Source of the DNA: Thomasclavelia spiroformis DSM 1552
GTDB lineage: Bacteria > Bacillota_I > Bacilli_A > Erysipelotrichales > Coprobacillaceae
Direction of reading: 5' to 3'
Assembly (NCBI RefSeq): GCF_025149465.1
Contig: NZ_CP102275.1
Span: forward strand, 1,736,001 to 1,800,000
Length of the DNA stretch: 64,000 nucleotides
Shown here: in pieces, positions 1 through 64,000 of the stretch
Position numbering within the stretch: the first letter of the stretch is position 1
Layout: each line of letters begins with the position of its first letter
Program-made: the position numbers and the translations under genes
Notes under the pieces: generated by a model
The model's input: the letters and a program-made list of their open reading frames with translations, nothing else
Told to the model about the DNA's origin: nothing
Databases searched by the model: none

Positions 1-515
1 GCACTATCATAACCTTGCGCTCTTCTTGCTCCAAATTCCATTACCGGACGACCTTTTGCTTCTTTTACAATTCGATTGGCTTTTGTCGCAATTAAACTTT
101 GGTGATTTACTGTTACTAATAATAAAGTTTCAATTAATTGTGCTTCGATAAATTTAGCTCGAATAGTTACTAACGGTTCATTAGGAAATACAGGTGTTCC
201 TTCTTTAACCGCATAGATTGTTCCAGTAAAATGAAAATCTCTTAAATAATCAAAAAATTCTTCATCAAATTTATTTAGTGAGCGGAGATATTCAATATCT
301 CCCTCACTAAAATGCAAATGATCAATACATTCAATCAATTGCTGTAACCCTGCAAAAATAGAGTATCCCCCATTATCCGGATTTTTACGATAATACATGT
401 CAAAATAAACATACTGATCTTTATTACCTTGTTTAAAATAATTATATGCCATTGTTAATTCATATAAATCCATTACCAATGTTAAATTACGTTTACTTCC
501 TGCGTGCAATTTCAT
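1..515 (-). CDS. pncB: Nicotinate phosphoribosyltransferase, N-terminal part (cut by window edge)
   Basis: Salvages nicotinate: joins it to PRPP to give nicotinate mononucleotide for NAD synthesis, in the cytoplasm. The frame runs off the left edge, so only about 171 N-terminal residues are visible. They carry family signatures: NLTLVMDLYELTMA near the start, then FDMYYRKNP, GGYSIFAGL and, close to the edge, EFGARRAQG. The ATG at 515-513 is preceded by AAGGAGA at 5 nt spacing, which fixes the start. The gene lies downstream of the LysM gene on the same strand with a 60 bp gap; that gap contains a TATAAT-like box but no convincing -35, so a shared or separate promoter cannot be decided. No damage is seen in the visible part. 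Confidence 0.88.
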   Translation of the reverse strand, partial: MKLHAGSKRNLTLVMDLYELTMAYNYFKQGNKDQYVYFDMYYRKNPDNGGYSIFAGLQQLIECIDHLHFSEGDIEYLRSLNKFDEEFFDYLRDFHFTGTIYAVKEGTPVFPNEPLVTIRAKFIEAQLIETLLLVTVNHQSLIATKANRIVKEAKGRPVMEFGARRAQGYDS

Positions 516-578
516 ATTATTCTCCTTGTTTATATTTAACATTATAATAAACTCTTTTACTCAAAAAATCTAGTTATT

Positions 579-878
579 TTAAAAATATAGTTCATATGAT
601 TGTCGTGGTTGAATAGGTGGTTGTGGTGGTTGTGGTTTTACTGGTGGTATTTTTTCAAATAATACCGGAATTAATAATTGTTGACCAGGAAAAATCATCA
701 TTTGATTATCTAGATCATTCATATTTTTAATATAATCTACTCGAGTATTGAATCTTCTAGAAATCGCATATACATTATCACCTCTTCTTACTGTATACAA
801 AAATATTTCTCCAACTTTTGGTGCGACAATCGGCATAGGTCTTCGATCAAATAAATTTTCCATGTAATCTTCGTACAT
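579..878 (-). CDS. Small LysM-domain protein
   Basis: About 99 residues with one LysM domain (roughly residues 26-71; YTVRRGDNVYAISRRFNTRV at its start, then NQMMIFPGQQLLIP), a fold that binds peptidoglycan or chitin-type glycans. A proline-rich tail follows (PPVKPQPPQPP). There is no signal peptide or membrane segment, so export is not explained; LysM proteins without signals are common among spore-coat and cortex-associated proteins, which is only a possibility here. Start choice: the first ATG (884) sits 1 nt after GGAGGG, too close; the second ATG (878) is 7 nt from it and is preferred. It lies between pncB and the teichoic-acid operon. The exact role is unknown. Confidence 0.75.
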   Translation of the reverse strand: MYEDYMENLFDRRPMPIVAPKVGEIFLYTVRRGDNVYAISRRFNTRVDYIKNMNDLDNQMMIFPGQQLLIPVLFEKIPPVKPQPPQPPIQPRQSYELYF

Positions 879-930
879 GTACATCCCTCCTACTCTAACC
901 TATTCATGTACGAAAAATATCTCTAGGCAG

Positions 931-967
931 AAAAGTACATCATTTTTACTCATGACGTACTTTTTTT
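931..967 (-). terminator. Terminator of the teichoic-acid operon
   Basis: Thirteen-bp stem (931-943 with 952-964, one mismatch) around an 8-nt loop. The stop codon of the last glycerophosphotransferase gene lies inside the loop region. On the minus strand the right arm ends in TTTT; on the plus strand seven T follow, so it may work in both directions. Confidence 0.55.
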
Positions 968-2043
968 ATTAATTCAACAACTCTTTCAATATTTTTACCA
1001 TCATGATATTTAAAAAACATTTTTGAAAATGCTTCAATATCATATTGTTTATTAACAATGATGGCATCAGCAAGCTGATTTTCATTTAAACAGATTGCTC
1101 CTGGCATTATTTTTTGATAATCAACAAAACATCCTAAAGTAGATAAATATTCATCTAAATCCGGAACAAAAAAATACATTGGTTTATTAAAAAAAGAATA
1201 ATCAAAGATAATTGAAGAAAAATCCGATATCAACATATCACTAATCGTAAATAAATCATGAGTATCTTCATGATTTAAATTAATAATTCTTTGATCATCT
1301 GTAATTGGTACATCTAATAAAAGTGGGTGTAATTTATAAACTAAAACATATTGATCATTTAGTTGATCTAATAATTTTTTAGCATCAAAATCCACACTTT
1401 TCATTCCTTGATAAATATTTCCTCTAAATGTTGGGGCATATAAAATAACCCTTTTATTTTTTAAAAGTGGATATTTATTTAGTAACTTTAATTTAGTTTT
1501 TTCAATATAGTTTTGATCAACCAAATGATCAACACGTGGCATTCCAGTTACTACAACATTTTCTTTATTTACATTAAAAGCTTCTTGATAGGGAACTTTC
1601 CAATATACACTATTAGCAATAACATAATCATAATTTTTAATTGGGTATTCTCGTTTAATTGCATTTCCAAATTTTTTGATTGCACCTGTTGCATGCCAAA
1701 TTTGAATTACTTTTACACCTTCTCGTTTAAAGTTACTAATAACATAGTTATTATCAGTAATTAAAACTATTTTAGATGTATTAATTACATATATTTGCTT
1801 AATACAATTAAGCAAATATAAAAAATTATTAATTAAATTTTTTTTATTATAATTAATCAAAACTGTTTTTAAGACAAAACTATGATCTTGACTTAATTTA
1901 TCATAAATCAATTTCAAATCACTTTCTAATTTATTAGCTTCTAAAGAAACAAATGCCACTTGATTATTTTTTATCGAAAAAAAACCAACAAATACATTAA
2001 CTACTCTTAAAATTATATTAACAATTATCTTCATTGATCCCAT
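946..2043 (-). CDS. CDP-glycerol glycerophosphotransferase (TagB-like)
   Basis: Predicted to transfer glycerol phosphate from CDP-glycerol to a lipid-linked acceptor on the cytoplasmic face of the membrane. About 365 residues. A hydrophobic N-terminal helix (IIVNIILRVVNVFVGFF) suggests membrane attachment. Family motifs of the Glyphos_transf group are present: IQIWHATGAIKKFG, VTGMPRVDHL, ILYAPTFRG, YKLHPLL and DMLISDFSSIIFDY. The WHATGA and short N-terminus resemble priming enzymes of the TagB type more than the polymerase TagF, but this is inference. Start: a GTG directly follows the upstream stop (2055), but ATG at 2043 has AGGTGA at 8 nt spacing and is preferred. It is the last gene of the tag operon, and its stop lies in the terminator hairpin. 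Confidence 0.82.
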   Translation of the reverse strand: MGSMKIIVNIILRVVNVFVGFFSIKNNQVAFVSLEANKLESDLKLIYDKLSQDHSFVLKTVLINYNKKNLINNFLYLLNCIKQIYVINTSKIVLITDNNYVISNFKREGVKVIQIWHATGAIKKFGNAIKREYPIKNYDYVIANSVYWKVPYQEAFNVNKENVVVTGMPRVDHLVDQNYIEKTKLKLLNKYPLLKNKRVILYAPTFRGNIYQGMKSVDFDAKKLLDQLNDQYVLVYKLHPLLLDVPITDDQRIINLNHEDTHDLFTISDMLISDFSSIIFDYSFFNKPMYFFVPDLDEYLSTLGCFVDYQKIMPGAICLNENQLADAIIVNKQYDIEAFSKMFFKYHDGKNIERVVELIKKVRHE

Positions 2044-2055
2044 TAATCTTTTCAC

Positions 2056-3237
2056 CTACTTAAATAATATATCTAATACTCGTTTTGATGCATTACCATC
2101 TTCATGATTATTAAACCTTTGATTAAATTTTGTAAGTTTATCAAAATTAAAATCATTCATCTCAATTTTATTTAATAATATTGTCTCATCTTCAATAACT
2201 TCACCTGGCAATTCATGATAAATATCTAAATAAAAACCTCTTAATTCATCACGATAACTATCTAAATCATACATATAAAAATAAATCGGTCTTTTTAAAA
2301 TCGCATAATCAAAAAAGACACTTGAATAATCGGTTACTAAAATATTAGCAATTAAATATAAATTACCAATATCTTCCTTAGGATCCACAAAATAGACAAA
2401 ATCTTTTACACCTTCTAAATCAAAGTCATTAACGATTAAATAATGTGGTTTAAAAATAACAACATAATCATCACCTAGCATTTCTTGCCATTTTTTAAAA
2501 TCAACTTTTAATTTAAAAGTATATCCCTTTAAATTATAAGAATTATCACGCCATGTAGGTGCATATAAAATAACCTTTTTATCCTTAGGAATCTTTAATT
2601 TTGATTTAATTACATCTAAATCATGCTCTTTATAATTTGATAATATATCATTTCGAGGATAACCAGTTTCAATCAATCGTGCTCGATCAATTTTAAAAGC
2701 ACTTTGAAACACTTCAGTAGTAAAAGCACTTGGTGAAATCATATAATTATATTTACTTACATCATTATCATATGTTGAACACATTTGTTCAACTGTCATT
2801 TCACTTCGGTAAAAAGTAGTTCCTTCAGGTACTTCAATATCATGTGCTAATTTTTTTAATGGTGTTCCATGCCATGTTTGTAAATAAATTTGATTTGGCT
2901 TTTTTAATACATATTTAGGTAATTTACAATTAACGATCCAATATTTAGATCTTGCTAGGTAGTAGAAATAAGGGATACTGAAATATTCAATAATTTTAGC
3001 ATTTTCAATTTCAATATTTTTTTCTTTATGATTTTTAATCGCAAAAATACATCGATATTTTTGATACTTTAAATGCGTAGACATATATTTATGCAATGCC
3101 ATTGGATTATCTGAATAGCCTCTACCATGAAAAGAAATAAACAATACTGTATCATTTTGACAAGGAATCAAACGATAAACTAAACGATATAATAGTCTAA
3201 TTAATTTACCTAATAGATTTTTTATTAATCTCATCAT
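2056..3237 (-). CDS. CDP-glycerol glycerophosphotransferase (TagF/TarF-like)
   Basis: Second stand-alone glycerophosphotransferase of the operon, about 393 residues. Motifs seen: FISFHGRGYSDNP, LQTWHGTPLKKLA, ETGYPRNDIL, ILYAPTWRDNSY, FKPHY and NILVTDYSSVFFDYA, then FYLDIYHELPG and HEDGNASKRV at the C-terminus. These match the catalytic half of TagF-type enzymes, which use CDP-glycerol to extend polyglycerol phosphate. An N-terminal Arg/Lys-rich amphipathic segment probably holds it to the membrane. Start: several in-frame ATGs occur; the one at 3237 lies 5 nt from GGAGG and is chosen over 3246, which would start inside that site. A perfect palindrome separates it from the upstream gene. It could be a primer, linker or polymer enzyme; sequence alone does not settle it. 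Confidence 0.83.
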   Translation of the reverse strand: MMRLIKNLLGKLIRLLYRLVYRLIPCQNDTVLFISFHGRGYSDNPMALHKYMSTHLKYQKYRCIFAIKNHKEKNIEIENAKIIEYFSIPYFYYLARSKYWIVNCKLPKYVLKKPNQIYLQTWHGTPLKKLAHDIEVPEGTTFYRSEMTVEQMCSTYDNDVSKYNYMISPSAFTTEVFQSAFKIDRARLIETGYPRNDILSNYKEHDLDVIKSKLKIPKDKKVILYAPTWRDNSYNLKGYTFKLKVDFKKWQEMLGDDYVVIFKPHYLIVNDFDLEGVKDFVYFVDPKEDIGNLYLIANILVTDYSSVFFDYAILKRPIYFYMYDLDSYRDELRGFYLDIYHELPGEVIEDETILLNKIEMNDFNFDKLTKFNQRFNNHEDGNASKRVLDILFK

Positions 3238-3250
3238 AACCTCCATGTAA

Positions 3251-3274
3251 AAATAAGGGGTATACCCCTTATTT
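3251..3274 (-). terminator. Perfect palindrome between two tag genes, terminator or attenuator
   Basis: A 24-nt perfect inverted repeat (10-bp stem AAATAAGGGG, TATA loop) overlaps the stop codon of the upstream fusion gene. On the minus strand it is followed by TTTTT-type sequence (CCCCTTATTTTTAC) and then the ribosome-binding site of the next gene. It looks like an intrinsic terminator inside an operon, so it probably lowers rather than abolishes downstream expression. Confidence 0.55.
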
Positions 3275-5485
3275 AAATACTATATCCACAACTCGTTTTG
3301 ATGCATTACCATCTTCCCATGAACAAAATCTTTGATAAAATTGCTCATAACGATTAGAAAACTCTTTATTTAAAGCATCAATATTTTTTATACGCTCAAC
3401 AACTTCTTGGGTTGTATAAACTAATGGACCTGGTAATTCTGTTTCCATATCAATATAAAATCCTCTTAAAACATCACGATATTTATCTAAATCATAAGTA
3501 TAGAATAACATTGGTCTTTTTAAATTCGCAAAATCAAAGAAAACACTTGAATAATCAGTAATACAAATATCACTAATCAAATATACTTCTGCAATATCAT
3601 CATACTTACTTAAATTAAAAGCAAAATCCTCTAGTCCTGTCACATCTAAATTATCAGCAATATAATGATGAGTTCTTAATAAAACAACATACTCATCACC
3701 TAACTCCTGTTTCAACAAATCTAAATCCAATTTCAATTTAAACTTATACTTACCATTACCATAATATTCATCATCACGCCAAGTTGGTGCATATAAAATT
3801 GTTTTTTTATCTAATGGGATATTTAATTTCTTTTTCAAATTAATTGCAATTTGATCACGATTACTAGCTAATAATAAATCATTTCTTGGATATCCTGTTT
3901 CTAACATATTACCATCATACATAAAACAACTTTTAAATATATCACTTGAAAATTTATTTGGCGCAATCAAATAATCCCATTCTTGTTTTTGACGATAGAA
4001 TTGTGCTTTATAGGTTGGTGAAGCTGCTGTAACTTCTTCTTGATCAAACGCTAAACGTTTAAGCGGTGTCCCATGCCATGTTTCTAAAAATATTTGTTCT
4101 TCACGTTTTCTAAACCATAGCGGTTGGCGCACATTAAAAACAAAATATTTTGATTTAGCTAAGTAATAAGCATATTTACGAGTAAATCTTTTAACTTTAA
4201 TTCCCCCATAAGGAAGTTTAGTTTTAGGATCATTTAAAACCCAGATAAATTTATATTTATTTGGATAATTCTTAGCTAAATATTCATAAATATATTTAGG
4301 TGAATCAGCATAACTTTTTCCCATAAAAGTTTCAAACATGATCGTATTTTCTTCAATTGGTTGATTAATATATTTATGACGATATAAATATTTATTCATT
4401 TCATTTTTGTTTTTTAAGATCTTTTTAAATTTTAGCTTTGCTAAATGACGATTTACAATCTTTTTAGCTAATTCAATATCACCATTAATACCCGCTTCAA
4501 TTAATTTTCGACTAAATCTAGAACTTTTATTTAACAATTCCGGTCTAATGTTTTTAAGTACTGTCGTCATAATTTCAAAGCGTTCATTTCGCCACAAATC
4601 ATTTTTACTGCGACGAATCTTTTTAGCAAAAAAACGAATATAATAACTAACCATTTTTGCATCTAGATAATAACGAATATAACCATTTTCATCTACCAAT
4701 GAAACACAATAATTGTGTGCTTTAATAAATTCATTAAAACGATTATCAGGATCTTTTATTTGTGAAAGTGAAGGAGTGTTAATTGGATCATTATGCTTTC
4801 TTTTTACATATATAGCATTTTCATCATACATAAAGCTATTTGAATATTTTAACAATTGAACAACAAAAGGTGCATCTGAATAATAATTAAATTCTTCATT
4901 AAATCTAATTCTATTTTCTTTAATTAATTTAGTCTTGATTAAAATATTTAATACTGATATATTTCTTAATCCATGACGAGTTCTAATTAAAATATCAGTT
5001 TTATATTCACTACTATTAGTTTCATCATAAACTTTATTAATAAACTTATTTTTACGATCGTGATCTTTATCTTTAAGATCCAATTCATCATTTTTTTCAT
5101 CATCCATTGTTTCAAAAACTTTCTTTTTAAACCAAGTGAATTTACGAATCCCACTAACTAAATCTAAGTCATTATTAGTAGCTTTTTCAAGTAATAATGA
5201 TAATGTATCTTTCATTAAATAATCATCACAATCAATAAAATATAGATAATCACCAGTAGCATTATCAATCCCAATATTTCTTTTTTTAGCAACATTAGCA
5301 TCAATTCCTGCATTAATGATTTTCAAATTTATATCATATTTTTTTAAATCATCAGTAATTTGATTTTCATCACTAATAATCAATAAAGTTTCATAATCTT
5401 TAATTTGTTGTTGACTGATACTTTCTAAACAATCATATAAATAGTTTATGTAGCGATCATAAGGAACTATAATACTTAACTTCAT
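3269..5485 (-). CDS. Bifunctional GT2 glycosyltransferase / CDP-glycerol glycerophosphotransferase
   Basis: A 738-residue two-domain enzyme. Residues 1 to about 230 form a GT2 (GT-A fold) glycosyltransferase: SIIVPYDRYINYLYDCLESI, a nucleotide-sugar loop, and YFIDCDDY with the metal-binding Asp residues. A basic linker follows. Residues from about 378 to 738 are a TagF-like domain: MFETFMGKSYADSP, LETWHGTPLKRLA, ETGYPRNDLL, ILYAPTWRDDEY, LRTHHY and DICITDYSSVFFDFA. It may add both a sugar and glycerol phosphate to the polymer. Such fusions are known in Bacillota, unlike Bacillus TagF, whose N-terminus is not GT2. The ATG at 5485 abuts the tagD stop with no clear ribosome-binding site, implying translational coupling. 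Confidence 0.88.
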   Translation of the reverse strand: MKLSIIVPYDRYINYLYDCLESISQQQIKDYETLLIISDENQITDDLKKYDINLKIINAGIDANVAKKRNIGIDNATGDYLYFIDCDDYLMKDTLSLLLEKATNNDLDLVSGIRKFTWFKKKVFETMDDEKNDELDLKDKDHDRKNKFINKVYDETNSSEYKTDILIRTRHGLRNISVLNILIKTKLIKENRIRFNEEFNYYSDAPFVVQLLKYSNSFMYDENAIYVKRKHNDPINTPSLSQIKDPDNRFNEFIKAHNYCVSLVDENGYIRYYLDAKMVSYYIRFFAKKIRRSKNDLWRNERFEIMTTVLKNIRPELLNKSSRFSRKLIEAGINGDIELAKKIVNRHLAKLKFKKILKNKNEMNKYLYRHKYINQPIEENTIMFETFMGKSYADSPKYIYEYLAKNYPNKYKFIWVLNDPKTKLPYGGIKVKRFTRKYAYYLAKSKYFVFNVRQPLWFRKREEQIFLETWHGTPLKRLAFDQEEVTAASPTYKAQFYRQKQEWDYLIAPNKFSSDIFKSCFMYDGNMLETGYPRNDLLLASNRDQIAINLKKKLNIPLDKKTILYAPTWRDDEYYGNGKYKFKLKLDLDLLKQELGDEYVVLLRTHHYIADNLDVTGLEDFAFNLSKYDDIAEVYLISDICITDYSSVFFDFANLKRPMLFYTYDLDKYRDVLRGFYIDMETELPGPLVYTTQEVVERIKNIDALNKEFSNRYEQFYQRFCSWEDGNASKRVVDIVFK

Positions 5486-5872
5486 CTATTTATGTAAATC
5501 GTCTTTAATTTTAGTTGTAGAAATACCTTTTGTACGTGGTAAATATACAACTTCACAATATTCTTTTAAATAATCAAACTTACCTTCCCAATCATCGCCC
5601 ATAACAAAAACATCAATATCATGTTTTTTTATATCATCTATTTTTTGCTCCCATGATTCTTCAAAAATAACTTCATCAACATATCTAATCGCTTCTAAAA
5701 TCGTTTTACGATCTTGATCACAATGATATGCTTTCTTCCCTTTTTTAGCATTAAATTCATCTGAACTAACAGCAACCACTAAATAATCTCCTAAAGCTTT
5801 AGCTCTTTTAATAATATTCAAATGTCCTACATGAAACAAATCAAATGTTCCATATGTAATAACTTTCTTCAT
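5486..5872 (-). CDS. tagD: Glycerol-3-phosphate cytidylyltransferase
   Basis: Makes CDP-glycerol from CTP and glycerol 3-phosphate, the donor used by the three glycerophosphotransferases encoded just downstream. It is 128 residues long, the usual size for TagD. It has the cytidylyltransferase signatures TYGTFDLFHVGH (HVGH at 14-17) and RTKGISTT (113-120), the second being the nucleotide-binding motif of this family. Cytoplasmic, normally a dimer. It lies 9 bp from tagH and directly abuts the fusion gene. No anomalies are seen. Confidence 0.95.
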   Translation of the reverse strand: MKKVITYGTFDLFHVGHLNIIKRAKALGDYLVVAVSSDEFNAKKGKKAYHCDQDRKTILEAIRYVDEVIFEESWEQKIDDIKKHDIDVFVMGDDWEGKFDYLKEYCEVVYLPRTKGISTTKIKDDLHK

Positions 5873-5881
5873 AAATTACAC

Positions 5882-6709
5882 CTACCCTTTTATTCGATCA
5901 ATTACTTTTTCCCAAAAACCAATTTGTGGATTTTTCACAATTCTTTTTTCAAATTTCTTATCCCTAATCTTAGCTTTTTCTTTACTTGAAAGACTATTAT
6001 AATAATCTACATATTCTCCATATAGATCACAAACTTCATTAACCTCACCATATTCTTTCAACATCCCACCTTCAATCCATATTGCACTATGACAAAAACT
6101 ACGAACCTGTGGTAAAGAATGAGAAATAAAAATGATTGTTTTTCCTTGATCTTTGAGTTCATTCATTTTTTTAATACATTTTTGTGCAAAACCCTTATCT
6201 CCGACTGACAATGCTTCATCTACAATAATTATATCCGGATCTAAATACAATGAAATCGAAAAACCTAATCTAGATTTCATTCCACTTGAATATTTTTTTA
6301 CCGGTTGATATAAAAAATCACCTAATTCAGCAAATTCAATTACGCCATCAATAATATTTTGAATTTTCCTTTTAGATAAACCTAATAAAGCTCCTTTAAC
6401 ATTGATATTTTCAAGTCCTGTCAACTGCTTATTCAATCCTGTATTAATTGCAACAAGTGACTGTTCACCATTAATATGCATTGTACCACTATCAATTTCA
6501 CTTATTCCAGCTAAAATAAGTGAAAGAGTTGATTTACCAGAACCATTAGTTCCTAAAATTCCTACTACTTCACCTTTAGGAATTTCAAAACTAATATCTT
6601 TTAATGCATAAAAACGTTTAGCTTCATTACTTTTATTTTTGCCATCATTTTTTTTCTTCAACTTATATATTTTTGAAACATGTTCAAATTTAATTGCATA
6701 ATCTTTCAT
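5882..6709 (-). CDS. tagH: Teichoic acid export ABC transporter, ATPase subunit
   Basis: Powers flipping of the finished polymer across the membrane with the permease encoded upstream. About 275 residues: Walker A GTNGSGKST (about residues 53-61), signature YSSGMKSRLGFS (the SGMKSRL form typical of TagH/Wzt polysaccharide ATPases), Walker B IIIVDEALSVGD, and the H-loop ISHSL. The short C-terminus resembles S. aureus TarH rather than the longer B. subtilis TagH. Start: AGGTGG, which overlaps the tagG stop codon, lies 5 nt before the ATG at 6709; the GTG at 6718 is part of that site and is rejected. Confidence 0.93.
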   Translation of the reverse strand: MKDYAIKFEHVSKIYKLKKKNDGKNKSNEAKRFYALKDISFEIPKGEVVGILGTNGSGKSTLSLILAGISEIDSGTMHINGEQSLVAINTGLNKQLTGLENINVKGALLGLSKRKIQNIIDGVIEFAELGDFLYQPVKKYSSGMKSRLGFSISLYLDPDIIIVDEALSVGDKGFAQKCIKKMNELKDQGKTIIFISHSLPQVRSFCHSAIWIEGGMLKEYGEVNEVCDLYGEYVDYYNSLSSKEKAKIRDKKFEKRIVKNPQIGFWEKVIDRIKG

Positions 6710-6718
6710 CATTACCAC

Positions 6719-7540
6719 CTAAATCATATCTATAAACTTATGTTTAAACTTATACATCATATAACATCCAACGACAAATAAAACACTAGTAACAAGCCAA
6801 AAAACAACTAATTGTCTCCAATAATACATAGGTCCATAATGATATAAGAAACAATCACGATAACCGCAAACAATATAATAAATAGGATTTATCTTCATAA
6901 TAAAACGCACTGTACTATCAAATATTCCTGTTCCACTAAACCGAGAAATCGGCCATAAAATTGGTGTTAAATACAAAATAAGACGCATACAAGCCAAAAT
7001 TAGTTTTCTAGTATCACGAGCAATCATATTCAAAACTGAAGTAATCATTGATAAACTTATTCCAAAACAACAAGCAGCAAAACAATAATAAATTATTCCA
7101 AGCCAATGAATTGAAGGATAAATTCCTTGAAGTATAAAAAAAACAATCATTAAAATCATAATACAAGCATGATTAAATAATTCTTTCAAAACAACCGTAG
7201 CTGGTAAAACACTAACCGGAAACTTCATCTTAGTAATTACATTTACTTTAGAAAAAATTGCATTAGCACCTTGAGTAATACAAGGACTAATAAAAAACCA
7301 AACAACCATCCCCGCAAGCATCCATTGAATAAAAGGAATTCCATCGACTGCATTACGTTTAGCAACGATACCAAAAACAAAATAATATGTAATAATTTGA
7401 ATTGCTGGATTTGCAAAATTCCAAAATACTCCTAATTTGGAATCACGCATATCTGATAACAATTCATATTTTGCAATTGAATATATTCTAAATAAATTTG
7501 TAAAATTCTCTTTTAGAACATATCTAATACTTTTTAGCAT
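6719..7540 (-). CDS. tagG: Teichoic acid export ABC transporter, permease subunit
   Basis: ABC-2 type permease of 273 residues, the usual TagG length, with about six hydrophobic segments (for example IIYYCFAACCFGISLSMI and LVVFWLVTSVLFVVGCYMM). The N-terminal amphipathic region and the motif DSKLGVFWNFANPAIQI are typical of the Wzm/TagG family. It forms the membrane channel with TagH and exports lipid-linked polyglycerol phosphate. The start ATG has GGAGGTG just upstream. It is the first gene of the six-gene operon, with a probable promoter about 50 bp upstream. Confidence 0.93.
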   Translation of the reverse strand: MLKSIRYVLKENFTNLFRIYSIAKYELLSDMRDSKLGVFWNFANPAIQIITYYFVFGIVAKRNAVDGIPFIQWMLAGMVVWFFISPCITQGANAIFSKVNVITKMKFPVSVLPATVVLKELFNHACIMILMIVFFILQGIYPSIHWLGIIYYCFAACCFGISLSMITSVLNMIARDTRKLILACMRLILYLTPILWPISRFSGTGIFDSTVRFIMKINPIYYIVCGYRDCFLYHYGPMYYWRQLVVFWLVTSVLFVVGCYMMYKFKHKFIDMI

Positions 7541-7585
7541 TGTACACCTCCAAAGCTGTTAATATTTATTTCTATAGCATTATAA

Positions 7586-7594
7586 ATTATAGCA
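7586..7594 (-). promoter_or_regulatory. Extended -10 promoter of the tag operon
   Basis: TGCTATAAT on the minus strand, about 46 bp before the tagG start. There is no good -35 at 17 bp, so the TG extension probably compensates. The leader would be about 40 nt. Confidence 0.5.
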
Positions 7595-7711
7595 CATCTA
7601 AAAAGCAATTAAAACATCAATATTTTTTATAAAAATAAAATTTTATACAAAAGCTAACTTTAAAATCTTTTAATATATAAACTATTATCAAAAAAGGTAT
7701 ATATGTTTATT

Positions 7712-7747
7712 ATAAACAAAAAGCTAAATAGTTATTTACTATTTAGC
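7712..7747 (-). terminator. Terminator of pyrF-pyrE
   Basis: Nine-bp perfect stem GCTAAATAG/CTATTTAGC (7723-7731 with 7739-7747), 7-nt loop, followed on the minus strand by TTTTTGTTTAT. The pyrE stop codon lies within it. Confidence 0.85.
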
Positions 7748-8374
7748 CATCCAAGATTCATCATTAGGATCTTTTTTCCAAGCTTTTAACTTTTCCATAT
7801 CCACATCTTTAATATAATTATTTTGTTTAGCAACTTCAATTAATGTATCATAATCAGTTAAAGTTGCATATTTACAATTTGCTGCTTCAAAATTAGTTGT
7901 TGCTTTAGGTAAACCGTAAGTAAAAATCGCAATCAATCCAATCACTTCACATCCAGCTTCTCTTAATGCTTCAACACATTCCAAAGAACTTCCACCTGTA
8001 GAAATCAAATCTTCAACAACAACAACCTTCATTCCTGGTTCAACTTTACCTTCAATACGATTATTACGTCCATGGCTCTTTGCTCCCCCACGGACATATC
8101 CCATTGGTAAATCTAATATATCTGCTACTAATGCTGCATGAGCAATTCCCGCAGTAGCTGTTCCCATTAAACAATTAGCATCTGGAAAATTATCTTTAAT
8201 TAACTTAGCTAAACCATTTTCAATATCTTTACGCACATTTGGATATGATAGCGTTAAACGATTATCACAATAAATAGGTGATTTAATTCCACTAGCCCAC
8301 GTAAATGGTTCATTTGGTCGTAAAAAAACCGCTTTAATATCTAATAAATCTTTTGCAATTAATTCCTTCATCAT
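7739..8374 (-). CDS. pyrE: Orotate phosphoribosyltransferase
   Basis: Fifth step of UMP synthesis: orotate plus PRPP gives OMP. 211 residues. The PRPP-binding motif [14 protein letters not shown] spans 117-130; [15 protein letters not shown] and [17 protein letters not shown] supply the catalytic loop and phosphate contacts. Two adjacent ATGs follow AGGAG (4 and 7 nt away); either may start translation. It is 9 bp downstream of pyrF on the same transcript, and no other pyr genes are in the window. Confidence 0.95.
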
Positions 8375-8383
8375 TTTTCTCCT

Positions 8384-9091
8384 TTAACCTTGAAAATCTT
8401 GATATACTTTTTTATATGTTGCATATGGATCATCACTACTAGTGATTGTTCTTCCTACAACAATATAACTTGATGTAAGTTCACGAGCCATAGCTGGTGT
8501 TGTAACACGTTTTTGATCATTAACATTATCACTAGTTAAACGAATTCCTGGAGTTACTGTTAAAAAATCAACACCTAAATTATCATGAATAATTTTAGAT
8601 TCTAATGGCGAACAAACAACTCCATCCAATCCAGCTTCTTTAGCATTATTTGCCCATTTTAAAACAACTTCTTCTAATGGTTTTTCAATTAACAATTCAT
8701 CATTTAATACTTCTTGATCAAGTGATGTTAAACAAGTAACTGCGATACATTTTGGACGTTCTTTTCCAATTTTCCCTTCTTCTAAACCTTCAATTGCTGC
8801 TTTCATCATCGCTTTACCACCTGAAGCATGCACATTAACCATATCTACATCTAATTTTGCTAGTTGTTTCATAGCACTTTTTACAGTGTTTGGAATATCA
8901 TGTAATTTTAAATCCAAGAAAATATTATGTCCCATTTCTTTAATCATCTTAACCATTTCTATTCCTTCACCATAGAAAAGTTCCATACCTACTTTTACAT
9001 ATAGTTTTTCATCTTTAAATTTTTCTAAAAATTCTTTTACTTCTACTTTATTTTTAAAATCTAAAGCAATACAAATTTTACTATCTGTCAT
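8384..9091 (-). CDS. pyrF: Orotidine 5'-phosphate decarboxylase
   Basis: Last step of de novo UMP synthesis. About 235 residues, short bacterial type I form. The catalytic motif DLKLHDIPNTV contains the Lys-Asp charge network, with ALDF near the N-terminus and TPGIR and VVGR as phosphate-binding loops near the C-terminus. Start: a GTG at 9103 is part of the GTGGAGG ribosome-binding sequence; the ATG at 9091 lies 5 nt after GGAGG and gives MTDSKICIALDF, the normal N-terminus. It is co-transcribed with pyrE. Confidence 0.95.
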   Translation of the reverse strand: MTDSKICIALDFKNKVEVKEFLEKFKDEKLYVKVGMELFYGEGIEMVKMIKEMGHNIFLDLKLHDIPNTVKSAMKQLAKLDVDMVNVHASGGKAMMKAAIEGLEEGKIGKERPKCIAVTCLTSLDQEVLNDELLIEKPLEEVVLKWANNAKEAGLDGVVCSPLESKIIHDNLGVDFLTVTPGIRLTSDNVNDQKRVTTPAMARELTSSYIVVGRTITSSDDPYATYKKVYQDFQG

Positions 9092-9112
9092 ACTTACCTC
9101 CACATTTACTTA

Positions 9113-9121
9113 ATTATACCA
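9113..9121 (-). promoter_or_regulatory. Extended -10 promoter of pyrFE
   Basis: TGGTATAAT on the minus strand about 22 bp before the pyrF start; no canonical -35. The leader would be very short, leaving no room for a PyrR attenuator. Confidence 0.45.
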
Positions 9122-9174
9122 AAAAAACAGTTCTATTTATATACTTTTTTAAATTAAAATATTTTCTTAGGCAA

Positions 9175-9218
9175 AGAAAAAGGTATAACATAGCTGCAAT
9201 ATAGTTATGATATACCTT
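9175..9218 (-). terminator. rpsD terminator
   Basis: Inverted repeat AAGGTATA...TATACCTT with an imperfect inner stem (CATAACTATA/GCTATG), followed on the minus strand by TTTTTC. It lies just downstream of the rpsD stop. Confidence 0.75.
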
Positions 9219-9233
9219 ATTTTCTTTAAGTTA

Positions 9234-9839
9234 TTAACCTTTACGGTTGTAGTATTCAACGATTAATGATTCATTGATTTCTTGATTTAATTCAGATCTT
9301 TCTGGTAAACGAGTGAATTTTCCAGACATTTTAGTTTCATCAACTTCAACGAAAGCAGGAGTATGTACTCTATTTTCTAACGAAGCTTTGATGATTGCTA
9401 AATTTTTAGATTTTTCTTTAACTTCAACAACATCTCCAACTTTTACTGTATAAGATGGGATATCAGTTTTAACTCCATTTACTAAGAAATGACCATGGTT
9501 TACTAATTGTCTTGCAGCTCTTCTTGTAGGTGCAAACCCTAATCTGTAAACAACATTATCTAATCTTTGTTCTAATAAACAGAAAAAGTTATAACCATGA
9601 ATACCGCTCATTTTACCTGCGCGTTTAAATGTATTATGGAATTGTTTTTCGTTAACTCCATACATATGTCTTACTTTTTGTTTTTCTGCTAATTGTAATC
9701 CATATTCAGTTGGTTTTTTTCTTTTTTGACCATGTTGCCCTGGAGCATATGGTCTTCTGTTTAATTCTTTTCCATTTTCTAAAGTTGAAAATCCTAAACG
9801 ACGAGAGATTTTCCATTGTGGTCCTGTATAACGTGACAT
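9234..9839 (-). CDS. rpsD: 30S ribosomal protein S4
   Basis: Primary 16S rRNA-binding protein that starts assembly of the 30S body. 201 residues with the typical [17 protein letters not shown] start, [20 protein letters not shown], and the S4 RNA-binding domain (about 93-155: [30 protein letters not shown]). No cysteines are in the N-terminal region, so this is the zinc-free form. AAATGGAGGAAAA precedes the ATG. It is monocistronic, between a strong promoter with a long leader and a terminator, the arrangement known for autogenously regulated rpsD in Bacillota. Confidence 0.98.
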
Positions 9840-10003
9840 TAAAATTTTCCTCCATTTATTGTTTTATTTGCATAAAACAATAACATTGCATAGATTATTT
9901 GAATTGTGTTTATATTAAGTATTTCACTTTGCAGCTAGCTACTTTACAAACATCAGTTATAAACGCTCTTTTCAAAACTCTATGTGCTGCTATCATTTGT
10001 TGC
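9840..10003 (-). promoter_or_regulatory. Structured rpsD leader, candidate S4 autoregulatory RNA
   Basis: The transcript from the predicted promoter would carry a leader of about 160 nt. Its last part forms a perfect 11-bp hairpin (9856-9866 with 9873-9883, loop TGCAAA on the RNA strand) ending 2 nt before the ribosome-binding site. Further upstream GCAGC and GCTGC segments can pair. S4 is known to repress its own mRNA in Bacillus; that this RNA does so is inference from position and structure. Confidence 0.5.
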
Positions 10004-10009
10004 TTATTT

Positions 10010-10038
10010 ACTATACACTTTTTTTTACTTTACGTCAA
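10010..10038 (-). promoter_or_regulatory. rpsD promoter
   Basis: -35 TTGACG and -10 TATAGT separated by 17 bp on the minus strand. This is one of the best sigma-A matches in the window, fitting a ribosomal protein gene. Confidence 0.75.
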
Positions 10039-10095
10039 TATTTTTAATGATAAAATGGTCATTTTATTAGATACGATAAATATCTATCATGTTAG

Positions 10096-10124
10096 TTGCT
10101 CATTTAAAATAAATATGATACTCT
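10096..10124 (+). promoter_or_regulatory. Promoter of the DUF3783 gene
   Basis: TTGCTC, 17 bp spacer, TACTCT on the plus strand, 24 bp before the start codon. A moderate match to sigma-A. Confidence 0.45.
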
Positions 10125-10147
10125 AATAATGAAAGAGAGGCAAAATT

Positions 10148-10540
10148 ATGGAAGAAACTGTTTTATTATATAATATTGATAAAACTCAAGCTGGTAAAGC
10201 AATTATTTCTATTTTAGAAAAATTGAATGTTAAAATTATTATTGTTGAATCATGTGATTTAATGAATCCAATCGGTTATATTTTAGGAATTGAAGATTTT
10301 CAAAGGGGTAGTGAAGCATTAACTACCATCCCTCAAGATGATATGATGGTAATGGCTGGTTTTGAAGAAAAACAAGTTGATATCTTATTACAAATTTTTA
10401 GAGAAGCTAATATTCCTTTTATCCCACTTAAAGCAATTGTTACTCAAACAAATGTTAACTGGACATTCATGCAATTATTACAAAATGTTAAAAACGAATA
10501 TATTGAATTAACAGGTATGAATAAAGACAAAATTAATTAG
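10148..10540 (+). CDS. DUF3783-family protein
   Basis: A 130-residue soluble protein that resembles DUF3783 proteins of anaerobic Bacillota (LLYNID near the N-terminus, MMVMAGF in the middle, IPFIPLKAIVTQTNVNW towards the end). No catalytic motif or membrane segment is visible and no function is assigned to the family. GAGAGG lies 7 nt before the ATG. It precedes rubrerythrin on the same strand with only 55 bp between them, but with a terminator in that gap, so a functional link to oxidative stress is suggestive only. Confidence 0.7.
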   Translation: MEETVLLYNIDKTQAGKAIISILEKLNVKIIIVESCDLMNPIGYILGIEDFQRGSEALTTIPQDDMMVMAGFEEKQVDILLQIFREANIPFIPLKAIVTQTNVNWTFMQLLQNVKNEYIELTGMNKDKIN

Positions 10541-10567
10541 AAGATTATGTTTAATCTTCTTTTTTTT
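10540..10567 (+). terminator. Terminator between DUF3783 gene and rubrerythrin
   Basis: GAAGATTA-TGTT-TAATCTTC (10540-10559) followed by eight T. It leaves only 28 bp before the rubrerythrin start, too little for an ordinary promoter, so partial read-through is likely. Confidence 0.85.
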
Positions 10568-10595
10568 GTTCAAAATATATGCGGAGGTATTTATT

Positions 10596-11180
10596 ATGGA
10601 ATCAAAAACAAAAACCAATTTACTCCGTGCTTTTGCAGGAGAATGTCAAGCTCGTATGCGTTATGAAATCGCAGCTAAAATAGCTGGTAAAAATGATTTA
10701 GCTATTATTCAAGACATGCTTTATTTCACTGCTAACCAAGAAAAAGAACATGCTATTATTTTTTACAATTATTTAAAGGATGTATTTAAAGATGAAGACG
10801 TTTCAATGCATGCTAATTATCCTGTTGATTTAGGTCAAGATCTTGCTTCTTTACTTGAAGATGCTTCTAAACATGAATATGATGAAGCAACTACTATTTA
10901 TAAACAATTTGGAAACGAAGCTAAAGAAGAAGGATATATCGATATTGCTACTTCATTTTTTATGATTAGCGAAATCGAACAATATCATCATGAACGTTTC
11001 AAGAAATATCATAGTTTATTAACTAGCAATAAGTTATTTAAAGAATCAAGTAATGTTAAATGGATGTGCTTAAATTGCGGTTTTATTTATGAAGGTAATG
11101 AAGCAATAAATGTTTGTCCTGTATGCAAACACTCAAATGGCTATAGTCTTCGTTTAAACGAAACACAATTTCACGTTTAA
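10596..11180 (+). CDS. rbr: Rubrerythrin
   Basis: Di-iron peroxidase that reduces hydrogen peroxide in anaerobes. 194 residues. The N-terminal ferritin-like domain has ligands in GECQARMRYE, NQEKEHA, GNEAKEEGY and EIEQYHHERF; the C-terminal rubredoxin-like domain holds one iron with C158, C161, C174 and C177 (CLNCGF ... CPVC). Start: GCGGAGGT lies 9 nt before the ATG at 10596; an in-frame upstream ATG (10566) lies in the terminator T-run and is rejected. No promoter is evident in the short gap after the upstream terminator, so read-through from the DUF3783 gene is probable. Confidence 0.95.
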   Translation: MESKTKTNLLRAFAGECQARMRYEIAAKIAGKNDLAIIQDMLYFTANQEKEHAIIFYNYLKDVFKDEDVSMHANYPVDLGQDLASLLEDASKHEYDEATTIYKQFGNEAKEEGYIDIATSFFMISEIEQYHHERFKKYHSLLTSNKLFKESSNVKWMCLNCGFIYEGNEAINVCPVCKHSNGYSLRLNETQFHV

Positions 11181-11210
11181 AAAGTGTACCTTTTATAGTA
11201 CACTTTTTTT
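11179..11210 (+). terminator. Rubrerythrin terminator
   Basis: AAAAAGTGTAC stem pairing with GTACACTTTTT around an 8-nt loop, followed by a T run. Confidence 0.88.
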
Positions 11211-11257
11211 GTTATCAATTAACCATTATGCTCAGTAATTATTTAGATTTTTTCTTC

Positions 11258-11542
11258 TCATAATAAATATTCTTTAATAAGTTGTTCTAAGTATTCTTTT
11301 CCAGCATCTTCTATATGATAATAAACTCGTAATTTCCTATTTACATATTCATCTTTACTTGAAATATATCCTTTATCTACCATCTTATATAAACTTGGAT
11401 ATAAAGAACCCTCTTTAATATCAATAACCCCATCTGATAATTCTTTTATTGAGTTAGTAATCTCATAGCCACAACAATCCCTTTGTTTTAATAACGATAA
11501 AATAAGCATATCAAATTTAAAATATATACTTTTCTTGGGCAT
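11258..11542 (-). CDS. PadR-family transcriptional regulator
   Basis: 94-residue winged-helix repressor of the short PadR type: LILSLLKQRDCCGYEIT, then IKEGSLYPSLYKMVDKGYI (recognition helix and wing), and VYYHIEDAGKEYLEQL. Such regulators usually control an adjacent transporter or membrane-protein gene and often their own operon. GAGAGGAGG precedes the ATG. Upstream on the same strand lie a terminator and a decayed small gene, so its former target may be lost. The effector is unknown. Confidence 0.87.
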   Translation of the reverse strand: MPKKSIYFKFDMLILSLLKQRDCCGYEITNSIKELSDGVIDIKEGSLYPSLYKMVDKGYISSKDEYVNRKLRVYYHIEDAGKEYLEQLIKEYLL

Positions 11543-11691
11543 GAAAATTACCTCCTCTCATATTTTTATTTTTTAACACTAAAAATAAATTTCTAAATAT
11601 AATATGGCAATAATTTTATCTAACTCAAACAATATATATTAATTATATTGAAATAATGAGACAAATCACCTAATTTCTTAAATTAAAATTT
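11543..11691. other. Gene-free AT-rich spacer upstream of the PadR gene
   Basis: No open frame with a ribosome-binding site was found apart from the padR ribosome-binding site at the left end. It probably contains the padR promoter, but AT-richness prevents a confident choice. Confidence 0.4.
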
Positions 11692-11720
11692 AAAAAAAGC
11701 ACTAGAAAACTAGTACTTTT
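11692..11720 (-). terminator. Terminator downstream of the decayed gene
   Basis: AAAAGTACTAG/CTAGTGCTTTT stem (one mismatch), 4-nt loop, followed on the minus strand by TTTTTTT. Confidence 0.7.
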
Positions 11721-11752
11721 AAATATATATTTAATTTCTTGATCACAACGTT
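11720..11752 (-). repeat. Copy 1 of a diverged 35-bp sequence (partner at 13718-13753)
   Basis: On the minus strand ACGTTGTGATCA followed by AATT and ATAT blocks matches the other copy at roughly three of four positions. In one frame both encode RC(D/N)-x-x-I-x-x-I(F/Y)K, so they look like remnants of related coding sequences. Confidence 0.35.
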
Positions 11753-11890
11753 TTTCCACTATTCGGTGCAACTTAAATTTTATCTTTTCTTAAATAATTT
11801 TAAAGTTATAATATTGACTTCATAAAAATTTACATTTTCATCAATTAATATATATGTTCTCGCTTTTAAAATAATAACTTTTTTAATTCT

Positions 11891-12203
11891 CTAATTATCA
11901 TCAATATATTTATCATCCGTAGACATACTACCTGATTCTTTTACAAAATTTTTCATGATTGTGTCCCAATCACTGATTTTATAATATTTTTATTTTCTTC
12001 TATAAATTTTTCTGTTATATCATTTCCCTTCTCATCAAGTATTTGAACATCATACCGATCTTCAATAAAAGCATATTCTAAATATTGTCTACCTAAAGGA
12101 TACAAACCCTTTGTCTTCTTTGTTATCTAATACAAGTTTTATTACTAATCCTATTGTTACTACTTATAAACAAATTAAAAAAATGATTATTTTTTAAACT
12201 CAT
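11891..12203 (-). pseudogene. Decayed small membrane-protein gene
   Basis: A gene-like start (ATG at 12203 after GAGGGAAAG) is followed by a sequence that can be read only by switching frame several times: MSLKNNHFF, then VVTIGLVIKLVLDNKEDKG, then LYPLGRQYLEYAFIEDRYDV (continuing to NDITEKFIEENKNIIKS), then ISDWDTIMKNFVKESGSM and a stop at 11891. The pieces suggest one N-terminal membrane segment and an acidic extracellular or cytoplasmic part. The family is not recognised. It lies on the strand of the PadR regulator and may be its former partner. Sequencing error cannot be excluded, but several lesions argue for decay. Confidence 0.5.
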
Positions 12204-12433
12204 ATCTTTCCCTCACTATTTTTAAATTCACTATCATATGCATTGAATCACATATATTATTGATTATTTTATATTTTCCTTTTTTTTAGATAATAATTGG
12301 ATTATTTATATAGAACACAATCTCCCTTCATTGATTTTTTATTATTTTTACCCTACCATATTATTAATATTTATTTTATCTACTAGTAGTATATCATGTA
12401 TTCTAAAAATATACTTTTTAAAGGAGCATAAAA

Positions 12434-12889
12434 ATGTCTAATTTTATTAATAAATTTAAAAAATTAGAAATATTAACCAAAATATTTATTTATATTTTAA
12501 TAATCTTATCTTTATATTTAATTATTAATTCTAACTTAGATCCCCATATCTTTTTCCATCCAAGAATAACTATCTTTTTTAAAATTTTAATCATTGTTGA
12601 ATTTTTTATTTTACCAAGTCTTATTTTTATAAAACAATCTATAAAAAATAATAAAAATATTTTAAAAATAATTATATCTAGCTTTTTTGTATGTTTAGCT
12701 TATTTTATCTTAACTATGATTATAAGTATTTTTGCATTATTTTTTGATAAAGCTGTTTTTAATATAGATACTATTAGTCTTTCTTATGATGATAAAACAG
12801 TAACAGAAAGCTATACTATTTGGCTTGAAAATGAACCTATCTATAATACATACATAGTTAAAAACTTCTTTTTTGTAGAGTATAAATAG
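12434..12889 (+). CDS. Hypothetical membrane protein
   Basis: 151 residues, not recognised. Three hydrophobic segments (about 17-32, 45-64 and 79-106) are followed by a polar C-terminal tail of about 45 residues containing SYDDKTVTESYTIW, probably outside the membrane or in the cytoplasm depending on topology. AAAGGAG lies 9 nt before the ATG and a terminator follows, so it looks expressed as a single gene. Base composition is more AT-rich than its neighbours (nearly all third positions A/T, many Ile/Phe/Asn/Lys), and it sits beside decayed sequence, which hints at an accessory origin. Confidence 0.55.
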   Translation: MSNFINKFKKLEILTKIFIYILIILSLYLIINSNLDPHIFFHPRITIFFKILIIVEFFILPSLIFIKQSIKNNKNILKIIISSFFVCLAYFILTMIISIFALFFDKAVFNIDTISLSYDDKTVTESYTIWLENEPIYNTYIVKNFFFVEYK

Positions 12890-12915
12890 ACATTAGCAAT
12901 CACTAACGTCTATTT
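12887..12915 (+). terminator. Terminator of the hypothetical membrane-protein gene
   Basis: TAGACATTAG/CTAACGTCTA stem with one mismatch; the following ATTTTATG is a poor T tract. Its right arm resembles the leuS terminator stem. Confidence 0.5.
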
Positions 12916-12948
12916 TATGTATTTACTTAGCATCATTTTCTATCTAAA

Positions 12949-13527
12949 TTACTTTAAACCACAATAAGCAGCAATTATTTTTCTAATTTCTACTAATCTA
13001 TTTTCAAATCCAAGATTTGCTTTAAACCATCGCATATTTAAAGGTGATGGATGAGGTAATACAATTGTAAGTTTATTATTTAATCTTTGATTTTCAAAAA
13101 CTAAATCCGTTAACTTTTTATCAGGAAAAAATAATTTTGCACTATAGCTACCAACAATAATATAAATCTCATTATTAACTAGTTTCATTTCTTGATTTAA
13201 CCACTTTTGATAACAACATTTAGGAGGTGGTCGATCTCCACTACCAGCTGCTTTTCCAGGATAACAATGTGCTAACGATGTCAAATAAAAAATATCTTGA
13301 TTATAAAAAGTCCCCTGATCAATTTGATACCATTGTAATAATCTTTTACCACTTAAATCACTAAAAGGAACTAAATTTTGATTAACTTTATTTGAAGGAG
13401 CTTGACCAATTTGCATAATTTTAGCGTTTTGATGACCCCAAACTACTGGATGAAATTCATGATCAAATTTATTTTCACAATAACGGCATTCTTTTATCTC
13501 TCGTATTAATTTATCAAATTCTTTCAT
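12949..13527 (-). CDS. Uracil-DNA glycosylase superfamily protein (family 4-like)
   Basis: 192-residue member of the uracil-DNA glycosylase fold, expected to remove uracil or related lesions from DNA. Seen: motif GQAPS (41-45) in the water-activating position, HPSPLN (159-164) as the DNA-intercalating motif, and C14, C17, C88 and C104 placed as the 4Fe-4S ligands of family 4 enzymes. The GQAPS motif deviates from the canonical GEAPG, so substrate range may differ. It is a single gene with no operon partners. The assignment to the superfamily is firm, but the exact activity is not. Confidence 0.8.
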   Translation of the reverse strand: MKEFDKLIREIKECRYCENKFDHEFHPVVWGHQNAKIMQIGQAPSNKVNQNLVPFSDLSGKRLLQWYQIDQGTFYNQDIFYLTSLAHCYPGKAAGSGDRPPPKCCYQKWLNQEMKLVNNEIYIIVGSYSAKLFFPDKKLTDLVFENQRLNNKLTIVLPHPSPLNMRWFKANLGFENRLVEIRKIIAAYCGLK

Positions 13528-13790
13528 TATCTCACCTCTACTTTAATTTTTATTTAATATTAACATATTCATTATCTTATGTAATATATTTTTTAATTCA
13601 TTATATCTTCAATTTATTTCTTTGATTATATTATATTGAATTAAGTCTCCCATTAAATAAAAAAATATCTATTTTTAGTATTGGTACCTTTTCAACATCT
13701 CCATCAGATTAATTTTCAGCTTTATAAATATGTTGAATTCGGTGATTACAACGTATTAAAAAATAATATTTTCATCTATCAAATCACAAT
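13528..13790. other. Gene-free region with a coding remnant
   Basis: AT-rich spacer between the UDG-like gene and leuS. No intact gene. On the minus strand a broken frame reads RCNHRIQHIYKAEN, stop, SDGDVEKVPILKIDIFLFNG, which looks like the end of a lost gene; part of it (13718-13753) is similar to 11720-11752. Confidence 0.4.
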
Positions 13791-13822
13791 AAAAAAGACG
13801 TTAATTATTCTAACTAACGTCT
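13791..13822 (-). terminator. leuS terminator
   Basis: AGACGTTA/TAACGTCT stem followed by TTTTTTATTG on the minus strand, about 50 bp after the leuS stop. Confidence 0.8.
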
Positions 13823-13873
13823 CATCATAAATTATAATTTTTTATTAAACCACTATAATGATACTGTAGTTTT

Positions 13874-16270
13874 TTATTTAACAACAATATTACAAATTTT
13901 ATTTTTAACAACAATCACTTTAACAATATTTTTACCATCAGTATGAGCTTTAACATTGTCTTGTGCAAAAGCTAATTCTTTAACACTTTCATCATCCGCA
14001 TCTTTAGCAACTTGAATTTTAGCTCTTAATTTACCATTTACTTGAACACCCATTTCAACAGTTTCACTAACTAACATACTTTCATCATATGTTGGCCATG
14101 GTTCATAAGCAAGTGTATTATCATGTCCTAATAATTGCCACATTTCTTCACAAACGTGAGGCGCTATACAAGAAAGCATTTTAATGAAGTTGAATGCATA
14201 TTCTTTATATACTGTTGGTGCTTTATAACATTCATTGATAAAAATCATCATTTGAGAAATTGCTGTATTGAATCCTAATGATTCAAAATCATCTGTTACT
14301 TTTTTAACAGTTTGGTGATAAACACGGTCTAAACTATGATCATTTTCATCACTTAATTTATCTTGTTCAATAAATAAACGATAAACACGATCTAACCATT
14401 TACGTGCTCCATCAAGTCCATTTGTTGACCATGGAAGTGCTGCTTCAAGTGGTCCCATAAACATTTCATATAATCTAAGAGCATCTGCCCCATGACTTGC
14501 AACAATATCATCAGGATTTACTACATTTCCACGTGATTTAGACATTTTTTCATTATTATCACCTAAAATCATTCCTTGGTGAAATAAACGTTGCCATGGT
14601 TCTTTACATTTTACAATTCCAGCATCATATAATACTTTATGCCAGAAACGTGAATATAAAAGATGTAATACCGCATGTTCAGCTCCACCAATATATAAAT
14701 CAACTGGTAACCATTTTTCTAATAATTTTGGATCACAAATTGCTTCACTATTATGAGGATCGATATAACGAATATAATACCAGCAAGATCCTGCCCATTG
14801 TGGCATTGTATTTGTTTCACGACGACCTTTTTTACCATCAATTTCCACTTCTAACCAATCTTCACAGTTTGCAAGTGGTGATTCACCGCTTTCATGTGGT
14901 TGGAAGTTTTTAGTTGCTGGTAATTCTAATGGTAATTCTTCAAGTGGAACAGTTCTCATTGTTCCATCTTCCATATGAATAATTGGAATTGGTTCTCCCC
15001 AATAACGTTGGCGTGAAAATAACCAATCTCTTAATTTATAAGATACTTTCTTTTGTCCACATTTATGTTCTTCTAACCAAGCAACCATTTTATCGATTGC
15101 TTCTTGTTTTCCTAAACCATCAAGCCAGCTTGAATTAATATGAACACCATCTTCAACATACGCTTCTTTTTCAACATCTCCACCTTCTAATACCGGAATA
15201 ATTTCGATGTCGAATTTTTTTGCAAATTCCCAGTCACGTTGATCGTGAGCAGGAACCGCCATGATTGCACCAGTACCATAGCTTGCAAGAACATAGTCAG
15301 AAATCCAAATTGGAATTTTTTTACCGTTTACCGGATTAATTGCATAAGCTCCTGTAAATACTCCTGTTTTATCTTTATTTAATTCTGTTCTTTCTAAGTC
15401 AGATTTACTAATACAACTTTGTTTATAAGCTTCGATCGCTTCTTTTTGTTCAGGTGTCGTAATTTCATCTACGTATGGATGTTCTGGTGCCATTACACAG
15501 TATGTAGCTCCAAACAAAGTATCACAACGTGTTGTAAATACTGTAAAGATTTTATCTGTTCCATCAATTCTAAAATCAACATTAGCCCCTACTGATTTAC
15601 CAATCCAATTACGTTGCATTTGTTTAGTAGCTTCTGGCCAATCTAAATCATCAAGATCTTTTAATAATCTTTCAGCATATTCAGTAATTTTTAATACCCA
15701 TTGTCGCATCGGTTTACGAATTACTGGATATCCTCCACGTTCACTTTTACCATCAATTACTTCTTCATTTGCTAAAACGGCTTTTAGCTCAGGACACCAG
15801 TTAACCGGAATTTCATCAACATATGCAAGTCCAGCATCATATAACTTAGTAAAAATCCATTGTGTCCATTTATAATATTCAGGATCACTTGTTGCAATTT
15901 CACGATCCCAATCATATGAAAAACCTAAAGATTTAATTTGTCCTTTAAAAACTTCAATATTTTTCTTAGTAAATTCTGCAGGATGATGTCCTGTTTGAAT
16001 TGCAAACTGTTCAGCTGGTAAACCAAATGAATCAAATCCCATCGGATGTAATACATTATACCCTTGCATTCTTTTCATTCTTGAAACAATATCAGTTGCA
16101 GTATATCCTTCAGGATGTCCTACATGAAGGCCATTTCCTGATGGATAAGGAAACATATCTACACAATAATATTTTGGTTTACTATCATCATAACAATCAG
16201 TTTTAAATGTTTTATGTTCATCCCAATATTTTTGCCATTTTGGCTCAATTTCTTTGTGATTAAACGGCAT
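13874..16270 (-). CDS. leuS: Leucyl-tRNA synthetase
   Basis: Charges tRNA-Leu. 798 residues, normal for the bacterial enzyme. Class Ia motifs: HVGH (49-52, the HIGH element) in [20 protein letters not shown] and KMSKS at about residue 570; the CP1 editing domain includes [12 protein letters not shown] and the conserved Asp region [12 protein letters not shown]. The C-terminal anticodon-binding region ends in [15 protein letters not shown] precedes the ATG. Expression is controlled by the Leu-specific T-box just upstream. Confidence 0.98.
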
Positions 16271-16289
16271 TTTATAATTCCTCCTTAAA

Positions 16290-16528
16290 ATAATAAAAAG
16301 TCATCCTATCTAAGGACGACTTCAATATCGCGTTACCACCTTAGTTCAAAGCCTAAAAAAGGCTGAGCCCTCGAAACCTTAACGCAGTCAACGGCAACGA
16401 CTACTGTTAATTCACCGCTGCATCTCCTAGGTGAGTTCATAATCTGCTTTATCAGTTTTCACCACCCACTGACTCTCTAAATAAAAGCATAAATTACTAC
16501 TAGTCCTATTCATAGATTTTTTTGTTAC
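16290..16528 (-). ncRNA. T-box riboswitch, leucine-specific
   Basis: Leader of leuS with all T-box parts: stem I with AGTGGGTGG-type and GNTG-like elements, a specifier CTC (16435-16433, in GAACTCACC) encoding Leu, the T-box sequence AAGGTGGTAACGCG (16342-16329), and a terminator stem AAGTCGTCCT/AGGATGACTT with T run at 16293-16323. Uncharged tRNA-Leu should favour the antiterminator and allow leuS expression. Confidence 0.93.
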
Positions 16529-16534
16529 TCATCT

Positions 16535-16562
16535 ATTATATCACAAAACTAACCATATGCAA
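16535..16562 (-). promoter_or_regulatory. Promoter of the T-box-leuS unit
   Basis: TTGCAT, 16 bp, TATAAT on the minus strand. It starts only 14 bp after the stop codon of the upstream ABC gene, with no terminator between, so the ABC transcript probably runs into the T-box. Confidence 0.65.
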
Positions 16563-16575
16563 CATAATTCATCAA

Positions 16576-18447
16576 TTAATATCTTTGATATTTTAAAGAT
16601 TTAACAGGATCCAAACGACTAGTATAATAAGCTGGAAAACAACTACTAAGTAATCCAAAAAATAGTGCTCCTATATATATAATTATTAATAACTGATTAT
16701 CAATTTGAATAAAAGCCTTGGATAAATTTAATTGTAATCCCATTTCAACAATCTCATTAATTAGATTAACTAATTGATTAAAAATTAAATATGATAACAA
16801 ATATGCTATTGTAACTAACATAAAACATTCAAACAAAACCAATAATCGAAGTTGCAACTTACTAGCTCCTAAACACTTAAAAATCCCAATATCTTTTGTC
16901 TTTTCAACAACTGATAAATACAATACCTCTCCTATTAAAAAACAAGCTGATACAATTGCAAGTAAAGAAAATAAAACCAATACTCGATGTACCTGCAACA
17001 AAAAATCATCAATTCTAGCACTAATATCATCACCTGCAACTTTAAACTCAAAATTCTTATTTTCTTTTCTTAATTTTTCTAAACTTTCATCAACATCAAC
17101 TTGATTATCTATATTAATCATTCCAATTGAAAAAACAAGCTCATTAATATCTTTATCAAATATCTCACTTACATGTTTAACATTAGCTAATTCATTAATA
17201 TAAATAGTATCAAAAACAGTTGTTTCATTGCTGATTCCAACTACTTTTAAAACAACTCTTTTGATAACATCACCATACAAATAATATCCATAGATATTTT
17301 TATTCAACAACTGCTCATAATCTTTATTTAAATGAATCGCTGTAGTTTTTGATAAAATAATTTCATTATCATTTTTAATTTTTCTTCCTTTTTCTAACTT
17401 ATCACTTTTCAATCCTTTAGTCATATCACTAATATAAATAGTTTTATCACCTTGATAACTTTCTTGTAAAGATATTCCCATAAACTCATAATCTTTCATC
17501 TCACCATATAAATATGTAATATCTTTATTATTTTTTAAATCAACTAAATCTTGATACTTTAAAGGAATATTATTACGTGTTTGTAAAGATATAAGCTGAC
17601 TTGGAAAAATATTACTGAGTTGTTTTTGAATTTGTTTAGTTAGTGAATCACTTAAAGTAAAAGTAATCATAATACATAGCAGTGCCATTACAACACCTGT
17701 TACAATTTTTGTATTTCTAAAAAAATCAGCTCGGTATTGCATCAATACTAATTTATATATATCAAACGGATTTTTCTTTTCTTTAAGACGACAATAAAAA
17801 TTATCACTTTTATCTTTTCGATATTTACCTAACAATTTACCATTTTGAAAAGTAAATACTTGATTTGCATACTGATAAGCAAGTTGTTCATTATGAGTAA
17901 TTACAATTACTAATCTTTCCTTTGCTTCTTGTTTTAATAATTCAAAAATTACTTTTGCATTATCGTCATCTAAAGATCCTGTCGGTTCATCACAAAGCAA
18001 GATATCTACATTTTTTATCATTGCTCTTAACATTGCTACTCTTTGCTTTTGCCCTCCTGATAAAAGTACTGGTTTCTTTTTTAAAAAAGATGTTAGTTCT
18101 AATTTTTCACGACGATCTTCTATTTCCCTTTTGAAGATTATATTACCAAAAAATCTTGGTAGTATATAGTTTTCCTTAGCATTTAACCAATTGACTAAAT
18201 TAAAATTTTGGAAAATAAAGCCTACATGTTTTCGACAATAATTTTTGATCGTTTTAATATTTTGTTGATCAAATAATACCTCACCATCATATTCTTGATC
18301 AATTCCTCCTAAAATATTTAATAATGTTGTTTTACCGCAACCTGACTTTCCTACAATCACAATCATTCCCGTACTTGGAAAACAAATTGACAAATTATCA
18401 ATAATGATATCATCATATCGTTTAGATAACTTTTTTATCTCTAACAT
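16576..18447 (-). CDS. ABC transporter, fused ATPase and FtsX-type permease (second of pair)
   Basis: 623 residues. N-terminal ATPase (1 to about 220): Walker A GKSGCGKTT (33-41), signature LSGGQKQR, Walker B ILLCDEPTG, H-loop VITHN. A membrane segment (about 240-265) is followed by an extracytoplasmic domain of about 200 residues and three C-terminal membrane segments of the FtsX/MacB type. Such proteins do not export through a channel in the classic way but act as mechanotransmission pumps in peptide export or resistance. It lies 5 bp behind a homologous gene; both probably form a heterodimer. The substrate is unknown, and no two-component system or precursor peptide lies nearby. Confidence 0.85.
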   Translation of the reverse strand: MLEIKKLSKRYDDIIIDNLSICFPSTGMIVIVGKSGCGKTTLLNILGGIDQEYDGEVLFDQQNIKTIKNYCRKHVGFIFQNFNLVNWLNAKENYILPRFFGNIIFKREIEDRREKLELTSFLKKKPVLLSGGQKQRVAMLRAMIKNVDILLCDEPTGSLDDDNAKVIFELLKQEAKERLVIVITHNEQLAYQYANQVFTFQNGKLLGKYRKDKSDNFYCRLKEKKNPFDIYKLVLMQYRADFFRNTKIVTGVVMALLCIMITFTLSDSLTKQIQKQLSNIFPSQLISLQTRNNIPLKYQDLVDLKNNKDITYLYGEMKDYEFMGISLQESYQGDKTIYISDMTKGLKSDKLEKGRKIKNDNEIILSKTTAIHLNKDYEQLLNKNIYGYYLYGDVIKRVVLKVVGISNETTVFDTIYINELANVKHVSEIFDKDINELVFSIGMINIDNQVDVDESLEKLRKENKNFEFKVAGDDISARIDDFLLQVHRVLVLFSLLAIVSACFLIGEVLYLSVVEKTKDIGIFKCLGASKLQLRLLVLFECFMLVTIAYLLSYLIFNQLVNLINEIVEMGLQLNLSKAFIQIDNQLLIIIYIGALFFGLLSSCFPAYYTSRLDPVKSLKYQRY

Positions 18448-18452
18448 CTTAA

Positions 18453-20288
18453 TTAATCCTCCTTCAACAATACACTCATATCCATTTTACTAATTTGAAA
18501 GCTTGTTATAATTCCCACCAAAAAACATGCTCCAATGTAAATTAAAATCATAACAAAATACAAATCATACTTAGATAAAAATAATTTTGGTAAAATAAAT
18601 AAATCCGGTATCTTAAATATCAGATCACTTATTTTAAAAATATCAATTATCATCAATAAAAATTGTGAAATTAACATTGCTATGATCCCTATTATCATTC
18701 CTACCAATGCTGCTTCTTTAGCAAACAATCCCTTTGTTTTATTCAATAACAAGCCATTAGATAACATTAAACATATATCTTTTTTTCTTTCAATTAAGAT
18801 TGTTTTTAAAATAATTGAAATTAAAATCAATGAAATACCAAAACTTATTACTAAAAAGCAAATAGCAACCATTATTGCCATATCAATTAATGTACGATAA
18901 CTATTAAAATATTCATTATGTAAATTAATAACAAAATAATCTTGATCATATTTTTTTACCAATTGTTGATAATTTTTACTTTTAACAATCACGCTTGCTT
19001 TACTAATTATTTTTTCTTGTAAGTTTTTATCAAGATAATTACTATCAATATAAACATTAATCCCATTATTTACATTATCATTGATAATTGCACAAATAGT
19101 TAATGAGAATTTTTGTTTATCTATAATAAAATCAAGCTTATCATTAACTTTTATATTATATTTTTTAAATGCATCTTGATTTATCATTATTTCATTTTCA
19201 TAATCAGGATAACTACCTTCAACAAAATCAATATTATTACTTTTATAAACCTGATAACTTGTTAAATAAATTTCTTTATCATTTTTAAAACTACCCAAAT
19301 TAAAATCAAGTTTATAAGAAAGTCGATTAATTAATTTATCTTTTTTTAATCCACTAATTTGTTCATCACTAAAAAATATTTGGTCATAATCCTTTTTACT
19401 AATTTCTATGATTTCTTTAAGTGGATCACTATTAAAATTACTTTTTAAATATTCCCATCCACCATTTATACCACTTATCAACAAAACAAAAGTACAAACT
19501 GCAAAAATTTGCGAACATAACATCATTATTATCTTATTTCTTTGATAAATTATTTGTCTTTTCAAATAAAAATTTAAACTACTTACTTTTTTAGTTATAT
19601 TAAAAAAATATTTATGATAGTCAATTGCATGATGAAAATCATAAATATTTTGTCTGCTATCCAAATCTATAATCATTTTAGTATATTTAGATACTAAATT
19701 AAAATTATGTGAAATAATAATAACTAAATGCTTTTTTGAATACCATTTTAAAAGTTTCATTACCTCATTTGCCATTTGATCGTTTAATGCTCCAGTTGGT
19801 TCATCTGCAAGTAAAATTGGTGTATTACATAAAAAAGCTCGAACTAAGCTGACTCTTTGTTTTTGTCCTCCAGATAATTCTCGAGGGAATTTTTTTAATA
19901 ATGAGGTAATTTCTAATTTATCACTAAATTGATATAGTTTATCTAATGAAAATGACTTTCCTTTTATCTTAGCTAGTAAAACTATATTTTCTTGTACTGT
20001 TAGTGACTCTACTAAATTATAAAACTGATAAACATAACTTATATAGTTACTTTGATATTCACTAATTTGACGATAATCCAATTCATATCCATCTATCAAT
20101 ACTTTTCCACTACATGGTTTTTCAATTCCAGCAATTAAATTTAATAATGTCGATTTTCCACTACCACTTTTACCTATAATTGCTACCATTCCAATTTTAG
20201 GAAATTTAACTGTAAAATCATTAATAATTATTTGTTTATTTTTGTCATATGTATAAAATTTTGTAACATGTTCAAGTTGTAATACCAT
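18453..20288 (-). CDS. ABC transporter, fused ATPase and FtsX-type permease (first of pair)
   Basis: 611 residues, same architecture as its downstream partner: ATPase domain with Walker A GKSGSGKST (39-47), signature LSGGQKQR, Walker B ILLADEPTGAL and H-loop IISHN; then one membrane segment (about 255-275), an extracytoplasmic domain with no obvious motif, and three C-terminal membrane segments. AAGGAGA precedes the ATG. The start codons of this gene and the divergent radical SAM gene are only 38 bp apart, so its promoter must overlap the start of that gene. The substrate is unknown; antimicrobial peptides or lipoproteins are possible from family knowledge. Confidence 0.85.
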   Translation of the reverse strand: MVLQLEHVTKFYTYDKNKQIIINDFTVKFPKIGMVAIIGKSGSGKSTLLNLIAGIEKPCSGKVLIDGYELDYRQISEYQSNYISYVYQFYNLVESLTVQENIVLLAKIKGKSFSLDKLYQFSDKLEITSLLKKFPRELSGGQKQRVSLVRAFLCNTPILLADEPTGALNDQMANEVMKLLKWYSKKHLVIIISHNFNLVSKYTKMIIDLDSRQNIYDFHHAIDYHKYFFNITKKVSSLNFYLKRQIIYQRNKIIMMLCSQIFAVCTFVLLISGINGGWEYLKSNFNSDPLKEIIEISKKDYDQIFFSDEQISGLKKDKLINRLSYKLDFNLGSFKNDKEIYLTSYQVYKSNNIDFVEGSYPDYENEIMINQDAFKKYNIKVNDKLDFIIDKQKFSLTICAIINDNVNNGINVYIDSNYLDKNLQEKIISKASVIVKSKNYQQLVKKYDQDYFVINLHNEYFNSYRTLIDMAIMVAICFLVISFGISLILISIILKTILIERKKDICLMLSNGLLLNKTKGLFAKEAALVGMIIGIIAMLISQFLLMIIDIFKISDLIFKIPDLFILPKLFLSKYDLYFVMILIYIGACFLVGIITSFQISKMDMSVLLKED

Positions 20289-20301
20289 ATTTTTCTCCTT
20301 G

Positions 20302-20310
20302 TGTTATAAT
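20302..20310 (+). promoter_or_regulatory. Extended -10 promoter of the radical SAM gene
   Basis: TGTTATAAT 17 bp before the start codon. Transcription would begin almost at the ribosome-binding site, giving a nearly leaderless message. Confidence 0.5.
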
Positions 20311-20326
20311 ATCTTAGGTGATAAAA

Positions 20327-21268
20327 ATGAATGTTTTTAAATTTAGTAATGATAACAAGCGTTATCACACTTTTAATTATTATTTAAAAAATAAATATCA
20401 TCATAAAGTTGCCAAAGTAAGTCTTAATGCCAATTTTACTTGTCCAAATCGTGATGGTACTAAAGGAATTGGTGGTTGCATTTTTTGTAGTAGTAGTGGT
20501 TCTGGTGATTTTGCGGGAAATGTAAAAGATTCACTTGAAAAACAGTTTGATGATGTTAGTGCGGTTTTACAAAAAAAATGGCCTGGTTGTAGATATATTG
20601 CTTATTTTCAAGCTAATAGTAATACATATGGTCCCGTAGAAAAACTACGCGATTGTATTGAACCATTTATAAACAAAAAAGACGTAGTTGCAATTAGTAT
20701 TGCAACTCGTCCTGATTGTTTAGAAGATGATATATTAAAATATTTAGATAGCGTTAATAAGCGATGCGATTTATGGATTGAATTAGGATTACAGACAATC
20801 CATGATAAAACAGCTAAATTAATTAATCGTGGTCATAGTTATTTAGAATTTATTAATGGTTTAAATAAATTACGCCAGCTTAATATTAATGTTTGTGTCC
20901 ACATTATCAATGGTTTACCTTTTGAAACTCATGAGATGATGCTAACAACAGTTAAAGAAATCGGTAAATTAGATATTCAAGCTTTAAAAATTCATATGCT
21001 TTATGTAATAAAAAATACTAAGTTAAACCAAATATATCAAAACAATGAATTTACTATGCTTACTCGTGATGAATATATTGATTTAGTTACTGAACAATTA
21101 AGTTATTTACCAGAAAATATTGTAATTGAACGTCTAACTGGAGATGGTAATGTTGATAATCTTGTTGCTCCTGACTGGTCAATTAAAAAAGTTACTATTT
21201 TAAACGATATCGATAAGTTAATGGTCAAGAAAAATTATGTTCAAGGTTGCAACCTTGTCCAAAAATAA
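20327..21268 (+). CDS. Radical SAM protein of the TIGR01212/YhcC type
   Basis: About 313 residues. The cysteine motif lies in FTCPNRDGTKGIGGCIFCSS, the expanded CxxxCxxC-type cluster binding site of this Elp3-like subgroup, followed by YFQANSNTYGP and IATRPDCL. The family binds a 4Fe-4S cluster and S-adenosylmethionine; its substrate is not established, with an RNA or tRNA role suspected from relation to Elp3. Start: AGGTGA is 4-5 nt before the ATG at 20327; the GTG at 20318 is part of that site. It is divergent from the ABC pair. Confidence 0.88.
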   Translation: MNVFKFSNDNKRYHTFNYYLKNKYHHKVAKVSLNANFTCPNRDGTKGIGGCIFCSSSGSGDFAGNVKDSLEKQFDDVSAVLQKKWPGCRYIAYFQANSNTYGPVEKLRDCIEPFINKKDVVAISIATRPDCLEDDILKYLDSVNKRCDLWIELGLQTIHDKTAKLINRGHSYLEFINGLNKLRQLNINVCVHIINGLPFETHEMMLTTVKEIGKLDIQALKIHMLYVIKNTKLNQIYQNNEFTMLTRDEYIDLVTEQLSYLPENIVIERLTGDGNVDNLVAPDWSIKKVTILNDIDKLMVKKNYVQGCNLVQK

Positions 21269-21294
21269 AAAGCCCTTTTGGGCTTTTTATTTTG
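21261..21294. terminator. Bidirectional terminator between radical SAM gene and hpf
   Basis: Perfect 13-bp stem AAATAAAAAGCCC/GGGCTTTTTATTT around TTTT, with T runs on both strands. It serves the convergent genes on each side. Confidence 0.9.
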
Positions 21295-21318
21295 TTAAAT
21301 TACAACATTAAAATTATA

Positions 21319-21846
21319 TTAATCTGTTTCAATTAAACCATAGTCACCATCATTACGACGATATACTATGCTTATAGAATCACTTTCAGCATCACGATAA
21401 ACGAAGAATGAATGTCCAATCAATTCCATTTGCATAATTGCTTCTTCCATATCCATTGGCTTAGGTGTAATAGATTTTACTTTTACTAAAACATCATCGT
21501 CTGTTTCAACATCTTCAATTGAAGATAAGTTGAACGCAAGTTTATTATCTTTTGATTTACGACTTAATCTAGTTTTGTACTTTCTAATTTGCCCTTCTAG
21601 TTTATCTACTACTAAATCCATTGCAGTATATAAGTCACTATCTACTACTTCAGCTCTTAAAAGTACATATTCAGTAGGAATCGTAACTTCAAGTTTTTGT
21701 CCATAAGGATAAACTCGACATAATACTTTTGCTTCAACATTGTCACTTACAATGAAATATTTATCTAGTTTAGATAATTTATCTGAAATTTTTGATTCGA
21801 TTGCTTCTGTGATTTCAATGTTTTTTCCTCTTACTGAGATTTTCAT
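21319..21846 (-). CDS. hpf: Ribosome hibernation promoting factor, long form
   Basis: 175 residues, the long HPF that dimerises 70S ribosomes into inactive 100S particles in stationary phase. The N-terminal domain (1 to about 100, MKISVRGKNIEITEAIES, PYGQKLEVTIPTEYVLLRAE) binds the 30S decoding site; the C-terminal domain (about 118-175, KSITPKPMDMEEAIMQMELI, FFVYRDAESDSISIVYRRND) mediates dimerisation. AAAGGAGGAATT precedes the ATG. It is a single gene with a terminator. Confidence 0.95.
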   Translation of the reverse strand: MKISVRGKNIEITEAIESKISDKLSKLDKYFIVSDNVEAKVLCRVYPYGQKLEVTIPTEYVLLRAEVVDSDLYTAMDLVVDKLEGQIRKYKTRLSRKSKDNKLAFNLSSIEDVETDDDVLVKVKSITPKPMDMEEAIMQMELIGHSFFVYRDAESDSISIVYRRNDGDYGLIETD

Positions 21847-21941
21847 AAGAATTCCTCCTTTGTATATGAATATTATACAATATAAATTTATAAAATAATA
21901 CTTATATTATATATAAAATTTACATTATTTTAACCAAACAT

Positions 21942-21975
21942 AAAAAAACACTCGATAAATCGAGCATTTTTTCTA
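21942..21975 (-). terminator. metK terminator
   Basis: TGCTCGA-TTTA-TCGAGTG stem followed by TTTTTTTA on the minus strand, just after the metK stop. Confidence 0.85.
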
Positions 21976-23115
21976 TAAATATTTTTTTAAAATTTCTACT
22001 TTATCTAGCTTTTCCCATGGTAAATTAATATCACCACGTCCAAAATGACCATAAGCAGCTGTTTTTAAATAAATTGGTTGACGTAATTTTAACGTATCAA
22101 TAATTCCTCCTGGTGTTAAATCAAAGTTTTCTTTGATTGCCTTTAAAATAACATCATGGCTAACATGTTCAGTTCCATATGTTTCAATAAAAATAGATGT
22201 TGGCTCTTTTACCCCGATTGCATACGAAATTTGAATTTCAATTTTATCACATAAATCAGCTGCCACAATATTTTTAGCAATATATCTAAGCATATATGCT
22301 GCTGAACGGTCAACTTTAGATGGATCTTTTCCACTAAATGCCCCACCACCATGACGAGCTGAGCCACCATATGTATCAACAATAATCTTACGTCCTGTTA
22401 AACCAGTATCACCATGAGGACCACCAATTACAAAACGTCCAGTTGGATTGATCAATACTTTATAATCAGTATTTAAGTTATATTTCTTTACCACTGCATC
22501 CATTATTTCTTCTTTAATATAACATTTAAACTCTGCTTCTTTAAAATCAGGATCATGTTGTATTGACATTAAAATTGTATCAATTCGTGGTTCACTTTCT
22601 GTATAATCAATAGTTACTTGTGCTTTCATATCAGGACGAGCATATTTAAATTCACCGCTATCTTTCTTTTCAGTTGCAACACGCACTAAATGGTGAGCAA
22701 TTGAAATTGGTAGAGGCATATACCCTTCTGTTTCTTTACAGGCAAAACCAAACATAATTCCTTGATCTCCAGCACCACCGACTTCATCATTTGTACCTAA
22801 TGCAATATCTGATGATTGTAAATCCATAACTACTTGAATTTTACATGTACGATAATCTATACCTTTTTCATTATCATCATATCCGATATCTTTTAAAACA
22901 TCACGAGCAACTTGCTCATAATCAACTTTAGCATTAGTAGTAATTTCACCACCAATAACAACTAAATTTGTAGTAGCAAATACTTCACAAGCTACACGAG
23001 AATTAGGATCTTCACTTAAACACGCATCAAGAATAGCATCGCTAATTTGATCACAAACTTTATCTGGATGACCTTTAGATACTGATTCTGAAGTAAATAA
23101 TATTTTTTCTTTCAT
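21973..23115 (-). CDS. metK: S-adenosylmethionine synthase
   Basis: Makes S-adenosylmethionine from methionine and ATP. 380 residues, normal length. Signatures: ESVSKGHPDKVCDQISDAIL at the N-terminus, GAGDQGIMFGFAC (the GAGDQG motif), and GGGAFSGKDPSKVDRSAAY (phosphate loop). Start: AAAGGAGAAAG lies just before the ATG at 23115; in-frame codons further upstream run through the riboswitch terminator and are rejected. It is controlled by a SAM riboswitch in its leader. Confidence 0.97.
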   Translation of the reverse strand: MKEKILFTSESVSKGHPDKVCDQISDAILDACLSEDPNSRVACEVFATTNLVVIGGEITTNAKVDYEQVARDVLKDIGYDDNEKGIDYRTCKIQVVMDLQSSDIALGTNDEVGGAGDQGIMFGFACKETEGYMPLPISIAHHLVRVATEKKDSGEFKYARPDMKAQVTIDYTESEPRIDTILMSIQHDPDFKEAEFKCYIKEEIMDAVVKKYNLNTDYKVLINPTGRFVIGGPHGDTGLTGRKIIVDTYGGSARHGGGAFSGKDPSKVDRSAAYMLRYIAKNIVAADLCDKIEIQISYAIGVKEPTSIFIETYGTEHVSHDVILKAIKENFDLTPGGIIDTLKLRQPIYLKTAAYGHFGRGDINLPWEKLDKVEILKKYL

Positions 23116-23134
23116 TTTCTTTCTCCTTTTACAA

Positions 23135-23279
23135 ATAAAAAAGCTTCCTAAAGAGAAAGCATACATAGTTAGGAAGCCTTCTCTCATTGTTCAAGTATAT
23201 AACTTGCTCAGTTAGGCACCTTCTAAAAATAGGGTTGCCACTACATCATAGATCTTCATCTAGTAGTTCTTAATAAGAG
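23135..23279 (-). ncRNA. SAM-I (S-box) riboswitch
   Basis: Leader of metK. P1 pairs CTCTTATT (23279-23272) with AATGAGAG (23188-23181); the core contains GATGAAG, GGCAACC, AAGGTGC and GCAAG blocks in S-box order. A terminator stem GCTTCCTAA/TTTAGGAAGC with six T follows (23178-23137). When SAM is high, transcription should stop before metK. The GGTGCC-TAA spacing deviates slightly from the usual GGTGCTAA. Confidence 0.85.
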
Positions 23280-23407
23280 TCTTTTTTATTTATTTCTTGT
23301 ATTTGTTCTTTTGTAAGTGAGGTAATTATTCCAATTAACTCATCATCTAAACCAATATCCAATAAGATACTGGCAATCATTTTTTGTTGTCTAATATTTT
23401 CTTGCAT
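23270..23407 (-). CDS. Small protein of 45 residues overlapping the riboswitch
   Basis: Not recognised. Starts at an ATG (23407) with AGGTGA 5 nt upstream and reads MQENIRQQKMIASILLDIGL and onward to NKKDSY; mostly helical, charged, no membrane segment. The open frame extends upstream to an ATG at 23518, which would add a hydrophobic helix (YVSVVFGILLFKLCKL) but has no ribosome-binding site. Its stop codon falls in the first strand of the riboswitch P1 stem, so a transcript covering it enters the aptamer. It may be real or fortuitous. Confidence 0.4.
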   Translation of the reverse strand: MQENIRQQKMIASILLDIGLDDELIGIITSLTKEQIQEINKKDSY

Positions 23408-23578
23408 ACTATCACCTAAACATAGTTTGCATAATTTAAATAATAATATTCCAAAAACAACAGATACATAATAATATATTCGATAAAATATTGCAAGCAA
23501 TTTATTTGATACTATCATTCTATCATGATTTATAGCTTATTTCATCTTATAATAGTATCAGATTAATCTCAAATTTTA

Positions 23579-23830
23579 TTAATATTCCATACCTTCTAAT
23601 ACATTTTTAACTTCTAAAACACCAGGTACTTCTTCCATTAAAATTTGTTCAACACCATCTTTTAATGTTTCATCAAGCATTGCACAACCTGCACAAGCTC
23701 CTAACATTTTTACATAAACGATTCCATCTTTAAAATCAACTAATTCAATATCGCCACCATCACGATTTAAATATGGACGAAGTTTATTTATAACTTTTTC
23801 TATTTCTTCGATTGTACTCATATTTTCCAT
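23579..23830 (-). CDS. NifU-like C-terminal domain protein
   Basis: 83-residue Nfu-type scaffold that carries or delivers Fe-S clusters. CAGC with C46 and C49 is the cluster-binding pair, within YVKMLGACAGCAMLDETLKD; RPYLNRDGGDIELVDF is the family N-terminal signature. AAGGAG lies 9 nt before the ATG. It is a single gene, away from the suf operon at 38-43 kb, with which it probably cooperates. Confidence 0.92.
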   Translation of the reverse strand: MENMSTIEEIEKVINKLRPYLNRDGGDIELVDFKDGIVYVKMLGACAGCAMLDETLKDGVEQILMEEVPGVLEVKNVLEGMEY

Positions 23831-24035
23831 TTATAACATCTCCTTATCTTTGTGTATATTTTAACACTTTAAACTAATTATTAGAACTTATAAAAGTGAA
23901 TATACAATATTTTATTTATAATCTATAAAAATTGCAATAATATTAACAAATTTTATTTTCTTGATTTTTTTTGATTTTTAAAATATGAAAATTCATAATA
24001 AAAATTATTAAAATGAAATATTTTTATTCAGATTA

Positions 24036-24044
24036 TGTTATAAT
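24036..24044 (+). promoter_or_regulatory. Extended -10 promoter of the S1-domain gene and pgi
   Basis: TGTTATAAT 24 bp before the start codon, no good -35 at 17 bp. The same 9-mer occurs at 20302. Confidence 0.55.
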
Positions 24045-24067
24045 ATTAAAGCAAGGAGTGATTATAA

Positions 24068-24445
24068 ATGGTCCCAAAAGTAAACCGTGGAGATATCGTT
24101 GATGTAAAAATTACGGGTATACAGCCTTATGGTGCTTTTGCAAGCTTACCAGATAATTCAACTGGATTGATTCATATTTCAGAGATATCTGATAAATTCG
24201 TCAAAAGCATTGATAGCTTTGTAAAAGTTGGTGAATTCATTAAAGTTAAAGTGATTGATTTTGATGAAGAAACCAACCACGCTAAATTAAGTTTAAAGGC
24301 CATTGATAATCGATATCGCAGGCGAAATAAACGTGTCTACTATAAAAATCCTAGACGCTCAATCGTTGAAACGCCTAATGGTTTTACACCACTAGCTAAA
24401 GCCATGGAAAAATGGCTTAAACAAGGAATTACGGAGGAAAATTAA
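24068..24445 (+). CDS. S1 RNA-binding domain protein (YugI/GSP13-like)
   Basis: 125 residues: one S1 domain (about 5-77: [51 protein letters not shown]) and a basic tail ([16 protein letters not shown]). Proteins of this type (general stress protein 13, CvfD) bind the ribosome or mRNA and tune translation. AAGGAG precedes the ATG. It ends 1 bp before pgi, so both are translated from one message; the functional reason for the pairing is not obvious. Confidence 0.87.
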
Positions 24446-24446
24446 A

Positions 24447-25727
24447 ATGATTACATTAGATTTATCAAAAGCAAAATTAAATGAAAACTTAGAATCATAC
24501 AAAGATACTGTTAAAGAAATTCATGATATGATTCATAATAAAACAGGAGCTGGTAATGATTTTTTAGGTTGGGTTGAATTACCAGAAAATTATGATAAAG
24601 CTGAAGTAGAGTTAATTAAAAAAACTGCTGCTAATTTAAAAGAAAAAACTGATGTATTACTAGTTTGTGGAATTGGTGGTTCTTATTTAGGAGCACGTGC
24701 TGCAATTGAAGCAATCAACGGTTTATATCCTAAAAATAAAGTAGAGATAATTTATGTAGGAAATACTTTTTCATCTAACTATATTAAACAAGTTGCTGAA
24801 TATATTGAAGGTAAAGATTTTGCAATTAACGTCATTTCTAAATCTGGTACTACTACTGAAACATCAATTGCATTTAGAATTTTTAAAGAAATGTGTGAAG
24901 CTAAATATGGTAAAGAAGGTGCAAGAGAAAGAATCGTTGCAACAACCGATAAAGCGCGTGGAGCTTTAAAAACTTTAGCAACTGAAGAAGGTTATACGAC
25001 TTTTGTAATTCCTGATGATGTAGGTGGTCGTTATTCAGTATTAACTCCAGTTGGACTATTCCCTATTGCAATGGCTGGTATTGATATTGATGAAATGTTA
25101 AAAGGTGCTAATGATGCAATGAATAAATATAGTAACCCTGATTTAGATCAAAATGATGCATATAAATATGGTGTTGCACGTCAAATTTTACACAAAGCAG
25201 GATATAGTGCTGAAATGTTTGTAACTTATGAATTACAATTAGCTATGGTTGCTGAATGGTGGAAACAATTATACGGTGAATCAGAAGGTAAAGAAGGAAA
25301 AGGTATTTTACCTACTAGTGCTACTTTTTCAACTGATTTACACTCATTAGGTCAATTTATTCAAGAAGGTTCTAAAGTATTATATGAAACAATTTTACAA
25401 ATTAATGAACCAATGGGTGATATGATTATTCCAAATGATAAAGATGATTTAGATGGTTTAAACTATCTAGCTGGAAAATCTGTTGATTTTGTAAATAAAA
25501 AAGCTTGCCAAGGAACTATTGATGCCCATGTAAATACAGGTAATGTTCCAAATATTTTAATTACTTTAGATAAAATGGATGCATATAGTTTTGGTTACAT
25601 GGTTTACTTCTTTGAAAAATCATGTGCAATGTCTGTATACTTATTAGGGGTTAATCCATTCAATCAACCTGGGGTTGAAGTTTATAAGAAAAACATGTTT
25701 AAATTATTAGGTAAACCTGGATATTAA
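24447..25727 (+). CDS. pgi: Glucose-6-phosphate isomerase
   Basis: Interconverts glucose 6-phosphate and fructose 6-phosphate. 426 residues, the short bacterial form. Motifs: [15 protein letters not shown] and [16 protein letters not shown] (sugar phosphate binding), [29 protein letters not shown] with the catalytic Glu, and a Lys/His region near the C-terminus. GGAGGAAAA overlaps the end of the S1 gene. The supply of fructose 6-phosphate also feeds envelope sugar synthesis. Confidence 0.97.
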
Positions 25728-25730
25728 TAG

Positions 25731-25760
25731 GAAACGATCAATCTTGATCGTTTCTTTTTT
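25731..25760 (+). terminator. pgi terminator
   Basis: GAAACGATCAA/TTGATCGTTTC-type stem with T run right after the pgi stop. Confidence 0.9.
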
Positions 25761-25778
25761 ATTTTTATCATTTTTTTG

Positions 25779-25807
25779 TTGACTTATTAAAAAGTAGATG
25801 ATAATAT
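25779..25807 (+). promoter_or_regulatory. Promoter of the tRNA cluster
   Basis: TTGACT, 17 bp, TAATAT, about 18 bp before the first tRNA. Confidence 0.75.
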
Positions 25808-25825
25808 AAATAGGCACCAAACGAT

Positions 25826-25901
25826 GGAGGTTTAGCTCAGTTGGGAGAGCATCTGCCTTACAAGCAGAGGGTCAGCGGTTCGAGTCCGTTAACCTCCACC
25901 A
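25826..25901 (+). tRNA. tRNA-Val (anticodon TAC)
   Basis: Cloverleaf with GGAGGTT/AACCTCC acceptor stem, anticodon loop CTTACAA, T-loop GGTTCGAGTCC and encoded CCA. 76 nt. Confidence 0.97.
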
Positions 25902-25917
25902 TTAAAATAAAAAATAC

Positions 25918-25993
<76 letters not shown>

Positions 25994-25997
25994 TGAT

Positions 25998-26081
25998 GGA
26001 GGAGTAGCGAAGTGGCTAAACGCGGCTGACTGTAACTCAGTTCCTTTCGGTTCGGTGGTTCGAATCCGCCCTCCTCCACCA
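25998..26081 (+). tRNA. tRNA-Tyr (anticodon GTA)
   Basis: Acceptor GGAGGAG/CTCCTCC, anticodon loop CTGTAAC, long variable arm typical of bacterial tRNA-Tyr, encoded CCA. 84 nt. Confidence 0.97.
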
Positions 26082-26087
26082 TCTTCT

Positions 26088-26163
26088 TGGGGTATAGCCA
26101 AGCGGTAAGGCAACAGACTTTGACTCTGTCATCTCCCTGGTTCGAATCCAGGTACCCCAGCCA
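26088..26163 (+). tRNA. tRNA-Gln (anticodon TTG)
   Basis: Acceptor TGGGGTA/TACCCCA with discriminator G, anticodon loop CTTTGAC, encoded CCA. Confidence 0.97.
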
Positions 26164-26167
26164 ATAT

Positions 26168-26243
26168 GACCCGCTAGCTCAGCCGGTAGAGCATCTGACT
26201 TTTAATCAGAGGGTCAGGCGTTCGAATCGCCTGCGGGTCACCA
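26168..26243 (+). tRNA. tRNA-Lys (anticodon TTT)
   Basis: Acceptor GACCCGC/GCGGGTC, anticodon loop CTTTTAA, encoded CCA. Confidence 0.97.
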
Positions 26244-26299
26244 TTTCTTAAAAAATATCTTGCATATATTAATTATTTATGTTAATATAATAGAGCGAT

Positions 26300-26373
26300 G
26301 CGGGTGTAGTTCAATGGTAGAACTTCAGCCTTCCAAGCTGACTACGTGGGTTCGATTCCCATCACCCGCTCCA
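26300..26373 (+). tRNA. tRNA-Gly (anticodon TCC)
   Basis: Acceptor GCGGGTG/CACCCGC, anticodon loop CTTCCAA, encoded CCA. It is separated from tRNA-Lys by 56 bp that contain a TATAAT box (26286-26291) without a well-spaced -35, so it may have its own weak promoter. Confidence 0.97.
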
Positions 26374-26383
26374 ATAAAAAAGC

Positions 26384-26420
26384 AACTCATGAACTTAAAA
26401 ATGTTCATGAGTTTTTATTT
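26384..26420. terminator. Bidirectional terminator after the tRNA cluster
   Basis: Eleven-bp stem AACTCATGAAC/GTTCATGAGTT. T-rich sequence follows on both strands, so it also ends the converging GNAT gene. Confidence 0.87.
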
Positions 26421-26438
26421 TATATAAAATATCCTTTT

Positions 26439-26966
26439 CTATTCTAAATCTATCCAGTATCTTTGAATAATTTTATCAGCATTGACAACTTCATTTTCTA
26501 AAATACCACCATTACTAATAATAGATTTAGCTGATCCAATATTATTTTTATCACACACTAATAATACTCTTTTAATTTTGAGTTTATTACATTCTTTTAA
26601 AGCTAAATTAATCATTTTAGTAGCATACCCTTTTCTTCTTTCACTAGGTCTAACTCCATCACCGATATGACCACCATATTTTAATAAATATTCATTCAAA
26701 TCATGACGAATATTAACAACACCAACCATGATATTTCTTTGATCATCAAAGCAAAAAAATGTAGAGTCAGCTACTAAATTATCATTTGCTTCTTTAATTT
26801 CTAAATTATTTAAGTAATAATCAAAGTCATGATAATCATTTTTAAAAATAGCATACGGAGAAGTATTAGCTTTAGGATGTTGTTCATTATAAGCTATCCA
26901 TTCCTTCAACATATCAATTATTTGATTTTTATATTCATAAGAACCTTTAACTAATTTTAATGACAT
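26439..26966 (-). CDS. GNAT-family N-acetyltransferase
   Basis: 175 residues. The acetyl-CoA-binding motif A region GGHIGDGVRPSERRKGYATKM (R/Q-x-x-G-x-A type, here RRKGYA) is followed by KRVLLVCDKNNIGSAKSIISNGG, the usual beta-bulge and Asn-rich helix. Resembles uncharacterised acetyltransferases of Bacillota; the acceptor substrate is unknown. AAGGAGG precedes the ATG. It is converging with the tRNA cluster and shares its terminator. It is intact, unlike the second GNAT gene 1.5 kb away. Confidence 0.85.
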   Translation of the reverse strand: MSLKLVKGSYEYKNQIIDMLKEWIAYNEQHPKANTSPYAIFKNDYHDFDYYLNNLEIKEANDNLVADSTFFCFDDQRNIMVGVVNIRHDLNEYLLKYGGHIGDGVRPSERRKGYATKMINLALKECNKLKIKRVLLVCDKNNIGSAKSIISNGGILENEVVNADKIIQRYWIDLE

Positions 26967-27014
26967 AAACTTTACCTCCTTGAATTGATATTATCAAAAT
27001 AAATTCATAATTTA

Positions 27015-27929
27015 TTAACTAAATAATATTCTTAAAATTTCCATAACATTTTCTCTGTTTTTTTCAGATGACATTATAGTTATAAGTAAATTATTATCTT
27101 TATTTAAAATAATATATTGTCCGTTAGAACCATTTCTAAATACATAACCTTCTTTTGAAATAAAAGTATAATAACCAGCACCAAGCATAGGTAACGCTAC
27201 TTTTGTTTTATATACTGATGATATTTCAAATTGCAATGAACACATCATATTAATCCAATTTTTAGATATTACCTGAATGCCATTATACACTCCGTCATTT
27301 AATAATAATCTTCCTATCTTATGAAAATCTGAATGTTTTAAAAATAATCCGGTACAACCAGGACAATATTTACCGTAATCATCCCATTGGTATTTTTTTA
27401 TATCTAATTTTTTAAATATGTTTTCATTAATAAAATCAGATAACTTTATTTTAAATTTTTCTTGAAAAAATACAGATAATATAAATGGTTCAACATTATT
27501 ATAAACAAATTTTGTTCCTACTTGATAAGGAATATCAACATTTAATACATAATTTAAGATATTATTTATATCTAAATTCTTTTCTTTAATTTCTTTAGCA
27601 GTCATTATCATTTCTTTATAACCTGTTGTATGTGTTAATAAAGTTTTAATATCCCATTTTTTTATTTTTTCATTTTTAATATCGACTAATTTTTTTAATA
27701 TTGAATAAACTTTAGTATCTAATGTTAACATCTTTTTATCAATTGCAATACCAATTGCCATTGCAACTAATAATTTAGAACAACTTCTTAATTCATGTAA
27801 CTTTTCTTCAGTATAAAAAAATTTATCTATCTTTCCATCATGTTCCACAAATATACTATCAATATTTAAACAGTCTATTTTTTTAGAAAGTATAGTTATA
27901 TTATTTTTTATAGCATCAATTTCTACCAT
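27015..27929 (-). CDS. Serine hydrolase of the beta-lactamase/PBP-like fold
   Basis: 304 residues of the PF00144 type. The catalytic SxxK is S49-C-S-K52 and the second motif is Y143-N-N (YxN). No signal peptide or lipobox is visible, so the protein appears cytoplasmic; this favours an esterase or peptidase-like role over antibiotic hydrolysis, but that is inference. A late GSNGQYII segment may stand for the third motif. AGGAGGG precedes the ATG. It neighbours the intact and the broken GNAT genes in a region of accessory genes. Confidence 0.78.
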   Translation of the reverse strand: MVEIDAIKNNITILSKKIDCLNIDSIFVEHDGKIDKFFYTEEKLHELRSCSKLLVAMAIGIAIDKKMLTLDTKVYSILKKLVDIKNEKIKKWDIKTLLTHTTGYKEMIMTAKEIKEKNLDINNILNYVLNVDIPYQVGTKFVYNNVEPFILSVFFQEKFKIKLSDFINENIFKKLDIKKYQWDDYGKYCPGCTGLFLKHSDFHKIGRLLLNDGVYNGIQVISKNWINMMCSLQFEISSVYKTKVALPMLGAGYYTFISKEGYVFRNGSNGQYIILNKDNNLLITIMSSEKNRENVMEILRILFS

Positions 27930-27988
27930 AACACCCTCCTATAATAGTTAAATCATACTATACTTTATAAAAATTTACTATATACAAT

Positions 27989-28015
27989 AAAAATATCCTT
28001 TATAGGATATTTTTA
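27989..28015. terminator. Hairpin at the end of the broken GNAT gene
   Basis: AAAAATATCC-TTTATA-GGATATTTTT, T-rich on both strands; the original stop codon of the GNAT gene lies in the loop. Confidence 0.75.
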
Positions 28016-28463
28016 TTAAAATCTTTTAATCTCATATGCAAAATAGGATAAGGATTCCCTTGTACATCTAATTCATCTCTTTTATAAACTTTAAATCCCA
28101 TATATTCATAAAATCCTTTAGCTTGAGGATTTTGCTCATTTACACCAGTTCATACACTTGATAATTTTCAATTCCATATAAAAGTAATTTCTTCCCTAAT
28201 CCTTTTTCTCTAAAATCAGGTGCAATAAACAACATTTCAAGTTTATTATCTTCTATTCCCATAAATGCAATTGAATCTCCATTATCATCAGTTTCAATAA
28301 TCAAATGTTTTATACTATTTAATGCTTGAAACACGTACGGTTCAATATTTTCTATTTCATCTTTGGATAAAAACAAATGTGTTTCTTTTACAGAATTTTT
28401 CCATACAATTAATAACTGATTAATTAACATCTTATCACTTTTTTCAATTTTAACTTCTTTCAT
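28000..28463 (-). pseudogene. GNAT-family acetyltransferase, frameshifted
   Basis: The first 107 residues (MKEVKIEKSDKML to YQVYELV) read as a normal acetyltransferase with FREKGLGKKLLLYGI, the acetyl-CoA motif. A stop follows, but the next frame continues the family without a gap: VNEQNPQAKGFYEYMGFKVY and then QGNPYPILHMRLKDF to a stop at 28000. One small deletion or insertion near 28140 explains this. The lost part holds the conserved C-terminal helix and strand, so the product is probably inactive. Confidence 0.85.
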
Positions 28464-28550
28464 ATAAATATATTTTTAAATTTATATCTTCATTATATTA
28501 ATTGCATAATTAGTATCACAAATAATCAATAATTTAAAACTTATCATTTA

Positions 28551-29390
28551 TTAGTTTCCCATTGTATTTTTCATATATTGAAGATCACCATACCAATATG
28601 ATGCACTTGCTCCCCATCAATTAAAAAATCTGCTCCAGTAATAAATCTTCCTCGACTACTCATTAAAAACTCACACAAATCTCATACCTCATCTGGAGTT
28701 CCTGCTCTTTTTGCTGGAGCTAAAGCTAACATCTTTTTATAATTTTCTCCACGAAGTCCATTTAATTAATCATTTGCAAGTGATGTAATAATAATTCCCG
28801 ATGAAATTGAGTTTACTCTAGCATTTCTTTTCCCCCACTTTATTGCCTCACCAGCAACTCTTAAAACATTACATCTTTTAGCAAGCTGATATGCATGTAA
28901 TGTATCTATTTTCTTTTAATATTTCTAGATTTAATAATTCATCAGTCGGTGTTAAAGCTAACAATTCATTTTCTTCTTGACTTAATGCTTTAAGAAGATG
29001 TCCTGATTGTGAAGAAATAACAATACAACTTCCATCTTCACTAATTACTTTTCCAAATTCTTCTAACAATACTGCTGTTCCATATAAATCAACTTCTAAT
29101 ATTTTTTTAATTGATGTTTGACTAGGCGATACGCCTGCTGCATTAATTACATTTTTAATATTTCCATATTTCAATGCTTCCTTTATCACCTTTAAAATAG
29201 ATTCTCGACTAACTAAATCAACTTGTATACTACTAGTTTCAAAACCAGCATTACATAAATCTTCTTCAACCATCTTAGCTGTTTTTAAATTTATATCACC
29301 AATAATCAAACGTTTACCTATTACAATACATCTAGCACACGCAACACCAATACTTCCTGCTCCAATTAAAACCACTACATCTTTCTTCAT
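28551..29390 (-). pseudogene. Short-chain dehydrogenase/reductase, broken
   Basis: The N-terminal 165 residues are a good Rossmann SDR: VVLIGAGSIGVACARC, NVINAAGVSPSQ and SCIVISSQSG. After LLNLEILKE the frame shifts; the next part reads IDTLHAYQLAKR (catalytic YxxxK), then VNSISSGIII. Two in-frame stops follow (in NDxLNG and DEVxDLC), then FLMSSRGRFITGADFLIDG, and a second frameshift before GASASYWYGDLQYMKNTMGN. At least four lesions make it a clear pseudogene. The native substrate is unknown. It lies next to the insertion-sequence cluster. Confidence 0.92.
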
Positions 29391-29691
29391 TTTTAATCAC
29401 CTTTACCTTTCATTTTATTATATCACCTCATTTAGTGCTTATTTATCTTGATTTATTGTCAACATTTATAAGAAAAACTTATAAAAAAAGAAGACTATCT
29501 AATCTTTTACGGGGTTTTAATGAGCACTCAAATATATAGGGGTGCTCTTTTATTATAATTATTTATATTCTTTCCATATTCACGGGGTTTTTGATAAAAT
29601 TATTTTATCAGTTTATCTGAAATTTTGAGAAAGAAAAAAGGATGCATACTTTCCTACCACAGTCTGTATACATCCTTTCCATAAGAACAAT
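29391..29691. other. Gene-free region before the ISL3-like element
   Basis: Contains a GAGCAC...GTGCTC hairpin with T run (about 29523-29557, plus strand), two copies of CGGGGTTTT (29511 and 29583), and a longer stem AAAGGATG...CATCCTTT (about 29637-29681) just before the first IS gene. These may be IS ends and transcription barriers. No coding signal. Confidence 0.45.
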
Positions 29692-30141
29692 ATGATAATA
29701 ACCCATTTTAATAAAAAAATCAATACTATTCTTCCTGACCTGAATAAATTAGAAGCTTTAATATCCAAGTCATATAACGATTCCGTTAATTCTTTAAATT
29801 TTGATAATATTCTATGTCCTAACTGTCATGGTTCTTTATGGATCAGACATGCCTACTACTTTCGTACTATCTTTATTTTCAATCAAAAAATTAGAATCAG
29901 AATCACTCGCATCATGTGCAAATCCTGCGGTAAAACACATGCTATCCTGGCTGAAGATATGATCCCTTTTATTTCCTTGACTTTTCATGATCTTTATAAG
30001 ATCGTCATTACTGCCCTCCCTATCCTCAACTCATCTCACTTTTATTACCTTAAGCATAAATTTTCCTGTTTTATCGATGATTATTTTGTTTTATGTAAAT
30101 TTAATTCCAGAAATCTCCCCGTTATTTTTATAACCACATAA
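29692..30141 (+). CDS. DUF6431-like zinc-ribbon protein of the IS
   Basis: 149 residues. CPNC (about 42-45) and CKSCGKTH (about 75-82) form a zinc ribbon; RIRITRIMCKSCGKTHAILA resembles DUF6431 proteins that accompany transposases. The C-terminal half is weakly hydrophobic with no recognisable catalytic residues. The ATG lacks a strong ribosome-binding site. It probably binds the IS ends or acts as an accessory to the downstream transposase; this is inferred from position only. Confidence 0.55.
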   Translation: MIITHFNKKINTILPDLNKLEALISKSYNDSVNSLNFDNILCPNCHGSLWIRHAYYFRTIFIFNQKIRIRITRIMCKSCGKTHAILAEDMIPFISLTFHDLYKIVITALPILNSSHFYYLKHKFSCFIDDYFVLCKFNSRNLPVIFITT

Positions 30142-30228
30142 CTTTTATATCTTCTTTCCTTTTTTGGTTCTATTATTTACCTGTAAACAAAGAAAGGAGT
30201 GGATTGTCAACACTTTTTTGGACAATTT

Positions 30229-31022
30229 CTATGAGAACATCCTAAATTCAACTGGTGTCTTATAGCCAAGTGAACCATGTATCCTCACATTATTATACCA
30301 GTTTACATAATCAAATAATTCTAGTTCCAGTTCTTCAAAACTTTCAAACCTTTTATTAAATGCAAACTCTGTTTTTATAATTTTATATGTTGCTTCAGCA
30401 ACTGCATTATCATACGGACATCCTTTAGCACTTAATGACCTGTTTATATTAAATGCCTTTAATGCATTTTCAATATCTTCATTTTTGAATTCATTTCCTC
30501 GATCACTGTGAAACAAATCTACTTTTCGTAAATCATATTTTATTGAATAGAGTGCTTTTTCTACTAACTTGGCATTTTTATTCTTACTGGCTGCATATCC
30601 TACAATCTCTCTGTTATATAGATCTAACATAAGACATATATAATTCCATTTTCCATCCACATTAACATACGTCAGATCACTAACTACTACCTTCATTTCT
30701 CTTTTTGATTAAAATTACGATTGAGTCTATTTTCTATATTATCATTATTACATGCTGCGTGATGTACTTTATACTGTTTAACTGTATAGCTTGATACTAA
30801 GCCATTTTCCTGCATAATACGTCTAATTCTTCTTTTACTGACAATATGGCCCAGTTTAGCCAATTCTATTTTAATCTTTCTTGAACCATAGTTGTTTCGA
30901 CTGTTTTTAAATATTTCTTTTACTAAAGCAGTCAGATAATGATCATTGGATTTTTTCTTATTTAATTTATTATTACGATTATAATATAATGATGATCTAG
31001 GTATATCTAGTAATTTACACAT
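30229..31022 (-). pseudogene. IS3-family transposase orfB, frameshifted
   Basis: DDE integrase-type transposase. The first 109 residues (MCKLLDIPRSSLYYNR, RNNYGSRKIKIELAKLGH, SKRRIRRIMQENGLVS) end at a TGA; an ATGA overlap then opens the catalytic part: VVVSDLTYVNVDGKWNY (first Asp), LFHSDRGNEF (second Asp) and AVAEATYKIIKTEF (Glu), to WYNNVRIHGSLGYKTPVEF. Restoring one A in the GAGAAATG run near 30696 would join the two as KEKMKVVVSDLTYV. As it stands the enzyme is probably non-functional unless ribosomal slippage occurs there. Confidence 0.85.
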
Positions 31023-31063
31023 TGCGCTGACCGGATATTTATCTGCATTGGAAATGATAACAT

Positions 31064-31345
31064 TTATTTTCGTCCCATGATCAGCGCTGCTTGCTTTAAA
31101 ATATCATTTTCCATCTTCAGTCGCTGATTTTCCTTGCGGAGTCTGATTAGTTCTTTTTCTTCATCACTGCGGTTGTCCTCGACATGGAACGAACCAGTAT
31201 TATTGTACTTTTTGATCCATGAAGATAAAGCAGATGGAGTCAGTTCATATTCACGAACCAGCTCAGCTCTTGGTTTTCCGCTGTTGTATAATTCGACCAT
31301 TTTCTGTTTAAATTCATCACTGTAAGTTCTTCTTTCTCTTGCCAT
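31064..31345 (-). CDS. IS3-family transposase orfA
   Basis: 93 residues: helix-turn-helix DNA-binding region RRTYSDEFKQKMVELYNSGK ... SALSSWIKKYN, followed by a leucine-zipper helix EKELIRLRKENQRLKMENDI. It ends LIMGRK at a TAA inside CGAAAATAA, an A-rich stretch; the -1 frame then reads KINVIISNADKYPVSAMCK into orfB, matching the programmed -1 frameshift usual in this family. Intact. Confidence 0.9.
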   Translation of the reverse strand: MARERRTYSDEFKQKMVELYNSGKPRAELVREYELTPSALSSWIKKYNNTGSFHVEDNRSDEEKELIRLRKENQRLKMENDILKQAALIMGRK

Positions 31346-31421
31346 TTCAGATTACCTCATTTCTTGATTTTCTATTGTAACAGTTCTCTTAAAAACTGTC
31401 CAATTTAGTGTAACCTATCCA

Positions 31422-32605
31422 CTGTTTTGACCAGTCATAGATGTGTGATTGATTATCGAGCCAGAAGATACAGATGCAAAAAATGCAATAAAACATTCTA
31501 TGAACTTAATCCTTTTTCTGTTGCCGGTTCACGAATCTCCTTAGCGACTGTATATAATATCCTTAGAGATTTGAAGCATCCTGCTGCAACATTTAAAGAT
31601 GTAGCTCAGCGTTATCATATTTCACAGACAACTGCCGCTCATATTTTTGATTCATTTGTCTGCATGTCAAGAAGGCAGCTTCCTCAATATCTGTGCATTG
31701 ATGAAGTTTATGCTTTTAAATCCGAAAAAAGCAGATACATCTGTGTTCTTCTTGATTTTCAGTCACAAAATATCGTTGATGTACTTCCATCAAGAAGAAA
31801 ACAGGTACTGATGGATTATTTCTTTAATATTCCTTTATCAGAAAGAAAAAAAGTTAAAGTTGTATCATTCGACATGTGGGAATCATATCGTGTTGTTTCT
31901 AAAATTATGTTTCCTGATGCCTTATGTGCTGTTGATCACTATCATGTCAAGCAGGAATTTCACAGAAAACTGGATAAAGTAAGAATCAATTCCATGAATC
32001 GCTATTACTCCAGAAAAAATTACCTTAACAAAAAAGAAAACCTTACCGAAGCTGAAAAAAATGAATTATCAGAAGTATCCAGACATTATTATGTTTTGAA
32101 AAAATTCCACTGGATGCTCTTCTCCAATAACAACAAGTGCATATACGATCCCAATGTAGAAAAGAAATATAATAAAGTACTTCAGGGATATTTCAACTAC
32201 TATGATATTTTTGACTATATGATCAGGGATGATCGGGAATTAGATTTAGCTTATGACCTTAAATATCAGCTGGATGTTTTTTACAGGGATTCTTCTTATG
32301 ACAGTGCCAAAAAAAATATCGACGAACTGATTACCCTATTTAAAAGCAGTCCTATTAAAGAAATGAAAGATTTTGCAAATACACTTACTAAATGGAAACG
32401 GGAAATCGTCAATTCATTTATAAGAGCAGATGGGAAACGCATTTCCAATGGAATCATTGAAAATAGAAATAAATCAATAAAATTACTCAAACATAGTTCA
32501 AATGGATATCTTAACTGGCATAGATTTAAAAACAGGGTCATGTACTGCCTCAATGATGATGCCACATATCACATGTATCCAATCAAAAATACAGATATCA
32601 AATAA
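31422..32605 (+). pseudogene. ISL3-family transposase, 5' end lost to IS3 insertion
   Basis: About 392 residues remain. It opens inside the zinc-finger domain: SHRCVIDYRARRYRCKKCNK has the second half of the zf-ISL3 motif, but the first CxxC pair is absent. The DDE domain follows: CIDEVYAFKSEKSRYIC, VVSFDMWESYRVV, DALCAVDHYHVKQEFHRKL and, late, RISNGIIENRNKSIKLLKHS. The IS3-like element ends right before this frame, so the true start is lost or displaced. A TTG at 31427 could start a truncated protein, but it has no ribosome-binding site. Confidence 0.82.
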
Positions 32606-32632
32606 AAGTACATTTTCTCATAGAAAGATACA

Positions 32633-32661
32633 AAAAAACGGGGAACAACTTTTCCCCGTTA
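32633..32661 (-). terminator. Terminator at the right end of the ISL3-like element
   Basis: AACGGGGAA/TTCCCCGTT stem followed on the minus strand by TTTTTTTG. It would stop transcription entering the element from the right. Confidence 0.75.
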
Positions 32662-32727
32662 TGATTTAGTATCTAAAACCCCAGAACCCCAGGTTATTTT
32701 AGATTGCCAAAAAGAATAAGATATTTC

Positions 32728-33571
32728 TTATTCCATGACATCTTTAATAATTTCAATTAATTTTTGACAAGTAAATTCATCAGATAATTTTTTATAAAAA
32801 CCATATAATTCTGATTTTAATATCGTAGTATTTTTTAGTAATGGAATTGTTGTAATACTACCATCATCTATCTTCTCTTTTTGCTTACTAGCAATCGGTA
32901 AAAAGCCAATATTTGCAGCTACCATCAAATTTGCCTGTGTTAAAGTAGTTGCATAAATACCGTCACCATCAAATCCTAATTTTGTTTTCATGAACTCTAT
33001 TTCTTTAGCAAATTCTTCTCTACTTGCAATAACAATACAATTTTGATCTTTTAAATCATTGATTGTAAGTGTTTTTTAGTTGATAAATTATTTGCATTAG
33101 AAATCTTAATAGAATAATATAAATCACCAATATAAACATTATTTAACCTATCTGAAAAAGCTTTTCGTTGTTCACCTATCATAATATCAGTTACATCATT
33201 AATATTATTAGCTGATATTGTATCGTAAGTTCCATCTTTAATTGAAATTTTTATTTCAGGATATTTAGCGCTAAATATTCTAAGGGCTTTTTCAATTCTT
33301 TATTATTATTTTTAGAAATACAAGTTGCATGATTTTCTATTTCTTTTATATTTGCAATAATATTTTTTCCTTCAATATATAAATATTTACCAGCTTGAGT
33401 TAACTCAAATCCTTTACGGTTTCGAATCATTAAAGGAAAACATAATTCATCTTCTAAAGCTTTTATTTGTTGTGAAATTGCAGATTGAGAAATAAATAAT
33501 TCTTCTGCTGCTTTTGTAAAAGAATTAGTATCCACTACTTTAATAAAATATTCTAAATTTCTAATGTTCAT
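32728..33571 (-). pseudogene. LysR-family transcriptional regulator, broken
   Basis: The N-terminal 105 residues are a typical LysR winged helix: MNIRNLEYFIKVVDTNSFT, AAEELFISQSAISQQIKALE, FPLMIRNRKGFELTQAG. Then the frame shifts near 33290; the next piece reads ALRIFSAKYPEIKISIKDGT to DLYYSIKISNANNLSTKK, and a second shift near 33080 leads to TLTINDLKDQNCIVIASREE and the last 87 residues to the stop at 32728. Together they make a normal-length regulator. Two frameshifts separate the DNA-binding from the effector domain, so it should be non-functional. Its target is unknown; the broken dehydrogenase across the IS is one candidate. Confidence 0.9.
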
Positions 33572-33664
33572 TACTTTTCCCTCTAATATTATTAAATTAT
33601 GTTAATTAGATAAAACTCTTGTTCTATAAAAAAGATTACTTGACAGGAGTATTCAATATTGTCA

Positions 33665-34336
33665 TCATTTTTTTAATGATAAATTATAACTATTATCGAT
33701 AAGCTCAAAAATCTTTTTTGTTTCAACAGAATTATCAAGTTTTATTGTTATCCAATTGTTTTTATTCATATGATAACCTGGATAAAATCTGTTATTATCA
33801 ATAATTTTATGAATATTTTCTTTTTGAAATCGTAAATCAATAATTTCTACAAGTTTATCTGATTCAATAGCTAATTTATTTTCTTTTACAACTAATAATA
33901 CACCATACCATTTATTATTTTTTTTATTTCTCCAAATTGCATTGTTAGGAAACTTTTGCCATAAATATTCTAATTCATCATTATATTTTTCTTTAACATA
34001 TTTAATAATTTCATTAGCCTGTAAACTTTTAAATATATCAGGTTCCATACATTTATCAATAATATCTTTAATTATATTTTCATATTCTTCTTTGATTCTA
34101 TTAACAAAATTACCGGATGCCTCTTTAATATCTACTAGTATATATTCCTCATTATTTTCCAAATCAATAAGTGCAGCTGTTGGTTGATTTTTGGAAATAT
34201 TTATAATAGCTTCAAATTTATTATTATATATTTTAGTTTTATAAATATAACTATGATCTTTTTTAATAAATCCATAATTTAGTAATTTAATATTATTTAT
34301 TTTTTTGTTTTTTAATTCACCTGTTAAATCTTTCAT
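33665..34336 (-). CDS. MmcQ/YjbR-family protein with N-terminal extension
   Basis: 223 residues. The C-terminal part (about 125-223) is a YjbR domain: WRNKKNNKWYGVLLVV, DLRFQKENI, RFYPGYHMNKNNWITIKLD. These CyaY-like folds bind DNA in some members; the cellular role is unknown. The first 100 residues are an extra domain without a recognised motif. The ATG is preceded only by GTGAGC, a weak ribosome-binding site. It stands alone between the LysR pseudogene and dgkA. Confidence 0.72.
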   Translation of the reverse strand: MKDLTGELKNKKINNIKLLNYGFIKKDHSYIYKTKIYNNKFEAIINISKNQPTAALIDLENNEEYILVDIKEASGNFVNRIKEEYENIIKDIIDKCMEPDIFKSLQANEIIKYVKEKYNDELEYLWQKFPNNAIWRNKKNNKWYGVLLVVKENKLAIESDKLVEIIDLRFQKENIHKIIDNNRFYPGYHMNKNNWITIKLDNSVETKKIFELIDNSYNLSLKK

Positions 34337-34395
34337 ACTTATAGCTCACTTTCAAGTTTATATCTTATTTATAAATAATATTAAATTATCTACTC

Positions 34396-34764
34396 TTAAA
34401 ATAATTTCATAATTTCTGGTATAAAGATCATTAAACCAATAATTGCAGCACCAATTGCTAATACTAGTACACCACCTGCAGCAGCATCTTTGGCTAATTT
34501 AGCTTTGAGGTGAAATTCAGGCATAACCATGTCTACAATTGCTTCAATGGCAGTGTTAAATAATTCACCTGCCAATACTAAAGAAAATAAAATTATACAT
34601 ATTTTCCATTTAGAACTATCTAATTTTAAAATTATTCCTGCAATAATTACTAAAAGCATAACTGTTACATGTATTTTCATATTTGTTTGTGATGTAAAAG
34701 TTGCTTTTATTCCTTCAATTGCATATTTAAAGCTATTGATTCGTTTTATTATTTTTTTATTCAC
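34396..34764 (-). CDS. dgkA: Undecaprenol/diacylglycerol kinase (DgkA family)
   Basis: Gram-positive DgkA phosphorylates undecaprenol to the carrier lipid used for peptidoglycan and teichoic acid. 122 residues from a GTG (34764) that has GGGGG 7 nt upstream; the length then equals the family norm, whereas the longer ATG-started frame adds 17 unlikely residues. Three membrane helices; motif ELFNTAIEAIVD is the catalytic signature (with E and N), and KAKLAKDAAAGGVL follows. It lies downstream of the yutH-like gene. It probably supports the envelope polymers made by the tag and glycosyltransferase operons. Confidence 0.92.
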   Translation of the reverse strand: MNKKIIKRINSFKYAIEGIKATFTSQTNMKIHVTVMLLVIIAGIILKLDSSKWKICIILFSLVLAGELFNTAIEAIVDMVMPEFHLKAKLAKDAAAGGVLVLAIGAAIIGLMIFIPEIMKLF

Positions 34765-34819
34765 ACATATTCCCCCTATATATAAAATATTACTAGCTAA
34801 TGATCTTAAAATCAATATT

Positions 34820-35656
34820 TTATAACCAAGGAATATAGGGAATATTTACGTAGTTATATAGCATTTGATATGCATCTTTGATTGTTCTTTTTTCATTATC
34901 AATATTTTGATAAATATTTAGTAGTTTCTTTTTCATTAATGAATCATTGCAATCTTCTTTAATTACATTTTTAAAAAATATATCGGGAAATAATAATCGA
35001 GCATATAGATAAATCAATTCATCATTTGATAATCTGATATAATTTATATATTCTTCCAATTGATTTATCGTAATTAGTTGGTTTTTATATGCTGCAGATA
35101 AATCTTTAATTCTTGAAGCTATTACTAAATTACCTGGTGCACAGAGTATTCCATAGCTATCTTCAAATATAAAATGTTCTATTCCCGATAGTAATTCTTT
35201 TTCTTTTATTTGATTTAATATACTAATTGCACATTCACCTAACCCTTGGTAATAATATGATAAAACAATAAAATGCTCAAAATGATTGATTCTAGAAGCA
35301 TGATTACCTATTTTATTTTTTGCTTCATCAAGAATTTTACACCAGCTTTCTTTTACTTTTAAAATATTTATTTTTTGATTTAGGGGAATTAATGATTGAA
35401 TAATAAAACGTTCTAGATTATATTGTTCGTTTTGATAAGTATAAAGAATATGATTCATTGATACGGGACGATTAAAACAATTATAGACAACTTGAAATCC
35501 AATTAAATTTAGTGCATGTATATATGATTCATAATAGTTAGTAAAATTATTTATTTGACATAAATAATATTGTTTTCCTTGATAAGTAAAATAATCACTT
35601 TCATAATCTAGATAAATTTGATAAAAACGTTGTAATATTTCTAGTTTTGATACCAA
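34820..35656 (-). CDS. YutH-like spore-coat-associated protein (CotS kinase-fold family)
   Basis: 278 residues. Resembles YutH-type proteins of the CotS/APH-like group: INHFEHFIVLSYYYQGLGEC, YIRLSNDELIYLYARLLFPD, and the C-terminal NIPYIPWL. Catalytic kinase residues are not obvious, so a structural role is likely. Start: TTG at 35656 overlaps the end of yunB (TTGGTATCAAAACTAG holds both) and has GGAGAGG at 7 nt; no ATG occurs early in the frame. Family members act in spore-coat assembly in sporulating Bacillota. The overlap with yunB supports a sporulation operon. Confidence 0.6.
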   Translation of the reverse strand: MVSKLEILQRFYQIYLDYESDYFTYQGKQYYLCQINNFTNYYESYIHALNLIGFQVVYNCFNRPVSMNHILYTYQNEQYNLERFIIQSLIPLNQKINILKVKESWCKILDEAKNKIGNHASRINHFEHFIVLSYYYQGLGECAISILNQIKEKELLSGIEHFIFEDSYGILCAPGNLVIASRIKDLSAAYKNQLITINQLEEYINYIRLSNDELIYLYARLLFPDIFFKNVIKEDCNDSLMKKKLLNIYQNIDNEKRTIKDAYQMLYNYVNIPYIPWL

Positions 35657-36286
35657 TTAGGAACCTCTCCTTCTATTATCTCCATAACTAAAGGATAATC
35701 ATATGATTTATTAAATTCTTCATCATAGAATGGTACTAATACCATCATTTTAATTTTAACTATTATAGTTAAAGAAATCATTATATGATTCACACCATAA
35801 CTTTTTATTTCTTTATCTAAAGAAGATGTTATTGCTGATATTGATTTATATCTAATATTTATTTTAGAACCAAAATCAGCTAAAAATGGATTATTTAAAA
35901 GCATTCCCAAATGAACACTTGCAATAATACCAGTATTATTACTTACTTTTTCTAGTTTTGATTGGTAAATAGAGTAATTTTTTTTTTATATTTTCCTTCT
36001 TCAATTTCAAAAAATATTTTTTCTAATTCATCGACAATTTTGGCTCCAATATCTGCAGCATAACTTGTATCAAAGTTAATACTTGCTATTGAATCACCAC
36101 TACGTTTTATATTTACTAATTTTTGGTGATCTACTTCAACAGGTAATTCTACATTATTTATAATCATTTAGCAAAAACGATTTACGTATTTATCAGCAAT
36201 TTTTTTATTATTGGTGTAAAACTTGTACTTATAAAATATATAATTACTACAATTACTAAAATAATTAATAGATACCTTTTTTTCAT
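35641..36286 (-). pseudogene. yunB: Sporulation protein YunB, broken
   Basis: Reading through several frames restores a YunB-like protein: N-terminal membrane anchor MKKRYLLIILVIVVIIYFIS (ATG 36286, GGTGA upstream), a frameshift in AATAAAAAAATTG, KIADKYVNRFC, a TAA, MIINNVELPVEVDHQKLV, VDELEKIFFEIEEGKYKKK, a shift in a run of ten A, NYSIYQSKLEKVSNNTGIIA, SVHLGMLLNNPFLADFGSKI and the end EGEVPNWYQN. Two shifts fall in A runs, so sequencing or transcriptional slippage is possible for those, but the in-frame TAA is a separate lesion. The C-terminal frame still overlaps the yutH-like gene. Confidence 0.8.
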
Positions 36287-36333
36287 CAAATCACCAATAA
36301 ATTATATTCTCTATATAAATAATTTATTACATA

Positions 36334-36366
36334 TTAAAAAACTAGAAATTTATAAATTTCTAGTTC
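36334..36366 (-). terminator. Flippase terminator
   Basis: Near-perfect palindrome AACTAGAAATTTATAAATTTCTAGTT followed by TTTTTTAAT on the minus strand, abutting the flippase stop. Confidence 0.85.
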
Positions 36367-37776
36367 TTATCTTTTTTTAATAAATGATTTAAACATTGTT
36401 ATAAAAATATCTCCTGAAATAAAATATGCATAACCTAAAGCTAAAACTATGTTTAAAACCCAAAGAATTGGATCAGTGCAATAAGCTAACAATGAAATAA
36501 TAAGAATAACAATGATTGATAAAATCGTTAATCGTTTATTAATTCTTAAACGACAATATTTTCTATTTAAATCAATAAAACGGTATCCCGCTAAAAATAA
36601 ATTTGCAACTAAAGTTGAAAGAACTGCGGCTAATACACCAATTTGTTGAATCAAAATTAAATTAATCAAAATATTAATGATTGCTGCCATTGTTGTTGTA
36701 ATTGACATATTTTTAGCATTTTTTTTAGCAACATAAATACTTCCAAAAAACTGTGAAAAACAATAAAAATATGTAGCAATAATTAATATTGGTGTATAAT
36801 TAAAAGCTTCGTATAACGACTTATTTCGGCACAAAATATTAAAAATAATTGGTGAAGTTGCCAATAATAAAACTGTTCCAGCCGAAACAATACAAAACAA
36901 CATCTTAAACATCCGATTATAATATTTTGCACTATCAGGATCATTAACACTTCTTGTTGCTGAATCTGTCCATGCTAGATTAAATGCTGGATATAAGATA
37001 TTAACAATTGAAGGAATTTTATTTGCTAAAGCATATACTCCATTAGCACTTGCCCCTAAAAAAATTGAAATAATCCAACGATCTGATAATTGATTAATAT
37101 ACCAAGATACGGTATTAGGAATAAATGGTAAAGCATACTGTAACATCTTAGTTGCATATTTAACTCTAAAATATTTAAAATTAAAGTATTTAAAAATATT
37201 ACATACAAATAAAACATATATAAAGCCTACAACATCAGCTAATGTCAAAGCAATTAATACTCCAATATAACCAGTTTTTAACCACAACAAACAAATTGAA
37301 ACAATAATAAAATTAACCACTACTACAAGAGCTGCTAAAATTGAATACTCTTTATATTTAGAAAAAGCCCGTAAAACAAATCTTGAAGTTGTTGCAATAA
37401 TCTCAATCCAAATATATCCAATTACTAAAAATTTATAACTTCCATTAAATAGATCAATTGGAATAAACAAACAAATAATTCCCACAATTAACATTAATGA
37501 AAAAATCATTGTATATCCATTGGTAATTACACTTTTTTGTTCATTTTGATTTTTAGCATCTACTAAAAATCTAAACAATGCCTGTTCTAATTGTAAAGTA
37601 CATAAAGGTACAATAAATGACAATATTGTAGTTGTAACTAAGTCTAATTGACCAAATTGAGCATCTGTAGTAGAGCTTGTAATAATTGGTGTAGTTAGTA
37701 AATTTATTATTCTTGGTAAAAAAGTACCAATTGCCATAATTAATGTATTTTTGACTACTGTTTTCTCTCTCGACAT
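36367..37776 (-). CDS. Polysaccharide flippase, Wzx/MATE-like
   Basis: 469 residues with about 12-14 hydrophobic segments. Opening VVKNTLIMAIGTFLPRIINL and the segment PFIPNTVSWYINQLSDRWII are typical of the polysaccharide biosynthesis (Wzx, RfbX-like) group that flips undecaprenyl-linked sugars. No sugar-polymer operon lies next to it; the nearest glycosyltransferases are 13 kb away. A short gap separates it from the folate cyclo-ligase gene upstream, so both may share a transcript. The substrate cannot be told. Confidence 0.85.
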   Translation of the reverse strand: MSREKTVVKNTLIMAIGTFLPRIINLLTTPIITSSTTDAQFGQLDLVTTTILSFIVPLCTLQLEQALFRFLVDAKNQNEQKSVITNGYTMIFSLMLIVGIICLFIPIDLFNGSYKFLVIGYIWIEIIATTSRFVLRAFSKYKEYSILAALVVVVNFIIVSICLLWLKTGYIGVLIALTLADVVGFIYVLFVCNIFKYFNFKYFRVKYATKMLQYALPFIPNTVSWYINQLSDRWIISIFLGASANGVYALANKIPSIVNILYPAFNLAWTDSATRSVNDPDSAKYYNRMFKMLFCIVSAGTVLLLATSPIIFNILCRNKSLYEAFNYTPILIIATYFYCFSQFFGSIYVAKKNAKNMSITTTMAAIINILINLILIQQIGVLAAVLSTLVANLFLAGYRFIDLNRKYCRLRINKRLTILSIIVILIISLLAYCTDPILWVLNIVLALGYAYFISGDIFITMFKSFIKKR

Positions 37777-37819
37777 AATTTCACCTTACTTTTCACTCAT
37801 CATTATAACAAAACTAAAA

Positions 37820-38353
37820 TTATTTTTCATCAATAATCGTTTTAATTGGTATATCGAACGATTCAACAGGTAGTGCTTCTATTTTTTGAAAACTAAATGC
37901 TAGGCCAATCACTTTACCGGAATATTTTTTTAAATAGCAATCATAGTATCCTCCTCCATAACCTAAACGATTATGGTTTAGATCAAAAGCTACCATTGGA
38001 ACAATTAATAGATCAATATTTTCTTTATTAATGATTTTACTTTGATTTGAGGGCTCTAAGATACCAAAACTACTTTTTTTTAATTCATCTAAAGAGTTTA
38101 TTAAATAAAAATTCATCAAATGATTATCAATTTTAGGGACACATACATTTTTTTTATTGATAATTTCTTTAATTAAAGAAATTGTATCAACTTCATTTTT
38201 AAATGATACATATATTCCAATTGTTTTAGCGTTAATAAAATCAGGATGCTGTTTTAATTTAGAAATAATAAGATTAGATTTAGCAGCATGATCTTCACTA
38301 CTTAAATCTAACCTTTTTTTAATCATTTGTTTTCTTAATTCAATTTTATCCAA
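37820..38353 (-). CDS. 5-formyltetrahydrofolate cyclo-ligase
   Basis: Converts 5-formyl-THF to 5,10-methenyl-THF using ATP. About 177 residues: [13 protein letters not shown] at the N-terminus (ATP and substrate binding), then [27 protein letters not shown], the family signature with the Gly-rich loop. Start: no ATG is available near the N-terminus; TTG at 38353 overlaps the sufB end by 8 nt and has GGAG at 9 nt, giving [10 protein letters not shown], the common N-terminus. It is at the end of the suf operon; the link may be transcriptional only. Confidence 0.9.
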
Positions 38354-39752
38354 TACCTTGATCTCCAAAATCAAGTTTAATTAACTGATTTAATTCAACA
38401 GCATATTCCATTGGTAATTCTCTTGCAAATGGTTCAATAAATCCCATAACAATCATTTCCATTGCCTCTTTTTTAGTTAATCCACGAGACATCAAATAAA
38501 ATAATTGTTCATCAGAAACTTTTGAAACTGTTGCTTCATGTTCAATAATTGATTCATTATTCATCATCCAATTAGTAGGAACAGTATCACTAGTAGAAAT
38601 ATCATCAAGAATCAATGTATCACATTCAACCTTACTTTTAGCATTAATAGCATTTTTGCCATGTTGTACCATACCACGATAATTTACTTTTCCACCGCGA
38701 CGCGATACTGATTTTGAAACAATACTACTAGATGTATTTGGCGCTAAATGAATCATCTTTGATCCAGAATCCATAATTTGATTTTCTCTTGCAACAGCAA
38801 TAGTTATACATGAACCTTTAGCTCCTTCTTCCATTAACATACAAGTAGGATATTTCATTGTTACCGCACTACCAATATTTCCATCGACCCACTCCATTGA
38901 ACCATTCTTAAATACTTTAGCTCTTTGAGTAACTAGATTTAAAATATTGTCTGACCAGTTTTGAATTGTCGTATAACGACATTTAGCTCCTTCTTTAACA
39001 ACGATTTCTACAACTCCAGCATGTAATGAATCTTTTGAATAATTAGGTGCTGTACAACCTTCTACATAATGAATTTCCGCACCTTTATCAACAATTATCA
39101 AAGTTCTTTCAAACTGAGCCATTTGCTCAGAATTAATTCTAAAATATGATTGTAATGGTTTTTCTAGTTTTACTCCCGGAGGAACATATATAAACGAACC
39201 GCCTGACCAAACAGCACCATTTAATGCTGAAAATTTATTATCATTATATGGAATAACAGTATCAAAATATTCTTTAAAAATTTCTGGATATTCTCTTAAA
39301 CCACTATCAATATCTAAGAAAATTACTCCCTTTTCATTCACTTCTTTTAACATATTATGATAAACAACTTCTGATTCATATTGTGTACTGACACCTGATA
39401 AATATTTTTGCTCAGCTTCTGGAATTCCCAATTTATTAAATGTTTCTTTAATAGTTTCAGGAACCTCTTCCCATTTATTAGTTTGCTTATCGCTAGGACG
39501 AATATAATATGTATATTCATCAAAATCAATTCTACTTAAATCAACACCCCAAGTAGGCATTGGTTTTTCCATGAAGCAACGATATGCTTTTAAACGATAT
39601 TCCAACATCCACTCTGGTTCATTTTTAATTTTAGATATTTCAGTAACAATTTCTTCATTAATTCCTTTAGGAGTTTTATAAACTGAAACATCGCCATCAT
39701 TAAAACCATAGGCATATTCATGATCAAATAAATCATCTTTTATTTTAGCCAT
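38346..39752 (-). CDS. sufB: Fe-S cluster assembly protein SufB
   Basis: 468 residues, main scaffold of the SUF system; with SufC and SufD it builds Fe-S clusters from sulfur delivered by SufS and SufU. Family motifs: [55 protein letters not shown] with the conserved Cys, and the C-terminal [27 protein letters not shown] precedes the ATG. Last suf gene, 10 bp from sufU. Confidence 0.97.
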
Positions 39753-39762
39753 ATGTTCCCTC

Positions 39763-40191
39763 CTATTCTTGATCTAAGATCTTTTTTATTCCTGTCCATC
39801 CCAAAGTAGCACACTTAATTCGATTAGCTTGTTTATGAGTATTCATAAAAACAATCGCTTCTTCAATAATTTCAGGATCATAATCTTTTTCATATATCAT
39901 ATTTTGATAATTTTCAATAATTTTATTTGCTTCATCAATTGTTTTACCAATTAATAGTTCCGACATAATTGATGTACTAGCAGTACAAATAGCACAAGCT
40001 TCACCATCAAAGCGAATATCTTTAATAACATTATCTTCAATCAATGCTTGAATATCAATATTATCGATACATGTTTCTGAATCCATATTCACTGATTTAT
40101 AATTATCATCATTTACTAAACCATGATTACGAGGCGACTCATAATGATCCATAATTATTTGTCGCATCATCATATTATCCAAAGAAGGCAT
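39763..40191 (-). CDS. sufU: Fe-S assembly sulfur carrier SufU
   Basis: 142 residues. Accepts persulfide sulfur from SufS via a zinc-bound cysteine. C41 followed by ID at 42-43, C66, C69 and C127 match the zinc/sulfur-transfer ligands of SufU. The N-terminus [15 protein letters not shown] is typical. It overlaps the end of sufS by 17 nt; GGAG lies about 12 nt before the ATG at 40191, a loose spacing, so coupling to sufS translation is likely. A later ATG cluster (residues 7-9) is an alternative start. Confidence 0.93.
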
Positions 40192-41401
40192 CTAAAAAAT
40201 CATCTCCTTTCTTACATACCTCAATAAATTTATCAATCTCTTCAAAAGTATTATAGAAATAAAATGAAGCTCTAAGTGTTTGACTTACTTTTAAAAACTC
40301 ATCTAAAATCTTAGCACAGTGTTGTCCTGATCTAATTGCAATTCCATAAGTATTAAACAAAGATGCTCCATCTTGACTAAATACTCCTTTAATATTAAAA
40401 GTAATTGCTCCTTGACCATTTGGATTATATACTTCAATATTATCTAACTCCAATAATTTTTTAACTGCATATTGGCGGAGTTGTAATTCATATTCATGAA
40501 TATTATCCATTCCAATTGACATCAAATATTCAATTGCAGCACCTAATCCTATTACACCTTCAATATTTGGTGTTCCTGCTTCAAATTTTGTTGGTGCATT
40601 TTTTAATTTAACCAATCCACAGCTTTTATATCTTGAATTACTTCCACCGCCAAAACGAGTTGGAGTAGTATCTTGCAATAAATCATATTTACCATACAAA
40701 ATTCCAATTCCAGTTGGTCCACACATTTTATGCCCAGAAAAAACCATAAAATCTAGATCTAAATCTTTTACATCCACTCGTTGATGCGGTACACTTTGTG
40801 CCCCATCAACACAAACAATTATTCCTTTTTCATGAGCAATTTTACAAATTTCTTTAATGGGACTATCAAATCCTAAAACATTTGTAATTTGAGCAATAGA
40901 AATAATCTTAGTTTTATCACTAATAGCCTTAATTACATTTTCTACAGTTAAACGTCCATCTTCGTCTAAATCAATATATTTAACTACACTACCAGTTTGT
41001 TTACTGACCTCAAACCATGGTAATGTATTTGAAGCATGCTCAGCTAAAGTAATTAAGATTTCATCACCTTCATTTAAATGTGTTAAACCATACCCAAATG
41101 CAACTAAATTTAATCCATCAGTTGATCCATATGTATAAACAACTTCTTTACTATCACAATTAATAAACTTTGAAACAAGTTCTCGAGTTCTTTCAAACTG
41201 AACATCAACATCATGAGATAAATCATAATCACCACGATGAGCATTACCAGAGTAATTAGTTAAATAATTACAAACTGCATCAATTACACATTGAGGTTTT
41301 AATGTTGTTGCACCATTATCAAAATAAATTAATGGCTGATCATGCATTTTAGTTCCATTTAGCATTGGAAAGTCCTTACGAATCTTTGCAACTTCTAACA
41401 T
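40175..41401 (-). CDS. sufS: Cysteine desulfurase SufS
   Basis: 408-residue PLP enzyme that takes sulfur from cysteine. K225 in VFSGHKMCGPTGIG binds PLP; C362 in IRSGQHCAK is the persulfide cysteine; YFDNGATTLKP and GNAHRGDYDLSHD are group II signatures. Its ATG overlaps the sufD stop (TAATG), indicating tight coupling. Confidence 0.96.
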   Translation of the reverse strand: MLEVAKIRKDFPMLNGTKMHDQPLIYFDNGATTLKPQCVIDAVCNYLTNYSGNAHRGDYDLSHDVDVQFERTRELVSKFINCDSKEVVYTYGSTDGLNLVAFGYGLTHLNEGDEILITLAEHASNTLPWFEVSKQTGSVVKYIDLDEDGRLTVENVIKAISDKTKIISIAQITNVLGFDSPIKEICKIAHEKGIIVCVDGAQSVPHQRVDVKDLDLDFMVFSGHKMCGPTGIGILYGKYDLLQDTTPTRFGGGSNSRYKSCGLVKLKNAPTKFEAGTPNIEGVIGLGAAIEYLMSIGMDNIHEYELQLRQYAVKKLLELDNIEVYNPNGQGAITFNIKGVFSQDGASLFNTYGIAIRSGQHCAKILDEFLKVSQTLRASFYFYNTFEEIDKFIEVCKKGDDFLDAFFG

Positions 41402-42294
41402 TAAATACCCACCTTCTCTTTTAACATTTCATTAAATAATTCTTTTAATTCATCATTGTCAATAAATTCAAGTACTGGCATAAAATAACCATAAGTCACT
41501 AAATGCATAGCATCTTCTTTGCTTAGACCTCGTGATTGTAAATAATAAAGATGTTCTTCATCAATTTTACCAACACTTGCCCCATGACTTGCTTTAACAT
41601 CATATTCATCAATATATAAATATGGGTTTGCTTTTGCTTTACATAATTTATCAAAAACAATGATTTTATTTGCCTGATGGCTATTTGATTGACAATTTCC
41701 TTTTTTTATTCTTCCAATGCCATCAATTACTAAACTTGCTTCATTTTTTGTCACACCATAATTATTCATGATTCCTGTAGTGTAAGGTGCTTCGTGAACA
41801 ATTGAAATAGTGATATGCTTATTTTCTTTTTCTTTAGCAAGTGTAGCTAGACGAATATTAGCATTAGCATTTTCTTTAACTAATGAATAATTTACATCCA
41901 TTTCAATATTACTATTTGATAATTCTACATATGCACATTTAACATCACTATCTTGCATTACTTTAACATTTTCAATTACTTTAGCATTAATGTTAAAAGT
42001 ACTTTGGTTATCAATATATCTTAATACGTTACTATTTTTTGTTATATTAATATTTTTTGTAAAAGTAGTATCTTGTTTAAAATTATATGTTTCAATTAAT
42101 TTTAGTGATCCATTTATTTCTAAATCGATTGAATAATTTCCAACTTGATCAATTAGATAAACTATTTGCAATGATGAAACATCATTAACAATTATTTTAT
42201 TATTATTAATTTCAATATTTTCATTACAAATTTGACTTATAATTGTACCATTTTTAATAACTAAATAATTTTTAATATCTTGTAACTGCTTCAT
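41401..42294 (-). CDS. sufD: Fe-S cluster assembly protein SufD
   Basis: 297 residues, clearly shorter than most SufD proteins (about 430), because the N-terminal helical region is reduced. The beta-helix core is kept: SNSNIEMDVNYSL-like repeats, AYVELSNSNIEMD, KASHGASVGKIDEEHLYYLQ and SRGLSKEDAMHLVTYGYFMP. Forms the SufBC2D complex. It starts at an ATG that overlaps the sufC stop (TAATG). The short form is common in Erysipelotrichia-like suf operons, as far as can be recalled, so it is not regarded as truncated. Confidence 0.9.
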   Translation of the reverse strand: MKQLQDIKNYLVIKNGTIISQICNENIEINNNKIIVNDVSSLQIVYLIDQVGNYSIDLEINGSLKLIETYNFKQDTTFTKNINITKNSNVLRYIDNQSTFNINAKVIENVKVMQDSDVKCAYVELSNSNIEMDVNYSLVKENANANIRLATLAKEKENKHITISIVHEAPYTTGIMNNYGVTKNEASLVIDGIGRIKKGNCQSNSHQANKIIVFDKLCKAKANPYLYIDEYDVKASHGASVGKIDEEHLYYLQSRGLSKEDAMHLVTYGYFMPVLEFIDNDELKELFNEMLKEKVGI

Positions 42295-43109
42295 TACTTA
42301 ATTTTCATTCTTTCTTTATTAGCACAACTTTCAAGTAAAATAGGTTTCTTTTCATCACTTGTGATTTCAATTCCCAATTCTTTTACCCAGTCATAACCTT
42401 CTTGATCAATTTTTTCTACTACTTCTTTACCACCACTTAAAATAATTTTTCCATTAACTAATACATGAACATGGCTTGGTGGTACTAATTCAAATAAACG
42501 TTCATAATGTGATACCATAATGCAACCAAAATTATCTGATTTCATTTCATTAATTGCATTTGCAACTATCTTTAATGCATCAACATCTAGACCTGAATCA
42601 ATCTCATCTAACAATGCAAATTTAGGTTGTAGTAACTTCATTTGTAATATTTCGTTACGTTTCTTTTCTCCACCTGAAAAACCTTCATTTAAATATCGAT
42701 GTGCTAAATTTTCATCCATTTTTAAATCTGCGACATTTTTTTCCAATTCACGAATAAATTTAAATAATGACACAGGTTTTTCTTGATGAGCATTTACCGC
42801 TGCACGTAAAAAATCTGAAGTTGTTACACCTGGAATTTCTTGAGGATATTGCATCCCTAAAAATATTCCTGCTTTACTTCGTTGATCAACACTCATTTGA
42901 ATTACGTCTTGGTCATCTAAATAAATATTTCCTTTTGTAATTGTATATTTAGGATGTCCCATAATAGCTGATAATAAAGTAGATTTACCATTACCATTTG
43001 GACCCATAATAGCATGAGTTTCACCTGTGTTAATCGTTAAGTTTATTCCTTTTAGAATTTCTTTTTCACCAACACTAACATGTAGATTTTCTATTTTTAA
43101 AGTTGACAT
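42294..43109 (-). CDS. sufC: Fe-S assembly ATPase SufC
   Basis: 271-residue ABC-type ATPase that drives conformational change in SufB-SufD. Walker A GPNGNGKST, Q-loop MQYPQEIPGVTT, signature FSGGEKKRNEI, Walker B FALLDEIDSGLDVDALK (the Glu-Ile-Asp-Ser form is SufC-specific) and H-loop VSHYER. The C-terminus extends about 20 residues (DEKKPILLESCANKE) beyond the usual end. AAGGGG precedes the ATG. First gene of the operon. Confidence 0.96.
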   Translation of the reverse strand: MSTLKIENLHVSVGEKEILKGINLTINTGETHAIMGPNGNGKSTLLSAIMGHPKYTITKGNIYLDDQDVIQMSVDQRSKAGIFLGMQYPQEIPGVTTSDFLRAAVNAHQEKPVSLFKFIRELEKNVADLKMDENLAHRYLNEGFSGGEKKRNEILQMKLLQPKFALLDEIDSGLDVDALKIVANAINEMKSDNFGCIMVSHYERLFELVPPSHVHVLVNGKIILSGGKEVVEKIDQEGYDWVKELGIEITSDEKKPILLESCANKERMKIK

Positions 43110-43136
43110 AATTAAGCCCCTTTCTTTTTCTAACTA

Positions 43137-43165
43137 ATTCTACTAAATAAGTTAATAAAAAACAA
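43137..43165 (-). promoter_or_regulatory. suf operon promoter
   Basis: TTGTTT, 17 bp, TAGAAT on the minus strand, 28 bp before the sufC start. No IscR-like operator recognised. Confidence 0.55.
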
Positions 43166-43207
43166 ACAAAATGATAAATATTAGTAATATTTTTTTCTTT
43201 TTTGTTG

Positions 43208-43236
43208 TTGAAATCCATTACAATTTATATTATAAC
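43208..43236 (+). promoter_or_regulatory. Promoter of the AI-2E-type permease gene
   Basis: TTGAAA, 17 bp, TATAAC on the plus strand, 39 bp before the start. Confidence 0.7.
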
Positions 43237-43274
43237 CAAATTGTGGTATATTTATAGGTAACGGAGGTATGAAA

Positions 43275-44354
43275 ATGGAGTTTTTAAAGAAGTTACAGCA
43301 ATTTATTTCCTCGAAAAGAATTACTCATACGTTACTAAATCTAATGATTGTTCTTGTTATTATTCTTTTAATAATTACAACAAATGACTTATGGATTGGT
43401 CTTCTTAACATGATATGGTTAGTTTCTAGACCATTTATTGTTGGATTTACGATTGCTTTTGTTTTAAATCCATTTATTAATTTTATTGATAAATATTTAA
43501 AAAAGCGTGCTGTTTCAGTAATACTAACGTATTTAGCAGTATTTACAATTTTAATTTTGATTATTTTATTAGTAATTCCACTAATTTATGAAAGTATTTT
43601 TGAAATGTATCCTACTTTTAATGCAGGATTGAAGGAAATTGGTAGATTTATTCAAAATAATTTTAATTATGATATTAGCTCACTTACAAGCTATATTGAA
43701 AAAAGTGTGTATCAGTTTTTTAATGATCCTACTGTTTTGGATGCAACCATTGATGTATTAAATCAAGTTTTAGTAAATTTAACTAATTTTATTATCTATG
43801 TTATCCTAGCTATTTATATGTCAAATATTTTTAATAGTATTCGTCAAACAATTAAAAATATTGCAATTAAAATTGATTGTAATTTACCTATTTATTTAAA
43901 AGAAATTGATTTATCATTGGTTCAGTACGTTAAGGCATTTTTTATTGGAGCAATTGCACAGGCAATTACAACAATGATAATGTATGTACTAATAGGACAT
44001 CCTAATTGGTTAATTTTAGGCGTTGTTTCAGGTGTTAGTTCAATTATCCCATATGTTGGTCCAATAATTGCAAACTGTCTTGGTTTAATTACATCTCTAG
44101 GAATGCAATCTTCAACTATTATTTTCTTATGTATTTTAATTTTTATTCAATCAATTGTTATGTCATATATCATTACACCAAGAATTTATTCTTCACGAAT
44201 TGATTTAAGTATTTTATGGGTACTTTTTGGAATTTTGTCTGGTTCTTCTTTATTTGGAATAGTGGGTATGATTATAGCAATGCCTTTACTTGTAAGTATT
44301 AAAATTATTTATCAAGTATACAAAGAACATCATCAAGATAAATTGTCGTATTAG
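43275..44354 (+). CDS. AI-2E family transporter (PerM/YtvI-like)
   Basis: About 359 residues with seven to eight membrane segments arranged as in the AI-2 exporter family: three near the N-terminus, a soluble stretch with amphipathic helices, then SGVSSIIPYVGPIIANCLGL, the family signature, and IVMSYIITPRIYSSRIDLS. Members include AI-2 exporters, Na+/H+ antiporters and sporulation proteins such as YtvI, so the substrate is open. Start: GGAGGT lies 7 nt before the ATG at 43275; the ATG at 43269 is only 1 nt away and is rejected. Confidence 0.87.
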   Translation: MEFLKKLQQFISSKRITHTLLNLMIVLVIILLIITTNDLWIGLLNMIWLVSRPFIVGFTIAFVLNPFINFIDKYLKKRAVSVILTYLAVFTILILIILLVIPLIYESIFEMYPTFNAGLKEIGRFIQNNFNYDISSLTSYIEKSVYQFFNDPTVLDATIDVLNQVLVNLTNFIIYVILAIYMSNIFNSIRQTIKNIAIKIDCNLPIYLKEIDLSLVQYVKAFFIGAIAQAITTMIMYVLIGHPNWLILGVVSGVSSIIPYVGPIIANCLGLITSLGMQSSTIIFLCILIFIQSIVMSYIITPRIYSSRIDLSILWVLFGILSGSSLFGIVGMIIAMPLLVSIKIIYQVYKEHHQDKLSY

Positions 44355-44358
44355 TTTT

Positions 44359-44389
44359 TAAAGGATGTCGATTTTGACATCCTTTTTTC
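44359..44389. terminator. Terminator shared by the permease and YjcZ-like genes
   Basis: AAAGGATGTC/GACATCCTTT stem, 6-nt loop, T6 on the plus strand. The stop codon of the second YjcZ-like gene starts at its right edge. Confidence 0.85.
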
Positions 44390-44466
44390 TAACACATATT
44401 ACAAATAATTACTAATAATATAAATAAAACTAATACTAGAGTAAAAGAATTATCTTGACATGTCAT
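44389..44466 (-). CDS. YjcZ-like microprotein, 25 residues
   Basis: MTCQDNSFTLVLVLFILLVI then CNMC: a short polar start and one membrane helix, the pattern of YjcZ-family sporulation proteins (consensus FALIVVLFILLIIV). AAAAGGAGG lies 7-8 nt before the ATG, an excellent ribosome-binding site for such a short frame. It is 15 bp after a similar gene. Family members are small hydrophobic proteins of forespores or coats; function is not defined. Not called by ordinary gene finders because of size. Confidence 0.7.
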   Translation of the reverse strand: MTCQDNSFTLVLVLFILLVIICNMC

Positions 44467-44481
44467 AATAATCGCCTCCTT

Positions 44482-44562
44482 TTAAAAATAATAAATACCG
44501 ACAATAACTAAAATAATAAATAATACTAGAGTACTAATTTGGTTATATTTACAGTTATTCAT
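44482..44562 (-). CDS. YjcZ-like microprotein, 26 residues
   Basis: Starts MNNCKYNQISTLVLFIILVI and ends VGIYYF; one membrane helix after a polar start, as in YjcZ proteins. GTAGGAGGTAAC provides a strong ribosome-binding site. It is the upstream member of the pair. A CATAATTTA box (44599-44591) stands at the right distance for a sporulation sigma-factor -10 element, which would give a leader of about 22 nt. Confidence 0.68.
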   Translation of the reverse strand: MNNCKYNQISTLVLFIILVIVGIYYF

Positions 44563-44590
44563 TTAGTTACCTCCTACCACCTACATACTA

Positions 44591-44599
44591 TAAATTATG
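44591..44599 (-). promoter_or_regulatory. Possible sigma-K/E-type -10 element of the YjcZ-like genes
   Basis: CATAATTTA fits CATAnnnTA; an AC pair lies 18 bp upstream, near the expected spacing for sigma-K. Weak evidence in AT-rich DNA. Confidence 0.3.
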
Positions 44600-44637
44600 T
44601 TAAAATAACAATTGCTAGTGTGTTTTTGCCTAATTTA

Positions 44638-44666
44638 TTGAAATTAAAACCAGAAAATAGTATAAT
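44638..44666 (+). promoter_or_regulatory. Promoter of the PrsA-like pair
   Basis: TTGAAA, 17 bp, TATAAT on the plus strand, 32 bp before the first start codon. Confidence 0.8.
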
Positions 44667-44698
44667 CTTATCGTTATGGAAAAGTAAGGAGGAAAAAT

Positions 44699-45694
44699 AT
44701 GAAATTGGGAAAATGTGCTACTGCTTTAGTAGTAACTAGCTTCTTATTAACTGGATGTAGTAACTCAAACACAGTTAAAGAAGACGGTAAATATGTAGTT
44801 GCCTCTTTAAGTAAAGGAAAGAGCGATAAAAATATATTTGCTGATGATATCTTTGCAGATATCACTAATACAAATAGGGGTAAAAGTGCTTATTTTGAAG
44901 CTATTCTACAAAAATTGATGGATGATAAATTTCCAACTGATAAAGATATGGAAATTGATGCATCCCGTACTGTAGAACAAATTCAAACTTATTATGAAGC
45001 ACAATATGGTGATCAAGCAGAAGACCAAATCAAAACTGTTTTAGCTAGTAGCGGATATTCAACATTAGATGAGTATGAAAAAGCAATGGTTCAAGCTTAT
45101 CAAAAATCTAATTTTTTACTAGATTATGTAAAGAATAATTTTGATGAAGTTTTTGACGATTATTATACTTATGCTACTCCACGTTTTGCTAGCATTATTA
45201 AGGTTTCTATTGCTGATTCAGAAAATCCAACTCAAGAAGAAACTGCAAAAATTGAACAAATTTCTACTGCATTAGCTTCTGGTACATCATTTGGAGAAGT
45301 TGCAACACAATATTCTGATGATTCTACAACTAAAGTAAATAAAGGTGGATTAGGTGTTGTTGATACTACATCTGGTTTAAGTAGTACTTATGGTAGTGAA
45401 GTTGAAAGTAAAATTTTTGAATTAAATGCTGGGGAAGTTAGTGAAGCTATTAGTGGAACTGATGGTTATTATTTCGTTTCTGTAACCAGTACAGATAAAA
45501 AAGAAATTAAAAAAACAATTAAAAAGAATTTAACTATTGATACACCATTAATTGCTTATGATTCATATCTTCCATATATTGCATATCAATCTTATGATGT
45601 AAAATATGAAGATAAAAATATTGAGAAAATGGTAAATAGTATCATTGAAACAGCGCTACAAGAACGCGAAACTAGTAGAGGAGGTACGGAATAA
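44699..45694 (+). CDS. prsA: PrsA-like foldase lipoprotein
   Basis: 331 residues. Signal peptide with lipobox LLTG-C (residues about 16-20), so it is anchored on the outer face of the membrane. An N-terminal SurA-like helical region is followed by a parvulin domain (about 155-262): RFASIIKVSIADSENPTQEE, SFGEVATQYSDDSTTKVNKG and FELNAGEVSEAISGTDGYYF. It helps exported proteins fold at the wall. AAGGAGG precedes the ATG. Overlaps the next lipoprotein gene (TAATG). Confidence 0.88.
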   Translation: MKLGKCATALVVTSFLLTGCSNSNTVKEDGKYVVASLSKGKSDKNIFADDIFADITNTNRGKSAYFEAILQKLMDDKFPTDKDMEIDASRTVEQIQTYYEAQYGDQAEDQIKTVLASSGYSTLDEYEKAMVQAYQKSNFLLDYVKNNFDEVFDDYYTYATPRFASIIKVSIADSENPTQEETAKIEQISTALASGTSFGEVATQYSDDSTTKVNKGGLGVVDTTSGLSSTYGSEVESKIFELNAGEVSEAISGTDGYYFVSVTSTDKKEIKKTIKKNLTIDTPLIAYDSYLPYIAYQSYDVKYEDKNIEKMVNSIIETALQERETSRGGTE

Positions 45695-46548
45695 TGAATA
45701 AAAAAATAATTCCTATAGCTATTGCAAGTACTTTATTAGTTGGATGTGGTTCATCTGCTGTAAATTATTCAAGTGAAGTTGAAAATGGAAGTAAAACAGC
45801 TATTAATATTGATGGTACTGAAATTAGTAAAAATGATATATATCATTATTTATTAGAACAATTTGGTAGTTCAGAAGTTTTATCACTTGCACTTACTTAT
45901 ATTGCTGATCAAGAAATTACTGATGAAGATGCTTTTAATACTAGATTAAATGAAGAAATTGCATCACAAGAAGAAAGTGGAACTTCATTGGATGATATTG
46001 CTAAACAATACGGTTTAGAAAATAGACAACAATATATCGATCAAGTTTTATCAATAGGTGTTAAACAACAAATGCTTAAAGAAAAATATATTGATAAAAA
46101 TTATAAAAAATTAATAAAAGAATATAAAGTTAAATATCTAAAAACAATTACACTTGATACTGAAGCAGGTGCAAAAAAATTACTTAAAGAAATAAAAAAA
46201 GGTTCTGATTTTGATACAGTCATGAATGAAAATAGCGGTAGTGATGTTGGAATGGTAACTACTGAAACTACAACTGTTGATTCAAATATAATTAAAAAAT
46301 TAGATGATTTTACTAAAGATGGTGTACACAATAAAGTAATTGAAACATCTGATTCTAAATATGCAATCGTGTATGTTTATAACACTGATACTAGTGAAGT
46401 GGAAGATGATATTAAGTCTAATTTATCATCTATTAGTGATATGTCTACAAAAATGGAAACTTATTATTTAAAACAATATAACTTTGATGTTCATGAAAAT
46501 GCTATTAGAGATGAAATAAAAGAAACTGAACCTGATTATTTAGGATAA
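45694..46548 (+). CDS. PrsA-like lipoprotein with degenerate parvulin domain
   Basis: 284 residues with lipobox LLVG-C (about 15-19). The N-terminal part (INIDGTEISKNDIYHYLLEQ) resembles the SurA/PrsA chaperone domain. The region that should be parvulin (about 145-230, VKYLKTITLDTEAGAKKLLK, GSDVGMVTTE) is short and lacks several typical residues, so isomerase activity is doubtful; a chaperone role is more likely. GGAGGTAC lies in the end of the first gene and the start overlaps its stop codon. Both are on one transcript, suggesting they work together. Confidence 0.82.
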   Translation: MNKKIIPIAIASTLLVGCGSSAVNYSSEVENGSKTAINIDGTEISKNDIYHYLLEQFGSSEVLSLALTYIADQEITDEDAFNTRLNEEIASQEESGTSLDDIAKQYGLENRQQYIDQVLSIGVKQQMLKEKYIDKNYKKLIKEYKVKYLKTITLDTEAGAKKLLKEIKKGSDFDTVMNENSGSDVGMVTTETTTVDSNIIKKLDDFTKDGVHNKVIETSDSKYAIVYVYNTDTSEVEDDIKSNLSSISDMSTKMETYYLKQYNFDVHENAIRDEIKETEPDYLG

Positions 46549-46570
46549 GGGGTTACCCTTATCTTTTTTT
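46543..46570 (+). terminator. Terminator after the PrsA-like pair
   Basis: GATAAGGG-GTTA-CCCTTATC stem followed by T7; the stop codon lies in the left arm. Confidence 0.88.
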
Positions 46571-46618
46571 ATGCTAATATATATATTATAGATTTGATAA
46601 ACATTAAAGGAGATTATT

Positions 46619-47026
46619 ATGGAAAATTGTATTTTTTGTAAAATTGTACAAAAAGATATACCTGGAAAAATTATATATGAGGATGATGTTTGTTTAGCAT
46701 TTTTAGATTTAAGCCAGACAACTGATGGTCATACTTTAGTTATTCCTAAAAAACATTATAAAAATATTTTAGAAGTAAATGATGAAACATTGACTCACTT
46801 AATTGTTGTAACAAAAAAATTAGCAAATAAAATTGTTAAAAATTTAAATGCTAATGGTGTAAACATCTTAACTAATGCAAACGAAATGGCTGGACAAACT
46901 GTAATGCATTTTCATATCCATATTATTCCTCGTTATAATCAAGATGATAAGATAGAAATTAATTTTACAGATCGTAGTAACGATGTAAATTTAGATCTAA
47001 TCTTAAACGAAATAAATAAAAATTAA
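46619..47026 (+). CDS. hit: HIT-family nucleotide-binding protein (Hit)
   Basis: 135 residues. HFHIHIIP is the histidine triad (H-x-H-x-H); CIFCKIVQKDIPGKIIYEDD near the N-terminus includes a zinc-type CxxC. Hydrolyses adenosine nucleotides such as AMP-lysine or AMP-NH2 in related enzymes; cellular role is not defined. AAAGGAG precedes the ATG. It lies between the PrsA pair and the convergent yhaM operon; Bacillus has hit next to prsA and yhaM as well, so the order supports both assignments. Confidence 0.92.
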   Translation: MENCIFCKIVQKDIPGKIIYEDDVCLAFLDLSQTTDGHTLVIPKKHYKNILEVNDETLTHLIVVTKKLANKIVKNLNANGVNILTNANEMAGQTVMHFHIHIIPRYNQDDKIEINFTDRSNDVNLDLILNEINKN

Positions 47027-47039
47027 TTTAATCTTTTAT

Positions 47040-47068
47040 AGAGGTACTTTGATGAGTATCTCTTTTTT
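47040..47068 (+). terminator. hit terminator
   Basis: AGAGGTACT/AGTATCTCT stem with one G-U pair, 6-nt loop, T6. Confidence 0.8.
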
Positions 47069-47100
47069 AAAAAAAAGTTATAGACTATGACGTCTATAAC
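47069..47100 (-). terminator. yhaM operon terminator
   Basis: GTTATAGAC/GTCTATAAC stem followed on the minus strand by TTTTTTTT; it sits back to back with the hit terminator. Confidence 0.88.
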
Positions 47101-47115
47101 TTCTATACATTAAAT

Positions 47116-48060
47116 TTAACCTATTTTAGGCTTATAAAAAGATCTATTTTCTAACGCAAAAACTCTTTTAGAAAAACTTCCTGGCTCAATTGTTTCTAAA
47201 GCTTTTTCTAACATATTAATTCTCGCATCCATATTATCAATCAAATAAATAATCTCAGCCTCTTTTACTTGTGGTAATACTGGTGAACCAAATTCATTTT
47301 TACCATGATGTGACAAAATCATATGTTGTAATAAGGTAACTTCTTCACCTTCAATATTCATCTTATCAGCCATTTCTTTAACCATTGCTTGCGAAATTGA
47401 AATATGCCCCAACAATTTACCTTCAATCGTATATTCAGGTACAACAGGACCGCTTAACTCAACAATTTTTCCTAAATCGTGTAATGTAATCCCTGCAAAA
47501 AGTAAATCTTTATTTAATGTAGGGTATAAACTACATAGGGCGTCAGCAATTTTTAGCATACTATACGTATGATGAGCCAATCCAGATACATATTCATGGT
47601 GATTTTTACTCGCTGCAGGATAAATTGTTAATTTATCAAGATGTTCTTTAAATAATACTTTAACCAATTGATTTAGTTTTAAATTATCAATACGATCAAT
47701 ATATTTCATAATTTCACCAATTAATTCTTGCCCAGTTTTTGGAGCACTTTTTAAATATTTTATTTGTTCTTTAGGATCATTTGATGCAACATGAATTTTT
47801 ATAATTTTCATTTGTCGATCCTCATTATATTTAATAATATCACCTTTAACATATACAACACTTCCTACTGTAAGAGTTTCCACCTGTTCATTAGTAGCAT
47901 TCCAAAGTTTTGCATCGATCAATCCTGTAACATCTTGTAATGTCATACTCAAATATGTTGAACGATTAGCTCCATTTGTTTTACCTGTTACAACTCGATT
48001 GATTAAAGCTTCAATTACAACACTTTCATCGCCTGGTTTTAATTCATTTATCTTATTCAT
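47116..48060 (-). CDS. yhaM: 3'-5' exoribonuclease YhaM
   Basis: 314 residues: N-terminal OB-fold (about 10-90, YLSMTLQDVTGLIDAKLWNA) for nucleic-acid binding and C-terminal HD domain with metal ligands in GLAHHTYSML, LHDLGKIVE and LSHHGKNEFGSP. Degrades RNA and single-stranded DNA from the 3' end. Its start overlaps the end of the glycosyltransferase-RecX gene by 8 nt, so translation is coupled to that unusual gene. Last gene of the operon. Confidence 0.94.
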   Translation of the reverse strand: MNKINELKPGDESVVIEALINRVVTGKTNGANRSTYLSMTLQDVTGLIDAKLWNATNEQVETLTVGSVVYVKGDIIKYNEDRQMKIIKIHVASNDPKEQIKYLKSAPKTGQELIGEIMKYIDRIDNLKLNQLVKVLFKEHLDKLTIYPAASKNHHEYVSGLAHHTYSMLKIADALCSLYPTLNKDLLFAGITLHDLGKIVELSGPVVPEYTIEGKLLGHISISQAMVKEMADKMNIEGEEVTLLQHMILSHHGKNEFGSPVLPQVKEAEIIYLIDNMDARINMLEKALETIEPGSFSKRVFALENRSFYKPKIG

Positions 48061-50041
48061 CCTCTAGTGCTCCTTCTTTATTCATAATTTCTTTTATATC
48101 TTCATAATTATAACCTTTTCTTAATAAATTATTGATAATTTTTTCTTTCAATTGGTTAGTATCATATTTTTTTGAATATTTCTTTTTTTGTTTAATAAAC
48201 TCTTTTTCTAAAGCATTGTGTTCTTTTTCGTAATCAAATTCAAAATCATAATCAGACAAAGCTTTTTCAATTGCTTCATTTGTAAAACCTTTTATATACA
48301 ATTTATCACGAATTTTCTTTAACATTGCTTTATATGAAAAACCAATATTACGATTATAATAAGTATCAATTATTTTAGTAGCAGCAAGATATTCATCATC
48401 AAAACTATTCTTTTCTAAACATTGATCAATTATTTCATCACTAACTCCATAATTGCGCAAATTATAAATTGCTTTATTTAAACCTACACCTAATCTTGTA
48501 CAACGTTTAAGATAATTCATTGTATATTCTTCATCATTAATCAGATTCTTGTTTTGAAGCAATTCTAGTGTAGTATCAAGTTGTGCATCATCATAATTAC
48601 CACTATCCATCAACTTTTTTTTCATTTGATTATAAGTATAATCTTTAATTGTCAAAAATTTTAAAGCTTTATTATATGCTCTTGTAACTTGTTCATGATC
48701 TTTTAAAATATCAAAAGTCTCTTTGCTTATTTCTTTTCCTATCTCTAAATCATATGATCTAATAATTTTATCACTTAACTCTAAGATTATTTCACTTTCA
48801 TCAAATAAAAAAACAACTTCATTCATAGTATCTTTTATTTCATATATTGATTTAACTTTATACGTATAATACTTTTGTTTAATTGCTAGTTTATAAACAT
48901 CAATAACTTTTTCATAAAATACCTCGCTACTAAATTTCATAGCATGTAAATATGCTTCTCTTGCCATATTTGAACAATCACTATTCATCATATTTAATAA
49001 AATAGATACTAATTCATTTGTTTCTTTAAAAAAATATCCATTTACTCCATCAATAATTACATTCTCCAGATTTTGATCATAGCGAGCAACTGCAGGTATA
49101 CCACTGGCCATAGCTTCAATATATGTTAATCCTTGTGTTTCTGTAACTGAAGCAGATACAAACACATTTGAAAGATGATAGTAACTAGGAACTTCTTGAC
49201 TAGGTTTTGGGCCCGTAAAAATTATATATTTTTCAATCTGATCATCTTTGACTAATTCTTTTAATTCATCTAAATATGGTCCACCGCCTACAATTAGGCA
49301 TAATATATTATCATTTTCTTTTACAATTTCTTTCATTGCATCAATTAATACATCAATGCTTTTTTCTTTAGCTATACGTCCTAAAAAAGTAACAATAAAT
49401 TGTTCTTTAATTCCATATTTTTCTTTAATTTGATTAATTAATTTATCATCTTTATTTTTAGGATTAAATTTATCTAATTCTAAGCCAGTTGGTATAATAT
49501 GCATATTTTTATGTAACCCATATTTCTCCAGCGCTTCTTTTGTTTTAATAGAAGGAACTATTAATTCTGCACTTTTATCTCCATAAAACTTACTAATCCT
49601 TGTAATTGCTTTTTTTATCAATCCATCTATTGCTGTAGAATTAATTGGATTTACATAATGAGAGTAATCAGCCCACATTGTATGATATGTATATACGACT
49701 GGAATATTTAATGCTTCTCCTACAATTCTTCCAAATATCCCAATTCCAAATTCGGTTTGTACATGAATAACTTCAATATTCATACTTTTAATTTCTTTCA
49801 TTCCTTTAAACGAATATATATTACATGCTCGATATCCATATAATGCCTGAATTTCTAATCCAGGTACTCTTAAAATATTATCATTTGGATCATCTTCATA
49901 ATCACTTTCACTAGGCAATTCACTTGTAACTACTAAAACTTCATGACCATGTTTAATTAACTCATCTTTTAAAATCTTAGTAGAAGTGGCCACCCCATTT
50001 ATATCTGGTGTATATGTATCTGAAAAAATTGCAATTCTCAT
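48053..50041 (-). CDS. GT4 glycosyltransferase fused to a full-length RecX domain
   Basis: 662 residues in one uninterrupted frame. Residues 1 to about 385: GT4 (GT-B) enzyme of the diglucosyl-diacylglycerol synthase type, with MRIAIFSDTYTPDINGVATS, HTMWADYSHYV, IIPTGLELDKF, FLGRIAKEKSIDVLIDA, and the donor-binding Glu region SASVTETQGLTYIEAMASGI. Residues about 390-662: RecX, with VVFLFDESEIILEL, YDLEIGKEIS, AYNKALKFLTIKDYTYNQMK, LLQNKNLINDEEYTMNYLKR and a third repeat near the end; about 270 residues, the full size of RecX. RecX inhibits RecA filaments, so pairing with lipid glycosylation is unexpected. Start: GGAG is 7 nt before the ATG at 50041; the ATG at 50059 is rejected. Confidence 0.88.
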   Translation of the reverse strand: MRIAIFSDTYTPDINGVATSTKILKDELIKHGHEVLVVTSELPSESDYEDDPNDNILRVPGLEIQALYGYRACNIYSFKGMKEIKSMNIEVIHVQTEFGIGIFGRIVGEALNIPVVYTYHTMWADYSHYVNPINSTAIDGLIKKAITRISKFYGDKSAELIVPSIKTKEALEKYGLHKNMHIIPTGLELDKFNPKNKDDKLINQIKEKYGIKEQFIVTFLGRIAKEKSIDVLIDAMKEIVKENDNILCLIVGGGPYLDELKELVKDDQIEKYIIFTGPKPSQEVPSYYHLSNVFVSASVTETQGLTYIEAMASGIPAVARYDQNLENVIIDGVNGYFFKETNELVSILLNMMNSDCSNMAREAYLHAMKFSSEVFYEKVIDVYKLAIKQKYYTYKVKSIYEIKDTMNEVVFLFDESEIILELSDKIIRSYDLEIGKEISKETFDILKDHEQVTRAYNKALKFLTIKDYTYNQMKKKLMDSGNYDDAQLDTTLELLQNKNLINDEEYTMNYLKRCTRLGVGLNKAIYNLRNYGVSDEIIDQCLEKNSFDDEYLAATKIIDTYYNRNIGFSYKAMLKKIRDKLYIKGFTNEAIEKALSDYDFEFDYEKEHNALEKEFIKQKKKYSKKYDTNQLKEKIINNLLRKGYNYEDIKEIMNKEGALEDE

Positions 50042-50051
50042 ATATTTACTC

Positions 50052-51074
50052 CTATCCATTTATTTCTCTATCAACAGCAAAAACTAGACCTCCTAATATT
50101 AATCCCAAATAATAAGTAACAAAACGCCAAATCAATAATGTGGTTGGTGTCCCAATTTCTCCAAGTACAGGGGAAAATAACATAAAATAAACACCTTCAC
50201 TACCTCCACTTGCTCCAGGAATTGGGACAAAAGCAGTTATCATATATACAAAGGAACATATTCCAATAAATTCAGCTAATTGTCCAATAGAAACATTTAA
50301 ATACAAAGCTTTAGCTGCAAAAAAAGGAATACTATACATAATTATTAATTTAAACAAATTAATAACTGATGACTTAATCAAGACACTTTTATTATGCTGT
50401 AAAATATTTAATTCTCTTCTAAAATTTTCTAAAGATCTAGTTACTTTAATAGAAGTGTCTGTATAACTTTTAACAATTCTAATTTTACTTAAAAATCTAA
50501 TAACATTATTACAAATAAAATTTTGAAGTCTCTTTGATTTAGCTCCTAAAAACAATCCAGTAATTACAAAAAAATTAATTAAAAAACCAATAATTGCTAA
50601 TGAAAAAAAACCAGTATATCTATCACTATAAATATTATATTTAAAAAGCATGACAGATGCTGTAAATATAACTAAAACACTTTGATATACAATAAATACC
50701 ATTAATAATATACTTGCAGAATTCGCAGGAGAAATACCCTGTCGATTAAATATATACACCTGAGCAAATTGTCCTCCACTAGAAAAAGGAGTTATACCAT
50801 TAAAAAAAGTTCCAGATATAGCATTTTTAAATCCCTGTTTAAAACTATAATGTTTTTTATACAATCTTCCAAATATATATAAATTAATTCCATCTAAAAT
50901 ATAATAAATACCCATTAAAAATACTGAAAATACAATCCAAAGAGGCGATGCATTTACTAATGCTTCCAATGATGCTTTTAGGTCATCTTTCATAGTTAAA
51001 TATATAACTAATATTCCTAATGATAAAATCAACACAATATTAAAAATATATTTTTTTTTAGATTTTTTTTCCAT
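50052..51074 (-). CDS. Lysylphosphatidylglycerol synthase TM-region/flippase-like membrane protein (UPF0104)
   Basis: 340 residues with about seven to eight membrane segments. Motifs of the MprF-membrane-domain/AglD2 family: GISGTFFNGITPFSSGGQFA-like (AISGTFFNGITPFSSGGQFAQ region) and VPIPGASGGSEGVYF. No synthase domain is attached, so it may move a glycolipid or other lipid across the membrane. GAGGTG precedes the ATG. It sits between two GT4 genes, which suggests a common glycolipid pathway. Confidence 0.87.
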   Translation of the reverse strand: MEKKSKKKYIFNIVLILSLGILVIYLTMKDDLKASLEALVNASPLWIVFSVFLMGIYYILDGINLYIFGRLYKKHYSFKQGFKNAISGTFFNGITPFSSGGQFAQVYIFNRQGISPANSASILLMVFIVYQSVLVIFTASVMLFKYNIYSDRYTGFFSLAIIGFLINFFVITGLFLGAKSKRLQNFICNNVIRFLSKIRIVKSYTDTSIKVTRSLENFRRELNILQHNKSVLIKSSVINLFKLIIMYSIPFFAAKALYLNVSIGQLAEFIGICSFVYMITAFVPIPGASGGSEGVYFMLFSPVLGEIGTPTTLLIWRFVTYYLGLILGGLVFAVDREING

Positions 51075-51084
51075 AAACTCACCT

Positions 51085-52092
51085 CTAGTTAGAGTTTAAA
51101 ACTTGATTATAAACATCACATAACTCCTTACCAATTATTGATAATTCTTTTTTCTTAGCTACCTCATAGCCATTATTAATTAATGATGGATATTCACCGC
51201 TTATCATTTTCTTTATAATAGAGACAAAATCACTGGTATTTTTACCCATATAACAATTTTCTTTGTCTTTCAACCAGCTAGAAAATACAGGAATATCTCT
51301 TAATAAAATATTACATTTACTTGCAAGAGCTTCTAAAACAACAATTCCCTCAGTTTCTTCTCTAGATGGGAAGAAAAAGATATTACATCTACCATAAGCT
51401 CCTTTAATAATATCACCACTTACATATCCTGGTAAAATTAAATTAGGAGGCAAATTATCTAATAAATCTTTAATTTTTTTTGTAGGATGAGATAATTTAA
51501 TGTCACCAAACCACATAAATTTATAATTAGGTAGTTCTCTTGCCACTTCAACAAATGTATCAAAACCTTTGCGTTCAAATAACCAACCGACAGATATAAT
51601 TAAAATATCATCATCATCAATATTATATTCTTTTTCAAAAGCCTTAATTTGATTAACTTGAGGATTAAATTGCTTTAAATCAATTCCATTAGAGATAGCA
51701 CTTATCGGTACATTAATACCATACGATTCTAGTAGTTGTTTCGAATATTCAGTTGGAGTAATAATATAGTCACCTTTACTATACAAATTAATTAGCCATT
51801 TTTTATATATTCCAGAAATAGAATTTGAAAACATAAATGAATTTCTAAAATCTTCTTCTGTACTGTGCGCATGATAAACTATTTTTTTATTATTTTCTTT
51901 AGCCTGATTTATCATTTTAAAGCTATCAGGCCAAATTGTGTTAATATGCAATATATCATAATCTAAATCATCTTTGTCAGTAGTATATGCAATATTATTT
52001 AATTCTAATGCCTTTTTTTGATGAATAAAGGCACGCCCAATTCCAGATTTCTTTATTGTATCTTCTTGTCCAAAATATAACTTAATTTTCAT
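51085..52092 (-). CDS. GT4 glycosyltransferase, probable monoglucosyldiacylglycerol synthase
   Basis: 335 residues. SGIGRAFIHQKKALELNNI, LHINTIWPDS, YHAHSTEEDFRNSFMFSN, ITPTEYSKQLLESYGI, AISNGIDLKQFNP, and the donor-binding ETEGIVVLEALASK match the first enzyme of the pair that builds glucosylated diacylglycerol in Gram-positives; the second would be the GT4-RecX protein. The products normally anchor lipoteichoic acid. GGTGAT precedes the ATG. First gene of the operon; galU at 61.6 kb could supply UDP-glucose. The exact sugar is inferred. Confidence 0.83.
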   Translation of the reverse strand: MKIKLYFGQEDTIKKSGIGRAFIHQKKALELNNIAYTTDKDDLDYDILHINTIWPDSFKMINQAKENNKKIVYHAHSTEEDFRNSFMFSNSISGIYKKWLINLYSKGDYIITPTEYSKQLLESYGINVPISAISNGIDLKQFNPQVNQIKAFEKEYNIDDDDILIISVGWLFERKGFDTFVEVARELPNYKFMWFGDIKLSHPTKKIKDLLDNLPPNLILPGYVSGDIIKGAYGRCNIFFFPSREETEGIVVLEALASKCNILLRDIPVFSSWLKDKENCYMGKNTSDFVSIIKKMISGEYPSLINNGYEVAKKKELSIIGKELCDVYNQVLNSN

Positions 52093-52186
52093 TTTATCAC
52101 CATCGTTATTATACTACAAATATTCATTTAATAAAAGTAATTAATAAAATCAAAAAAATATGTATTCATGTATAAGAAGAAGAAAC

Positions 52187-52216
52187 AAAAAAAGATACCG
52201 GAGAAGGTACCGGTAT
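52187..52216 (-). terminator. rRNA operon terminator
   Basis: ATACCGG/CCGGTAT stem followed by CTTTTTTTG on the minus strand, about 40 bp after the 5S gene. Confidence 0.85.
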
Positions 52217-52251
52217 ATGATGAAGAATATATGATCCCAAAATAAAAAAAG

Positions 52252-52361
52252 AACCGGCAGCTTGCTATTGTCGCACCGCAGTACTATCGTCGCCGTTATG
52301 ATGCTTAACTTCTGTGTTCGGTATGGGTACAGGTGTGTCCATCATGCTATCGCTACCAGAT
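52252..52361 (-). rRNA. rrf: 5S ribosomal RNA
   Basis: Terminal helix CTGGTAGC/GCTGCCGG and the conserved ACCCATACCGAACACAGAAG region. Ends are approximate. Confidence 0.95.
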
Positions 52362-52438
52362 CTTCTCTTTTAAGCAATTCCTTTCGAGAATCACTCAAAA
52401 CCGGATAATAGCTCCTATTGCTTCTTCTTCTCTCTTTA

Positions 52439-55350
<2,912 letters not shown>

Positions 55351-55572
55351 CGGTGTCTTGATCACTATTTCCTTCTTACTGACTGTTTCAGTGTTGAATT
55401 CTCTTAGTTTTCTTTCGACTTTCTCTAGAAAGACCTCAATAATTTTCTTATCTCGATCTCTTTCTTTCGCAATTTGTCTATTATCCAGTTTTCAATGATC
55501 TCTGAGCTTCTCTCTTCTTCGAGTTTCACTCAAAACTAAACAGAATCTTCTCCACACTTCCTCTTCTCCTTA
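55351..55572 (-). other. 16S-23S spacer with processing stems
   Basis: No tRNA. AAAACTAAACAGAAT complement at 55532-55546 pairs with the leader at 57170-57184 (15 bp) to enclose 16S; 55478-55492 pairs with 52397-52411 (one G-U) to enclose 23S. These are the expected RNase III processing stems. The common block ATCATTGAAAACT occurs before both rRNAs. Confidence 0.75.
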
Positions 55573-57097
<1,525 letters not shown>

Positions 57098-57435
57098 TCC
57101 TTTTATCTCTCTCAGACAATTTCCTGTCTGTTTAGCTCTTCTTTTTTTCTCTTTGACGTGTGTTCTTTAATTCTGTTTAGTTTTCAATGATCTCTCTTGC
57201 TTTTTCAAGCGCAAACTAATATTAACACCTTTATTTACAAATGTAAAGTTTTTTTTACAAAATGTATTAATTTTTTTTACTTTTAAACTTATTAGTCTTT
57301 TATATTATTTACAATTATTCATTTTTTATACAAAAATAACAACATAATTAAAATATTTAACAAAATAAAAAGAAACTATATCAAATATAACTTTATTAAA
57401 AAGTTAATTTGCTACAGCTTCTTCTTTTATAATAT
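57098..57435. other. rRNA leader and upstream region, no gene
   Basis: The left part (57098-57215) is the 16S leader. The right part is very AT-rich and holds the rrn promoter and probably an UP-like A/T tract. No clear nifJ terminator was found; nifJ ends at 57436 on the same strand, so its transcript may run into the rrn operon. Confidence 0.5.
57219..57247 (-). promoter_or_regulatory. rRNA operon promoter
   Basis: TTTACA, 17 bp, TAATAT on the minus strand with A/T tracts upstream, about 120 bp before the 16S gene. Confidence 0.7.
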
Positions 57436-60400
57436 TTAAATCATTCTATTCAAACGTTCACGACGTTTTTTAGCATCATTCAAACATTTATCCATTAATT
57501 CATCAGCATGTTCAGGATTAATTTTTGATAATTGTGCAAAACGATTTTCACTTAACAAGAAATCTTTAAATTTATCGAAATCCGGTTCTTTTGAATCAAT
57601 TTGTAATGGATTCTTTCCTTCATCTTCTAAACGTGGATCATATCTTAATAAATTAAAGTATCCACATGCTACTGCATCTTTTTGTTGTTTTTGATGATTT
57701 GCTAAACCACCTTTAATACCATGTTCCATACATGGAGAGTAAGCAATAATTAATGATGGTCCATTATATGCTTCTGCTTCTTTAAATGCTTTTATTGTTT
57801 GCATAGGATTAGCACCCATAGCCACTTGAGCTACATATACATGTCCATATGCCATAGCAATTTGAGCAAGATCTTTTTTAGCTACAGTTTTACCTCCAGC
57901 GGTAAATTTAGCTATTGAACCTGCTTGTGATGATTTAGAAGATTGTCCTCCAGTATTAGAATATACTTCAGTATCCAATACTAAGATATTAACATTTTGA
58001 TCACTAGCCAATACATGATCAACACCACCATAACCGATGTCGTATGCCCAACCATCGCCACCGATAATCCATTGTGATTTGCTTACCAAATCTCCTTCTT
58101 GGTCTAATAATTCTTTTATTCCTTCATTTTTAGAAGCAACAATTAACGGTAACATTTTATCAACAATTATTCTTTCTTGTTCACGATTTCCTTTGCTAGC
58201 AACATATTCATCTAATAATGATTGTAATTCTGGTTCACAATCGCTCTTATTAGCTTCAATTACACTTAATAAATGATTTGTTTTATAATTTTCAGCTAAT
58301 TTCATACCAAAACCATATTCCGCATTATCTTCAAATAATGAGTTAGCCCATGCTGGACCTTCTCCATTTTTATCAATATTGCATGGTGTCGATGGAGTAG
58401 AACCAGTATAAATAGAACTACATCCTGTTGCATTAGCAATCATCATATCTTTACCAAATAATTGAGATGCCAAACGATAGTATGGTGTTTCACCACATCC
58501 ACCACAAGCTCCAGACACTTCAAAATAAGGTCTCATAAATCCTACACCTTTAACTGTGGTTAGTGGATATTTATCAGTCTTATATTCAACATGTTGGTAC
58601 ATATGATCAGCTAATTTAGCGTGTTTTAACTCTTCCTTTACCGGTACCATTTCAAGAGCTTTTTCACCTTTTTTACCTGGACATTCAGTTACACATAAAC
58701 CACATCCAACACAGTTATCAGGTGACACTTGGATACGATAAACCAATCCATCAACATTTTTACCGATAGGTTTTAAAACATCATCGCTAATATCTTCTGG
58801 TAAATCAGCCATTTCTTCACCATCAATTAAGAATGCTCTAACTGTTGCATGTGGACAAACCATAACACAGTTGTTACATTGAATACAGTTTTCTTTAATC
58901 CAACGAGGTACTTCAGTAGCAATTGCACGTTTTTCTTTTATTGCCACTCCAGATTGCATTGAACCATCTAATTTATCCATGAATGCAGAAACCGGTAAAT
59001 CATATCCATCTAATTTATTAATAATTGATACGAAATTATCAAAATGATCATCACCAGTTCTTACACGACGACTAGTTACAGTTAAATCAGACCAACTTGG
59101 ATCCACCTTAACTTCAATAATAGCATCTTTACCTGCATCAATAGCTTTATAATTTAATTCAACAATGGCATCACCTTTTTTACCATAGGTTTTTTTAGCC
59201 ATTTCTTTCATATATTTAATTGCTTCATCAATTGGTAAGATTTGTGGATTCAAAGCAAAGAATGCTGATTGAAGAATTGTATTTGTTCTTCTACCCATAC
59301 CAATTTCATTAGCAATTTTATTTGCATTAATAATATAGAATTTAGCTTCTAAGTCTGCTAATTGTTTCTTTAGCTTGTTTGGTAAATATTCAACGATTTC
59401 ATCTTCATTAAATTCAGTATTTAATAAGAAAATACCTCCTTTTTTCAAGTTCTTTAACATATCATATTTTAAACAATAATTATCTAATGAACAAGAAATA
59501 AAATCAGCATTATTTACATAATAAGTTGCTCTAATTGGACTATGTCCAAATCTTAAATTAGAACGAGTAGCTCCCCCAGCTTTTTTACTATCATAAGCAA
59601 AATAAGCTTGTGAATATAAATCAGTATGATCTCCGATAATTTTGATTGATGATTTATTTGCTGAAACGGTACCATCTGAACCTAAACCATAGAATAAGCA
59701 TGCAGTATAATCAGCTTTTACGTTAAAATCTGGATCTTCTTTTAATGATAAATTAGTTACATCATCATTAATACCAATTGTAAATGAAGTAAATGGATCA
59801 TCTAATAATAAATGATCATAAACAGCTTTAATCTGACGAGGTGTAGTATCTTTAGATCCCATACCATAACGTCCACCTACGATAGTTTTAACATGATCTA
59901 CATCTTTTAATACACTGCAAACATCCAAATATAATGGTTCACCAGTTGCTCCCATTTCTTTTGTTCGATCTAATACAGCAACTTTTTCAACACTTTCAGG
60001 TAATACATCTAATAAATATTTTGATGAAAATGGGCGATATAAATGTACTTTAATTAATCCTACATGTTCACCTTGATTATTTAATTCATCAATAGTTTCT
60101 TTAATTGTTTCTGTAACAGATCCCATTGCGATAATTACTCTAGTTGCATTAGAATCACCATAATATGTAAATGGTGCATAATGTCTACCAGTAATTTCTG
60201 AAATCTTTTTCATATAATCAGCAACAATTTCAACTACCGCATCATAATGTTTATTTTGTGCTTCACGTCCTTGGAAGTAAATATCATCATTTTCTGCTCC
60301 ACCACGTTCTACTGGATTAGTATGTGGATTTAAAGCATGTTTTTTGTATTTTGCAAGTGCTTCACGATCCAAAAGACTTGCAAGTACATCATAATCCATT

Positions 60401-60954
60401 ACTTCAACTTTTTGAATTTCATGTGATGTTCTAAATCCATCAAAGAAATGCATTACAGGAACAGAACCTTTAATTGCAGTTAAATGTGCAATCCCTCCTA
60501 AATCCATTACTTCTTGAACAGAATGAGAACAAATCATCGGCATTCCTACTTGACGACATGCATAAATATCTTGATGATCTCCAAAAATATTTAATGATCT
60601 AGTTGCAAGTGCACGAGCAGATACATGGAAAACTCCCGGTAATAATTCACCTGCAATCTTGTATAAATTAGGAATCATCAATAATAATCCTTGAGATGCT
60701 GTAAAAGTCGTTGCCAAAGCACCACCTTGTAAAGCCCCATGGACAGCACCTGCAGCTCCGGCTTCTGATTGCATTTCAATCACTTTAACAGGTGAGCCAA
60801 AGATATTTTTCTTTCCTTGAGCAGCCCACGCTTCAGCATTTTCAGCCATTGGAGATGAAGGTGTAATTGGATAGATACTTGCTACTTCTGTAAATGCATA
60901 TGCCACATGAGCAGCAGCAGTATTACCATCCATTGATAAATACTTTTTAGCCAT
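57436..60954 (-). CDS. nifJ: Pyruvate:ferredoxin (flavodoxin) oxidoreductase
   Basis: 1,172-residue single-chain PFOR: oxidises pyruvate to acetyl-CoA and CO2, reducing ferredoxin, the central step of anaerobic sugar fermentation. N-terminal pyrimidine-binding domain (YPITPSSPMAENAEAWAAQG), CoA region, gamma domain, ferredoxin-like domain with two 4Fe-4S motifs (CIQCNNCVMVCPHA at about 690; CVGCGLCVTECP at about 750), and the TPP-binding domain with GCGETPYYRL, ATGCSSIYTGSTPSTPC and GGDGWAYDIGYGG. Oxygen-sensitive in known enzymes. AAAAGGAGG precedes the ATG. Monocistronic. Confidence 0.98.
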   Translation of the reverse strand: MAKKYLSMDGNTAAAHVAYAFTEVASIYPITPSSPMAENAEAWAAQGKKNIFGSPVKVIEMQSEAGAAGAVHGALQGGALATTFTASQGLLLMIPNLYKIAGELLPGVFHVSARALATRSLNIFGDHQDIYACRQVGMPMICSHSVQEVMDLGGIAHLTAIKGSVPVMHFFDGFRTSHEIQKVEVMDYDVLASLLDREALAKYKKHALNPHTNPVERGGAENDDIYFQGREAQNKHYDAVVEIVADYMKKISEITGRHYAPFTYYGDSNATRVIIAMGSVTETIKETIDELNNQGEHVGLIKVHLYRPFSSKYLLDVLPESVEKVAVLDRTKEMGATGEPLYLDVCSVLKDVDHVKTIVGGRYGMGSKDTTPRQIKAVYDHLLLDDPFTSFTIGINDDVTNLSLKEDPDFNVKADYTACLFYGLGSDGTVSANKSSIKIIGDHTDLYSQAYFAYDSKKAGGATRSNLRFGHSPIRATYYVNNADFISCSLDNYCLKYDMLKNLKKGGIFLLNTEFNEDEIVEYLPNKLKKQLADLEAKFYIINANKIANEIGMGRRTNTILQSAFFALNPQILPIDEAIKYMKEMAKKTYGKKGDAIVELNYKAIDAGKDAIIEVKVDPSWSDLTVTSRRVRTGDDHFDNFVSIINKLDGYDLPVSAFMDKLDGSMQSGVAIKEKRAIATEVPRWIKENCIQCNNCVMVCPHATVRAFLIDGEEMADLPEDISDDVLKPIGKNVDGLVYRIQVSPDNCVGCGLCVTECPGKKGEKALEMVPVKEELKHAKLADHMYQHVEYKTDKYPLTTVKGVGFMRPYFEVSGACGGCGETPYYRLASQLFGKDMMIANATGCSSIYTGSTPSTPCNIDKNGEGPAWANSLFEDNAEYGFGMKLAENYKTNHLLSVIEANKSDCEPELQSLLDEYVASKGNREQERIIVDKMLPLIVASKNEGIKELLDQEGDLVSKSQWIIGGDGWAYDIGYGGVDHVLASDQNVNILVLDTEVYSNTGGQSSKSSQAGSIAKFTAGGKTVAKKDLAQIAMAYGHVYVAQVAMGANPMQTIKAFKEAEAYNGPSLIIAYSPCMEHGIKGGLANHQKQQKDAVACGYFNLLRYDPRLEDEGKNPLQIDSKEPDFDKFKDFLLSENRFAQLSKINPEHADELMDKCLNDAKKRRERLNRMI

Positions 60955-60983
60955 TTTTATAAATCCTCCTTTTGCATAAATAC

Positions 60984-61013
60984 ATTATACTACGTCCCCT
61001 ATTTATTTGCCAG
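60984..61013 (-). promoter_or_regulatory. nifJ promoter
   Basis: CTGGCA, 18 bp, TATAAT on the minus strand, 30 bp before the start. Confidence 0.55.
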
Positions 61014-61082
61014 TTATAAATACTGAAAGACACTTACAAAACATATTCTTTATCATAAAATTCTTATAAAGATACTTTAAAC

Positions 61083-61120
61083 AAAAAAACTTATTGATCA
61101 ATTAAATTAACCAATAAGTT
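61083..61120 (-). terminator. Terminator of the galU operon
   Basis: AACTTATTG/CAATAAGTT outer stem with partial inner pairing, followed by TTTTTTTG on the minus strand. Confidence 0.8.
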
Positions 61121-61129
61121 CAATAATAT

Positions 61130-61597
61130 CTAATCTTTTAAAGTCATATAAGCAGCTACAGCTCCAAATAAAAAGATAATTGTCCCTAAAAGATCACCAA
61201 CAAATAAATTTTTAAAACATGTTATAAACACATTAATAAATAACTGACCATCAATTAAAGGCATCAGCATTATTAAATAAAGTGTCTGAGCAATTAATAC
61301 ACCTAATACATATGATATTACTGCAATTATTGCTAAATTATTCCCACTTTTATGTAAAACTTTTTTTATTGCCATTGCCTCTAAAACACCAACTAAAAAA
61401 GCAATATAAGAAAAATTAATACCTGTTTTATAAATTATTGTTTCCATAATAAAACCTAAAACAATTGAAACACCTGTTCCAACTAGAAGAGCTATCAAAT
61501 AATCTTTGACAAGTACTTTTTCAGCATTATTTTGATTAAAAAATGCTTTTGCTTCTTTTCTTTGCTTATATTCTTGATATTTTTCTTGAAAACTCAT
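61130..61597 (-). CDS. Hypothetical membrane protein downstream of galU
   Basis: 155 residues, not recognised. A charged N-terminal 30 residues (FQEKYQEYKQRKEAKAFF) precedes four hydrophobic segments (about 33-52, 60-75, 87-112 and 125-150). The start overlaps the galU stop (TAATG), so it is translated with galU. The layout with charged N-terminus and four helices resembles small envelope proteins, but no function can be assigned; the link to galU suggests sugar-nucleotide or polymer work. Confidence 0.65.
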   Translation of the reverse strand: MSFQEKYQEYKQRKEAKAFFNQNNAEKVLVKDYLIALLVGTGVSIVLGFIMETIIYKTGINFSYIAFLVGVLEAMAIKKVLHKSGNNLAIIAVISYVLGVLIAQTLYLIMLMPLIDGQLFINVFITCFKNLFVGDLLGTIIFLFGAVAAYMTLKD

Positions 61598-62496
61598 TAC
61601 TTATCTTCCTTTACAATTGACTCAATATATTCACGTACTTTTTCTTTTAAATCATCTCGATTTAACGAAAAATCAATCGTTGCTTTAATAAAACCAAATT
61701 TATCACCTACATCATAGCGAATTCCTTCAAAATCATATGCATAAACCGCTTGAATATCCATCAAACGTTTAATTGCATCAGTTAATTGAATTTCTCCGCC
61801 AGCTCCTTTTCCTTGAGTTTCCAATAACTCAAATACCTTTGGTGTTAACACATACCTTCCTAACACTGCCATATCACTCGGTGCTTTATCTACCTCAGGT
61901 TTTTCCACCATATCGCTTAATTTAACTAGTCTTCCATTACATTCAATAGAATGTGATTTAGATGGACTAACAATTCCATATTTGCATACATCTTGATGAG
62001 GAACTGTTTGCACACCTACCACTGATGCCTCTTTAGACATATAGGCATCAATTAATTGTTTTAATGCAGGTTTCCCTCCTTCATTTACAACAATATCATC
62101 TCCTAATAACACTGCAAATGGTTCATCACCAATAAATGATTTTGCACATAATACCGCATGACCTAATCCTTTTGGTTCTTTTTGGCGAATGTAGTAGATG
62201 TTTGCCATATTAGCAATATCTTGAATCATTTTAACTTGTTCCATTTTCCCAGATTCAGTTAAGCGAGCTTCTAATTCATAGTTTTTATCAAAATGATTTT
62301 CCATCGAGTGTTTATTACTGTTAGTAATAATCAAAATTTCTTCAATCCCACTATCTACTGCTTCTTGAATAATATATTGAATTGTCGGTGTATCGACAAT
62401 TGGTAACATCTCCTTTGCTAATGCTTTAGTTGCTGGTAAAAATCTCGTCCCTAATCCAGCAGCTGGAATAATCGCTTTTCTTACTTTTTGTTTCAT
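61597..62496 (-). CDS. galU: UTP-glucose-1-phosphate uridylyltransferase
   Basis: Makes UDP-glucose from UTP and glucose 1-phosphate. 299 residues with the nucleotidyltransferase N-terminus AAGLGTRFLPATKALAKEML, followed by GLGHAVLCAKSFIGDEPFAV and LLGDDIV. UDP-glucose is the likely donor for the GT4 glycolipid enzymes at 48-52 kb and for polymer decoration. AAGGAGA precedes the ATG. Overlaps a small membrane-protein gene. Confidence 0.96.
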   Translation of the reverse strand: MKQKVRKAIIPAAGLGTRFLPATKALAKEMLPIVDTPTIQYIIQEAVDSGIEEILIITNSNKHSMENHFDKNYELEARLTESGKMEQVKMIQDIANMANIYYIRQKEPKGLGHAVLCAKSFIGDEPFAVLLGDDIVVNEGGKPALKQLIDAYMSKEASVVGVQTVPHQDVCKYGIVSPSKSHSIECNGRLVKLSDMVEKPEVDKAPSDMAVLGRYVLTPKVFELLETQGKGAGGEIQLTDAIKRLMDIQAVYAYDFEGIRYDVGDKFGFIKATIDFSLNRDDLKEKVREYIESIVKEDK

Positions 62497-62520
62497 AATT
62501 TTTCTCCTTATATTCTATAT

Positions 62521-63165
62521 CTAATTGAAGGTATTATAATTACTATGTGCCCCATAACTTTTCCAAATATCTAGAGGCATAAATTTAATTATCAATAACA
62601 TAGCTATAAAACCACCAATCATTCCCGAAACATGGCCTACCAAAGATATCGAAGGAACTAGAAATGATATCAATAACATCAATATCACACTAGATGCTAT
62701 TTGTTTAAACACATATGCATATACACTTTTAAACTCCATCGCCAGTGCTAACAACGCTCCCATCAAACCAAATATTGCTCCAGATATACCACCCATAACA
62801 CTATTTGCCCCACTGCCATTAATCAAATATAAAGCACATGGAAATATGGTTGTAGCAAACATTGAAGCAATCATTACAATCGCATAACGTTTTTGTCCTA
62901 ATAAATATTCCATTACTGAACCAAAATTTAAAAGCGAATAACAATTACAAAAGATATGCATTAATCCAAAATGAATAAAATTAGCAGTTATCAAACGATA
63001 ATAATCTTTTAAATGGATTACTAATATCGGATTAAATCCGCCACTTTCAATTCCTTGATATACATTCATTTCAATTCCATATTTTAAAGTTGTATATATA
63101 TATACTATCATACATATACCAATTACTACACTAGTAATTGGATATTTTTTATAATCAAATTTCAT
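62521..63165 (-). CDS. Rhomboid-family intramembrane serine protease
   Basis: 214 residues, six membrane segments. Catalytic S128 in GGISGAIFG (GxSG) and H178 in LVGHVSGMIGG; FIHFGLMHIFCNCYSLLNFG includes the conserved loop and H/N residues of the active site. Cleaves membrane proteins within the bilayer; targets unknown. GGAGAAT lies before the ATG. It is 1 bp behind the DprA-like gene and 24 bp before galU, so all may be on one transcript. Confidence 0.93.
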   Translation of the reverse strand: MKFDYKKYPITSVVIGICMIVYIYTTLKYGIEMNVYQGIESGGFNPILVIHLKDYYRLITANFIHFGLMHIFCNCYSLLNFGSVMEYLLGQKRYAIVMIASMFATTIFPCALYLINGSGANSVMGGISGAIFGLMGALLALAMEFKSVYAYVFKQIASSVILMLLISFLVPSISLVGHVSGMIGGFIAMLLIIKFMPLDIWKSYGAHSNYNTFN

Positions 63166-63166
63166 T

Positions 63167-64000
63167 TTATTCTCCTAAAAACTCAAATATTGACATTTGA
63201 TCAATATTGATTTCTGTAACTTCCATATCATTTTTATTTTTATCATAAATTTTATCAAACGAATCATCAGATAAAATATCTTTAACATATATTGGTGTAA
63301 CACCCATATCCAATAAACGATCATTACCTAAATATAATCCTTCAACCGCTAAAGGAATTGTCCAATTATTATGTAAATTTTGTAAAGCTGTAAACCATGT
63401 TGCACCATTATTAATACTACTAGAAATAATTATTTGATATTTAGAAAGCGCACAAACATAACTATTACGATCAATTGCATTAGTAATATCAAAATAGCAA
63501 TAAGGATCCTCAGCACTTAACATTACCAAACATCCTGATTTTAAATATCTTTTAAAATCACTTTGTTTTGCTGCTAATCTTTCACAAACAAAATTAACAC
63601 ATGAACAACCACGTCTTAAAGCATAATGCAATGCTACTTCATCTATTCCTTTAGAATCATTAGAAATATAAGATAAATTATTATCAATAATTTTATCAAC
63701 TAATTTTCTAGTATACGTACGATCTTTTTTACTAACTTTTGTTAATCCTGCTAAAGATATTCCATCTTTTATATTTTCAATATTACCACAATAGAACAAA
63801 TAAAGCGGTGCTCTTTTTTTTAAATGCTTCACTAGTCTAATTGGATAATCTTCTTCATATTTAGTAGTAATATTAATTCCATTATTTTCTAGATTATTAA
63901 GCACACTTAAAAATAAATTAAGTGTACTTAATCTTTTAACCATTTTATAAGCAATGAATTCATTAATTTCTAAAATATCCTCTAATTCATTTCTTGTCAT
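63167..64000 (-). CDS. DprA-like (Smf/SLOG-fold) protein, divergent, possibly partial
   Basis: 277 residues to the window edge. The order of elements follows DprA: a helical N-terminus, YPIRLVKHLKKRAPLYLFYC, a Rossmann-like core with SNDSKGIDEVALHYALRRGC (compare SGLARGIDTxAHxxAL), IIISSSINNGATWFTALQNL, and a C-terminal tail without a clear winged helix. The core is short and key glycines and arginines of standard DprA are altered, so binding of single-stranded DNA or RecA is uncertain. An ATG lies exactly at 64000-63998, but the real start may be outside the window. Confidence 0.65.
   Translation of the reverse strand: MTRNELEDILEINEFIAYKMVKRLSTLNLFLSVLNNLENNGINITTKYEEDYPIRLVKHLKKRAPLYLFYCGNIENIKDGISLAGLTKVSKKDRTYTRKLVDKIIDNNLSYISNDSKGIDEVALHYALRRGCSCVNFVCERLAAKQSDFKRYLKSGCLVMLSAEDPYCYFDITNAIDRNSYVCALSKYQIIISSSINNGATWFTALQNLHNNWTIPLAVEGLYLGNDRLLDMGVTPIYVKDILSDDSFDKIYDKNKNDMEVTEINIDQMSIFEFLGE

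Follow-up and report, generated by a model that had tools for sequence, protein, structure and literature searches.

A conserved fusion of a glycolipid-type GT4 glycosyltransferase and RecX in Thomasclavelia spiroformis and most Erysipelotrichales

Thomasclavelia spiroformis DSM 1552 encodes, in one open frame, a GT4 glycosyltransferase resembling monoglucosyl-diacylglycerol synthase (Mgs) and the only RecX of the cell. We consider it probable that this is an ancient two-domain protein, that it arose where two genes overlapped, that each half still does its ordinary job, and that the arrangement has been kept for co-expression. The gene was found in a stretch of 64,000 nucleotides, referred to below as the window, and belongs to an operon with the following features (window coordinates):

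47116..48060, minus strand, yhaM-type 3'-5' exoribonuclease gene (NF010007, 374 bits, under the cut-off of 460)
48053..50041, minus strand, GT4-RecX fusion gene (662 aa, single open frame; the family consensus starts here)
48068..48865, minus strand, RecX domain (residues 399-664; a small beta domain, then helical three-helix repeats)
48872..50041, minus strand, GT4 domain, monoglucosyl-diacylglycerol-synthase-like (residues 7-396; EX7E motif E307-E315)
50049..50053, minus strand, Shine-Dalgarno AGGAG of the fusion gene
50052..51074, minus strand, flippase-like membrane protein (LPG_synthase_TM), the upstream neighbour in the operon
51085..52092, minus strand, second GT4, an IagA/BgsA-type glycolipid glycosyltransferase (NF053513, 488 bits, over the cut-off of 460)
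52194..52216, minus strand, terminator-like hairpin separating the 5S rRNA gene from the glycolipid/RecX operon

The longest reading of the fusion frame, 50059..48053 on the minus strand, gives 668 aa, and residues are numbered here on that reading. The start at 50041 (Met7, ATGAGA) is better than the one at 50059: AGGAG lies upstream of it at 50053-50049, and in the alignment of relatives the family consensus MxIALFSDTY opens exactly at this residue. The only stop codon of the frame is the terminal one at 48053, and none lies between the two parts. A preliminary description of this DNA had reported a GT4 enzyme and a complete RecX joined without stop or frameshift in a membrane-lipid operon. 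Both points were confirmed: the frame runs from 50041 to 48053 on the minus strand, and its same-strand neighbours include the second glycolipid GT4 and the flippase-like protein. The yhaM-type gene and the end of the fusion gene share 8 nt. Just upstream of the glycolipid/RecX operon lies a complete 16S-23S-5S rRNA operon (window 52252-57098, minus strand); the 5S gene ends at 52252, the second GT4 starts at 52092, and the hairpin (52216-52194) is placed between them. The 23S rRNA also contains two short ORFs at 52838-53188, which are spurious. Six tRNA genes are clustered at window positions 25826-26373 on the plus strand.

The GT half matched PF00534 (6e-33) and PF13439 (3e-25). Its best NCBIfam family by far, and the top full-length one, was NF049988, monoglucosyl-DAG synthase (266.6 bits, profile positions 1-391 of 398), in agreement with the glycolipid-synthase type first proposed for it; since this score is under the curated equivalog cut-off of 400 bits, we class the half as Mgs-like and not as Mgs. 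EX7E is the motif of retaining GT4 enzymes, and both of its glutamates (E307 and E315) were invariant across the 49 sequences of the alignment of relatives. The fold of this half in the AlphaFold model is GT-B/GT4, with structural matches to MshA, BshA and PimA.

The RecX part comprises about 266 aa. Tandem RecX_HTH three-helix repeats were detected by sequence in the C-terminal half (residues ~400-664): RecX_HTH1 (3e-12, 46.7 bits) and HTH3 (3e-8, 34.1 bits) pass the cut-off of 26 bits, and HTH2 (1e-4, 22.5 bits) is slightly under it. The RecX family NF010733 matched with 132 bits (E 2.5e-38), short of its curated equivalog cut-off of 240; this cut-off was passed by none of the 296 genomes of the class, stand-alone RecX included, and is therefore narrow and not decisive for RecX identity. 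Modelled by itself in AlphaFold, the RecX half was predicted with high confidence (mean pLDDT 90.6). In a fold search the best six PDB matches were all RecX (3d5l, E 3.5e-10; 3e3v, 3dfg, 3c1d), ranging to E 1.2e-4, and the next PDB match reached only E 0.045. A sequence search recovers most of those RecX entries. Absence of a RecX fold would have told against the original reading; structure prediction gave a RecX fold for the C-terminal part and GT-B for the GT half. RecX has been described as restraining RecA filaments in other bacteria (PMC3527212, PMC9252578). A single RecX match was found in the T. spiroformis genome, the fused one, which rules out a second RecX elsewhere; the Pfam HTH2 model alone missed even the fused RecX. 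The recA gene is sited away from the fusion locus (RecA, 550 bits, at G000:C1:623390). A free-standing state is usual for RecX, if not strictly defining, and here RecX is instead the C-terminal domain of a frame of 662-668 aa.

The search of related genomes proposed in the preliminary description recovered the same two-domain protein. The fused frame is present in all eight same-genus assemblies sampled, where identity is 74-83%. RecX matches were present in 142 of the 147 Erysipelotrichales genomes sampled, essentially one each, and in 129 of these 142 the frame around the match was 600 aa or longer, as counted by frame length from the table; the GT and RecX make-up was checked directly in 53 distinct proteins. 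These 53 align across the junction nearly gap-free, and the junction length is near constant. Among 392 genomes of the phylum, matches spanning both halves were confined to Erysipelotrichales; named relatives include Thomasclavelia, Massilimicrobiota, Longibaculum and Stoquefichus. Median dN/dS within the genus was 0.085 for the GT half, 0.13 for the RecX half and 0.105 for the junction, rough values with synonymous sites near saturation. Both halves are, on these ratios, under purifying selection, and the fusion, judged by its conservation, is genuine and ancient, not recent. In one genome, from a family of its own (L069:3446-5325, G066), a stop or frameshift breaks the GT half and the RecX half is open; this is either a pseudogene or a mistake in the assembly. 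For two genomes with a listed completeness of 98-99% (G056, G069), there were zero candidates for GT4, RecX and RecA; the assemblies or the searches may be faulty, and we do not take these blanks as evidence.

The origin of the fusion can be read from relatives in three families of the class (f8, f10, f19), which keep the order flippase, GT, RecX, YhaM and have GT and RecX as separate genes in 13 of 13 loci. RecX lies in the +1 frame of GT in every one of these loci and overlaps or abuts the end of GT. In nine of the 13, RecX starts with a GTG whose distance to the end of the GT stop codon is exactly 22 nt, and GAGGT or GGAGGT closely precedes this GTG, within the last GT codons. By this pattern the unfused GT-recX genes are a translationally coupled overlapping pair. 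In the ancestral state, a GT gene would thus have been followed by an overlapping, coupled recX that used the +1 frame and began some 22 nt ahead of the GT stop. This overlap explains a fusion by frameshift: we infer from the unfused relatives that a net frameshift within it brought recX in frame with GT, a single time, in the order's ancestor. The separate recX start was lost afterwards, as the sequence pattern shows, so that RecX would be made 1:1 with GT from the GT start. In the GT tree the 47 fused and two unfused rows (L057, L068) form one clade (SH-aLRT 97) requiring three changes, which is consistent with one gain of the fusion and two later separations. The RecX tree is weaker, with long branches, and has the same outline. 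The idea of a chance fusion by loss of a stop survives in part: it suits the ancient origin, as a frameshift in the overlap, but the fusion has been kept from the ancestor of two families onward. A second GT-RecX fusion was suspected in 650-aa frames of one f8 genus (g111) and rejected, as the GT is C-terminal there and RecX is a separate gene. In this genus a related GT4 (L112:2147-4099, G236) has about 255 extra N-terminal residues that are weakly alpha/beta hydrolase-like, again with RecX separate.

In the reading we favor, the GT half would glucosylate diacylglycerol at the inner membrane face, making the first glucolipid, and the RecX half would curb RecA filaments. The fusion would persist mainly as a fixed form of the earlier co-expression, 1:1 where the coupling had been looser. 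Glycolipid GT4 enzymes of the Mgs kind are monotopic membrane enzymes; if the GT half follows the usual pattern of its class and binds the membrane, RecX is located there too, and this tethering would be a by-product. It could also be the point of the fusion, with glycolipid synthesis or membrane state controlling RecX, for example through tethering at the inner membrane, and with RecA filaments restrained away from the membrane or at it, or released when the GT detaches. We regard such functional coupling as unlikely. The monotopic nature of the enzyme class is in keeping with it, as are an adjacency that is older than the fusion and kept in several families, and a fusion retained across the order with its junction near constant in length; so wide a retention may also reflect selection for a physical link. 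Co-expression alone, however, accounts for the adjacency, no conserved extra regulatory element was seen at the junction, and the two halves have been lost independently of each other. RecX has outlived the GT in nine genomes of four genera (g21, g23, g27, g59), in which it adjoins yhaM and no Mgs-like GT is found anywhere; a relocated GT was ruled out, as these genomes have either no match or remote GT4s, at 24-28% identity. Conversely, one genome (G107) keeps the GT and has RecA with no detectable RecX.

The second glycolipid GT is likewise absent from all nine RecX-only genomes; some genomes with the fusion or the GT (G039, G107) lack it too or show only a weak match, which makes the link a loose one. 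A contig end truncates the locus of one further genome (G078). In another (L059:2761-3918, G080) a RecX of 385 aa carries about 110 N-terminal residues, and its start has a good Shine-Dalgarno sequence. This stretch matched the GT at 5.6 bits, collinear with the GT start and with 1 of 2000 shuffles scoring higher; that it is a decayed GT remnant is suggestive only. The halves are apparently not mutually dependent: the one-sided losses indicate that the GT can be dropped while RecX is kept, as would be expected of two modules that share a transcript and are each useful alone. Lineages keeping one half without the other thus weaken the real link between envelope and recombination that had been raised as an option. 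Together with co-expression, they make such a direct link possible and not required, and we doubt that RecX is a membrane-anchored RecA regulator dependent on glycolipid synthesis and kept as such since the ancestor of the order.

The gene product is best read as one polypeptide chain, because the start signal at the junction has been lost and the junction has no linker. The full-length AlphaFold model had a mean pLDDT of 87.1 and a pTM of 0.61, a modest value at which the position of one half relative to the other is not confidently predicted. In this model residue 396 closes the last GT helix and residue 399 opens the RecX beta domain, without linker or disorder, in line with the linker of only a few residues first described. 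Cleavage after translation into GT and free RecX, which would make the frame a delivery format only, was one of two later events initially proposed. It is improbable in our view: the halves are each complete and independently foldable, and lineages with separate halves exist, but only about two residues (397-398) lie between helix and strand in the model, with no disordered linker to cut, and no obvious conserved cleavage motif was seen across the 53 aligned junctions. Internal initiation, the other event proposed, would yield a separate RecX from the fused gene much as in the unfused relatives, where recX starts within the GT gene behind a Shine-Dalgarno sequence. That signal has been erased from the fused genes. 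A start codon with a Shine-Dalgarno sequence of at least 4 nt occurs near the junction in 11 of 53 of them, which is background when set against 136 of 530 interior control windows, and no conserved start position near the junction was found among the 53; at the true 5' ends, the same combination occurs in 52 of 53. The sole start codon at residues 380-430 of the T. spiroformis fusion is an ATG at 412, which has no real Shine-Dalgarno sequence and lies inside the RecX beta domain. The scan against background windows and true starts thus leads us to reject an internal start, which we consider very improbable.

That an assembly or sequencing error merged two genes is practically out of the question, for although single-base errors are able to merge overlapping frames, this frame recurs in eight further assemblies of the genus and in members of two families, and the window comes from a complete single-contig genome. 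Conservation within the genus, the order and the phylum sampling rules out both sequencing error and a chance fusion. The refuting case named at the outset, separate genes in relatives together with one sequencing error, is excluded within the order; in another sense it holds, as the more distant families have separate, overlapping genes that show how the fusion came about.

The component domains and folds are already known. No description of a GT4-RecX fusion was found in the open-access literature searched; a metaproteome paper naming RecX concerns other species. In nearly the whole of an order of gut Bacillota, RecX, a universal recombination regulator, would exist only as the tail of a lipid enzyme, which raises the question of whether it acts at the membrane. 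The locus also offers a clean case of overlapping coupled genes turning into a domain fusion, in which one can follow the unfused relatives, the fused genes, the later re-separations and the losses of one side. For annotation it is a warning, as a gene labelled glycosyltransferase in Erysipelotrichales is the RecX, or the reverse.

Three known systems are close to the fusion. The unfused flippase-GT-recX-yhaM operon (f8, f10, f19; L093-L101, L104-L106, L111) has the same genes in the same order and on the same strand; it differs in that two separate, overlapping genes encode a GT of about 390-413 aa and, in the +1 frame, a RecX of about 210-290 aa. Alpha-monoglucosyldiacylglycerol synthase (Mgs, NF049988), an Acholeplasma-type GT4, shares the GT4/GT-B fold, the EX7E motif and glycolipid operon neighbours, whereas the T. 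spiroformis protein scores under the equivalog cut-off, bears RecX at its C-terminus, and has a putative acceptor and sugar. The long RecX of Bacillota (PDB 3d5l, 3e3v), that of B. subtilis being given as 264 residues (PMC3527212), has the same helical-repeat fold, length and N-terminal beta domain, and is likewise single-copy with RecA in the same genome. It is ordinarily a free protein, in contrast to the RecX of T. spiroformis, which has no start of its own and forms the C-terminal domain of a glycosyltransferase.
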